Below are positions 1 through 64,000 of a stretch of DNA of 64,000 nt, piece after piece. Numbering within the stretch: the stretch's first letter is position 1; the number at the start of each line of letters is the position of its first letter. Below the pieces are notes generated by a model, which did not search any database, was not told the origin of the DNA, and saw only the letters and a list, made by a program, of their open reading frames with translations. The stretch is taken from positions 4,030,001 through 4,094,000 of the forward strand of contig CM034548.1 in the NCBI GenBank assembly GCA_020055645.1, in the 5' to 3' direction. The position numbers were made by a program, and so were the translations under genes. This DNA is from Tomocerus qinae. Lineage: Eukaryota; Arthropoda; Collembola; Entomobryomorpha; Tomoceridae.

Positions 1-3000
1 ATATCACTCACTTATGGACCCATCGTCTAACACTTACATTCGTTTTGGTTAGTCTCAGGCTCCCTTTATGTTAAATGTCACGTCATTTCAGTTTGAGTGT
101 TCTCTCATGTTCAGGCTTCGCTTTTGGCTGCTGCCTTAACATTTACAAGAGAGCAAGCCAATACAGTTCATAGTCCAGTTCAGTCCAGTTCCAATTCATG
201 CAGTAAATGCAGCCAACAAACAAACACTGAAGTTAACCCCAGGATCGTAGCGACTCAATTGGGAAAAGCATTTCTTAACTGGGGCGCATTAACTCTCTGG
301 TTGTCAGTTTGTTTCTTTCAGGACGGTTCGTAACCGTCTGATATGCGAATGACTTTTCAAAATCGTTATACGATCCTGTACAAATATGTTTTGAAGTGAC
401 TTCACGTTACTGCTCCTATTATGTTATGATGTCATGCAAGTCTGACAGAAATACTTCGGCGGGTTTTGAATGAGTGCTCGATTTGACAGAAGGATAAAAA
501 GTGACGGAAGACTCAGAGAGCTCTATTTCTTTGAACTTATTGAGCATTTTATGTAGCTTTTCAGTTTTTAAACGTTAGACTGGAAATGGGAGCAATCAGA
601 TATATATAACTTGGTAGATCCTAAAATTCTACGATGAGGGTCGTTTTCTGCTTAGAAAATAGAATGTCTATTACAAATCTACCTAACTGGAGACCTTTAA
701 GAACATTTTATACGTTATGATAATTGGGACATATTCCAAGCAGTAGTTGATTATGATAAGTGTCATACACAATCCTCTTAAAATGCAAAATTAATATAAA
801 TAGTATGACATGAAATTAGTGGTCACTTGATGTCTGTAATAAAAGTTTTTAAGAAAATAAAAGGTTTGACAGGTTTAATTTTACTATTGAAACACCAGTG
901 AGCGTACCGCTTGTGATACGAGTACCTACTAAGAAATATAATAGAGGAAATGTACAGCCTCTGGCATATGCATAATATTTTAAAGCAATAAAAGGATTAC
1001 TAGATATTATTAAAATAAATTATCAGTGTGGGTTTAGTACTAGTTTTAGTGTCCGTAGTAACAATGGACAAGTAAACTAGTGCATAGCATTAAGCGCTGT
1101 GTATGGGCTGGGCAGGTCAGTTCTCGGTTTCTGGGTTAAGTAACGTGTAAGGAAGCACCCGTAGAGCGAGGCATTGTCCTCCCAACAGTGGCCTCTTATT
1201 CGTGTCAGACCTTACAAAAGAAATTCTTTCAAGCAAAGTCAAACAGACGACAACATTCAACTAAATACAATGCTACAATACAAATACTTTTATTATTTCC
1301 TCTCCTGGTGGTCCTTCCAGAAAAACGACTCAACCAGGCAAGTCCAGTCCAATCCACCACGCAATGAACTTCTTGTGCAAGTAAGAGCCTATACATGGGT
1401 TAATGGGATATTTATACTCTACAGACAGACACCACATACAACCACCACCGACTACAAACAACTATTGTTGGAGAAATTAACTAAGTTTGTCACAGTTTAA
1501 TGCCAACTATAAAATGAACGAATGTCCTCCACGGACAGGACACGAACACCCCCACTCATTACTCATTTATGTTATCTTCCGGAATCTTGTGGGATGTTGC
1601 ACTACAAATGAAACTAAATCCCTCAAACTGCTTCTCCATATTTATCATAATATGTTAAACCTTCACTCAAACCCCAAGTAATCTTAGAATATCATCAGTG
1701 CTTACATTTTTGTTCCATGGTTTACAATATTTCTTATTCTTTCTTACTTACGAACTAAAATATTATTATCTTTAGATGCTTTAGTTCCTCCTCGACGATA
1801 TTAGGTACATTCAATTTCTGTTACTCAAATAAATAATCTAGATTCTTTTAAACGAATCTGTAGTCAATGATAATTAAACAGACAGAAAATCTGCTTGAAA
1901 TTTCTTGGAGATTTTAAACGGTTGTCCTTGAATCTAAATTCTGTTTAAATTAAGTTTCAACTTATTTCGTTCAGGTTGTCTGTAAGGAACTAATTATGGT
2001 CATGATAATGTCTAGTTATTCGAAAAACGTCAAAAAACTGTAGCTTATTTTTTTATTTGGAAATATGGATTATTCGTAGTAGGATAATATAATTTTATGG
2101 TTATAGTTTATCCAGAAGGGTTTCATGGCCTCAAGTACATATGATTTTTCTTTAGAAAAATTCTCTCCAAAACCATGGACGATACAGGTTTGGGCAAAAG
2201 TTTGATTGAATTCGCTCTTATGTCTCTTTTAATTCGGCGTTGTCACAGCGACCTTGATGAACGGGTGTTATCATTGTACAGATAGAGTTCCAGAGTCTAA
2301 ATTGTTAGGATGTGAGAAGGAAGTGACAACGTTCAAAAGAATGCTGTACAATACAGCTTGAGTTCTGTCTGTGTGGAGCATTAGCTACCTAAACTAAACA
2401 CAGAGTAGACATCCGGCTCCATCATCATTACTATCCTTATTATTGTCATTATCATTAGCTGGGAATTGATTGCCGAGTCATAGACACTCTTTTGGCAAAG
2501 TCATTCTTTTGTTGAACTGGAACAGAGTTGCTGTAATTTCGGTGGTTTAGAATTCAGCGCAGATGTCCTTAACTCAAACCATTCAAAGCAATCCAAGTCA
2601 GTCTACCAATTTTCATTTGACACGTCGACTTTTTCCACATTGTTTTCATTGTGTGATGTGGTGAGATGTGAGCGCATTGAGATGACAACTCCCATCCTTA
2701 TTAGAATCTCCTAAACTCACTTATCTCAATGTCTGCGACATGAATTGCCTCCCAATATAATTAGGATCAGCATTGCCAATCCAAATTTTCGCCCATTTGT
2801 TATATATCTATATGGGATGTGTGATGATGACGAGCCTTTTCATTTCAATTGACATTTAATGACTGCGCGACGATCACATTATTTCAGTTTTCATTCAATA
2901 CCAGAATATGCTACTACTGATCTGCACATACAATTATTTTGTTTTGTAGTAACACATTTACAAAAACTTCAATTTTGGGGTTATTTTATCACCTTTTATG

Positions 3001-3442
3001 ATATTTTGAGATTTTATATATCTACGAATTAATATTTTAAACGGGCCAATTTACCTACCGACGAAGATCAAATTTTCCTTTCTGACCGTTCGAATGACAC
3101 GGATTAATTAATACATTCGCTTACACTAAAACACACAAAAAATAAATTCCCGGGTGTTGTGATTAGAAATGAGAAAGTAAATAAAGATCCTCAATAGATA
3201 GAGGTACATGTACTAAAATAGAAAGAAAACAGAGAGAAAATCTTGACCGTGGAGTGTAGAAAAGGTACTAATGCTCCGCTAAGAGGCCTTCCAATAGCAT
3301 AAATTTATGAAACGAATGCTGAGCTGACATGACGTCGGGAAAGATCCAACATTTCTGTTCATCTTTTGCAATTGTCACGAGTGTGTGAAGTGTGAGGACT
3401 TTCACTTTCATACACTATACTATCTGTAGATGGTGTACATGA
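1..3442. other. AT-rich sequence without a supported gene
   Basis: I see no convincing gene or repeat. An open frame at 97-333 (+) would encode 78 residues in a locally GC-richer stretch, with an acceptor-like pyrimidine run before residue 6. A 28-codon ATG frame at 470-556 (+) is rich in Arg, Glu and aromatic residues. Neither has a recognisable domain, and frames of this size occur by chance at this base composition. Confidence 0.5.
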
Positions 3443-3450
3443 CCATAGCT

Positions 3451-3699
3451 CAGTACTGTATTTAGAAATCGATTTCGGTGGGGGCTATGATATCATAGGA
3501 CAATATCTATTAGGCATAATCGCGCGAAGCGCGAAAATTTTTGGCTTATTTTGTCTAAAATGAGTCAAAAATAGCCTAAAAATCACATAAAATCGCGCGA
3601 AGCGCGAAATTTTTTGGTATTTTGAAAAAAATTTTCCTTTTTTCTTGGATTTCGGGGGGGGCTTTAGCCCCCAAAGCCCACCCCCTCAATACAGCCTTG
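3451..3699. mobile_element. hAT-type MITE with internal GCGCGAAGCGCG palindromes
   Basis: This is a 249-bp non-autonomous DNA element. The 8-bp direct repeat CCATAGCT lies immediately on both sides (3443-3450 and 3700-3707), which is the target-duplication length of hAT transposons. The ends are imperfect inverted repeats: CAGTACTGTATTTAG on the left, and CAAGGCTGTATTGAG when the right end is read inward. The interior holds two copies of a self-complementary motif, TCGCGCGAAGCGCGAAA, near 3520 and 3593, each followed by a T run, plus a G-run/C-run pair close to the right end. No ORF is present, so it would have been moved by a transposase supplied elsewhere. Confidence 0.8.
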
Positions 3700-3958
3700 C
3701 CATAGCTACCTAAAGATTTAACTCCCTGCGAATACATTATAGATGTGTTTTCCTAGGTAGTGTCTAAATTAAGCTTCATGTAGATAAAATGTATGTAAAT
3801 TTTGACAAGAAATTTGTAAATGTAAATGTAAAAGGCATCTAAACTTAGATAGATAAGTGGATGTGTACTAAAGAAGTAAGAACATTGCCTTGAGAGTTCT
3901 AGTGTTCTGGGTATCTAGCATGATGGTAGTTTAGTTGCAGTCTTCAATCACTTTGAAT

Positions 3959-4391
3959 TAGAGAGTTGCACGGGCAGGCAATTTAGTGCCCGTAGAAAAT
4001 GAGTTCATGCCCGCCCGTGCCCCCTGCCCCCGAGAGCATCTTTGATTGCGAGCCCTAGCCCGCCTGTGACCGTGAAAATTCTGTGCTGTGTGCCCGTACC
4101 CGCCCGTACCCGTACGGGCACGGGCCGGGTACACAAAAAACAAAATTTCTGGCTTTTTTACTAAATATATTTACGGGTAGTTACTGGCGCCCAAGGACAT
4201 CATGAATTTGGCTGCCCGTGCCCGTAGCAAATGAGCCCATGCCCAACCATACCCGCCTATGAGCATCCCGATTTACCCGTGCCCGCCCGTGAGTAACCTT
4301 GATCAGCCCGTGCCCGTGAAAAATCTGTATCATATGCCCTTTCCTGCCTGAGCCCGTACTGTCGACCCGTGCCTGCATGTGCAATTCTCTA
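3959..4391. mobile_element. hAT-like element with duplicated CCCGTGCCCG-rich interior
   Basis: This 433-bp element has terminal inverted repeats of 22 bp (TAGAGAGTTGCACGGGCAGG on the left) that match at 19 of 22 positions. The flanking 8-bp duplications, CTTTGAAT at 3951-3958 and CTCTGAAT at 4392-4399, differ by one base. The interior is strongly GC-rich against the AT-rich surroundings and is built from degenerate CCCGTGCCCG words. It falls into two related halves, about 3965-4130 and 4200-4385. The minus-strand frames over both halves share a TGTG...FHGH...FxTGT spacing, so one half arose from the other by tandem duplication. Those frames are not genes; they are translations of the repeat. 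Confidence 0.75.
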
Positions 4392-5135
4392 CTCTGAATT
4401 TACAGAAACAGAGAAAGAACGCGTATTTTTTTACTCAATAAACACCTAATACCTACGTGTCAAGAAATATGTATTTTAAACTTAAGGCTATTTTATGTGA
4501 ATGGAAGTCAGGACAATTTAATTACGGCCTTCAAATCAGGCAAGGATTGTAATGAAAGAAATGCTATGGCAGCAGTACATCCAATTGGAAGAGCCCTATA
4601 TCCAGTAGAATGACATTTTACTGCCTTTGGATGACCAAGACCTCAATTGATCAGATTGGATATATCACTGTCTTGAGATGATAACATCTAAATTCATTTT
4701 TTATAAAACATTTTTTATTTCCATTGAAAACCAAATACACATTTAAACATTGATTGTTTGAAAAATAATTCCGAGTATATAAATAATTCTGCGGACGGCA
4801 ATTTCGGCTTTTCAGGAGTATTTTTATGCGCTGGAAATAATATTTGCTCGCGGAATTATTTCTATTATCCTGGAAAGGGTACCAATTTACGGGGCTGTAA
4901 AAATTATTATTTGGGCGGTAAAAATACATTTTTTAGCAGTTTTTTAATCGGCAGTAAACTTTTATTAGAAGGGCAGTAAAAACAAATGCAATAGGCTGTA
5001 GAACCAATTATAAAAGCAGTACCGAAAAATTGCTTTTTACATGTGCTTTAATAGAATAGATTCACTTAAAATGTTGGACTGTATTTAACTCGTGACGAAG
5101 ATACCGTATTTATCGATATAATTCCACTCATCGAG

Positions 5136-5159
5136 ATAGTTCCCCTACCGGGGAACTAT
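5136..5159. repeat. Perfect 10-bp hairpin
   Basis: ATAGTTCCCC (5136-5145) and GGGGAACTAT (5150-5159) are perfect inverted copies separated by TACC. Related ATTCCCC words lie on both sides inside the same transposon-like region, so this is probably a structural part of that element rather than a separate signal. Confidence 0.6.
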
Positions 5160-5874
5160 ATCGATTTTCCCCCGTAAATGTCAGCATTTGAAATTATAAT
5201 TCCCCATTTCGAATCAATTCCCCGGTCAAAATTTAGGGCATTTGGTACGTGTGCACTTACAGTAAGTACATGTGTACTAAAAGAGAAAGGAAGCAAGAAC
5301 ATTGGTATTGAAAGGTAGAAAATAGTTGCAGTCCACAGTAAATCTGAAATGGCAGAAGGAGGAGAACAACGATTATATTTGACTCCAAGAAGACCCAGCA
5401 AGATTCGTCTCTAAGGTAACGGGTTAGTCGGTCCGGTAGTTGGCAAATTAAAAATTCATTTTTTTCACTTCTGGAGGACAAATCCTATAATTTGTCCTCC
5501 ACTGCTTGGATAGGATAAAGGACTGCCATTGCTAACTACCATGGTGGTAACCTTGTATTTAAGGTGTTTATGTCTAGTAAAAGGCTACTTAAGCTTGTCA
5601 CATACCGAAAATATGTCCATGCTGATGCTACCTAAACCTATGAACTAAACTGCGACGGATATACTGTCTTTTTGTTCGAAATAACCGACAGAAAAAAATG
5701 TTTTCATTTGTAGTCAGCACTTACATGAGTCCTAACCGCTGTAAAATGTGGAAAACTTTTGAAAGTTTTTTGTCATCTGAAACCTCCATGTGGCATGTTT
5801 AAAATCACACCTCTGACAATTATGAAAATTCACTATGCACATGTCCGTTTTTTTCGACAGAATTATACATATAT

Positions 5875-6041
5875 GTTAACGGTAATAAGAAAATTCAAGC
5901 ATTAAGCTTAATGCCTAGGAAATAAGTAAAATTTTTGAAGAATTCTAATTTTTAGTATTTGAAATTTAGAAGGCCATTTACATAGTCCAATATTTTCAAA
6001 ATTACACTTAATGCCTAGGCATTAAGCTTATTGCCGTTAAC
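5875..6041. mobile_element. Small MITE with GTTAACGG ends and internal AAGCATTAAGCTTAATGC repeats
   Basis: This 167-bp element begins with GTTAACGGTAATAAG and ends with the inverted form CTTATTGCCGTTAAC. The hexamer ATATAT flanks it on both sides (5869-5874 and 6042-6047), although AT-rich DNA makes that duplication weak, and a TA duplication would fit equally well. Just inside the ends are inverted copies of a GCATTAAGCTTAATGCCTAGG-like block. There is no ORF. It sits between the inverted arms of the larger relic. Confidence 0.6.
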
Positions 6042-6966
6042 ATATATACATCGTTGCTATTGCCAGAATTCACAGGGTATTAGGTATTCACATTTCCTTC
6101 CTCCCCGTGTTAAGCAGATATCGATTGCAAATAAACGAAGACGACCCCCAGGTTTATCTAAAGCACTCGGTAAACTTTGATTGTACTGATACTTTCATTA
6201 CTTTTCCTTAAATACTGACATTGAATTAATTCTAGAAGTGATCTATAATTGATTTAATACTCCATTTGACTAAATAAATATCATTATTTTGTTACTGCTT
6301 TAATTATTGTTTCTACTGCCTATCGCAATTGTTTATTACTGCCCCACTTGATTAAAATTACTGCATTAAAAAAACTGCCTAACAAAATTCTTTTTACTGC
6401 TTAAATAATTAGTTTTACAGCCTTCTAAAAGTTTACCCTCCTGGAAACAGCTCCTAAAATCCCAAATTTTCACCTGAAAATCCCCAAATTTTATTGATTT
6501 TAAAAAAACTGAAAACGTTAGGCGGCTGAACTTTAGAGAACTATTTTTAAAAAAAGAAAACGATTTTTGGAGCTATGGCGCCCCCGCAGTACTTGTAAAA
6601 ATAAAATTAAGTGGGTCTTAAGTCATTGATTTCCTGAAAAAAATAAAATTTGAATTTTATTGTACAATACTCAATGTAAATTTATCGAATTCATAGCATG
6701 TTCCGCTAAATGCTTTGTGTCGCTACAGGCTCCCCTTAAGTATCCGAAAATAGACTTTTAAGAAGCAGAGCTGTTTTGTGGGAATGACCAATCTGTCTGT
6801 TCGTCTGTTAACACGGCAACTCAACTGTTATAGATAATCAGGTCAAACTTCCTGTACGTAATCTAAGAATGAAAAGTAAGGTTGAGTTTGAAATAGACAA
6901 AATCGGACCTCGGCACACCCCCGGCATGTGGGGTTGGTTCATAAGTTGTGTAGCTATAGTTCTCCA

Positions 6967-7139
6967 CAGGGCCGCAGCGAGGGGGGGCACCGGGGCACGT
7001 GCCCCCCCCCCCGAAATCGAGAAAAATAAAGAAATTTTTGTCTAAAATCGCAAAAAATCGCTAAAATTTTCGCGCTTTTCGCGTGCGAAAATTAGTTTCT
7101 CGGTGCCCCTCCCGAAATTTTTTTCTGGCTGCGGCCCTG
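6967..7139. mobile_element. hAT MITE with exact 8-bp target duplication
   Basis: This 173-bp element has perfect 12-bp terminal inverted repeats (CAGGGCCGCAGC and GCTGCGGCCCTG). It is flanked by the exact 8-bp direct repeat GTTCTCCA at 6959-6966 and 7140-7147. The CAGGG start and 8-bp duplication are typical of the hAT superfamily. The interior has a long C run and GCACCGGGGCACGTGCCCC near the left end, GGTGCCCCTCCCG near the right end, and a CGCGCTTTTCGCG core. It inserted into dispersed repeat family A, which is contiguous once the element is removed. Confidence 0.9.
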
Positions 7140-7192
7140 GTTCTCCACATCGAAAAACGTCATGAGATGGCTTGTTTGAAAGTTTATTTGTT

Positions 7193-7227
7193 AGGTCAAG
7201 GTCAGGTCATTTGAGGTCAAAAGGTCA
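7193..7227 (+). promoter_or_regulatory. Cluster of five AGGTCA half-sites
   Basis: AGGTCA occurs at 7193, 7199, 7204 (overlapping), 7214 and 7222 on the plus strand within 35 bp. AGGTCA is the core half-site bound by nuclear receptors, and direct repeats with short spacing are the usual arrangement. The cluster lies inside a dispersed repeat, so it may simply be repeat sequence. Any binding is inference. Confidence 0.3.
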
Positions 7228-7861
7228 AATTTTATTAAAAAATACGCTGAAAAATGTTGTGTACCGTTTCAAAGCCTGAATACATTTTACATGAATTTGA
7301 CATGGTTTATTTGGATTTATTTTAATATGTCAGGCAGATGGTAGGAGGGACAAATTATTACGTAATTGGTGCATGAACAAGCACCCGTCCACGTAGACAA
7401 ATAAATAACTGCAAGTGCATTTAGGGAACTTTAACTGGAAAGGCTACTGGCTCTTTGGTCTTATAAATAAAAACGGTGGTATCGCAGTGTGTTGTGCTAT
7501 TGTGTATAGGAGTTGCGGACTGACTGACTGAATCTGACTGGACTGAAACTGGACAGACAGACGGACAGACATGATATTCATTCAGATAAACTAGGGGTGG
7601 AAAGCGCTTTCGAAAGATGTGTGCTATAGAATGTATCATATCTTATCTTTGTAAGGTACTTTTTGTCTACCTGAATTTGACTGGTGACTTATGGATCGAT
7701 GTTAATGTGACTCATTGTATTCATATATGTGATATAGTGTACAATTTATGTATCTTTTTGTCTACCGATCATGGTTCTTTATGTCTACTTTGTATTAATA
7801 GACAAATGTTAAGTAATGTAATTACTGTACAAGAGCAACTAGAAATAACTCAAATAATTAA

Positions 7862-8213
7862 GTGTTCACACTAGGTAGAGAAAACTGTTATGAAAAGAGA
7901 TCGTTCTCATTCCAAGCTAGTGTTCAGTGGTATTCTGTACCTGATGACATAAAAAATAGTAAATCGATTAGTATTTTTAGCAATCAATACAAGGAAAGTT
8001 TGTTGCAAGTACAAGAAGATGAATCTGTACCCCTAGAAATTGAAAATGTCTGTAATTATTCATGTATTGAGTCGGTTCTAAACTTTAATTAACTTTTGTA
8101 TTACAACATTATAATTGCTAAAACCTGTGTCTAAATAAAGTGATATTGGCAGCCCAAACGCCTCCGCAAATAGGAAACTGTCAATTATCAATAATAATAA
8201 TAATAATAATAAT
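7862..8213 (+). mobile_element. 3' end of a non-LTR retrotransposon (LINE) with an (AAT)8 tail
   Basis: The frame at 7862-8092 encodes 76 residues. Residues 14-31 (SFSFQASVQWYSVPDDIK) match the conserved tail found after the reverse transcriptase domain in many animal LINEs (pattern SFxxxxxxLWNxLPxxIR), followed by a spaced hydrophobic segment like the family's FKxxLKxxL. After the stop comes about 100 bp of untranslated sequence with an AATAAA word near 8133. An exact (AAT)8 run at 8190-8213 follows, a 3' tail of the kind ending I-like and related elements. Nothing upstream of 7862 is open in this frame (a stop lies at 7859-7861), so this is a 5'-truncated dead copy. Confidence 0.75.
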
Positions 8214-8653
8214 GTATTCATATGTGTGATAATTGGAAATTTCATCCTATTTTATTTACTAGCCATTGCTCTATATCTAAAATTTGTTCTAGAATGTTTT
8301 AGGTCAATTTCAATACACTTTTTCATGCTTTTGTAACACCTATAAATATATGTGACATGTAATTTTTGCAGTGTACTTGTGCAACCTTTCAACTTAACGT
8401 TACTCAGTTACTCTGCTCGACTGTACTTAGAGTAAACGAAACTTTCTGTTTTTAAGAGCAATTCCTGTTTTTCCTGCAATTCTTTATTTTAAGCAGTAAT
8501 TTTCTTTAACTTATTTTCTTTCTTTAGCACACAGCACCAATCGGCATAGTGTGTACATACGGCTCTATATTTTACTTACCTGATTACTCACTAATTGCAC
8601 TTATTTCTTCATCTTAGAAATGGTTCATCTCCACATCTCCAAATTATTTTCAG

Positions 8654-9017
8654 ATGCCGCATGCCGTAAATGCCAGCCGTAAAATACATAATACACGGCA
8701 TTGGCAGTTTAATAGCAATATTCAACTAATGGAAGAACAAAAAATATAATTTCGATCATTTTATAATAAATGACAACTGCAATAAGTTATAAAATGAGTT
8801 TTCACTTTTCAAAGCTTTTCAGCCACTATAAGTGGCATATAGTGATGTTAATACACAATATTGATATATAAAATCACTTTTAGCGTGTTTTTACTCCCTT
8901 ACCACATCAATTTATAGAAACAGCTAAAAACGTAAAAAATAATTTACGGCATTTACGGCATGCAGCCAAATACCAAATGCCGTAAATTCTATTTACTGCA
9001 TTTACGGCATGCGGCAT
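8654..9017. mobile_element. MITE-like element with TTTACGGCAT terminal repeats
   Basis: The left end (ATGCCGCATGCCGTAAATGC, 8654-8673) and right end (8998-9017) are perfect 20-bp inverted repeats. Further GCCGTAAA or TTTACGGC words follow inside both ends, about seven in all, forming subterminal arrays that may be transposase-binding sites. The right end runs on into one more TTTACGGCAC unit, so the true border may be at about 9025 and the left end slightly truncated. I found no clear target duplication. The interior is AT-rich with no ORF. Confidence 0.6.
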
Positions 9018-9747
9018 TTACGGCACACTCGACACCTTGAGGCAAATGCATGTTTAGTCGTCTCAGTTGTCCCTGCATACTAATGACTTAACACTCTGAT
9101 TTTTACCTTTCAATTCAGTGATGGTCAGGTAACCGGGTAGGAAAAAGAAAAATCTTTAGAAATGAAAACAATGTAGATTATAAGCTCAAGGCTTTTTTTG
9201 CTTAATCTGTACTTCACCGTTAGCTTATCGTATATTTTATGCGTGAGTGTATATGCCCCGATAGAAATGAGTAAATATGTATTCTTCGCCTTGTGCTGTA
9301 CTAATAATTCATTTCAAATGTTGATCTAATGCTATTAATTTCAGTGCATCATAAAAGCGAAGAATAAGTATTTGACTTATGGTCAGTAGGTACAGTAGTA
9401 CACTCAACTCTACCGTCTCTACAGTTTTGTCTTCAGGTATGCAGTGGAGTTCGCCATGTAAGTAAGAGCTGATAAGCAATCGGGAGATAGACAATAAACT
9501 ACAGAAAATGAGTGGACCTCACCGACGGAGATTTGAATAGTGGTGGACGTCTTCTGCAAACATTATGAACACATCTGTATGTACATAAGAAGGTAGGAGA
9601 TGTGCCTAATAGTATGTGGATGAGTAGAGAAGAGAGAATGGAGAACCTATGAATATGAGGATGTGGCTGGACTAGCGCTGGAGTTGCATTCGTTTAACTC
9701 TGCTGGAGATTCAGTTTTAGAAAATAATCACACGCTACAATACTTAC

Positions 9748-9816
9748 AAATAGCTTCATTAATACAATATTAGCTGCGTAGGCTCCGAGTCGGCAGCTCT
9801 TCGCATCTCCATTCAA
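9748..9816 (-). CDS. Candidate 69-bp internal exon (minus strand)
   Basis: On the minus strand a pyrimidine-containing acceptor (TTATTCTTTAAATGCAG) precedes an open 23-codon stretch that ends at a consensus donor, GTAAGT. The exon is phase 0 at both ends and reads LNGDAKSCRLGAYAANIVLM followed by KLF, ending in a hydrophobic run. It could belong with the other minus-strand candidates at 12417-12464 and 15471-15604, which lie upstream in transcription order. I do not recognise a family. An open plus-strand frame also overlaps this interval, so coding status is not proven. Confidence 0.3.
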
Positions 9817-12416
9817 CTGCATTTAAAGAATAATCTCTTCCGAAACGTGAACCTCGGGCAACGGCTATTTATTATTATTTTATTTTGATAGGGGAAGCCG
9901 ACACTGTTCCCACTCTTTACGTGAAAGTGTCGCTTGAGATCTTCTGGTTTTCTTATCACTCATAGACTACTAAAATCTATATTCTGTCTTACGTAAGTAG
10001 CAAATCAGTAGTGGATGCTGGTGATATGCTTAACATAAGAAAGTACGTTAAACATTACACAGGTAGGATAAGTAAACACACACTTGGCGGATGTGTAATA
10101 TAATACTGTCTTAGTATGTTGCTGTTCTCTCTTACGTAAGTAATATTATTATGCTTTGCATAAGGAAATAAGATAGTTGAGGCCATTATACATAATATTA
10201 TATCTAGATGCTGTACAAGGTTATAATATAGTGTATCAGTTGTGCGTAATAATTATGTGCATACCTAAGTAAGGAAGAGAGGAGACAATAGAGGCAGAGA
10301 AAAGGTACGTTACACAAGGAAAGTGAGTGTCGGGCCGAAAGAGTGTAAATGCAAATGCCAAAGGAAGGCTGTGCTGGATGGACGGGTAGTTGGATACCCA
10401 CAGAGTTTAACAATCGACTCATCAACTAACTAACAATGAGCTGTCCTGTCGTGCAGGCATCCACTTAATATCACGACCATCAAGTAATTGCTAATTTTAT
10501 TGTATGCCTAATGCATTCAGACGGGAAATCTGTGGCGATTCATACAAGTTACACTGCACTATCTACTACTGGGGCATCCCTGGCTGCGTAGAAGAAGTAG
10601 AAGCGCTCTCTCTCTTTGCTCCATCTTCCATTTACATAAAATACGTATTATGCCATTATTCCATGCACTCGCTTTTAAGTGAAATTGACTCGGCGGTATT
10701 ATAAAAACTGTTTAACTCACCACCACTGCCCTACCTGGACAATTCTCTCCAATCAACTTCCTCATTGTTCTTCCTATGCCTATATGTTGGCATTGAATCC
10801 TCTTGTTTCACAATCTGCGCTCCGTAGATAAATCATATAACAATCGTCGTTCAAATTCAAATACATGAACTACTTGCTTAAACATGTCTAATATCTACTA
10901 CCAATTAAGACCAGAAGCCGTATTTAAAATAAGTACGAGTACAACCGAGTGTGAAAATTCACTTACATAGACGGTTCTGAATAATTAACTTTTATATTTA
11001 AAAGAATGCCCACTTTATTTCCCATCAGGTAATTTAAATACCAATATGCTACTTTGACTATATATAGTATATGGATATAGTATATAACTATAAGACTATA
11101 TGTAGTACTATAGTTATATAGTCTAAGATACGCTATAACTGCTAGATAGTAACATAGGTGTAATACAATCTCACGATGATGTTTCCTTGTACGCTAGATT
11201 TATACCTAGTAGCTACCAACATCTATCGTGTCTCTGTCTCCTGGTCTTATGTACTACATGCGCCTAAGCAAAATCTCATCTTATCAAAATAAGAACAATA
11301 TAAACATTGACATGGAGAACTTGCCGATTAGCAGATTATGTTAAGAACAATTCAGAGATGATTACAACAACAACAAGTTTTCATAGTCTTAGGCCGTAAT
11401 ATGTCATCTTCCAGAGTGGTATGCAAAATGAATACAATTCCACACTGGCTATTTGCTGTACATTTGTGATTGTGCTACGCATTTATCCTGTGGTCTACTT
11501 GCGGGTACAGTACAAAATGTGTACTTTAGTAAGTGTGGTGTTTCCTAAAATGTCTTGAACTCATTTCGTGAGTTTTTGTTTACTGATCAAATAGCGTATA
11601 CCTAAAGAATTATTATATAAACATTAAGGGGCTCAGTATTCAGTGTGAAGCTGCATAGCTAAATGTTATATGAAGCTATACCATGTAATATTTTTAGAAC
11701 TTGGTGGGGCGTTGAGTGGAATTGGCATAGAATTTTCCAGGATTTCCGACTCTTGGTATGATATCGTAGTAATATAGTGATCGAGAAATACGTGAAAATG
11801 AGACGTTTTCTTTCAATACAATTGCCTTTTCCTTTTTGCTTAGTGCTTTATGCATGTAAGTAGCGAGGGGTAGATTTATTCAGGTTTATCATTCATTGCA
11901 TATCGCTGTGGCTGGCTGGGTGTATATTTAGAATCGAATGATGACGCATTCTGAGTGTAATGTGTAACCATTTCGGGTTCTATGTCTCTCCCTAGGACAG
12001 TGGTCACTTTCTTCTGCGACGAAGATGTGTTATTTACTGCTGACCAATGATCGCACTTATATAAGTATACTTAAGTAGAACAATGTTGGTTACGTAAGCA
12101 TCAAGTTTTCAGGTAGCTGTATACTGAAATCTTTGCAAATGTAGCTGCAGAGGTATTGTTTTGGTGAATCCTGGTGGTATTAGGTTTATTGGTGGATCTA
12201 CAGCAGAAAATGTAAAAAGTGTGGGATAATAATGACAAATTCGCAGAAAGGAAAGTGATATCATGTCATTTGTCTATTGTTACCGACTGAAAAGATAATT
12301 CTGTTCGTCAGGTAAACGAAGTCTTCTTCAGCAAAAATTTCTAAGTATAGACGACTTTCATTTATCATAACAGGTAGCACTGTCTGGGACTAAAATTAGG
12401 TATGCAATACCATTAC

Positions 12417-12464
12417 CTGCAAGAATGGAGCACCCTGATGTGTGTAGGAGTAACTCACAATTCT
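12417..12464 (-). CDS. Candidate 48-bp internal exon (minus strand)
   Basis: Read on the minus strand, an acceptor (ACATTTCGTTCGCAG) is followed by exactly 16 codons, RIVSYSYTHQGAPFLQ, and then a CAG|GTAATG donor. Both boundaries are phase 0, so it could be spliced in frame to the candidate at 9748-9816. The evidence is the splice pair plus an uninterrupted frame. The exon is too short for family recognition, and chance matches of this kind are possible in 64 kb. Confidence 0.3.
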
Positions 12465-15400
12465 CTGCGAACGAAATGTTATTAACAATGCACAAACCAT
12501 TACCAGTTACATTATAAGCAGTCAGAGATTTTTAACAGTTGCTTGTAAATCCAAAAGATAATGTTATAATATGGTTTAGGATGAAAAGACAAACAAGATT
12601 TTTGGTAAAGGAAATGTCCGTTTAGGTGGTTGATTGTGGGTGACAGGGCGTGCTGTCAATCGTGTCACGGAACTCATCCTGGTTCTAGAAATTGGACACT
12701 TTTGCACAGGTACCCACAATGAAAATCTATTCCTCTCTCGAGGCCAATCCCGGGCATTAGTATGTAGGCATTGATGCTCAAGCAAAACGACCAGTTTGTT
12801 TAATAATTCTTACCAGATATTTGCTAGACTTTTTATAATACCAGGAAAAAAAATTGTGTCCGCTGCAAATTTTGGTGCATGAATGAGTATCCCTCAGTGC
12901 TTTGGACAAGCTCATGAGAAAGAGTCCACCCGGCCCTGGTTACAAAACACAACATAGCTAAGCATTGCTAATAAGTATGCTGTTCCCTTTGCAAATAGTT
13001 AACAAGGTTTCTCTTGCGGCTAGAATTTCTTTTATTTAGCGTTTATTTGATCTTTTCATGCTAAAATTGCATTACTTCGTGTATTGCTCTGCCATAGGGA
13101 GGGACATTGATAGTCCTGGGATGGATTGATACAGTAATGCATCTGAACCTTCAAAATATTATTAGTCAGTGTTGCATGGACGAGTTAAAACTAGCAAAAT
13201 TATGTATTAAAGTAAACAGTAGAAACTGATTTCAGTTTGTTGGGAAGGGAAAACTATCTAAGATCTTGAATGACATTACTAATCATAATTGCCAGGTTTG
13301 GCTCTTGTGTAACTTATGTTGATGTTATATAACATTTATGCCACCTTACATAAAAATAAAATCTCTTTGTTGATTGTGGTAGGCGAATGAACAGCCCTTT
13401 TCTGCTATCGGATATGTGACAGCCATACAGTTCATACATTAGCAAGAACACTGATATAAGTGCATTATTGTCCGTTGATATAATAGTTTATTATGTCAGA
13501 TAGGTTGTGTAAGTAGTGAAGAGTGTGCTAAAGAGAGTAGGCAGCAGGCATAAGATGGACCGGGAGGAAGTAACGTAAGTACCTACGTAGGTGGTTTGCG
13601 CATCTAGCCCATCTTAGCTGGTTAACATTAGCAAACAAATTGTATCCTAAAAGTGCTCAATGTGTAAGGAGTTGGAAATCGGTAGAATTTAGATGAGTAG
13701 TAGAAAAGGACAGCTAGGTATAGTAATTTACTCATGCCATGTCTGCTTTCTCCATCTTTCTTCAATCTATTAACGCAGCTTCGCCTAGACATTTTTCTAA
13801 ATCAGGTTAGCCCATGTATTGTATCATACATATTGTACCTGTGTATTGCCCCTCCCCTCGTCACTCTCTAACTTTCCTCTCGGCAGTCATCTTCTACTGC
13901 CCTTTCTCATTATCTCCTTCTTCTGTCACTGATCTGAAATATCTCTAGTATTAGCGTTAAAGGTAATGGGTATTTAAATTAGGTAGCTTAATTAGGTCTT
14001 TCAGCAAGGCAAATTACATTTTAGGACGTTAGTCTTTTCAAGCTTGTACGCAGAGTCATTGGAAAGGTCGCGAACCTTATTGTATTTTTAAGCATTTTCC
14101 ATTGTATAAATCCGATGCTATCTACTAGTAGAGCATCTTATGAACAACAAGCATCTACTTATTCTTTGCTTAAGGTTAAGAAGTTGAATTTTGTTTAAAT
14201 GTCCCCAACTTGTATAGTGAGTTGCATTTAATGTCATCCTGTTAGTCGGGGGATGAATTACTCTAGCATTGTAGATCACTCAAAAAGTCAGGAGTAGTGG
14301 GGTTTTCTAAAGAAATACTAATGCATAACCTCAGCACTTTGACGAACATCTCTGGCCATAGATCTTCAACGTAAGAGACTAGTAGTGAGGAATACACATG
14401 CATATGTGTCTGCACTGGCATAGCTGCCATTGTAATACGCAGTCGGGAAGCTTAAGCATAGGTGAAACACAGTCTCATCCATTCTAAACAGAGACTGTAG
14501 GCAAGCAAAAGAGATATTGATAAGTGACAGAAGAAAGCTAACTTTCACATTCCTTAACGACTTCATAAACATAACATCTCTTCATTGGTAACAACCGATT
14601 TGGCTGATCTCCTTTCTCATCTCCTTCTCGAGACTCATCTTTACTACTCTGTCCGGACTACTACTAATACAGCTTTTTCCCTTCCGTTCTCAGGCAGTCA
14701 CCCAAAACATCTCATTCTGTTTTAAATTTTGCTCTCAACAACTCGGCCTTTGCTCACCTTCAACAGCAAACAACATTTTCAAGATTAACAATCCAGGTTC
14801 GTACCCATCACAATTAATTATTCTTTTTTTGTCTAAAATACTCGCTTTTCAGCCATTATCTTGAAAACTTTTAAGGTGCATAAAATACTCGTTTATCTAA
14901 CACTTAATAAGTTACTTTATCAGCTTAACTTTCTCCTTGTCTTATTACTTTCTTAAAATGTGAAATCACCAGCCATTGATTAATTAACTAAATAACTCAT
15001 ACGTACATTCTTATTTAAATTTAAATTCTGATTTATTATACAAAATTAGTTGAAAAATTGCAAGTCTAAATTAAATTTGCATTTCTAAAGGAAATTGTCA
15101 CCATAAAAAATTTTCAATCATAAGTCTTGTTCATATTCTTGAGAATTATCACAACATCACAGGTAAGGCAGTAATTTGCACAATCATGCAAAATGTCCGT
15201 TTGCTAATAAAATCAACAATTATTCATACATTTCTCATATCACTAAACGTCGTCATTTGAAGTAGTTAATGTATTTACATTGTGATCAGACGGATTATAG
15301 ATTGCATGACACATTAACTGAACATTGGTGCATATTGTGTTACATGAATGAGTAGGTGTAAGTACATGACGAACCTTAGTAAGTGTAATGCATTGGTTTT

Positions 15401-15470
15401 CTCTGATGCCCTTCTTCACAGTAACCGCAAAAGGTATCGGGTTTTCATTTGCTAAAAATAATATGCTTAC

Positions 15471-15604
15471 AGCTTCTGCCAACACTATTTCTACAGAAAT
15501 TGGAATGTGATATTCCATATCGCCATTTTTATCGTAAAATACATAATTTTTCCTTTCTTCTCTTAAGAGAAAATTACTTGTTAACAGAATTAGTTGCTTA
15601 TGGC
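15471..15604 (-). CDS. Candidate exon resembling TM1-TM2 of a nucleotide-sugar transporter (SLC35-like)
   Basis: On the minus strand this 134-bp segment runs from an acceptor-like ATAAGTTAG to a GTAAGC donor. It encodes 44 residues: a hydrophobic end (HKQLILLTSNFLL), a charged and aromatic loop (REERKNYVFYDKNGDMEY), then HIPISVEIVLAEA. The layout (end of a membrane helix, a loop with a Lys/Asp-Gly turn, then a helix ending E-x-x-L-x-E-A) resembles the first two helices of Golgi nucleotide-sugar transporters (Nuc_sug_transp/SLC35A). That match is from memory of the family pattern and is not certain. The frame stays open past the donor to a stop at about 15243, so a read-through 91-residue ATG ORF exists (15243-15518). 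The 5' boundary lies inside a 49-bp-period tandem duplication, which may affect splicing. No partner exon was identified with confidence. Confidence 0.4.
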
Positions 15605-15653
15605 CTAACTTATAGTCTTTGATTACTTGTTAACAGAATTAGTTGCTTATGAC
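15573..15653. repeat. Two-copy tandem duplication, period 49 bp, over an exon boundary
   Basis: ATTACTTGTTAACAGAATTA followed by GTTGCTTATG occurs at 15573 and again at 15622, with 30 identical bases and a similar continuation. On the minus strand the repeated block is the first part of the transporter-like exon. The period is not a multiple of three, so the upstream copy is out of frame with the downstream one. Confidence 0.7.
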
Positions 15654-17316
15654 ATAACGTATTAGGTACAAAATAGTAGAGTAGACATAGCATAATTCTT
15701 ATGAAACTAGGGACTTGTAGAATTTTGAATTTGTAGTTTTTCTCAACCATTCTGAAAGGTTGCAGCTTTCCAGGCGACCCAAGTAGTATATTGAGTCATT
15801 ATCATAGGTTCATAGACTATCGTTGTCTACGCGTAACCAAATAATATCTATTAGGACACTTCGCCATGAAATATATTATCTGCCTGCAATAAAGAATGTC
15901 TTCACTGCTTTCTTTACAACGTATTTCTTTCGTTAATATTGTTAGACAACTCTTTTACATAAGTTTTTCTTTCGTAATGTCCAGGATAATTGTGTAATAG
16001 ATCCTTTTACTTATTGGTAAGATGTTGACTACCATAGGAGATACAATTCGATACATACAAATGCTGGTGTTCATTTCAATACATAAGCTACCTGTTCATA
16101 CACGAATGTCTTTATGTAATGAAAAATTATATATCTGCAGCGTACTAACGACCTTATTATACGGTTACCTTATCCAGGTATTTGTTTGCCCTCATTGCTC
16201 TGGCATGGCATATCAAATAACATTGGACGTCAGCAAAAGAATGAGCAGCCCTAATAAGCATAAACTCAACCGCAGAATCAGACGGAATTTTTTTTTCTGG
16301 TTCTCATATTTCATGGCTTGCTACAAATTGACATTTCTCAACGTCTGTACTTCAAATTATATAAGATTATGTCACAGAAGATTTTCAGTAGTCGGTAGTG
16401 GTTTGGAGAAATGGGGTTAGAATAATTGGGAAATTGCGTCTATCAAATATGATAGCCCATTAAAAATGCAGTCAATACAGGAGGAAAAGTTTTCAAAATT
16501 GATAATGAGATGATTGTGTAAGAATAATTGGCTTTAGACCCTTCGAAAGTCGTTTAAGGTTACAATTGTGACTCGCTTTGCGTCATAAATATCATAGCAA
16601 CATTTGTTTGTATCTTTTGAGAAAACTTGGGAGAAATGATCCAATGTTATGTCGTACCCCACATAGAAGATGAATGCACTAGCTGAAAGATAGTTGGATA
16701 GATAGGAAACAGAGGGTTGTAAAGGAGACGACACGAGGAGTGCTTAAACTACGTACTTAAACCCACTCTACATTTCTTTTGTCAATATATCTAGGATAGA
16801 TTGCGCCAACAGGTATAACTTGACTCAAACTACTAGTAGTATAATGTTGTTGATTGTAAGTGGGCATTGATAATATCATGGACGTAGTTTTAAATAATAG
16901 ATTTTGAGTTGTATGATTTGCATGGTTCTGCTAGGAAGGACTAAGTATCATGAAATAATGATAATGTGATCGTAGGCGAAAAGATCTCCAGTTTACTAAG
17001 AAAAGTAATTTGGAGAGACAATTATGGCAAAAGATTCAGGACGAAAGACTCTTATTATTTCAACAGTGCTTAGTCGTAAATCATATCTTCTGACTTGCAA
17101 GGGTTTTTCACTCTTAAGCATTAGATGTTCTGCTTATTGTCAACTAGGAACATAATTAAGTTTAATCTATTAAAACTTTTGCATTCAAATTTCATACTCG
17201 CATTAAATATGTGAAGACATATTATTTCCTCTCATCCTTTCAAAGAAGACTCTAATATTAGCACTCAGAGTTTCTAAACACCTACACGCTCCGTGAGTCA
17301 CTCGTGTAATCCTTAG

Positions 17317-17426
17317 CAGATCGCAAGGAAATTGCTTATTTTACTGACGAAATGAAATTGGAAGAACTAGGATTTAATGAATCTCAGAAGAATAGAATAC
17401 AAAAGGAAATGAATTTCTCAATGTAA
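17317..17426 (+). CDS. Candidate small exon, charged helix
   Basis: After an acceptor-like TGTAATCCTTAG the frame reads DRKEIAYFTDEMKLEELGFN and then ESQKNRIQKEMNFSM to a stop at 17424. A GTAAGA donor overlaps the last codon (exon end 17422), so it could be either an internal or a terminal exon. The peptide is rich in Lys and Glu with helix-like heptad spacing, unlike its AT-rich surroundings. I do not recognise a family. Confidence 0.25.
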
Positions 17427-17676
17427 GACTATCCTTGAGTACCAATTTGAAAAAAATTTAAAAATGAATGAAAGGAGAAGAAAGCATAAGCTCTAAATAT
17501 GTTTGTCCATACAAAAATATTATAAGCAACTCTAATAAAAATAATGATCACCACAACCCTAATTTGGTTCAAATTCCCATTTATCTTTCCCTTGTAATTT
17601 GCAATTAAGTTCCCTACCTACCTAGGCAGTCTTCACGATACCCTCCCATTTTTCTCTTAAATTCAAAAATCACTGT

Positions 17677-17714
17677 ATATGGCCTGTCTACTAACTACAG
17701 TTAGCAGGCCATAT
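17677..17714. repeat. Hairpin with 10-bp outer stem and nested inner stem
   Basis: ATATGGCCTG (17677-17686) pairs with CAGGCCATAT (17705-17714). The loop contains CTAACT and AGTTAG, which form a second stem. A (TA)-rich run follows. It may be a remnant of a fold-back repeat. Confidence 0.5.
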
Positions 17715-19363
17715 TATATATACTGATACATAAGTATATATATATGCTTATTCCGATCTGTAGATTGGAATCAGCAAAGTATGATAATCTTTTGAAGCTG
17801 CCAAGAAAGGTTTTAGGTGATCACATGTAAATATCTTTTTATACAACATGCTTCATCAAGTTGTTAGACGAAAAAACTGCCATAATTACTGTGCTTTGTG
17901 TCAGGGCATACTGATAGAGCAAAGTTGCTAACTCGAACATGTTTGCTATTTTTATCATTTTGAATGGGTGCAAGTGCAAATATCCTCCCAGTGGTTAGTG
18001 AGATTCGCATATCCCAACTATTGCTATGGATGAACCATAAATAAGAACAGAAATATCTAAGATGTCTTGTAATACCAATATTTTTCACATTCGTTATTTA
18101 TACTATTGGTTTTACCTTCTCCTGCAATCGTCACTGAAAAAGTTCAGTATTCTGATTAGCTTTAACAACTTGGAAATGTTAATTTCTCTTTTTCCCTTAA
18201 CTCAGATATTGTATTTCTTTTCATTTATCGTTATTTCTGAGTTAGCTATTCCACTGTAGTTTGTTGCATATAGCCGTCCTATATGAACTTATAGTATTTC
18301 CGAATGATGCAGTCAATAACAAAACAGTATGTAGTCAAAGACTTATATGTACATTGACAATGTATTCTAGTAACCACTAAGAAGCAGTTTTTGCCTATTC
18401 CAGTATTCCTTAGTCTAGACTTTTCACTTTTCGTAGTTCCTTCCTTCTCATGTAATCAGGCACCATACACCCATACATCGACAGTATCTCTTGCTAGTCT
18501 TTTAAGAGAGAGGGTAGGCCACCGATCTCTAACACTCCAACATGTTGTTCTGCTTTGTGCATCTGCAAGTCTGTAACTATCTTTCTAGCAGATCAGCACA
18601 TCACAAATCATCATTTTCCAGGTGCATGCTTTTTTATCCATGTATACGTACTACTTGTAGAAGTTCCATTATTATATGCAGTATAGATATCTTGATGCTC
18701 ACAATTGTAATGTCTGCTTAGACACATAACAAGTCACATTAAGTATAATACATATTAATAAAGGATGGTTGTCCAGCCGAAAAATATCCGACGAGACGAC
18801 GTTTTTGTACACCGACAGTATGTAGCGGCTTTTGTTTGACAAGGGATAGTTAGAGATGGATGGATATAGGTAGACATTATCTATTTTGATAAACACATTT
18901 CATGCCCATTTATTGTTATGCATCGTAACATTATCCTATTCGCTCAGTAGTCCTTTCATCCTTTTCTTATAACATCACTAAGCTGCCATTTCTCCCGTCT
19001 AATAAAACCCTAGAACACTTCCTTTTCCTTTCTATTGTGTGCAACCAAGCCATACACCTTCTGTATGTAGACCTTTCATCCATTTACTCAGGCGTTTATG
19101 TATTTCTAGATTTCTCACATTGTAAATCTCCCATTAACTGGCAAATATGGAAATGTGATGTCAAATATATTTACTGCTAATTAAATACAACATTTGTTTA
19201 AATTTATGCACAATAAAATAAGAATACATACATAATAATTTTTTTAAATCATATTTCCCCTTCAGTCGCAAAATTAAAAAATATAGCCGATGAACTGTTG
19301 TTGTGTACAGACGTTTATTATGAGTTGACGAGGAACAAGTAATACTAAACCGATAGTCAAGCT

Positions 19364-19582
19364 TTATGTTTGAAGGGCCAAATCGCTATTTTTCCAATTT
19401 GTAGTTGCCTTCGGCATTTTTCTTGATTTCCTTACTACATTTGATTGATGTCTGTTAGCGTACAATGTTGTAGAATGAGCAGATATCAATCTCTCGGGGT
19501 TCTCATGGAGGATTAATGATTTTCTATTTGTATTTATATGATTGCGTAGCGGATTAACAGAGTGCAAGCCATTGTTCCGCAT
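19364..19582 (-). CDS. Candidate coding ORF, 72 residues, basic and disordered
   Basis: This is an ATG-initiated minus-strand frame with an acceptor-like CTCTAGAAAAACAG about five bases before the start. The peptide is rich in Asn, Arg, Lys, Ser and His (for example VVRKSRKMPKATTNWK near its end), with no membrane segment, unlike typical chance frames here, which are Phe/Tyr/Leu-rich. No domain is recognised and the gene context is unknown. It could be a fragment of a disordered region or chance. Confidence 0.25.
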   Translation of the reverse strand: MRNNGLHSVNPLRNHINTNRKSLILHENPERLISAHSTTLYANRHQSNVVRKSRKMPKATTNWKNSDLALQT

Positions 19583-20408
19583 ATCGCCTGTTTTTCTAGA
19601 GTTTATTTAACAATTTCATAGTTGGCCCCTTGTAAAGATTACCTACAGATTTACTCACAATAAGTACGCACTGTACCCTTGCAGATGTATTCACCTCTAT
19701 TCACAAACATAGGGTCCTCCTAGATAATCTAAACAGCAGTGCAGTAGGGGCTTAGATGTTGGAGAACACCCATTCTTTATTTACTTAAAATTACCACTTA
19801 TCCCTGAACATCAATGTTCTCATGAATTTTTCAACTATGTCCTGAAGTGTTTTCATGCCACAGACAATAAATAAGTAGTTAAAATTTATATATGTTCAAT
19901 GATCATACATGTAAATGAGTAAATAGCTTTGAAAATCCACACGAAATAACTAGATCGAATGAAATTATTTTTATCAATACTTGTGTAAGAAATTCAAACA
20001 TAGATATCTTATACTCGCCTTAATGTCCATAATTTATTAGAATGTATGAATTTTTTGTTAATACAACGTTAGTAACTACAATTGTATCAAATGTACCTAT
20101 ACTTGCAAAGATAGCCACAAAACGTACTACATAATATGATACTCAATTGAACGAAATTTTTGACGCGAGTTATTACATGATTATTGTCAGCGACGAGGTA
20201 GAATAACTTATTTGGCTCAACATATTCAACTCTTATTGCTATAACTATAGACACTAAAAGTAATTCTAATAGAAGATCCCATGTAGTCTTATGTAACATG
20301 TGGCTACACATGTAAATATTAGTAAGAGTGGTATAAATACACATTAAACCTAAGCTAAATGCGCAATACAGTATTTGCAACAGATTTGTAGTAAACAATT
20401 AACACACT

Positions 20409-20531
20409 CAAGCAGTGAAAAACATTTCCTGGCTGTAAGTAGATTTTGTCAAGCAATGACAAACATTTCCTGACCCATAAGTAAATTTTGTCAAGCAGGA
20501 AAAAACATTTCCTGATCTAAAGTAGATTTTA
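20409..20531 (+). repeat. Three tandem copies of a 41-42 bp unit
   Basis: Units start at 20409, 20450 and 20492 with CAAGCA. Each contains AAACATTTCCTG and ends AGTARATTTTGT or AGTAGATTTTA. Copies differ by a few bases. There is no coding frame of interest. Confidence 0.75.
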
Positions 20532-21032
20532 GAAAATTTACAATTAAACAATTAATGGCAAGAGAGCTGAGAATTTTGAGCTTTAACTTCATTTTGTTCT
20601 GATGCCTTAAGTATAAAATGTGTGCGCATCGGTGAAGCTGTATTTCAGTCTAACTAAACTGTACCGACTTGGAGCTTTTGCTAGAAATCTTTAAAATATG
20701 GTACAGCAGTCAGTGGTGATTACATGCTACTTGCCTCATTAAAATTACTTCCTAGCAAGTTTCAGTCAGAGAAAAGTTGTAGAATGACTTATGGTAGATT
20801 TATTGATCACCTAATCATGTACTAACTTACACAACGTATGAAATCATGCAAACTTTAACTGATAATTCAGTGAATAGCAATTAATGTATAATTTGTGGTT
20901 ACACAAGTCTAATATGCATTGCATTTGGATAAATAAGGACATCATGAATCGATACATAACATACTGTGAGAATAGAACTCGGGCTAGAACGGATCGGAAC
21001 TACTATAAGCATTATCGGTATCTTTCAAAGCA

Positions 21033-21308
21033 TCAACCGAGTTGTTTTTGTTTTGCACTTTGACATTTTTGGCCATTGCTAGACCTCATAAGTGAATAAA
21101 ATGAATTGAGCTGACCGTGTCTGGAGCGTCGCTCTTCGTCGATGCATTCATAAGGGTTAACCGTCGTATCATCTTCCATCCCTCTCAGGTGATTGTGATT
21201 CATATGGCTACTTCCTAGTGTATGCATTTGGGAAGCAGTCAGAGGGGGAAATGCCCGGCTGTTGTGCTGCGGTGCCCACCCCAATCGATTTCTGCTTCCA
21301 CGATCCAT
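21033..21308 (-). CDS. Candidate coding exon, 91 residues, polar, with two YxxPhi-type motifs
   Basis: On the minus strand an acceptor-like TTTTATTTTCAG lies 20 bases upstream of an ATG that opens 91 codons. The interval is close to 47% GC inside AT-rich DNA. The peptide is polar (Asn, Gln, His, Arg, Ser), with no membrane helix, and includes SSHMNHNHLRGMEDDTTVNP, then YECI and, further on, YSLM. YECI and YSLM fit the YxxPhi sorting pattern seen in cytoplasmic tails. In-frame stops lie just before the ATG, so it would be a first coding exon or a single-exon ORF. No consensus donor precedes the TGA stop. Family not recognised; function is inference only. Confidence 0.35.
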   Translation of the reverse strand: MDRGSRNRLGWAPQHNSRAFPPLTASQMHTLGSSHMNHNHLRGMEDDTTVNPYECIDEERRSRHGQLNSFYSLMRSSNGQKCQSAKQKQLG

Positions 21309-21467
21309 GCTTCACTAGCAATCACTGAAAATAAAATTATTCCAATTAGTACTTGAACAACTAATTAATAATAAAATAACATATTATTACGCTTAAAATT
21401 TATATGCATTTCGTAATTTACGTATTTGGTACACGGTATCACTTATTAATTTGGCGACAACGTAATG

Positions 21468-22720
21468 CCTCCCGAGTAGTAGTACGTCCTCAGTGATAAT
21501 ACTCACAGTAGTACTCCTACTAGTAGTACCTTCCGATAGTAGTACCTCCTAATAGTAGTACCTCCCACTAGTAGTACCTCCCACTAGTAGTACCTCCCAA
21601 TAGTAGTACCTCCTAATAGTAGTACCTCCCACTAGTAGTACCTCCCACTAGTAGTATCTCCCAATAGTAGTACCACCCACTAGTAGTACCTCCCAATAGT
21701 AGTACCTCCCAATAGTAGTACCTCCCACTGGTAGTACCTCCCACTGGTAGTACCTCCCACTAGTAGTACCTCCCAATAGTAGTACCTCCTAATAGTAGTA
21801 CCTCCCACTAGTAGTACCTCCCACTAGTAGTACCTCCCAATAGTAGTACCTCCTAATAGTAGTACCTCCCACTAGTAGTATCTCCCAATAGTAGTACCTC
21901 CCACTAGTAGTACCTCCCACTAGTAGTACCTCCCACTAGTAGTACCTCCCAATAGTAGTACCTCCTAATAGTAGTACCTCCCACTAGTAGTACCTCCCAC
22001 TAGTAGTACCTCCCAATAGTAGTACCTGCTAATAGTAGTACCTCCCACTAGTGGTACCTCCCAATAGTAGTACCTCCCACTAGTAGTACCTCGCAATAGT
22101 AGTACCTCCCAATAGTAGTACCTCCCAATAGTAGTACCTCCCAATATTAGTACCTCCCAATAGTAGTACCTCCCAATATTAGTACCTCCCAATAGTAGTA
22201 CCTCCCAATATTAGTACCTCCCAATAGTAGTACCTCCCAATATTAGTACCTCCCAATAGTAGTACCTCCCAATATTAGTACCTCCCAATAGTAGTACCTC
22301 CCAATATTAGTACCTCCCAATATTAGTACCTCCCAATAGTAGTACCTCTCCTGTAGTAATACTTCCCACTAGTAGTACCTCCGCTGTAATAATACTTCCC
22401 GCTAGTAATACTTCCCACTAGTAGTACCTCCGCTGTAATAATACTTCCCGCTAGTAATACCTCCCCTATGGTTATACCTCCCACTAGTAGTACCTCCCCT
22501 CTGTTAATACCTCCCACTAGTAGTACCTCCCCTCTGTTAATACCTCCCACTAGTAGTACCTCCCCTCTGTTAATACCTCCCACTAGTAGTACCTCCCCTC
22601 TGTTAATACCTCCCACTAGTAGTACCTCCCCTCTGTTAATACCTCCCACTAGTAGTACCTCCCCTCTGTTAATACCTCCCGCTAGTACTACCCCCGCTAG
22701 TACTACCCCCGCTAGTACTC
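21468..22720. repeat. Minisatellite, 16-bp unit (AGTAGTACCTCCCAMT), with higher-order variants
   Basis: About 75 tandem copies of a 16-bp unit occur, with ACTAGTAGTACCTCCC and AATAGTAGTACCTCCC as the commonest forms. Two higher-order patterns are visible. Around 22130-22330, units with AATAGTAG and AATATTAG alternate (32-bp period). At 22484-22690 a 33-bp unit (CTCCCCTCTGTTAATAC plus the 16-mer) repeats six times. Because 16 is not a multiple of three, the long open frames over it on both strands (GRYYYWEV-type and TSSTSPLLIPP-type peptides) are repeat translations, not genes. Confidence 0.95.
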
Positions 22721-22724
22721 ACAA

Positions 22725-25700
22725 TACGAAAATTGTTGATTTGAGAGAGGTTGAGACGAAATATAATAGAAGAAAATTTCTTCTGTTCACATGTTCTAAA
22801 GTTAATATAATTGTAATTATTAGTACATTTATGTATATGAGACTGGGGATGTTGTAAGAACATTTTGTTTAGACATTTTTATATAATCGCATTGTGAAAA
22901 ATAAATTAATTTTATGCAATGAATGTAAAGATTATATTGTTAGGTGTAGTTTACGTATTTTTCAATTTTTTTTGGCCAAAATTTAACGCACAATATTTTA
23001 TTTTGATACTAACTTTGTTCGTACTGGGTATAGTGTACGAATACCTTGGGGAAAGTGGTCGAAATTATTTGATGACGAAAGAAAGATTAAAACAGACTTT
23101 TTCTCTCCTTTTATTGAAGTTGCCTTTTTTGTAGAGGCAGTCCTTAAGGGATTTTTCTTTTTTCTTTAAATGTCGATTTTTTTTACTTTTCTTCTATAAA
23201 TAGTGACACATGTGGTAAAATATTTTTTATGCCCCGCTTGGAAGAAAAGAGTGTTTGCATCCGTCATTCTTATTTGTTGATGAGAATTGGCTTATGATTT
23301 AAAATTGTAACCAAATCGTAATATCACCTTTATTGCAAATATTCGTCAACTATACCCATACCGACTTTGCCGGAATTCATTTTCTTTGAAAACATTTGTA
23401 ATGATAGTCACAATTAACAGTGTATATCATTTGTAGAAATATTTTATCTTTGTCAAAATTTATTCTCTTTAATATCCTTGCAATATATCTCTGTGCAAAA
23501 TCTTGTAAAACTTTGAAAGTTTATTTTTGCACGTTTTTTGACTCGCTAAAGTTAGTTTCATTTTTATAAAATGCTGTACAAACCGGATTTTTATAATTTT
23601 TTGCCATGACATCTTTAATGAAGTACTACGTATTTTGAAAATTTTGTACAACAAATAAAGTCACGGTTCCTTGAAAATTCTTTAGTTCGTACACTATACC
23701 CATTCGTACACTATCCACAGTCTCCCCCTACTACCAGCAGCATTTGTTGTAGTATTGGTGCCTTAATGAAAATTTTCGTACAAACATTTGTACTTTTGTA
23801 AAAGCCTGCCAGGTTGGCCACTCTGAAATTTACTGCTAACTACAATAAAATAATATATTATCAAGTAAGTAATAGCTGTGACTATTATAATTTCGACTTA
23901 ACCTTTTTACTTTGCCGTATTTTGTCCTTCAGTTTGCAGTATTGCAAGTATTGCGTATTTGTCAGTCGTCTGGGAAGTAGTATCAGAGGGAGGAGTTTCC
24001 TACCTAAGATTCCGTTGATATTTGTTCTGAAAATGGGATATGAATTTATGCATTCAAACTATTTAAAGACAGAAGATAGTTTAAGTAATGCCGTAGGACA
24101 AAAAACCAATGGTTGCTTAAATCAATTCATAGTTCATTGTTTTTTTCGAGAACGTCTATTAAGTATATCATTTGGTGCCAGAAAAGAAATTTAACCAACA
24201 GATTACTGATTATACCTATATCCTGCAAATACATTGTTAATTTCAGTGGATATATATGTCAATATTGTAGATTTGGAAATACTTATTTATCAAAAATGAG
24301 ATTTTGTCTCAAAAAGACAGTTTTGACCTTCTGGTAAAGAAATATAATATAATCATAATTTTTACAAATTTTTGTGCGACACATTCTGTATAATATAGGT
24401 GAGATATAGGTGAGTCGTTAGCTTCTGGGTAAAAGTCTGTATATGTTACACAATGTTATAACTTATGACATCTCGTTATATACTAATATGAATTATATAC
24501 ATTTATGTATGTATGTATATATTTATGAATGGTACTAAACATATTTTATACACGGTGTCAAACAATTATCATCACTTCCCGTATTGTTATTACAAACAAC
24601 TTTTTGCCAAGTCATATTTAACAGCATTAAAATTGTCGATGGGGATGAATAATAAGAAATTTGTTTTTGAGCTGTATTATATTTATGAGTAGATTAACCT
24701 CTAGAATATATTATAGTCGGGGAAGTGAGTTATAGATATTTCAATGAAAGCGATAAATATGGAAAGGACAAAGTAGATTAAAAATATCACTTTACCCCGT
24801 CTCACTCTATACCTTAGAGAAACTTGTGTAATTTACAAGAACCTTGTTATTGGGTATTTACAATGAGCATAAGGGAATTCAATATATCATTGCATTTAAT
24901 AGCCTAATTTTTTCCATCTCATTTCAACTAACTGAACACGGTGATGGAATAACAAGTAGGCCACTAATAATCTGCATTATCAATACTACAATAACTAGAC
25001 TGCATATTTATTATGATGCACATCTACTGTTTGATATTAGTAACCAATCATTCTTCTGACAATAAGTAGTAGGAGCAAGAATGCTTTCCTGTAGGTTCAC
25101 TGTGCGCGGACAAGTATCATTGAAAGTCAGTTCAGATCAGACCATGAAAAGGAGATAGAGTAACAAAATGTGAATGTAGCAGGTAGCTGCGTAGATGATA
25201 ATAATCATAATATTATTATCTGCTGGAAGTTAAAGCTGATACATTTGCTGAAACGATTGGTCATTCATGATTGAGATAAAGTACACTGGTCTATAAGGGG
25301 CTCTTATAATATATTCAGAAGAAGGCAGGGTAGAAGCAACTGAGTTGATGGTAGCAGTAGAGAAAGATGAATAGTCAGTACTCAGTTCTGAGTTAGTAAT
25401 TGCATACAAATAATATAATCAAGAGTGTTCAGATATAGTCCATAAAGACAGAGAACTACAAGCTAAATACTTAGCTCTACAAAAAGGGTCTTAATAGCCG
25501 GTAAGCAATTGGAATGACTGGAAAATGCATCTTTTCATCTAATGTTTCTCAATGGCCTGATATGATAAATAATCGGAAAAACAACCTGTTCTCTCTCTCA
25601 ACTATTCATCCTCTCCAAGAAAAAAGATCAACCAGCTATGCATAATATGCAACAATTTATATCACAATGCGCTTACGTTCAACCTTGAAATCTCTTTCTC

Positions 25701-27840
25701 TTAATTTATCTGTGTTGAACTAATCTCACTGTGCGCTGTATACTAAACAAGGAGAGTGAATCCTTTTTTATGGCTTACGCAAGTAGGAAAAAGACTTTTT
25801 CATGTATACGTTACCATCCCAGACAACATCGGGCACAAATACCTACCTATGTGTAGCCTACTTAGCCAATTCGGCTCGAACCTCTCTTTTCAGACCACGT
25901 CAATCCTTAATCAAATACATAATATATTATAAAATTTACAGCATAGTAAACTACAGGCATATTACACTTACAACAGTTAACAGGTCTAACTCAACTTATA
26001 TTGAATGTACTTATATAATCAACCAGAATTTAATGTAAAAACCAATGGCCATATCATCAAGACAAAATAAAACCAATACTAAATATCCTACTGGAAGTTT
26101 TATGGAAAATGAGTCATTTGGTCATAAAAATATTACGTCAAGAAAGTTGTTGATAAAAATTAAAAAAGAATAATATTGGTTATCCAATCCACATAAATTT
26201 AAGATTTAAACTAAAAATATTTGTTTTATTACTATCTTTCGAAATAGGAAAAGCCTATTTGCAAATGTAAAACGAAATATGGATATATGTAATCGCTTAA
26301 GGAGTCGGTTACAGTAAATAAATGTGGCAGTGGTCGCCATTGGGGCATTAAGAATTGACTTGTTTGATAAACAGTCTACAGTTTCTACAATTCTTTAATT
26401 ACTATTTAAATTTTATTGTTATTTAATTCTATTTCCCTACTACTTCTACATAATATACTCGGCAGCTTGGAATGCAATATTCAGTTAGGTGTTGACTTAG
26501 GTCTGAAAAGTGAAGGGTCGAGTTTGGTAGGCCAAGATCCACCACAATTTGGCTAGGCCGATTACACCACGGCCAGTCCCTGTGGCCTGTGATTGATCTG
26601 GGACAGTGACATATATTCCTACGTGCTAAGATGAGTACAGGTGTGGTAATATTCTGGGAACGGAGTGGACAAGCATCTTAAACCACTTTAGTAGCAATAC
26701 AAAAAATGTTGAAACTCCAACTATATGAAAGTATCTCATGGCATGGCAGTGTAATGCATAAAGTTCTGCTTGTCTGCAAGATTATCAAACGTTGTACTAG
26801 AGGTCTTCAATAATAAATACAGAAATTAATTGTCAGTCCGCTTGGGCTTATCCTATTATTTTAGAGTATCTATTTCTAATATCAGCAAAATCAGTCAAGG
26901 CATGGAGTGGGTCGGGATGAAATTCCGCCTTTCTCTTCAGGCTCATAATCTTCACTCACTTGTTTGATTGCATTTTTATTCGACAAACCCGGAGATAAGC
27001 TTTAGGTCTAGTCAATGAATGGGAGTACTTTCGTTGAACGAGTACTTGATTACCCAGCGATACAAAGGAGATTGGACGGCTAATAGCTTCTATACTTCCG
27101 TAATAGCTTTTATATTTTCTCGGCTAAATCCCAATGAGTTCACTGCGCACAGATCCCATATTTTTCTGTTAGTTATATAACTAGCATGACCAGGAATCTA
27201 AAAGTTAGTTTTATCAGCCGAATGTCCCTGAGACAGATTTACTTACAAACTCCAAAGAAACATTGACAACCTATACGAATAGGTACACTCAGTTTATCAT
27301 TATTATCATGATTTTATCGTGAAGCATTCAAAGCAGAAGAAAATCAAAAATTTGCTTATAATCCTTTACGAAAACTATCAGACTCTTGCTAAGGTTTACT
27401 ATGTTCTTATTGTATCTGCGGTCAACATCAGTAAAAGTCATTACTAAATTTATGTTCCTGTAAGTAGTGCTTGGAAACAAAATAATAGATATTTCTAAAG
27501 GTATGTGAAAGTATACAAAAATATAATAAATTAGCTGTATTCCTGAATTTCTATAGCTTAAAAATTGTCATAAATTAAGTTGATAAGTATACTTGAGTGT
27601 TACTTTGCTAATTAGAAGTTTCTACAAAGACACAATCAACAATATATCTGAACACAATAATAATGCAAATGCTGTAAATGTGTGTGTCGTATAAACTGTG
27701 TCATGTAAATTGTGTCGTCGTGTAAATGTAATTGCTTTTTCATCGATTTACAATGAATTATATAAACATTACCAAATATGTGATTTTGATGAGACTATTA
27801 CGTAAGGCCTTTGATATGTAAGTTGTCTACAGAGTGTTAA
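22725..27840. other. AT-rich interval with no supported gene
   Basis: A 17-bp inverted pair, TGGGTATAGTGTACGAA at 23025-23041 and its complement at 23686-23702, sits inside a possible larger inverted pair (GAGACTGGGGAT near 22841 and ATCCACAGTCTC near 23715). This may be a transposon relic of about 0.9 kb. Frames at 22919-23134 and 23814-24194 (+) are hydrophobic and AT-rich, most likely chance. A GC-richer patch at 26480-26680 has no recognisable content. Confidence 0.4.
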
Positions 27841-28047
27841 ATGTTTGCCAACAGAATGGGGAAATTGTTCTTTAAAGTTCCTAGAACAGAGCCACTGAAA
27901 ATTCGAGAGTCTCGGCGAAGACCAGCTCAACTCACTTTTGATGATTTGGGTAGATGGATGCGAAATTTTTTCAATAGTGGAATGGATTACATTTATGTGA
28001 GACATTTTGCAACTACCTTTTATATCTCAAGACTAATGCATAAGTAA
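27841..28047 (+). CDS. Candidate exon, possibly upstream part of the 28837 gene
   Basis: This is a 68-codon ATG frame. The second in-frame ATG (27856) has the better start context (A at -3, G at +4). The peptide begins MGKLFFKVPRTEPLKIRESR, is basic, then reads TFDDLGRWMRNFFNSGMDYI. A GTGAGA donor at 27997 falls on a codon boundary. The acceptor at 28836 in front of the larger frame is also phase 0, so splicing would fuse the two in frame across an 840-bp intron. No domain recognised. The alternative is a chance ORF ending at 28047. Confidence 0.3.
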   Translation: MFANRMGKLFFKVPRTEPLKIRESRRRPAQLTFDDLGRWMRNFFNSGMDYIYVRHFATTFYISRLMHK

Positions 28048-28836
28048 AGGCGTGTAATTGAATTCTGAGTGTAATTAACAATTACTATAGTACAAGTAGT
28101 ACAAGTACAGTTTTCCTTTTGATATGTCCCCTGTGAAACCAAAGTTTAATCCCTGCGATAACTGTAAACAAAAATTACAATTATTTCAACAGTTTTTGAT
28201 CATAAATCATACCTCATAGCTCTGTTGACTACCTCTTGTACTTAGGTAAAGTGTATTTCATTTTAGGTGTTCTTATTAATCTCGGCAACTGGAAATACCA
28301 CATCCAGGTGATATGCTCACCATTCAAAGACTGCCCAAGTTACATTAAATAATCTTAAGATTCATTTCACTTGATTAAATAATGATGGTTCAAAAAATTT
28401 ACTAAAAAATAAAAGGTGCAAAATAATTTAAACACACTTGAAGAAGATGGAAGCAGATCATCTCCGGATTAAAAACAACTGAGGGAAAAATTCCCAAACG
28501 AACGTTAAGAATGACCCTAAAACTATCGCTTAAAAATAATGGGGAAATCCTTAAAAATTGAGCACAATTTTGAATGGCTTGACATTTTGATAAACATCTG
28601 TCAATTATGTAAAGATAGGCTTTCGAGTGTTACAATTTCACTGGCATACTGCTTAGGTTAAGCACAGGCGTTCTATTTTATTGATCGCAGTGTCCATATT
28701 AATTTGGCTTTAGACGGTCTTTAGAATGGTGTACATCACTTGGCTGGGCTTTTTCTGGTTGCGGAAGTCAATAAGATTACGACTAAAATGAAAGAGCTCA
28801 GAGGGTGAATATGAGCAGTTACATCAATTAATGTAG

Positions 28837-29583
28837 GTGGGAACTGTGCAGAACCTTATTAGACGGGCTTCACCAGAACGGGCGGAACTCATCGCGAATT
28901 ACATCAGGACTAAATACAAAGGCGGAGACAATCCAAAACAGGAAGAAGACGAGAGTTTTGAGGAAATGGCAAACATCTCAAGACCGAGGACATCTTCTGC
29001 CACTTTGGCAGCCGCAAGGAACAGGAATTTAGCAGAAGACGAAATACAAGTTGTGCCAGAGGAGACAGTGAAGGAGAAGAAAGGGAAAAATTATTCTAGA
29101 TTCCCTGCTAAAACAGGCAATTATGACAATTCAGACAAGGCTGTCAAATTTGACACAACCCCCAAACCTAGCATTTCTGCTAGACCGAGCACTTCTGTTA
29201 AACCGGGCTTTTCCCCCAAATCGTGCATTTCCAATAAACAGGGCACTTCTCCGAAACCTTTTCCTAAACGGGTCATTTATGACAAACCGGTCGTTTTTGA
29301 TAAACCTGGCACTTCTGCTTTAACGGGCATTTCTGCTAACCCAGGCACTTCAGCTAAACCGGACACTTCTACTAAACCGGGAACTTCTGCTTACTCCGGA
29401 ACTTCGGGTAGAGCTGGAAATGCGAGAATAAGGAAAAATGATCTTTCGGGAAAGGAAAAGCTACTGAGGTCAAAGAAGCAAACAGAAAAGAAAGAAGATA
29501 TGGAGGAGAAAGAAAGAGAAAAAGAAAAGTCAAAGAGCAGGACCAAGAATTTTTTTTTAAACATCTTCAGAAAATTTAAATAA
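28837..29583 (+). CDS. Probable terminal coding exon: protein with KPGTSA-type hexapeptide repeats and a Lys/Glu-rich tail
   Basis: The 248-codon open frame is the longest in the window and is much less AT-rich than its flanks. It opens directly after TAG at 28834-28836, which reads as a splice acceptor (AATTAATGTAG|GTGGGA). There is no early ATG (the first is codon 44), so it is more likely a last exon than a complete gene. Residues 5-30 form a helix-like basic stretch (QNLIRRASPERAELIANYIR). Residues 110-191 hold about twelve degenerate copies of a six-residue repeat, consensus K-P-G-T-S-A. Residues 198-236 are a Lys/Glu-rich probable coiled or charged segment, and the end (KNFFLNIFRKFK) is an amphipathic basic tail. 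The repeat keeps its 18-bp phase with no frameshift, which supports selection on the protein. Most of the protein is probably disordered. Family not recognised. Confidence 0.5.
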   Translation: MGTVQNLIRRASPERAELIANYIRTKYKGGDNPKQEEDESFEEMANISRPRTSSATLAAARNRNLAEDEIQVVPEETVKEKKGKNYSRFPAKTGNYDNSDKAVKFDTTPKPSISARPSTSVKPGFSPKSCISNKQGTSPKPFPKRVIYDKPVVFDKPGTSALTGISANPGTSAKPDTSTKPGTSAYSGTSGRAGNARIRKNDLSGKEKLLRSKKQTEKKEDMEEKEREKEKSKSRTKNFFLNIFRKFK

Positions 29584-29589
29584 TTTGTC

Positions 29590-30640
29590 TCAATCAAAGA
29601 CGACTTGGACAACCTGCTCTTTGTTGTTCTTAATGTCGTTCCTATTCTCTAACATGTGTCAAATCTCAAAGGAATGCATACTATGTCACCTAGGTGCGTG
29701 TTATTATATCATCTTAAGATAGATCCATTCTTTATTCATGTCGGGGATGAACAATATTCAGTACACAACTATAATATAATCCTAATTATTTTACCTCACA
29801 TTTTATATTACCATTCAAACTCAAATGCAAATTAAAAATCGACTTTTTCGGTTTGAAATATTACTCAATATTAAAAGTAACAAAATAGACGTTTCAATTT
29901 GTAATATCACTTGCTTGTCGGAAATTCTCTTGAATTGAAATATAAACTGGATAATACATTCATAGTATGAATATTCCTCACCCTCGCATGAACAACTTTT
30001 GAATGGGGCTAACCTAAATGGATTATAATTAACCGGGTTAAGGATTCAGAATTTGAACGAGTTGTCAGTTGGTATGATGAGTTTCATTTTCAGTTGCAGT
30101 TGAGGAGACTCTTTACCTTTATCTTAATTGTTTGGCACTATAACAGTAGTTGCCATATTGTTATATTGCTGATTTGCTGTACAAACTATACAGCAAATCA
30201 GAATCTCTATATTATTCCTTTCTATTATGATGTCTTGTATTGTCCCTAAATATGTAAATGTATGCATGTAAATGTCGTCAAAATTTTTTACCTGTATTTC
30301 AATTTCAACAAATTTCCACTCGTTCAAGGGCTGAATCTTTGAGCGGTTAGAATGGATTTTTTAGACTAATCGGATTACGATTGAGATTAGCAACTAGGAT
30401 TAATATGTTTCTAGTATACAGTATGTAATGTAACAGTACTCTTTCTATGCATGCAATGATTCATGCGCTGCTTATATACTCTTTAACTTTACAAATCCAA
30501 AATAAATCGATTAATGAGGATTAATGAAGATTCACTCTAGAATAGTTGGCAGTTAGTACGAATTTCTAGTTCGGCTAATAATTTTTGTGTCAATAAGTAA
30601 AATAGGTCTGTCCATTAACACAAGACTTTAAATTAAAATC
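29590..30640. other. AT-rich 3' flank and hairpin
   Basis: This is the possible 3' flank of the preceding frame; the only near-canonical polyadenylation word is ATTAAA near 29831. A perfect 13-bp hairpin lies at 30169-30201. Nothing else is recognised. Confidence 0.4.
30169..30201. repeat. Perfect 13-bp hairpin with 7-base loop
   Basis: CTGATTTGCTGTA (30169-30181) and TACAGCAAATCAG (30189-30201) pair perfectly around CAAACTA. The pairing does not continue outward, so the stem is shorter than a normal microRNA precursor and I do not call one. Confidence 0.6.
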
Positions 30641-31660
30641 TCTGTGCCAAAATTTAACGCTTTAAAAACTGTAGACAGTAGATTAAAATCATACCATATC
30701 AAATTGTGGTAAGATGATGACCACAGGAATCGGTACAGCTTATGAAAAAATTTTGTAACACATTTTTCAAGGTTGACAAATGTGAATATAACTCAAAAGC
30801 CTTGGATGAATGTCAAAGAGATACCTTTAATTGTGAATCGTTGTTGTGAATGCTGGAAGGGTTATTACACCCATTGAATGAACCTAGCATTATATAATTC
30901 TAACAATATGTACAATATAATGTAATTTATTCGTAATAACCGACTGTGTAATGTACATGTCAACCGCTGTTTCAAAATTAAAATTTTAAAAACTGTGTAG
31001 TAGGTTAAAACCATACCATATAAAAATGTGGTAGTATAATGTTCTTACGAATCAGTACAGCTTACTTTATGTAAATCTCAATGTCAATTTGATTCAAATC
31101 ATTTTCTTTGTGTAGTTTTAAGAAACAAAAATTGTAACACTTTTTTCAAGGTTAAAAAATAGCATGAGCATAGCTCGGTAGCCATGGATGTTAGTCATAA
31201 AATGTTGTTGTTGTAAATGCTAGGAGTGTCATTACACCCATTGAGTTAATCTAACAATATATGATTCTAATGATCTATATAATATGATGTAATTTATAAA
31301 TAAAACTGTGTATTGTCCATGTCAACCGCTGTGTCAAAATTAACATTTGAAAAACTATGGGCAGTAGGTTAAAAACCATAATGTACCATATCAAAATGTA
31401 GTAATAAGATGTTCTTAAGAATCAGTGCAGCTTACTTCATGAAACAAAAATTGTAACACTTTTTTCAAGGTTGAAAAATGTGAGTATATCTCATTAGCCA
31501 TAGATGTAAGTCAAAGTCATTGAAATGTGAATCGTTATTGTGAATGTTGGAAGGGTCATTACACCCATTTAGTAAATCTAACAACGTATAATTATTCTAT
31601 CAATATTTATAATATAAAGTAAGTAATCTATTCGTAAAAACCGACTGTGTAATGTCAACG
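30641..31660 (+). repeat. Three tandem copies of a ~320-380 bp repeat
   Basis: Copies begin near 30641, 30958 and 31319. Each runs, in order, through a GTSAAAATTAAMRYTTWAAA block, ACCATACCATAT or a variant, AATCRGTRCAGCTTA, TTGTAACACWTTTTTCAAGG, a GTCATTACACCCATT block and ACCGACTGTGTAATGT. Anchors (TTGTAACAC at 30753, 31132 and 31451) give spacings of 379 and 319; the middle copy carries an extra segment of about 55 bp. Copies are diverged, so the array is old. There is no ORF. Confidence 0.8.
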
Positions 31661-34600
31661 CAGTCCTAGTTCAGCTCCTGCAATTATCATGGAATAGTAT
31701 TTCATATAATATTTCTGAACTATAATTAAGTGTGCCCTTTGCCTAATGGTTGAACGTCTATAAATGTCTGTTTGCAAGTGATTTATTTCAAGACTGCAGA
31801 AAAGCAAGTTTAAGCTTCAATGATAGAATGACTTTATTGCTTGTATATCGTACCTATTAAAATGAATTGTATTTCATTGCAGCCTCATGAAGGCATATTA
31901 TACATATCTAGATCTAGTCTAGTACATAAAGGAGATGCATTTTATTTGACTAGTTATTAACTTGTTAGCGATACAATATTATTTTATTTTCAATGAATTA
32001 TTTCAAGGTGTGAGAGAACGATAATTAAGGAAAACGCACACAGTACGCTTAATTTAGGCCTATAAGAATTACAATTTCATGGATTTTAAGAATTAGCTTC
32101 AGTTACCTGTTCAATTATCAAGTCAAGAATATAATGCATTTATGTAAACTGTAATGTGGAACTCTATTGTGATCGTGAAAAGAATTGATGTCGCTTTATA
32201 TATTGTAACCAATCATTACCTGACACTAACAAAACTTTTGTGATAAGCGTATTCAGACCGCTTAACATAATTAATTTGTTCATCTGTTACTCTCTGTTCC
32301 AACAAATCTCAATGTTAAGTAAATAGTTGGTGAAAGGTGACCGAGTCTGTGAGAAAATCAAACGAATTTATTACGTATTTGCCAACCTAGTCCTGTGCAT
32401 CCATCAGCTACAACTACTAGAGATATAGTTCATAAAGAGGCATAAAGAGTTCATAGATGGTGAATGACGAAGTAGACGATTTTCAGAGCGGAAGGAATTT
32501 GCACATCAAATACACAGATTTAATTACCTGGTCTGGCACTACATTGATATGCGTCTGCTGTGAATGAGGTATGGCATCCTATTCAACTGTATTTGTACAA
32601 TCATGACTTTCCTTGCTAACTAACTGTACTAAGTAAACTGAGATTCATTTCGCTATTGATTTTGTGAAACAAAATTGCAGCCGCATAAATCCGCATAATA
32701 TTTGACCTATTCAATCGTTCAATTTCTAACGATACACTTGCCATTGTATTAAGGTTCATATTTACAGCATTAATGAAGAGATATGTTTACTAAAACCGAG
32801 CCACTGAATTTGGTCGATTTTGGAGAGTAGTAGTCAATTGGTAAAATTAGCCAGACTAAAATAAATAATACTACACTTTTTACTACACAATTAGAAAGCA
32901 TATCTAAAAATCAGTTTAATCAGCAACATAAAAAATACAAAATGTAACTCCAAATGTCTGTTTTCAAGTATTTCTTTATGAAAGTATTCATTAGAAGTGG
33001 GATTAATATGCTAAATGAGGTAGTTGTAGGTTAATCAATATGGACGGTTTGATTTTATTCATTGTATTTGAGTATAATGTAACACAAATACATCTCGTTA
33101 CAATAAAACTGTACAAATACAATGTATTTGTATTAATGTCCCATGTTTTCACTTTTTGACTAATTTCTTAAACGTCTTCCCTACCTGGAATATGTATCTT
33201 ATTTATATTTATACTTTGGCCTGCAAGCGGATATTTATCTTATTTGTCATGCTAATTTCGAATATTGCGAACCGCAACATATTTGTATCTTCACGTTAAA
33301 GTTTACCCTTTATTGAAAGACATAGTAAGCAAAGTGTTTGGCCCACATACTATACTGTATGGGCTTTGAATGGGCACATTTAGTATAGGCCGACTTGATG
33401 TGCATAATATTTGTAACGAGACTTTTGGTTTAGAAGTTGACTGACTTGACTTGTGACGTGACTGGCAATAAAACTATGCATTAACATTGTCTTAAGCAGT
33501 ATTCAGACTGCCAATATCGAGTATAGCCTACAATGTGGCAGTTTACATAGGCTATTGCTGTGGAATGGGATTGTGAAGGATAGATTGCTTTCATTTCGAA
33601 CATTAGTTTGTTGGAAGTTCAAGTTGCGTAGTGAGTTGCAGTTTCAGTTGCATTGCAAAGATATGCTAGAGACAGATAGCAGTTGTAATGAGAATGTTTA
33701 TATGTGTCTTTCCACCCTATCTGCCTTCAATCTCCCTTTTTTAATTTTCAGACTGAGTCCTGTCTGACTCACTATGAGTGCATACACAGAAAGAAAAGCC
33801 ACAATACTGGAATAATTGTCAGTGGCACTAGAGAATTCGCTATTTAAAGAGTAGAGCAGTAGAATAGACAGGCGTGTGACTAGGAAATATTATTTGTATG
33901 TACTCGCTGTAGACAATCCTTATAGTAGATGACAATGAATGTGTTTAGCAACTTTCCTCTGCATTTTAATTTCATTTAATTAGCTTCCCGGAGCGAAGTC
34001 GCGGCATTTTTTCTAGCTCCATTTGTATTCCGGTGAAAAAGTGACTTTGTCACCAACTTGCTTTTCTCCCTTGTCTTATTTGCATTAGGAAAATCACTAA
34101 TGCATTTGTCCGTGTAAACTCTTATGGTAGGTACATTGTATTTACTATTTGTAATAAGTTTTAGCTCTTCTTCATGCAAACTTCAGGTCTGGAAAGAAAA
34201 ATGCTGATTCACCCTAACGTCAACTTAGTCAACTTCATATTTATTTCTGTATTCATTAATTCATTTTATAATTATGCCAAAATTTTAAAACAATAATTGA
34301 GCGTTGTATAAAGTTCATTTTTGGCAGATAAACCAAGTCTGAAAGTAATCGTCTTTTAAATTCGGTGCAAAAGAGGTACAGATATCAATGTGACAATGTC
34401 ATGACGAGGGCATAGGCAGACAGTACAACTTTAGCCCATTAATCCCATTCAGACAGTTTTAATTTGTTCACACTAATGAATGATTGTGAATGCTGTAATG
34501 TAATTTCGTGTCAAATTCGTTTTGTTCCACCAAAGTGCATCATTATTTTTATGTCCTTTGTAATGCACTTTTGTATGGTTGGTTGGTTTCTGCAATAAAT

Positions 34601-36879
34601 AAGTACCTACATCGTTTTAACGCTGTATAGAATAACAAATTGTAGATTGGGCGAGACAGAGCGACGTAATTGTGGCTCCTACAATTGGAATAATAATTCT
34701 AATGTACATTATTCTTATGCTTTTGAGAATTACCAGATTTATAATACTATATTACGTATTAAAATGCAAAAGTATCATTGCGACAAAGTTCTCACATTTA
34801 CAATTTCAAAATTAGCATTAATGTTTTACAGATTGCAATTTCATTTCAACAAAAGGATTGATCATAGCTCGCGCGCACTGCTATTTTCTTGTAAACTAGT
34901 TTAAATTGAAATAAAAACACAAAACGTGTATGGCAGACACACGTAGACATAATAAGTACTATAATATAATAATATGTAGTATACATATTTCTGATTCAGT
35001 ACAATACCAATCACCATGTTATAATAATTGCACGTTATATTTAACGAGCACTCAATACTCTATTCCCTAATATATTTAGAGATGCTACGCAGCGCTAGCA
35101 ACTAGAACTAGAGTCGTCATTGTACATAAATACACATAGATGTTTCCATTTTATAAAATTAGATAGCAGGATGAATTTAGTACTGAAGTCAAATGGAGTT
35201 TGGTCTAAAGCGTAGATCTGTACTTGAACTTAGAATAGAATAGTAGTTACAAATCTCAAGTGGAGCACTGGTAATCTATTGCTTGCAATTAGGAGAATAA
35301 TTAATGCATGCCATCGTCCTATAATGCATTTCCACATTCACATGCTCAGCTGCATTACAGACTACACTATCCTCTCATTCCTCGTAATCTCATTTCATTT
35401 TGGAGAAAGGGTTCCTTGCCCTATTCGTTTCGCATAGTCTAAGCCAAAATACTTTAAAACGCGTAGCAACTCTAGACAGAAATTTCGCCAAAAACATTTT
35501 CTCAAATTTGGCATTAGCATTTTCATTTTTAAATTGGCATTAAGTATTATCGTAATGTAACTACCTAGACATAATATGCAGTCAGGTTTATGCTGGTGTT
35601 CATTGGAATTTTTAAAATCGACTTTATAGCTTAGAGCTTAGCGATCCAAAAGTCTTAGCATTTACAATTGTTTTCTATAAATATGCTAATTTCGTTATTG
35701 CATGTATGCAATAGGTAGGTAGTCTTATTGCATAGTTGTACTTTTAACTCCTGAGCTCGTTAGTCGTTCGAATGGTTGCTGCAAACTGCATACAATGTAA
35801 TTATCTCCTGTTACCCATCATTAACTTCACACAGTGCATACGACAATCTTCAATCATTGTCAGCTAAACCTAAAAGCCTTGCTTTGATTGTGAGTGAGTC
35901 ATAAAATCTGCACTGGGAATAAACAATTGTGGCTTTTAATCAAGCCATCACGTAACGCCGCGTTTGAAATATAAATACCCTAACGTAATTCTAACGTATG
36001 CTTATCGATGTTCAAAGGCCATGACTAAAATTAATATTTAAATAGCTATTAAAAATTAAAAAGTTTGTTTTATTGTTGTACTTCAGTATACTACACATCT
36101 CAAGTCTTTTTCATCCTTTAGTGTTGTTCCTGTCAACATTATTAAAGCACTATTTATTACTTATTATATTATGTTATTGTGTTAGTATAATCGCAGTTCT
36201 AATTTTTTCTTTAATTAGATAGTAACTTTACTGTCAATATTTAAGATTGCCCTGAATAATTGATAGCATCTTTATAGGTATATGGTCAGGAAAGGAATAA
36301 TATATTTGGAATAAATGCAAGAATTCAGAATAAATAAGTTGTAAATTCAGAAAATTCAAAATAAACAGTGTCAGTAAACATTGAGGTGTAAGAAAATAAA
36401 CATTGATATGATGAATTGATCGACACACCCACCCAGCCAGCAGTTAGGGACAACAATTAAAAAATGCCAAACTTCAGAGACAATTAGACTTGATTCTACC
36501 AACGTTTTAGTAACATTGAATTGGCTTGTGTATAAGATTCGTAGGTTGCATGTAGCCATAGCCTAAAGCGAATAAATACAGACTTTTCAGTGAAATTACA
36601 TTTGTTTTTAACTCAACAGAAATAAAAGTTCACTCAATTCGGGTCCATTTAATTGATTTTGATGTTTCATGTTTTCAAATTATCCTTAACCGAATAAAAG
36701 TTAACTTTTACACAACGAAAAATCGTGGAACTTCACTTGAAAGACTTTTTCGAGCAATTTAATATAAAACAAAGTATAGTTTTGCATTAACGATATTCTT
36801 TCAGCATTCAGCAAAGATTGTTTTATTAATAACTTTCAAGCATTAAAAATTGTATTCAGTCAGCGTTTTTAAAGAATTC
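31661..36879. other. AT-rich interval with no supported gene
   Basis: Short frames at 33555-33767 (+), 33976-34179 (-) and 34647-34904 (+) lack compatible splice sites or domains. The minus frame at 33976-34179 has a strong acceptor-like tract upstream, but that acceptor would enter a frame with an immediate stop. No repeats recognised. Confidence 0.4.
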
Positions 36880-37481
36880 CGAGTATCTACTGTTTAAAAA
36901 ATATTTTTATCAGTTAATTTCAAATCTGAATTTTGGGAGTGGTTCAAATGAATGGGGAGGGCTGAATTTAGGCAGCGGTACCTCGTTGCCGGTGTTGCCG
37001 TTGTTGCCGGTGTTGCCGGTACACATTGTTGCCAAATAACTTTCTTACCGGCGACACCGGCGACACCGGCAACACCGGTGACACCGGCAACAACGGCGAC
37101 ACCGGCAACACATTCCACATGCCCATCTGATTGCCTTTATCACTTATAGTTTAATATATAATTGAACAAGCGGTCCATATATTCCGGATATAACAAACAT
37201 GAAACATAACATAAATGAAATAAACAAATTCGACAGTTATCATTATGAGTAAAAAATTATTATGTTATGTTCGTTATATTCAAATCTGATAGAATGTCAA
37301 TTTTCCCCAGATCCCTCCTTATTTGTTTAATTCATTTAGGTTAGGTTTATTATATCCGCATTATATGGACGGCTAGATCTATATTAATTTATTATATATT
37401 ATACTACATAATATAAGTCATAAAGGCAATCAGATGGGTATGTGGAATGTGTTGCCGGTGTCGCCGTTGTTGCCGGTGTCA

Positions 37482-37512
<31 letters not shown>

Positions 37513-37960
37513 TAAGAAAGTTATTTGGCAACAATGTGTACCGGCAACACCGGCAACAACGGCAACACCGGCAACGAGGTACCGCTGCCTAAATTCAGCC
37601 ATGGGGAGAGTGGCGGGTACTTTTCCGCAACTTTTCGCTGTGGTGTTTCACTTAAAATTTTTTGAGCAAAACAGTGTTTGGCTTGAACACAATAAAAATT
37701 GTGTTTAATCTACGTTTTTAAAGGCTTTGATTCTTTTTTATTTTAATATATGTATTTAATATGTTTTGTTGTCGAGGTCCTTAAAGTGGTGACAGGCAAT
37801 CCTTTAAAAACGTAGTAAAAGGTATGAAAGGAACAAAAAACAAATTTTCCTATTTTTATCTCACGAACATAATTACTAGCTAGCTTAGATAGTCTTGAAA
37901 AAACTATTATATAATAGCAAATGTAGATTTTATAGATTTCAGTGCATTTCTCTTAGGAAA
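36880..37960 (+). repeat. Dispersed repeat family B, copy 1 (split by a fold-back element)
   Basis: This aligns with 62115-62610 on the same strand. Shared landmarks, in order, are TTAATTTCAAA, TTGGGAGTGGT, GCGGGTACTT, a TTTCAYTTAAAA block, TTGAGCAAAA, AACACAATAAAA, CCTTTAAAAACGTA and GTAGATTTTATAG. The 641-bp insertion at 36960-37600 interrupts copy 1 just after the TTGGGAGTGGT word. An inverted pair, CTACGTTTTTAAAGG (37710-37724) and its complement (37801-37815), also occurs. No coding capacity is visible. Confidence 0.7.
36960..37600. mobile_element. 641-bp fold-back transposon with minisatellite arms
   Basis: The element starts GGCTGAATTTAGGCAGCGGT and ends with its exact complement. It is flanked by the exact 8-bp direct repeat ATGGGGAG (36952-36959 and 37601-37608). 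The two arms (36960-37145 and about 37416-37600) are inverted copies with only about four differences by eye. Each arm consists of 9-bp GTTGCCGGT units, a spacer, then the complementary ACCGGCAAC/ACCGGCGAC units, so each arm can also fold on itself. The core is a more diverged inverted repeat (a GGTCCATATATTCCGGATAT-like block near 37171 and its complement near 37345-37372). The AGVAGVAG and TPATPATP frames over the arms are repeat translations. The 8-bp duplication would fit hAT, but the ends lack the usual CAGNG start, so the superfamily is uncertain. Confidence 0.85.
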
Positions 37961-40900
37961 GACATTGCTACCAAGCTAAGTCTAACTCATTACAAACATT
38001 GTGCTTTATTTTATTTTATTTTCATATAAAATTATATAGTTGTCACTTCTTGAATTTTAATGACATGCTATTGATGCACTACATTTTAGATTCGTAGCAG
38101 AATAGCAAAGCAATTAGATGTTCAAATAAATGTAACACGAGTAATAGAAATTCCGTACCCTAAAAAGATTAAAAGCTTAACGTTTCAAAAATTTAGAATA
38201 GTGCCCATTACTAGGTTAGTCCCAGTGTTATCACGCATTACCCTAATGTCGTATATTACTTATGATAAAATGGCATTTTTAGGGAATAGGTTTAAAAGAA
38301 ATAAATCCTTCTAATTTCATTTTGTTCCCTTGTTCAAAACTGTGTTTTTGTTAATAGAATGGCAGGATGGATGAGGTGAGGGTTGCTAACAAGATATATA
38401 AAATATATTACTGTATTGTCCAGTATTTTTGTGACCGTAATACTAAAACGGGTGGTAAAAGGTAATCTATCAAATCAATTTCTTCAGAACGACACAAAGT
38501 AATAGCTAGATACAATGGAGTATAGCGATCAAGGGAAGAGTTTGAATGGATCTCCAACTACAAGAATAGATGTGAATAGAAATCCTGCATTGAACTGTAG
38601 AAATACAAAAGAACTCTCGCCCCATTTTTCCACACTTTCCTTTCAACGGGATGCCAATTAGCCTTCGTTGCTGATGATCTTCCACAAATGTTTCATGTGT
38701 GGTTGGTCAAAGTTGGGTACTTTGACTTCGACGCAGCTATCTCATCTATCTTTTACCTTTTACTATGATCTATCTAGACTCTATATCAGCTGTTGGTGTT
38801 ATACTTTTACTACTATATAAGCCTGTGTCTTCTGTTTTCCGTTAAGTATGCCCTACACTGTTACTCGGTGTTACTCCCGTGTCGCTATCTTATCCTGCTA
38901 TTTCTCTTCATCACATCCCGACAATATCCAAGTATAAGTAATTTAACAAGTGCCTGTATATGTAGCACTTTACTTCCAATCCTAACTTTTTTCTTAACGG
39001 AATGGCAATGCCAAAGTAATACTCTATTCTCTATGGAATTGCATAAAACACATTTGGTGTAATTTTAAAACGACTATTTACGCGAAAGGAAACTAACATG
39101 CGAATTTTTGTATTCCCTTTTGCCACTCCAGAATTTAAACTATCACGTTTTTTAAAATTCCCTTTCTGATGCTTCTGTTCCTTTACAGATTCTCAATCTT
39201 TCCATTTACAATTTCATTTTGATTTGCAATTAGTTGTTTGTTACAAATCCAATCTTTATAATATCTCAAGTTCTGCATTGTACTTTTATCTTTCGTTTAA
39301 AATGCAATGAATTTGATCTCCATCCATGCATCAATTTTACATTATGACAATTACAATGTAGAAATAAAAAATAAACAGCATACAATAGTTACTATACCTT
39401 AAAAGATTGTATATGCATCATTATGCATATAAATAGATTTATTAGCCTTATTTATTTGTCTTGATGTGACAGTGGATTATTATTACCTATCAAAAGAATG
39501 AGGTAGATAGATTGACTAGATTGGACATTAAAATTAGCCCTACATGAGTCATAACTTTAACCAATAATGAATAACATTTAGGCAGTCGTTTCTCTGAACT
39601 CATTCAGGTACAAAATGCATACCCTATTAGACGAAATGGTACCCCATCGAGAATCGATGTTTTCGGTTTTGATAAAGTATTTAAGTAGTTTCTCATTTCC
39701 TCATTCATGGATGAAACTGTAACTTGTAATAAAAAAATGTTTCAAGCTAGTCGGATTAATTTTTTGGTGTTGACAATGTAGCCAATCGCCATCCAAGTCA
39801 ATTATTACATTACTATTTATTACGTTGTTTCTATTTCGATAATGCGGAATTGTTTCTGTAGTCAAATTACAAAATTATATATTAATTTTTGCTCTTAATC
39901 GAAAAATATTGAGGGACGTCAATAAGTGACTCAACTGTGACTCAAGAATTGAATTTCAAATAAAAGCCTAACCTATTGTGCAAACACACAAGACTGTCAT
40001 TATTTCATTAAACGAATAGGGGCCTTGGCGGTCTAATAGGGAAAAAGTGGAAGACGACGAAGGTTGTACTATTAGAGTTGTAGTTCCACAGGGACGCGAC
40101 ACGCTAATTTGGTGATGTGCTTATAATAATGAGTCTAACAAACAGCGAGGCATTGCATATCATTATTCATAAGACTTTTATGTAAATGCAGAACTATCCA
40201 ATAGAGATAAGTGCAGAGAGTAGATGAGGACGAGAAGTACAAGTGATAATGTATGGGACAGGAAAGTTTGGGCAGAGCAGACAGGAACCTCCAGCTGATT
40301 TGGTACCTTCCTCTGCCTGCTCAACAAATTGAAACCCCGTGCAACTAATGCACAGCTTTCCTTCCTTTTCACTCCTTTTGTACTCCACACTGAGTACACT
40401 GACAAAATTTCTTGGAAAATTATATTCCAACTATTTGTTCGTATTATAAGTTTTCACTTAATTCGTCTCACAGGGTAAACCGAGTCAAATGATTCACCTC
40501 TTCCTGCACTGCAATGCGAATTACAGCATTGACCACCACAGTGCGGCTGCGGTGGTGCGTCTAATGTGTAATACGAAGAGGACTACTAAATACTTAATAG
40601 CTATTCATACGTATCTCCACACTTGGAATAATTGGAGACCTTCGTCTCTTTTAAGGAAATAGAAATCCCAAAGAATCCACGAGTACGTAGAAATAAATTA
40701 TCCTATTCTCCATTTGAATACTTGCATACCTAAAGTTAGGTAAAAGTGGTCTATTGTAGTAACGCTAAAGGATTCTCTGTGTAAATCATTTTAGTCTAAT
40801 AAAAATAATATTAAACTTTTGGTTTTACTAAACCACGTATGGTCATGTTTTAAATATTACGTCTTAATGGATTAATATAATAGAATATTGCTATAGAACT

Positions 40901-43185
40901 GGGTCAGGTATCTAGATCTAACTCTGAATATGTATTTTCTATAATAGGGATACGTTACTTAATGATAGGCTTGAGTAAATATGGGAGTAGTGCATAATAC
41001 TAGTATCTAGGTAGTAATATATATTTCTACGCATATATTCTTCGTTGTGTACTAAATTACAGATTTCATAGTCCTAAGCATATAATGGTTGTATTGCATC
41101 AATCAATTTAATGTGTGGTACAAATGTTATGAGAGTGAAACATGAGCAATAAGAATAAGTGAAAAGAGTTTGAAAACTTTAGGGACGCTCCCTGCATGTC
41201 CCTTTCTTTATAGTGCATGTACTTAGCTACATGCAGATGCTCGGAGTAGAAGGCGAGTGATAAGTATTAGATAGATGAACACAATAATATTATGAGTAAT
41301 AAAGTTAGATGTGAATAGAATAATATTGTAGCCTAACTAGTCGGGAATTGGTGGGGCGGTTTGGGCAGGGCAGGACAGAAAAGATATGAAATATCAGTAT
41401 GCGGTCACTAGATTTATTTCCTATGAGGCATAGAAGAGCGGATGCGGCTCGGCCTCATATTGAGAGAGAACTTAGCTCTGGACGAGACACGACGGACGGA
41501 CACGACATGCATTGCATGGGATTCACATTATTTCAGGTGAATTTGTTCACACCTTGCCTATTTATATTATTGCCTCCTGCCTTCCCCCCTCCTATTTCAT
41601 GTCAACCAGCTTAAGTACTAATATTATTATACTCTACTTGATCTCCAATATCTCCTATACGCTGCATTTCCATTACCCACTCATTGATACTGCGTCTTCT
41701 ATCTAGCTCTCTTTCCAAACAGTCAGGGCAACGTTATATAACTAAGTGTATGTTAGAAGGCTAACTTATTAGACTATGCCCGACGATCTGCCCTAATTTG
41801 GTAAAGTAAATATACTTATTTATGATTCATCTCCAGTTTCTATGTTACACCAGAATGAATATACTTTCATGCCTATTTTTAATGTCGTTGCTGTGTTATA
41901 ATGAGCTAGAAGCGAATTTTATAAAGGCATCTAACAATGGGTAACCAAGCGAATTCACAAATAATATAACGCTATGCAGAATGTATGTTCCTGGTAGTAA
42001 CTAACTATGTACTTATCAAACACTAACGATGTGTTACTATTGTTAAAGCTGTTGCTAACAATATAATGCTTTACTTTGTTTTCTAATACGGTAGCGTGAA
42101 TAGTTTCTTGTGTAGACTGGAGAGACCTAGTTATTATAAATAGATGCCCATTTGCACTGAAGCTTTACACTTTCCCACACTATTGTATAATAACCACCTA
42201 CATCACATCCACAACAAACTAATCTCTAACTAGACAATAATAAGGTATTTGTATTTATCTATTATGTAGCATGCAAACCAAAGTATTAAGTCACACTGTT
42301 ACTGCATCACTGCATAATAAATTGTTCAAAGCATTTGCCTGGTTACACTTCTGTGGAATCCTTAATACAACTATAAGCAAGTAGTCAATGTGAAGATGTA
42401 ACAATGTACAGTGATAGTATAGATATAGGTACATTCATAATATGGGCACTAGAACGACTAGAACTACAATGGTCCAAATCAAAGAAATGGCAAATAGTAA
42501 AACATGTTTTTGTGTCCATATGATCCAATTGTTTCCATGTTAATCTCTTCTCTTGATCAACACATTTCGCTACGGCCTAGGGCTACATAATTTACAGAAC
42601 TAGTATTAAATTTAAGACTCAAGGTGAAGATCGTCCGATTGAAAGCTGCTAAACTCTAAAGGATGATCTGCATATCCGGAAATACGTATCTATAGCGAAC
42701 AAATGAGAAGTTGGAATTCAAATCTTTGTTGAAATATTTATGCGGATCTAAGAATTTCATTACCCTATAATGAACATGAACCTCTGCCTCCATAAACAGA
42801 ATATATACAATGCTCTGAAACAAGGTCGACAAAAGATTCGTCAATTGTAGGGCTTTTACTATCGTAGCACGCCACACAGTTTGTTGAGGCTTTCTTAAAT
42901 TGTCCATGGCAGTTTTGTAGCTTTCATATTCAGAAGCTGGTCATTTATTTAATTTCAAAGGGGGACATTAAGTAATTATTTGTCACTTGGTTGCAGCGAC
43001 ACTCTCTTTTTTGTGCATCATTTGTTATATGCAGGCGTTCTGCACAAGGTGTAACCCACAAAAGACCCTAAGAATAGGCACACCATATTGTTTTTTCTTA
43101 TAGTGAATGTAGTGCAGCACAGCACAGTAACCTTGGTATGAGTAAGTGGGAGACTGCAGTTAATACATTGCAATTTTTGAAACAA
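37961..43185. other. AT-rich interval with weak exon candidates only
   Basis: Two GC-richer patches stand out. At 40250-40430 the minus strand has an open frame with Cys and Glu-rich composition. At 41399-41536 the plus strand has an ATG frame (MRSLDLFPMRHRRADAARPH..., 46 codons) ending at a CAG|GTGAAT donor-like site, which could be a first coding exon. Neither has a recognised domain. Confidence 0.35.
41399..41536 (+). CDS. Candidate first coding exon ending at a GTGAAT donor
   Basis: An ATG opens a 46-codon Arg/His/Asp-rich stretch that runs exactly to TTTCAG|GTGAAT. The exon part is near 48% GC while the following frame turns hydrophobic and T-rich, as expected on entering an intron. No downstream partner was identified, no domain is recognised, and it could be chance. 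Confidence 0.2.
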
Positions 43186-43193
43186 GGCACCGT

Positions 43194-44095
43194 GATTCAC
43201 CCCCGAATTGTCAACCCTTTTTTGTCAACACACGAAAAATTTTTTGTCAACACCAAGTTTCTTTATTGTCAACATAACCAAGGCCATGTTGTCCTGTTTT
43301 GTCAACAGCAAATATTATTCAATGCAATATATTAAAATAAACAGTCACGGTAAATAATCAGTCAATGAATGTACAAGTAAAAATCATGTAAAAAGTAATG
43401 CTAAATCACTTGTAAAGTTTAAATGTAAAAAATCAGATCATTTCATCTCACTAAAATATTGTAACAGTTTTTCATAATTTGTCCGCTATCGTATAAATCC
43501 ACTCCGAAAATGACGTTTTTGATTTATTGCGAACTATTTTTTTAGGCGTTTGGTATACTTTACAACATGTGGACATTTCTTGTTAGGAAACTTATTTCGC
43601 ATGACAATCCTAGCCAAAGTATTTTCCCTGCCATGTTGTTCTTTCTGAAGTACATCAAGGAATTTCCACATTGATGGGCGACTAGTTACCATTTTTCTGT
43701 GGAACCTATTACGCCAGCCTTCAACTAGGTTAGAAGTCCGCGGACAATCGGTTAGCAGTCTTGACCTGATGTTCCACATCGTAATGTCGAACAGAGGTGC
43801 ATCCCATGATGATCCTACGTATGTAAAGTAGAAATACTTCGCTATGGGTTTAACTTCAGGATCGAGTTTAAATAACTGATAACGCAAAGAATGTTAATGC
43901 ACACCGCCGTAAGTTACACCGTGTGCAACCTACGAAAAAACTTGTGTTGACAAAAAGTCTAAATGGGTTGATTTGTGTTGACAAAAAGGTGTTGTCGACC
44001 AAAGGGGTCAAAATTGTGTTGACAATTCGGTGTTGACAAAAAGGTGTTGACAATTCGGTGTTGACAAAAAGGTGTTGACAATTTGGGGTGGTCCC
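43194..44095. mobile_element. Internally deleted Mutator-like (MULE) transposon
   Basis: This 902-bp element is flanked by GGCACCGT direct repeats (43186-43193 and 44096-44103), close to the 8-9 bp duplication made by Mutator-type transposases. The ends are imperfect 22-bp inverted repeats that share CCCC, a base, then AATTGTCAAC. Both subterminal regions are arrays of GTTGACAA (TTGTCAAC on the left): about four copies on the left and eight on the right. The right array alternates GTTGACAATTCGG and GTTGACAAAAAGG in a 28-bp pattern. These are likely transposase-binding sites. Between them is the 3' part of a transposase gene on the minus strand. Confidence 0.85.
43534..43887 (-). pseudogene. 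C-terminal fragment of a MULE transposase
   Basis: The frame encodes 117 residues without an ATG (it begins at a TTG). Residues 17-40 (KYFYFTYVG...MWNI) and 49-84 (PRTSNLVEGWRNRF...RPSMWKFLDVLQKEQ) match the block that follows the catalytic domain in animal MULE/FLYWCH-associated transposases, whose pattern is W-N-x(8)-PRTNN-x-x-E-x-WH-x-x-F...HP-x-x-W-x-F-x-x-L-x-x-EQ. The catalytic part and any zinc finger are absent; upstream of the fragment only the subterminal repeat array remains. The gene is therefore truncated, and the element depends on transposase from elsewhere. The end is Lys-rich. Confidence 0.8.
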
Positions 44096-44103
44096 GGCAC
44101 CGT

Positions 44104-45924
44104 ATACTCTGTACATTCTAGAAGAAGTATCGACACCAAATTCATCACTGCTTAATAAGCATTCAACTATTTTTTATTTTCTGGTTTCACTTAAGCACAA
44201 GATTGAAATGAACTTTGAATTATTGTTAAAAAGGGGTTTATTGCACCATTTTAAAACACTTAATTGATATTTGATACAGATAAAACTTAGAACTGGATTT
44301 ATTTCTGAGTACCGAAGTGTAATCTGACTAATACGGTGTCCAATGGGAGAGAACAGTCCAGTTGAACCCAACTGCAGTCTAGTCTAGCTCATTTATTACA
44401 CTACATAACTCAACACTTTCAACAGCTAGTAAAAGTTACGAGTTGGTTAGTACTACTTGTCGCATTGTTGTTTGTGTTTGCAATAAGACGCCTACATTAT
44501 TACAGAACAATATTTTACGAGACGCTATTCCATTCCATGACACTTTTCGCTGAGACTCATCCTCAGCATTGTCTTTGCCGTGGACGCTGCAAAATCGATG
44601 ACCAAAATATCCTTTGCTTTTTATGTCACCAAGGCGCATATAGTAAACCGAATAGTGCTGCTCATATTTTACAATATTTAAACGACGGAACTCGAGGAGA
44701 AGATAATAAAAAGAATTTAAGCCACCTGACATTGACTTATATCTTAGCTGCAGATTTTTCCAAAGCATAGACTAGCCCCCGACTTTTATTTCAAACACTA
44801 ACACACAAGTTGACTCATGGCAGAAATGAATATTAGGTTCATTGCAATGTTTTTCATTGTCTTCTATATATTATATGTTTAAATGGACACAATTATTTTA
44901 GTATAGGTATTATGGCTTTAAATAAGGCTATACTAGCAGAATGTATTCTTTGTTATTGTACATAAGGTATACATCTTACAATTATTATCTGATCTAGATA
45001 TATTTAATCTAGGGTCTCGATATCTATAGGATTATGATGGATACTATAATCTTAATAGCACTAATCTTGAACTACAGTTACAGTGGGCATAAATTTCGAG
45101 CCTCCAAGCCATGTTGCAGTTTTACTGTTGGAGGGTACCAAAAGTCTATTTTATGAAGACTAAATTGTGTAAAACCGTAAGTATACATGATGGTTATGCG
45201 CAAATTAGTCTCAGTAAACTACACTTCGGCATTATATCGAGTACAGTATTTATATCACTCAGTGATTTTTCCCACTTGTGTGGAATTGTTTTTGAAAGTT
45301 ATGAAAGAATCTTGTTAATGCTCTAATTTTAACATAATCATTTATAATCATTTGATAGTTCTGACCTAAGGGTTGCCGTCAAATTTTCCCTACAAATTGA
45401 GAACATTTTTCGATTTCAAGAGGCAGTTTGGGGTGGATTGATTTGCAGTTCCTCAATTTCCTCTTGAATGAGATTTTTTTCTCCTCTTCTTGAGTTGTTT
45501 CCTCCTAACTGCCTAAACCTGGACACGGACCGTGAAACCGTGTTACCTGAATGTTTGTATGAGAAAGTAGGGGAAGTTGGTCAAAAATCAGATAATCCGC
45601 TATTGCGAAAATCTTTTAGTTATCTGTATAATATAATGGCCATTCAAATGCTTTCATACCGTTTACTACTGTGATAGCGGCTAAACGTACCAAATGTAAT
45701 TTATTTTACTTTTTACTTTCTTATTATTGCTAACTTCATATTATATGCATGCTAATTTTAATCAAAAATGGGCATGCATGCGCGTGTGTTCTCAAGCTAA
45801 TAGCTTGGAAAAAGTTTCGCTATGAATATAAACCGAATCTCTATAGTTGAATGCAGACAGTCAATATAAACGCAATTAACTGCTCTTGTCCCGTAGTATT
45901 TACATGCGTATTTGCTAATCATTA
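44104..45924. other. AT-rich interval with no supported gene
   Basis: At 44436-44770 both strands are open for over 100 codons, the plus frame with a Cys/His cluster (HPQHCLCRGRC...CFLCH), but no family fits and dual open frames argue for chance. An ATG frame at 45468-45674 (+) has no recognisable content. Confidence 0.35.
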
Positions 45925-46240
45925 TTAAGTAGCGGAGCGGCTTTATAGGAATGTCTGATCTGTCTGTCCTTCCGTTATCACGATAATTCAAGTACGATTC
46001 TAAAAAATCAGTTTAAAATTTCGGCACATAACCTAGGGATGCAAAGTAAGATCAAGTTTGAAAATGGTCAAAATCCTACACACCTCTGCCTTTGGTCGGG
46101 ATTCTAAAACTAAAAAATAGTGTAATTTTATTCTCCGCTCCACAAATTTCATGAAAAAATACGCTGAAAAACGTCGTGTAACGTTACAAAACATGCTATC
46201 TTCGCTACTTTTTTACATGCATTTGCCATGGTTTATATTT
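45925..46240 (+). repeat. Dispersed repeat family A, copy 2
   Basis: This is the shorter relative of 6755-7320. It shares the TCTGTCTGTC block, AAGTAAGATCAAGTTTGAAA, AAAAAATACGCTGAAAAACG and TTTTACATGCATTTG. It lacks both the hAT MITE and the AGGTCA segment of copy 1, which shows the unfilled state of the family. Confidence 0.65.
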
Positions 46241-49200
46241 ATTATTAACGTTGTATAGGGCACATGATGCAATATACAATTATTTAACATTGCGTACAAA
46301 AAGTATAATAATACTTTTATATAAGTATAGTAGTACTTCGTGTATTAGGATAAATATAATTATTTTCACTAAATATAATTGTGATAAATACATAAATGTG
46401 AATTGCATTGAGCTAATCTATCGATAGATTACAATTAATGCTTAGTTCAAGGTCTCGAGTGGCTGTAATATATTTTGTAGCTAAATTAGCAGATGGTAAA
46501 TAAAAATATGCAGTTTCGAGGAAATCAAGTTATCAATCTGGAGTAAAAGAGGAGGGTTAAAAAATGCTTAGTGAGGAGAGGTGAAGGTGTTGATCAACCA
46601 AAAGCTGAGGTGGTCAGAAAATATTTAGCCGATTAGGTGATGAATGGATAATGTAATTATACGTTTTATATTACTGACGAGGTTATAGTTTCTAAATATG
46701 ATTATCAAAATAATGGGCAACTAAAACCGCGTTGAATATGCTTTGAAGGTCTGTTACTTCTCTGTCAATGTTCTTCACTAACTATTTACATAGGTAGGTA
46801 ACGTTAACAATGTCGTGTCCGTTTGTGTGGGAGAGATCGGAGGGATCTCATAAGTATTCAAAACAAACCAGAATAGTTTACATTACGAAGCCCTGCCATT
46901 GACAATGCTTCGTTTACTGTTCCATGGAAATCAAGATTTTTGACATACCTACCCAAATGGTACATAGAGCAGAATTGAGGAGATACATAGAATTGAAGGA
47001 CACACAACGGAAACAGTTTTCCTTCATTCACTCTATAGTAAATATTTAGTTAAGTTAAAACCAGCACTCAAAAAGGGAGACGAGTTTCAAACCGAATTCA
47101 CACATTCATTGTCCATAAAGACAAATACTACATCTGTTTTATTGCTGCTTTTTCTACTACAAAGATCACAATTAGGTATGCAGCTGATAATCTAGCTCCA
47201 TCTACTTCAAGTATATTTACTACATGCATTCCCATGATAAATCGACTTATTCCAATCCTTCTTTACGAACCAGTAAATTTTAATAATATTTTGAATGAAA
47301 TGTCAACTAAAACTAAATACTAAATTTGCAACCAATACAATAGATTGGCTGGAAGAAAATAGTCCGGCCAGAGTTCCACTGATAATTGCTTTTCTTTTCT
47401 GTAGTTGACCATCTCGCATTACAATATGAGAAATTAATATTTTGAAATGAATTAAAAATCATTAATTACTATTTATTTCCCATAAGAAAAGGCAGTGTGA
47501 CGTACTTAAATCACCCTGTAGACGAGAGTAATTCAAATTGCTAAATGAAATGACAGATGTGCATTTAGGCATGTAGATTCGGCTTTCAAAGTTCCTTTTC
47601 ATGCTTTCAACTGGAATGAATTCCAGATTTTGCACTGCCCTTCTCGTCAGTTCTCGAAATCTCAGATTGCTACGAATTGCTGCCCCATTTAATATAACTT
47701 TAATGACTTCCTGTATATTGTTTTTGATATCACATACTACATATTCTTACCCATGTTTAAAATGAAAATGTGAAAAGAACTATAAACGGTTAGTAATAAT
47801 AAGTAGCAAAAATAGCATGTTTGATTTGAAGCCCAGTACTTAGTTTTGTAATAAGGTTTAAAACTGTGGAAAGTATTGAGGAAGGAGAGTGATGTAAGTG
47901 GAAAGGTTAAGCTCTGGAAATAGTAGGAATGTTTACTATGTGAAAAGTCAGAGAGTGTTACATACTTATTAGTTGTCCCTATCTCGCTAGTTTTTCATAA
48001 TGGGACTTTGGGGCTATAGAGCGGTTAAGAATAATAGTGAGTCTCATTTAGCTCTAGTGTTATTGCTATGCTATGCTGTGAAAGAGAGTCATGTCATGAT
48101 CAGATCGCGTGCGTTTCCCAGTTAGAAACCTGTGGAAAACCTAAATTAATGTGAAATTACCGTGGAACGCCCCAACACACAAGGGCTGCATTCTCTGTTT
48201 ATACAGCAGTTAGCTTAACTTCCCAGCCCTCCCTGTCCATCAGCCAAAACCTCTTCTCCCATTCTACTATTATCACGTTTTACATATCAGCCCATATCAG
48301 CCTAAATGGGTAACCACTATACTATACTACTTATTTTTGACCGTCTCCACTGACGATTACTTAACTCTGCATATTGACTCCCTTCTGTTCTACCCAACTC
48401 TACTTAATCCATACGACACTCACTCACTTGATTTTTATCGTTTTTTCACTCTCATAATAACTTAAACTAAAAAACGAGATTGAACAAAATTTTATAACCA
48501 ATTGCCAAGTTAATTTATTCCTTCAATTTAACCTGAACGATGAACTACGATATTATTTTTTGTGTGAAGGTGGATTTCTATACTCCAAAGTTTACTATTT
48601 GATTGTAATTTTGTTATGCAATTGGATAATTGTGCTATATTTTGACTGGGGCCTTGCTAAAAACCAATAAACAAATAGAGAACCCTATCAAAGCTGTAAA
48701 ACCCTGCACAGTATGTAAAAATCAAATCACTCTACTTATTTAAGGAAGGCTTTGATTTCTGAAAATAAATAAATAACTCAAGTAGACAGGCACAGGGAAG
48801 TTACAAAAAATAGCTAGTTTTGCGACGGATAATTAATTTTAGCAAATATAAAGTTAGGTACTGAAATCTTGTCTGGCTCGTAAATTGTTAATGAATTTTG
48901 CAATAGTTTCGGATATGCAGAGCTAAATCGCTACTACTTGATACAGAAAACTGTAGGTTGAAGCCAATGTCATAATTGATGTAGAGTGAAGCCAAGTGAT
49001 CCCACTGATTTAGCTGCCGTGATGCAAGTAAATTGTTTTTCGGACATAAGGCTGAAATGCGTGCTGGCAATTATGTGATGGCCTATCATGTAATGCCAAC
49101 TGGCAAACCAAGCAGCGTCATGCTAACGTGTCTGATAATTTGAGATTGTTGAGGTTCTAATGATCAAATGAAATACTCTGACCATGACACAAAATGTAAC

Positions 49201-51965
49201 ACATATGCCAATCTAACCTTTTCGATCCCCCACTGCTCTACACACAGCTAGATTCTATACACATTTCTACTACACTTAAATCTATAGGAGTATGAACATA
49301 TCAGAGAAAACTAGACAGTTAAATCTCGGACTATTATTTATTTGTATTGAATGTATTTCAGATCCTTTTCTATTTTTGTTAACATACCTTCATGTATCAG
49401 TATCTTCAATCCAATTAAATAAATTGTCTGCTTCTTTTAGTAATTGATGCATTAAATATTATGTAATTGCTGTTTATAGCTCTTGTACAGGTACTACTTT
49501 CATGTTGAGGTTTGTAAACTTGTTTGCTTTTCGGTTTTGTGGACCCTTTTTAATCACATATGAAAAGGTACATAACCATATTATTATGTTACATAATGGC
49601 AATTATGTTACGTTTGTGCCAAGTACCATAAATTATTGTAGTAATTGCCCTATTTTTACTTACATAGGATTTTCTTTAGCTGTAATAACACTAAGCAGTA
49701 CATTTATAGGCTGAAATGGGTTTAACATCTGCACGCTGATATGTTTTCTATAGATATTATATTGTTCGTCTAAGCATGTAGGGCTACGGACCCAAAATCA
49801 CAATCACATTTGGTATAGTCAGCAAAACGTTGAATGCTAATGCAAAAAGTAGAATCGATCAATCAATGTTCAGGCAAGTTTGGCGCTTGGGTTGTGTGAA
49901 AAAATTCTATAACCAAAGATAAGTTCATTATGAAGTTAGAATAGGCAGATTGCCTATTCGCCCATTTATATTACTTTTTATATGGAAAACCAAACACGCA
50001 ATATTATTTACAATAATGCGCACAAAATCTGCATTCCGCTGTGCTCCTATAATCTCCAATAAGCTGGTACAATAAAATCGCAGTTGGCTCCACTTACGAG
50101 TATTTAAGAATTATTCCCCACGTTTTAAATTTTTTTTTCAATTCTGCTAATACGAGATTGCAGATCAACAGAAGTCATAATGTAATATTTATTGCCAGGC
50201 CATTTGCTTTAATTTTAGTAAATTAAAATGTGTCGTTCATTGAATGTTGCAGCTTTTCTCTAGCTTGCTGCGCCAATAATATTATGATAGGGTAATGTAG
50301 TACTAGTTAAGTGGCCAGGCCTTTGCGCCATTCTACTAAGGACGATGGGGCGTCCCTTTAAAAAATATTGTACAATGCCCTTTATTCCAATATTGGGTAG
50401 TTCAGCATAAGGGCAGACATAACACGAGTTATAACATGGAAACCTAATGGTAGAGAAATGTAGATATGAAATAGAATCATCGGATTGCTATGAACTCACA
50501 CAATAGAACAACACACAACAAGTCACATCTCATTCTGCTCCACTCAACACATTCACACTCTCCAACTCACAACAATGCAATTGTACCATTTGTGTAGACG
50601 CTACTAGAATGCTTCCAAGAATGCAGGACTGTTATGTAACCAATTCTGAGTGCAGTGCTGGAACAAGTTATGTCTTGAGACTTGAGATTCACGAAAAAAT
50701 TCTTTCCAGTGTAGACAAACAATAGAGAATAACCTTAGCCACCTCACTTATGCTATTCTGCTGCGTTTTCTTTGTTAACTTTGTTCGGCAAAGGAAAAGA
50801 AACATTAATGCTGAATGTTTTCCTCCATACACATTCAATGCTTCCACTTGGTTAGTTAAAAAGATCTACTAGAAAGTCTAAGCGAACTCTCATATTAATA
50901 ATATTATACTCAAACATCGTAGATAAGAAACGAGCTATTATTCGTGAAAAAGGAAAATAAAAACAGTCCGGGAGTAATATAAATGTGGAACCGTGTAAAA
51001 AGTTAGTGAATAGTAGGCCTGCATAGAAGACGTTCTTCTATCTTGTAAATATTTTGGTCCTGACCCTTGCACACCCTAATTTCACAACGATGTGCATAAA
51101 AATTGCAATTATTTTGCAAATGTAGTAAGTTTATGCCCGTATAATAATTTTGTGGTATGATAATAAAGTCTGGCGGCTCTCTTTCTCTGTCCAATTTTGT
51201 GCTGGTCGCCATATGGAAGTTCTCGTTAGCACCTGTTCCTTCTATTGCATCCGCTCTTGAATTGCATACATACCTAAGCATTGGCTGTCGAGTCATCCAA
51301 CAAAGTCGTAACTCACAACTCCCATAATTTCCAGTAACGACAGTTCAGTCGAGATTTGCAATTAAAATAAAAGTCGAAAGGTGGAAAACTGGTTCGTCTC
51401 ATCGTAATAATAGCCGAGTCAGTACAAGTAAGTACATGTGTGAGTTTATTATTGTACTTACACTGCTACTTATGACAAATATTCTGTTGCAGAGTTAATT
51501 GCCACTAAAGCTCAGTCAGTTAAAGGGAAATAAAATTGACAATGTGTTCATTTAAGTAGACGTACTTAAGAGTTTTCGTACTCCAAGTGTCTCTTTTAGT
51601 ATGCGAGGCAGTACTTAGATAAAGCCATGCAATAGTACTTGTAAAGTACGTACGTAGTACTTGTTAACTTATATGCGTAGTCATGAATGTGGGATAACAA
51701 TTACTGACCGTGACCTCCTGTCTGAATTGACAGACACATGTTGGCTCACTTCATCTCGTCCATTCTCATCGTTAAATAGTTGAGTCAGTCTGTCAGTTCA
51801 GCAATTCACACGCAAACATTTAATTGGCATATGTAGCCCATAGCTAAAGAATCCGATATTTACTATCTGTGACTGTTTGCACGGAAAGAGTCGGATTTAG
51901 TGCTGGTGAGAAGCGTGATAGTCTGAGTTGAGAGTGTAACTAAAACTATTCATAAAATATAATAG
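46241..51965. other. AT-rich interval; one exon candidate
   Basis: Apart from the minus-strand candidate at 47465-47710, I see only short chance-type frames and no structured repeats. Confidence 0.4.
47465..47710 (-). CDS. Candidate exon or ORF, charged helical peptide
   Basis: On the minus strand, after an acceptor-like AAAAACAATATACAG, the frame is open for about 82 codons with no start codon until codon 39. It reads EVIKVILNGAAIRSNLRFRE, then LTRRAVQNLEFIPVESMKRN, continuing FESRIYMPKC. A CAGG|GTGATT donor-like site near 47510 could end the exon. The first 60 codons are near 40% GC against about 30% around them, and the charge pattern looks helical and protein-like. I do not recognise a family. 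Confidence 0.3.
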
Positions 51966-52060
51966 GTACTACTATATAGTATATTATATATTATATGATA
52001 TATTATATGATATAGTATATTATATAGTAGTAGTAGTAGTATGTAGGTAGGTAGGAGGAA
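51966..52060. repeat. AT-rich palindrome and GTAG simple repeat
   Basis: TACTACTATATAGTATATTA near 51966 and its near-complement ending at about 52035 form a palindrome that could extrude as a cruciform, followed by (TAG)5 and (TAGG)3. Confidence 0.6.
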
Positions 52061-52698
52061 GATGTACACATGCCTAGATTTTATGTGGCCATCTCGTAAA
52101 ATGTTTTATCTGCATGTTATGTGTTATGGTATGTTATGTTAGGTTATGTAAGTTTAGAAGTGGGTAACTGGGGAAATTGCTCTCGGACTGGGAACAGATG
52201 ACATAGACAGACAAAGCAAAGCGGATTGGTAACTATATTAAAGAAAGAGTTAAGGAGACACCTATAATCCCAGAGACAATAAGGAGCACATACTTACACT
52301 TACCTCCGCTATAAATAACGAGAGAGCTGCGTGTAAGAGTATAGTGGCATATTATATGACATGGACTTGGGTCCGTCCGCAGACTTGACAGTACACAAAC
52401 TTGGATTAGGTATTACAAGAGACAGGCCGTCGTTGTCCTCACTTGACTTGATTTCCTCGTCCGTCGCTCGATTGAGTGAGACTGTTCAGCCCGAGTCCCA
52501 GAGGACTCTTTCTCCTCAGAAATGAATAGCAAAGTAAAGTTAGTTTAGTGGAGGGAAATGTCTTAAGCTGCCATGTCATTAGCAATAAACATCTGTGTGT
52601 GACATGACACTGCACTATGCTACGTACACAACAACAGAACAACTCACTAGACTTACGATATCACCATTAGATTTTAACACTAACAGCACTTGCACATT

Positions 52699-52915
52699 AT
52701 CCTCACTACTACTCCTTCTACTCCTACTACTATTACTACTACTACGACTACTACTACTACAGATATACTAGTATACTATTTATACTCTCCGTCTATGTCC
52801 ATACTATATTATCTGTATTTACTATGGATTTAGACATTAAGGATACCTTACTCACTCAACTCACTCACTACTACTACTACTACTCTACTACTCACGATGT
52901 ACTACTTACTTACTA
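52699..52915. repeat. (CTA)n microsatellite patches
   Basis: Interrupted CTA/ACT trinucleotide runs occupy about 52699-52760 and 52866-52915. The frames across them are low-complexity Tyr/Leu/Ser stretches, not genes. Confidence 0.75.
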
Positions 52916-55900
52916 CTACTGCCCATTTTATCCAGAACTAGGACAACTACTACTATGCAAGAAATATTTACTCTGTGATCTTCTTTTCTTACATCCTCAA
53001 TATACTTACTTATTATCATTGCTAACTTTACTGTGTATATAAGTAAACACATAAAACGGTATGAAGATCCCCCTCCCACACACCCCCTTCCAATTACAGA
53101 ATGTTTAAATTGCCCTTCACACGAATCTAAATTAATTTTGAACTTGTCCAGATTTATACCGCTCAAGCAAGTAAATGCATCAGTAGTGTAGCCTATATCT
53201 GCTTATAATACTAATATAATACAGTTAAACATAATAAATTTTTAGACAAAAAGAAGATATCCAGAAGAAGAAATAGATATAGTAGGAATAAGTATCTATT
53301 TCCTTATATGTGCAATGTGTCTCTGCTTGGTAGGTAGAGAGAGTAATAGGTAATGATGATATGGTAGGGATGAGTAGTAGAAGGTAGATTAAAGAAGCCG
53401 TAATGTATAGTGGCGGAAAAGCGACATAAGTATCCTAGCAGCTGTAAAATATATCTATCTGTGTGTAGTAGAATAAATGGAAGAAGCTGGGTAGGAAAGA
53501 GAAAATGGAGTTGAGAGTGCACTTAATTTCTCAATGTTCCTAGTGCACATAATGATTACAAGTTCCATGGCAGAAGAAGAGTCTCGCCTTAAGGTTTGCA
53601 AGGGACAGAGCAGAAGTCATAAAAGCCGATAAGATATCAACTAACTCCTCTCACTCTTCTCTGCTCCCTCTCACTTTGTTTCTCTCCGAATAGTATCACA
53701 GACAGTCCAGCTAAACACAAAACGTCAACTGAGACCATTCCTTACCTACTCCTTCCTTCCAAGCCACACACTCACAAATGACAAACTCCCTCATAATAAT
53801 AATCATATGAGAAAACAGCTCTGAGCAATCTTCCAGACTTTCTCCCAATATCTCTCACTCTTTATGTCTTTCATTCCAATTTTTTTAGGACCTCCTCCTT
53901 TAAACTATCCACATTTTATCTATGTGTTTACAGCAATAAGTGAACTCAAGCAGCAAACCTAGGCAATATGCAAATGTATTGTAAATTCGAGGTTTTCATA
54001 TTTAAATTTTAAAAAGTTATTTACTTAGCCAATCACAATTACTTTTATTCTTCATAAGGGCATTACTACGAATTCTATGTATCAAAGGCGTGCATTAAAG
54101 TAAGGAGTATAATTCTCTTCGTCTTCCTAACACAATATGCATTTTCACCTTTCTGGACCCTTAACAGTCCTTACCATTTGGTATGTAATAAATACTTTCT
54201 CCATAGAGTATGTACACATAATACTAATCACAATCGCTTTGAAAATATCTTGTCATTTTCGAATAGATGGGTTCTGAAAACGAATAGGTGCAACTGAGTT
54301 CTGAAATATGGAACATTTTTGTAAAATGGGAGTGTCAAAATGCATTTTATTGCAAATTTTCAGGAAATGTGTCGAAAAGGCCTATTGCCAAAACTTTTTC
54401 TTGTTAGGATAAAGTATGGTATATTATGTGTGAGTAGAGTATATTATGGTAGAGAGGTAGGATTGGGGCATACGGAATAGTATATAGTGGGATAATGTTA
54501 TGTGGTGGAAGGGCAGCTATGTCTGTGTCTCCAAAGTGCACCAATGTGATGGGCTATGATGGGCTGGTACGGCGGAGCGTCGCAGCCACAAGACGCTCAT
54601 TGCCCATAACCCACCAAACAGTCATTTCACTTTCCGCCACAAAAAAGGAGCACTCACACACACTTCCTTACATCCGTCTACTTTGTTGTAGTAGGAAGAG
54701 CCCGTCTTTTACAAGTGCATTTAATCGGGTCTGTCTGTAGCTATGAATAGATAGGCCTGGCTCACATTTCAAGGAAAACGAGGCCTTAGAGCAGCAACGA
54801 CTTGTTTCACATACTGTACATAGTTCGGTCTGATGGTGAGCGAGTGAGTATGGCAGGCAGACCAAGCCAAGTGATCATCCGTGGAAACAACACCCTGGAG
54901 ATTTCCTCATTTCCAGTCACATTTATTCCATTGCTATCTCTCCATTACCCGTAGCGTTGCCGCTCTACCCTAATCTAACCTAAAACTATGAATTTACGCA
55001 ACCCTCTCCTCCTACTACCACTACTAACCTACTACTGATAACTCACTATCTTAATCCTCCTTATATTATTATTCCTATTAAATATATTACTCACATAATA
55101 TATATATTTACATTAATTCTCCTCCGTTATAGAAGATATATTATACTTAATGCTGTACTATACTATAATCCTCTCTCAGGCTTATTAGTCGTTAGGTACT
55201 TATAGTAAGACTATTTTTGATTTCATATACCTAACTATTCCTATGTATACTTATTATCATGGTACTCAGATGAAACTAGCATTGTATGTATATAAATAGA
55301 GACGTTCTCACTCACATTGTTAGTTACTTTTCGGGAGACACTAAAGAAGTTAGTTACGATTAGGAGACAGAGTTCCGTTAGCATATGCCATTCGCAAACT
55401 TATGCTCCCTTCATTTTCCTGTGTAGCCCGTCAACTCAAGAATTTCAGTTCATGAATAATATTATGTTTTGCATGTTAGTCCAAGTTCATTGCAGGTAGA
55501 ACTATTACAGCCCACTAGATTATTGTAAGCCAAAGTTTAACTGAACGTCAAAGAGCAGAAGAGTTCAGCTCAGTTCACATTAATGCTCAGTCACACACTC
55601 AACTCAACTCTCTCCCTTGTGATCTCTTAATTGTCTCCGAAATTAGAGATCCTCGCAATATCTCACCTTGGAGACCTCCTCCCTGTCTTACTAAATGATC
55701 GTGTGTGGCAACTCCACTGACTCACTATATACATTACCCTACCCTCTCTTTCCCTCATGCCTATTTCCATTACATTTTTTAAACCGTTATTTCCGAAATC
55801 AGTAAAAACTCTTGCGGGATTTCCTAACACGTTACAACGTTGTGCAATGCACTTTCAGTATTCTAGTAATAATTCTCTTATTGAGACAAGTGTCTATGCG

Positions 55901-58900
55901 GAATAATACTAACTATAAACCCTCTCCATCCACACTGTCAACAGTTTAGCCAGTCAAGAATTGTTTCACTGAATTCACCTCTTGAATTATTATCATATAT
56001 TAAATTAGCATTCATTTTACGATAATAAGTTTGAATGGACACCATCACAATAAAATGGCAGAAAAATTGTAACTTGAGAAATGTTTATTCCTGTGAGTGG
56101 ATTTTATTTTCCTAGTTGTAATAAATTTATCCACCACCCCAGAGTTGATTATTATTTAATTTATTTAGTAAATGGTACCATTTTGCTACAATTCAAGTAT
56201 ACACAAGTAGTATAAATAAGCTGGGAGATACATTTAGTTACCACAATGTAATTCTTTTTAAATGGTGTCTAATGTCTGTACATTATATAGATTGGGTAAG
56301 TCAGAATAAAAAAGGGTTTTTGGTAAAAACAGATTGCGAGCATTCCCTAAAATACATAGACTTTACTTCAGCTTCAGATCTGCATAAGTTTTTTGAGTTA
56401 AATAGTAAAATTTCCCAACCTAAAATGTAAATGACATTGTTCAGCTTTCGAAGTTAAAATAAGCTGAGTCAGTGTATTTCTCTAAATTATGTTGTGTATC
56501 CAAGCAGGAGTCGTGTTGTCACTCCAAATGCATTTATGTAGTATAATATATGTATATGTTTGTAAGTGTATGATGTGCATAGAAAGGAGGAAGATTAGCA
56601 GGTATGTTCAGCATTCGAGTCCCCAGAATCCTATACAGCACTCTGGGGGCATTTCCACTTACTCAAGTCAACTTGCTCACAATCAGCCAGCCAGTCGGAG
56701 CTTCAGCTCACTTGACGTTGAGAATTATGAGACTGGAAGTGAAGCGACCATGTGTTTCACTTCTATTGTACGGCGAAGTTGTGTGTAGCGGAGGTACACT
56801 GAGGAATGTCTCTTATTTTATGCGTGCAGAGGTATCTCTCTCTACAAACAAATACCTTCGCATAATAGTATATGTCCAACCAAAATAACGGAGGACTAAG
56901 ATTTACCTAACTCTCATTGTCAGTCAATAAACGAAGCTATATATTTTCAGCGACGCGGAAACAAAGCAGAGGAATATAAACGGAAGCGAGAAAAGTCGTT
57001 TCAACTGATGTGTTAGTTTACAACTTCCGAACTTGAAAACAATTTTTTAAACAAAGTTGCCTAATTTATATTGGTAAGCAGCCTTACTTTGTCATTATCG
57101 CAGTGAACAAATAATCTCAATTCCAATTTCAAATAATATTGCAAGATATGTCTTGTTATTATTTTAGAATGCTGCAATTGAATGTTGGGTCAAGGCCTGT
57201 TGACATTTGTTTAATTTAAGAAGCAGGATAGGATTTAACTATCCTAAAATGTTTATTACCAAATAGTACATAGATATATCAGATACTTTCATATTATTTT
57301 CATTTGCATATTGTAAATTAGCGTTCACGGAGTAAAGTTTACTTTTAGCGTGAGATTCACGTAACAAAAGATTGCATGGACATCAATCGGTATCTCAGCG
57401 TGAAATCTCTTTTCCATAATTGACGGCCATGTAATTCTGAAGTAGGATTTCACGTTCGATGTCCTCGATTTAAGCCTCCAAGTCATTTTGCTGCACAGCT
57501 CGATCAATCCACCAGATAGGTAGTGACTGACCGGGTATCTGTAAAATCCGATTTATAATTCACACTTGTTCTGCTTACCACGCCTTTTAAATTGTAACCA
57601 TATTAAACTGTACTTTTCAAGACTTTTAATGATATACCTAGTAGTACATAATGCCACTGCTGTGTGTGCTGTGAATCATAGTTATTTATAACCGCCCTAT
57701 AGTACATAAATTGATAATTTACTACACATAAGTCGTTGTCACTATGCATTTGTGAATTTTAGTTGCAATTATGATTGTTGGTGTCAAGTAATTACTACAT
57801 CGACAAAAGTAGGAGTTGTCATTGTGGATGTGTATAGCAGGCATGGATTAGGTACTCGCCACAGAAGCTTTAGATTCATTAAACTCATTTAGTAGTTGCT
57901 TAAATAAAATATTTTTCAGATAAACTACCGACGTGGAATAATCTAATTTTGTTTGAAGATTTCGTGTAAAATATTTACTCAAAAGTACCTTAAAATGGTG
58001 GCCATTCCAAGCTGTTTTTACCATTCAACATCAAACAAGTACAATGTGGTAAAATTGCCATGAATGTAAGCATACATGACACGTATGTAGAATATTGTAA
58101 AATGTAACTGTTTAAGTAAAGTTCATGGAGTCAAACTCGAAAATTAAATACATTCCTTTAAGACCTTGGGGGATGTTGAATGAAGTACCAGAAATAGAGT
58201 GGATATAGAGACTAGTAAGTATAGTCCTGAACCAGGAGCTTTCTGGTTTTTGAATCTTAAGAAGGCAAGTGAGTCAGGAAATGAAGAGAAGAAGAATTGG
58301 CAATCGGAATAGAAAGAGATGAAAGCAGAGAAATGAGAGAGGAACTCACTGAGTCCGTTTGTTGGCAAAGAATAAAAGTTTTTGGTGGGAGAGACACGGA
58401 GAAATGCTAATGGAGATAATTGGAAGGAGACGACATTCGACACGGCTAATTTGTCGGCTCTTTTGACCTTTTTTGGGAGAGACACTCCAGTCGACGAGAG
58501 TCAATGAGAGGAGAAAACCATTCGTCTTTGTCTTCCTTCCATTCCAGACTCTTCTCCTAGGGAAATAAGGACTACCACAAATAAATACTAATACGTACTT
58601 CTTCGATACACATCTCTGTAATATACATTCCTTGGTCCCTACTACTTACACTCCTCTTTACAAGTTATTAACATCTGCTCAGGTTCTACTGACACAACGC
58701 CACTACTAGTACTCCGTGTTTATTTGTGCAATATGTACTCCAGTAATGACTTGAGTTGTACACGTACCTCAAACAGTTTATATAGACACGGTAAACCAAT
58801 ACCATAAACCCTAAATGAGCAGTCTTTAGGGACAAAATGGAATATGATTTACACCTGCGGAAAAATAAGTTTTCCAATTAGTAAGTTTGAAAGATTGTGA

Positions 58901-61900
58901 ATACTCGGATATTTCTTCAATTCCAAATTGAGTGGATTATTAATAAAAAGTTAAACTTAAAATTTCTACATATTATTTGTGTTATGCTGGAACTAAAGGG
59001 CTGCAATTGAGCTTATTTTTCAGGCTGTAGTTTTATACGCAGAAGAAAGTGAGGACAAAAGCCAAGTATACTTTATCCAACAGAACATAAAGCATTTTTT
59101 GTTCTCTACAGCAATCACTGTAAACGTTTGTTTGGTTCACAGGACGTCAGAATTTATTTATACTACAAATAAGACTGAATGGGGTGAGCTATTTCAAATC
59201 CAAATAGAAGTTAAATCGTTGTCATCAACTTCTTTTTACCGAAGAAGATTTGTCTTTTCCGTAGCAAGTTCATGAATGTATTTATCCAATACTACCCTCA
59301 TATTCAGTGATACCCTCCCTAACATTATGAAGTGGTCATGGGGTTGCATGTATATATGACTGTATTTAAATATTATTATATACCCCCATGCATTTTCTTT
59401 TCTCTTCAGAATTACAAGTACTTTACAAACTTAGTCCTATTAATTTTCATTACCCAGAATTGCATCCTACATATTCGCTAACTAATGCCCGCAATTTTTG
59501 GTATTTTCACACACATACCTGTCACCTGTAACAGGCTTCATGGGTATAGTAATTAGTAATAACCCAATTCAAATACTTAATAGTATACTAAACATTTATT
59601 TTAAATAAATAATGTTATATAATATGTTCTATATATATATATCTCTCGATTAAATACGGCATTAGTTGGGTTTTTAATTAGACTCCAACTAGTAGACCTA
59701 ATAACCCACTCCTCTAATTGGGCTGACTATTTCTGTGGGCATTCAGACAATACACAACAACTCAGTTGAGTGCAGATACTGATATCTATTATTCAACTTT
59801 GCTGTTGAGTTATAGACTGTATGAAAATGTAAATTTGGAGGTGAAATAAATGAGTAGATGGCCGTGGGGAATTAATTAGCAGGAGATGTATCTTGGAGAA
59901 TGTCGTGTAAATGAGGTTTTATTTGTATATCAGAGATGAGATTGTAAAGGAGAAGATGCAGACATAAAGAGCATCCTTTTGATTTGAATAGAAGAGTGAG
60001 TGACTTACCTCGTTGTGGAGTGTTTATTGTGAATCTTGTTGGGAATGCCTGCAGCTTAGAATTTCGGGCAGTGAAGTTGCGAGAATCAGGCAATCTGTTC
60101 ACGTGCCGAACGAATTACTGTTTGTTGTCGTATTTGGTGGTTAGGCTTAGCTTTGACTCTGGTGAGAATCTCGGTGCTACTACATAGGTCGCTCTTTCCC
60201 TGTCCTCCTTTTCGTCCTAACTCGCCTAGCGTGGTGGATCTACTCTCATAATATTGGCGCTTCATTGGTTTCCATCCTCTAACTCCATTCCATCAATTTC
60301 CTGAATCAGACAAACAAAACATGAAACGTGAGTAAGTAATTAGGTGATATTGTGCTATACCTTTAAACATAGCACAAAATTACGTTCACCCACCCACACA
60401 TATCCACACACCAGTGAAGATGGGCAATTCCAACTCAAACTTTAATTTTCTTTGTTGCATTTCCTTCTGTGCGAATTAGTACAAGTTTATAATTCAATTA
60501 ACCAATTCACTATCAGCCTATACACAGACAGTTGCAAATTGTTCTGCATACTTATTACATCTGCCTCTGAACTGCATTACTGGTTAGTTAGTAATTGAAA
60601 CTCCTGCTACACAATACAACGCTCCTGGTACTATCTTTGTTAATCAGTATGGAGCCTTCAGTCAAAATTACACAACCCAATTGCTCGTTGTGATCACTTA
60701 TTACGATGAAGCACAAGAACTGGGAATTTAACCACTGGGAAATATGGGAAGCTCAAACCCTAAATCAGTAGGAAAACCAGTATTAAGAAATATTAGTAAT
60801 ACCTTTATATTTATTCTCAAGGTGCCAACCACTTTCCTCTGTTAGACATCCATTTTCAGATATTTCTTGGGTTTCCGCCAACATTTAGGTGAGAATTGGA
60901 ATATCAGAAACCTTGTTTAAGTATCTTCACTTGGGAACTAATAAGTACATGCTCAATACCTACGCTTGTAAAAGTAATTATCTCTCTCTGTTTTGAAGTA
61001 CCTTGATATCTGAATTTAAGTAATTGTTTAGAGCCAAGAATTGTCTAGAAATACTTACAAAATTACAAATCACAGCATCGTAAATGATATCGTTAAAATT
61101 AATGTCACTAGATAGAACAATCTGCACTTTCAAAATTAACAAAACTACTAAAAATTCTGCTATTTTCGGTACACTTCTATGCTAGTTGCATTCTGAACTG
61201 ATTTGAAAGTTTTGAAATACAATTTTCTTGCGTTATAAATTACTTTGATATACCATCCATTATTCTTTTGGATTCTTTCACAAGACTATTCATTAAAATT
61301 AAAGCAAATAGTTTTCAAATGGCTTTTAAAATTTTCTAGGCTGATGAGAAGCGCAATTTAGTGTATTTTAAATTAATAATTCATGGAAGGATTTTTTGAA
61401 CAAAGTTCTACTTCTGTTGAGATTAAAAGTCTCATTCTCTGGGCCTTTGCTGTTTAGCTGCCAAAAGTTTCTTATAATTACTTTAGAATACAACACAGAT
61501 CATCAAAGGGAAATATATTTCGAGTAACCGATGTACTTACTAGGTGCAAGTTGTACTTGCTAGATATCTAATATAGCATTGTAAATGCCAAAGTACCCGA
61601 CATTCATATTAAGTATGCTGAATGACTTTGAAATAATACGCTACTTGAATTTTCTGTCATTTGCTAGTGCAGGTAACCGCACAGACGATTAACCGAACTC
61701 AATGCACATGAGAAGAATTAATGGACAGAGAACCTTGTACTATACTTAGGTATATCTTTTCAATATTACCTGCCTATCATGTGTTCATAGCACAGGCAGT
61801 TATTATCCCATAGACTTTAGAGAAGAACTTCAAACAATAAGATAAAAGACTAGGGCATCCACAAAATCAAATATTCCAGGAAATTTTACAAGAATTTCTC

Positions 61901-62114
61901 GTGTTTTCCGAAACGAACTTAATTCGAAGTAAAACTATTCTTTTTTATAGCACTGCAGTTTATTGTTTGACATATTCATAGCATATTGGCTATAACTCTA
62001 TGCAGTGTCAAAATAGTAAATGAGTCTGCGTCTCCGTCATGTCACAAATTGCTACCCGAATTAGACCAAGTTCTCTAAAATGTCCCCATTCAACTCAATT
62101 ATTTCTTACTACTA
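52916..62114. other. AT-rich interval with no supported gene
   Basis: GC-richer patches at 54495-54740, 56560-56800 and 60000-60190 carry short open frames. The 56489-56788 plus frame is Ser/Gln-rich, and the minus strand at 60010 has a consensus CGAG|GTAAGT donor. None combines splice sites, frame and a recognisable family. No structured repeat was found. Confidence 0.35.
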
Positions 62115-62610
62115 ATATTTCTTTTTTTAAATAATTTGACCACTTAATTTCAAACAAGAATCTTGGGAGTGGTATAACCGGGTGAGTGGTGGGTAATGAA
62201 ATGAAAATTTTAAGAAAAGTATCCAGCGGGTACTTCTCTTAAAACTTTCATTGTGATATTTCATTTAAAATGGTTTTGAGCAAAAAGTGCTTATTTTAAA
62301 CACAATAAAAGTTTTCCCTATTTTCTGTTTTCACATCTATATGTTCTCTTGTTAATGGCATCCTAAAATGGATCAATTTGCGGTGGGTAAGCCTTTAAAA
62401 ACGTAAGAAACGGTATAACAGAAATAAAATAAATTTTTATCTAACTGATATAACTTGTGAGATGTTATTCAATAAATCATCTTTTATTATAAGGTCCGTA
62501 CGATGGGTTATATTATACTCGTCAGTTAGCAATCTTGGGAAAATTAATTAGACTGATGTGTGTAGATTTAGTGTAGATTTTATAGGGTTAAGTTTTTCTA
62601 CAGTACATTT
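62115..62610 (+). repeat. Dispersed repeat family B, copy 2 (uninterrupted)
   Basis: This is the relative of 36880-37960 without the fold-back insertion. The same ordered words are present: TTAATTTCAAA, CTTGGGAGTGGT, GCGGGTACTT, ATTTCATTTAAAA, TTGAGCAAAA, AACACAATAAAA, CCTTTAAAAACGTA and GTAGATTTTATAG. Divergence is substantial, so both copies are old. Confidence 0.65.
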
Positions 62611-62951
62611 TGTGCTGCTCTCTGATTTTGAATAATGCCTTTCTAAAAGTTTTGAAATAGAAAAATATAAAAAGTTTTTGCATTTTGTAGTTAACATCAT
62701 TTTATCGCTCAAAACAAGTATTAAAATCTTTAAAAATCCATAATAAGTCGATTTATAAAGTAACTTTTATTTTTTGATCATATAATTGTCACACAATTTG
62801 CTGGTTAACTTAAACTTATTATGAATCTCTTTCGAACACCGGTGGTCACTGAATTTCTATCTGCTCTAGTTTAAAAAGAGGCGATCAAACAGCAGCGTAC
62901 GGGTGGGTAGCTTCCGTTTCCGTAATAGATCTATGCTAAGATTCTTAAATG

Positions 62952-62989
62952 GAAATACTTATACAACATGAGTATTGTATAAGTATTTC
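62952..62989. repeat. Perfect 15-bp hairpin with 8-base loop
   Basis: GAAATACTTATACAA (62952-62966) pairs exactly with TTGTATAAGTATTTC (62975-62989). The flanks do not extend the stem, so a microRNA precursor is not supported. Confidence 0.6.
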
Positions 62990-64000
62990 AAAGCAACTCC
63001 TCGTCTTTGATTCAACTCAACATTTGCTTTGTTTTGACAAGCTGGCTTTAGTTGAGACACCGTCATCTGTTTAATTGAAATTGCATGCTTGGGAATAAAG
63101 GAAACAGTAGACAGGGCCAAAGAGACCTGTGAAAGTCGTGGCCTCATTGAGTAGACCAGAGATCACTTTGATGTCATCTGTTAAGCTAGCTGACTTGGTT
63201 GACGACTGACAACAGGAATTCATGACAAACATTTAATTGACAGTCATTCCCAGAAGGCAAGTGCATGGAAAGCAGAATTAGCAAGCATTTTTATTTCCTA
63301 TACAAGAACAAATTAGACCAATGTAAAGTGACTAAAAAGCCAAATTCTTTTTGAATGATGTCTGTGAGTAATTGTGTGATTATTTGTGGATCAAAAATGG
63401 TATTTGCAAGCGCTCAGAATATTTATTACCCAAACAACCTCATTAAATTAATACTAAACGTAAACAAGAAATTCAGTAAGCTTCACATCATCTTTGATTG
63501 TAGACGATTTCTGTTTTTTCTTATAACTTGGAAACTTTTCGATGCAATTTTTCAAGTGGAGAAGAACTTAAAAAATGATTGGAATATACGACCTGACCAA
63601 ATTATTTCATTGTTTTGTTGATTCATTTGAAGAGAATTTAGATCCTCAATTTCTCAACATTACCCCGCCTTCCACCATTTCCAATTTTCCCAATGGTTAT
63701 CTTCCAACCCCCAATTTATGTGTCTTGACTGTTATATTAGACTAATTGAATCCTAGCACATGAAGTGTGCTAGAAAAATGTTGAAATAAGTAAATTTCTA
63801 GCGACTGCGTATAATTATTTATTAGACCAATTAGTAGACGCCTAAGCGTGTTGAAATGTAAAGCAAAATAGTTACTGATATATATTATAGTCTATACAAA
63901 ACGATACATACAACGGTCAACAGTACGTTTATATAGTATAAAGACTAGGCCCCCAGTACTGCTATTAAATTTCAAAAGGTTTCCGTGTCAACAATTTTTG
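62990..64000. other. No recognisable feature
   Basis: This is AT-rich DNA. The 88-codon plus frame at 63355-63621 is ATG-initiated but Phe/Leu/Asn-rich and has no recognisable domain. Confidence 0.4.

Follow-up and report, generated by a model that had tools for sequence, protein, structure and literature searches.

Results

Organisation of the element in the window

The window, that is, the whole stretch of 64,000 nucleotides analysed here, contains a palindromic and gene-less element of 641 bp at 36960-37600, which is framed by two copies of the 8-bp target-site duplication ATGGGGAG at 36952-36959 and 37601-37608 (no strand). Its terminal inverted repeats, each of 203 bp, occupy 36960-37162 on the plus strand and 37398-37600 on the minus strand, and are complementary to each other at 193 of 203 positions. 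From the outside inward, the left arm is composed of the conserved 22-bp terminus GGCTGAATTTAGGCAGCGGTAC (36960-36981, plus strand), which starts with GG as in Merlin, an outer array of four 9-bp GTTGCCGGT units (36985-37020, plus strand), a 26-bp spacer between the opposed arrays (ACACATTGTTGCCAAATAACTTTCTT; 37021-37046, plus strand), a close variant of which occurs in the ends of the relic described below, and an inner array of about seven units in the opposite sense (ACCGGCRAC; 37047-37111, minus strand), from where the arm continues toward the middle. Correspondingly, the right arm has an inner array of seven units (37449-37511, plus strand), an outer array of four units with GTTGCCGGT as its complement (37540-37575, minus strand), and the conserved terminus (37579-37600, minus strand). 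The middle (37163-37397, no strand) is AT-rich, with a GC content of 0.27 versus 0.64 and 0.69 in the two arrays of the left arm. Thus, the exact duplication around a palindrome, the arms made of units followed by their complement, and the GC-rich minisatellite arms on an AT-rich core, all of which had been described in the sequence-only reading, are borne out.

The terminus, which gives the family its GGCTGAATTTAGGCAGCGG end, matches only 2 sites in the whole window at up to 3 mismatches, against 0.01 expected. Four open reading frames of at least 60 aa overlap the element, the longest being 88 aa, and none of them gave a Pfam match above the cut-off, two weak matches having E values of 0.0099 and 0.042. 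Additionally, Rfam gave 0 matches in the window at the gathering score, the terminus had 0 exact matches in viral contigs, and a scan for bacterial-type promoters and terminators, which is not meaningful for a eukaryote, stayed inside the range of shuffled sequences.

In computed folding, the whole element reaches -296 kcal/mol versus a mean of -76.4 in 20 shuffles (z = -42), and a single arm (36960-37115) reaches -58.6 versus -27.9 in 200 shuffles (z = -10). The two levels of folding suggested earlier, arm to arm and within each arm, are both predicted beyond chance, and a strand of the element would be able to fold on itself, as that of a foldback element.

The element belongs to a dispersed family with target-site duplications and empty sites

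The host genome assembly comprises 334 Mb spread over 115 contigs, of which five are large. Throughout this genome, the first 19 bp of the terminus with up to 2 mismatches were found at 1017 forward and 1032 reverse sites, with 0 and 0 for the reversed-pattern control, which points to roughly a thousand copies if solo or broken ends are counted. A motif within the arms, common to the window's subfamily and the ends of the relic, was found at 67 and 77 sites with up to 3 mismatches (control 0 and 0). From 60 loci, plus the loci L082 and L083, which were included because of their gene start, we obtained 35 distinct copies whose two ends lie within less than 1 kb of each other; the sample is non-random, L001-L030 being chosen by likeness to the window copy and L031-L060 being the first listed exact termini on contig C1.

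Among the 35 copies, 18 carry an exact 8-bp duplication, 5 an exact 9-bp duplication, 3 a duplication with one mismatch, and 9 none. Exact 8- or 9-bp duplications were thus found in 23 of 35 copies versus 0 of 1190 mismatched flank pairs, where the pairing script favoured the duplication-giving end among several possible ones and the mismatched-pair control was made without that preference. Exact duplications of 7 bp, the size made by Galileo elements and hence to be looked for in a Galileo/P family, were scored in none of the 35 copies. All 70 ends of these copies, which had been chosen by a terminus pattern allowing 3 mismatches, start with 5′-GG, and positions 20-22 of the terminus are T in 65, A in 70 and C in 64 of them. 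For 17 of the 23 copies that have an exact duplication, the two flanks were joined and searched for, and 40 of 1094 candidates were scored; empty paralogous sites spanning the junction were found for at least 3 of the 17 insertions (L011, L015 and L016), that of L011 occurring at nine places with 89-97% identity.

Therefore, with dispersed copies, their own duplications and empty sites, the observation is very unlikely to be an assembly artefact, and the window element is one copy of a large, mobile and dispersed foldback-type family. The foldback transposon supposed from the window alone is thereby supported, and the expected relatives exist as well, sharing the ends, carrying 8-9-bp duplications and differing in unit number. 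The copies are short, lack a transposase gene and are numerous with common ends, and so are MITE-like.

Several larger candidates were examined as autonomous elements and rejected. The 2.67-kb copy at C1:9134964-9137633, with a 9-bp duplication TCATAAGAC, and the 1.9-kb copy L088, with an 8-bp duplication TTGTAGAA, both lie outside the 35 copies and are non-autonomous family members that carry filler. L088 (C4:4459050-4461120) belongs to subfamily A, defined below, and includes a 431-codon open stretch that by eye resembles a LINE reverse transcriptase. C1:75071593-75083509 was not a second 12-kb element, as its right side is only a broken pair of ends, and the ends at C2:24738264 and C2:24742743 do not bound a 4.8-kb element but face each other across an inverted duplication. 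This locus (L084/L085, C2:24737650-24743350) holds two facing family ends, with an inverted duplication of 625 bp at 100% identity.

Arm arrays vary by whole units

In subfamily A, the window's kind, represented by 22 copies, the array lengths change by 9-bp steps, the exceptions being one array of 55 bp and the outer array of L029, which contains inserted sequence. The outer stretch ranges from 10 to 37 bp, or 205 bp in L029 with its insert, the inner stretch from 20 to 128 bp with 9 bp of spacer counted in, and the two arms are equal in only 2 of 22 copies. Tandem repeats in variable number within long inverted arms, as in foldback elements, are thus a property of the family. When the units were cut in a motif-free register in 21 of the 22 copies (L029 omitted), 8 of 9 positions of the outer units were at least 97% one base (142 units) and position 8 varied, and the inner units varied chiefly at positions 3, 4 and 8 (233 units).

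Subfamily B (e.g., L035, L047, L055 and L059) shares with subfamily A the terminus and the opposed GTYGCC-type units, and differs from it in having other, longer repeats and a different middle. At 9-bp spacing, opposed GTYGCC-type units were counted in both subfamilies and in the derivatives of the relic, GTNNCC having been preselected for this count. Three subfamily B copies, L047 (C1:9951290), L049 (C1:11200258) and L051 (C1:12631974), are centred in another palindromic repeat with inverted flanks of about 150-220 bp, which in L049 and L051 start with TACAGGGTGTC or nearly so; the insertion point is identical in the three and a direct duplication is absent, and the copies and the surrounding palindrome may move together as one composite. 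Concerted evolution of the arms was considered but not adopted: pairing was marginally closer within copies (30.1 bp) than after shuffling (36.5 bp), 58 of 5000 shuffles being as low or lower, in a test with n = 22, related copies and the L029 insertion counted, on which we place no weight.

A relic with the family ends encodes a Merlin transposase

The PF12762 (DDE_Tnp_IS1595) profile matched 19 places in the genome, the best match being the locus L061, where the protein P0001 is a 295-aa open stretch (E = 2.7e-20) and its residues D125, D188 and E226 do not vary when the protein is aligned with five sister proteins. L061 is located between family ends at C1:35673642 and C1:35686412, and so within a 12.8-kb copy that shares both the ends and the 9-bp units of the family; these ends were recognised among the about 100 of 2049 terminus places that were listed. 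At the right end of this relic (L081), the terminus is followed by the 9-bp arrays, a near-identical spacer and then the start of the gene, 250 bp inside the terminus. The gene start reads MDQVRLSLTKL..FSFAVHTGLI (MDQVRLSLTKLDVV..FSFAVHTGLI) and shares 18 of 40 positions with the beginning of the sister Merlin L066 (E = 2e-7). A further element, whose inverted repeats extend over at least 632 bp at 99% identity, interrupts the gene, and the pieces of the gene were searched separately, unjoined.

The flanks of the 12.8-kb relic, AAAATGAC and AGAACTAC, do not match as a duplication, and its left end is chimeric: on the left, both flank and duplication correspond to those at L025, at a distance of 124 kb, and the right flank picks up 306 bp past the L025 element. 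L025 (C1:35549391) and the relic's ends L080/L081 (C1:35673400-35686700) are paralogous loci with the common left side of one insertion, the second locus lacking the 306 bp to the right of the element and containing a larger element. On the simplest reading, two insertions in a duplicated locus would have recombined with loss of the intervening stretch.

In the flanks of about 1.5 kb around the 19 Merlin loci, the terminus was not found at up to 5 mismatches, the ends of L061 lying farther out, and the 6-mismatch matches at three Merlin loci look like chance. An intact transposase with family ends was not found, the split relic being the one transposase-bearing copy recovered. The autonomous relative to be looked for according to the sequence-only reading was recovered in part, namely as a relic that has the same ends and encodes a Merlin transposase, but is broken.

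The relic gene start also persists in short copies. L082 and L083, which are bounded by a family end on either side, retain the first 47 and 41 codons of the relic gene, with no matching duplication in either, and L059 has an exact 8-bp duplication and a diverged gene start (8 of 11 identical, E = 2e-4). Therefore, the small copies include internal-deletion remnants of Merlin elements.

Sister Merlin families in the same genome

A second Merlin family (L062-L065, L067 and L068) consists of elements roughly 1.8-2.4 kb in size. Their inverted repeats are long, and their two termini differ, one resembling GGCTAAATCC and the other GGAACAATCC. GG ends with exact 8-bp duplications were found in 4 of 6 copies, L063, L064 and L068 by script and L067 by eye, and no exact 8-bp duplication in L062 and L065. 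One end in the sister family is GGCTAAAT, and GGCT.AAT is common to the sister Merlin termini. At L066 (C4:13622505) and L069 (C4:24986966), Merlin transposases have opposed 13-bp arrays as well as 41-bp arrays on their flanks, L066 having in addition one open reading frame on each side that by eye is zinc-finger-like; both look like a larger composite Merlin. At L071 (C1:126448743), a Merlin transposase lies between opposed arrays (839-1023 and 2759-2885) of an 8-bp unit (CCAGCACC / GGGTGCTG).

Discussion

Based on these findings, we propose that the window family is, with high probability, a foldback family of the non-autonomous, MITE-like kind within the Merlin (IS1016/IS1595-related) superfamily, on account of its GG termini, its 8-9-bp duplications, the transposase of the relic and the L082 and L083 derivatives. 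Merlin elements are described as having GG termini, 8-9-bp duplications and inverted repeats of 24-462 bp (Feschotte, 2004, per PMC8101967, as far as summarised there). The exact 8- or 9-bp duplications in 23 of the 35 copies and the 203-bp inverted repeats of the window copy fall within these sizes, and a DDE_Tnp_IS1595 transposase lies between the same ends in the single split relic, which is without a matching duplication.

Most described foldback elements have been placed in Mutator, and the family could likewise be a Mutator family, with a Merlin relic that recombined with, or landed in, a foldback element; Tetris with its 8-10-bp and Tm1 with its mostly 9-bp duplications (as given in the accounts of PMC4079207 and PMC3169594) would agree with that, as would the chimeric left end of the relic and the absence of its matching duplication. 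However, the terminus, arrays and spacer lead to the start of the Merlin gene in the space of 250 bp, L082 and L083 hold this gene start between family ends, and L059 pairs a diverged gene start with an exact duplication; moreover, the termini start with GG, and the sister Merlins share GGCT.AAT. A Mutator origin is hence improbable in our judgement. Far less credible still is an explanation of the palindrome by assembly error or local inverted duplication instead of a transposon, although misassembly can yield opposed arms, a caveat raised when the window alone was read, and although perfect inverted duplications such as that at L084/L085 do occur in this assembly; the dispersed copies with differing flanks, the exact duplications and the empty sites strongly contradict it.

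As to the movement of this Merlin foldback family, its ends, duplications, empty sites and relic are the grounds on which we propose cut-and-paste transposition by a Merlin transposase in trans, the enzymatic step itself being what we infer. A Merlin-encoded transposase would recognise the GG-starting 22-bp ends and cut the element out, and insertion with a staggered cut of 8-9 bp would produce the flanking duplication. The transposase of the relic, or a close relative of it, presumably moved the family, and the small copies would have arisen by internal deletion of Merlin elements and subsequent elongation of the arms.

The opposed 9-bp arrays may possibly be multiplied binding sites of the transposase, their number drifting through slippage or unequal exchange, a tentative proposal made by analogy, because the arm repeats of Galileo hold transposase-binding sites. 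The 9-bp core recurs in subfamilies with unlike middles, which fits binding arrays, and common descent fits too. Alternatively, the arms could be without a role, by-products of slippage and unequal exchange in a palindrome of which the terminal 22 bp alone matter for transposition; we give this an even chance. The unit number varies freely, with equal arms in so few of the subfamily A copies, and subfamily B combines the same ends with different inner repeats, both of which favour roleless arms, and passive slippage accounts for the variable counts at least as well as binding arrays do. Against roleless arms, the opposed GTYGCC-type units, counted with GTNNCC preselected, recur in A, B and the derivatives of the relic, and all positions of the outer unit but one are nearly fixed, a conservation that common descent could also explain.

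The foldback elements FB of Drosophila and TU of the sea urchin also have arms of short tandem repeats, and TU makes 8-bp duplications; the likeness to them is one of arm design by description, not of compared unit sequences. A sea urchin foldback element is mentioned in PMC4079207. Repetitive arms are familiar from foldback elements as a class, most of which have been assigned to Mutator, according to the passages of PMC4079207 and PMC3169594 considered here. Tetris of Drosophila virilis resembles the present family in being non-autonomous and in having long inverted repeats with variable tandem repeats and duplications of similar size, but its units are about 220 bp and its arms up to 1735 bp; described without a transposase, it was put in Mutator by duplication size and earlier suggestions on foldback elements (PMC4079207, in part). 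Similarly, Tm1 of Meloidogyne has composite inverted repeats, with a motif of about 14 bp in varying number, and both MITE-like and transposase-bearing members, but is labelled Mutator/Foldback and most commonly makes 9-bp duplications (PMC3169594, in part). Galileo of Drosophila shares the long, internally repetitive arms, with transposase-binding sites inside their tandem repeats, but belongs to the P-element superfamily and has a THAP domain (PMC3688188, in part).

Within Merlin itself, GG termini, duplication size, inverted-repeat length and the DDE_Tnp_IS1595 domain in the same-ended relic agree with the families of PMC8101967, as far as that account was available; those families carry transposase, whereas the family here is gene-less, amounts to about a thousand copies by end count and consists largely of opposed 9-bp arrays. 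The same source, in the part considered, describes tandem repeats within some Merlin families and one repeat region duplicated in opposite orientation, and its main text does not contain the words foldback, MITE or nonautonomous. A Merlin foldback family of such build was not found among the titles and beginnings of abstracts searched, which were mostly from outside subscription papers and Repbase. The sequence-only reading, which knew of no named family like this one, lacked the superfamily, here identified as most likely Merlin. Long inverted arms with tandem repeats are already known from foldback elements, and a hairpin-armed Merlin of such build is little known.

Through the relic and the deletion derivatives, a foldback family with repetitive arms is tied to an actual transposase lineage, Merlin, in contrast to Tetris, which was classed without a transposase, and 8-9-bp duplications together with foldback arms alone do not imply Mutator. 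In addition, the many natural copies with differing unit numbers provide a resource for asking whether the minisatellites of the arms serve as arrays of transposase-binding sites or arise passively. More speculatively, and rather unlikely in our estimate, the Merlins of this genome might have acquired foldback arms repeatedly, each time from minisatellites specific to the lineage (GTTGCCGGT here, the 13- and 41-bp repeats at L066 and L069, and CCAGCACC at L071), with the units as putative binding sites diverging with each transposase; if this were true, foldback families put in Mutator without a transposase, e.g., Tetris, would need re-examination as possible Merlins.

Other repeats in the window and genome

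The window also contains a minisatellite of 1.2 kb (21507-22717), in which a 16-bp unit (AGTAGTACCTCCCACT) is repeated about 75 times with 86% matches. TTAGG runs occur at 235 and 296 sites in the genome, and those among the matches listed are all on C1, where they are scattered.
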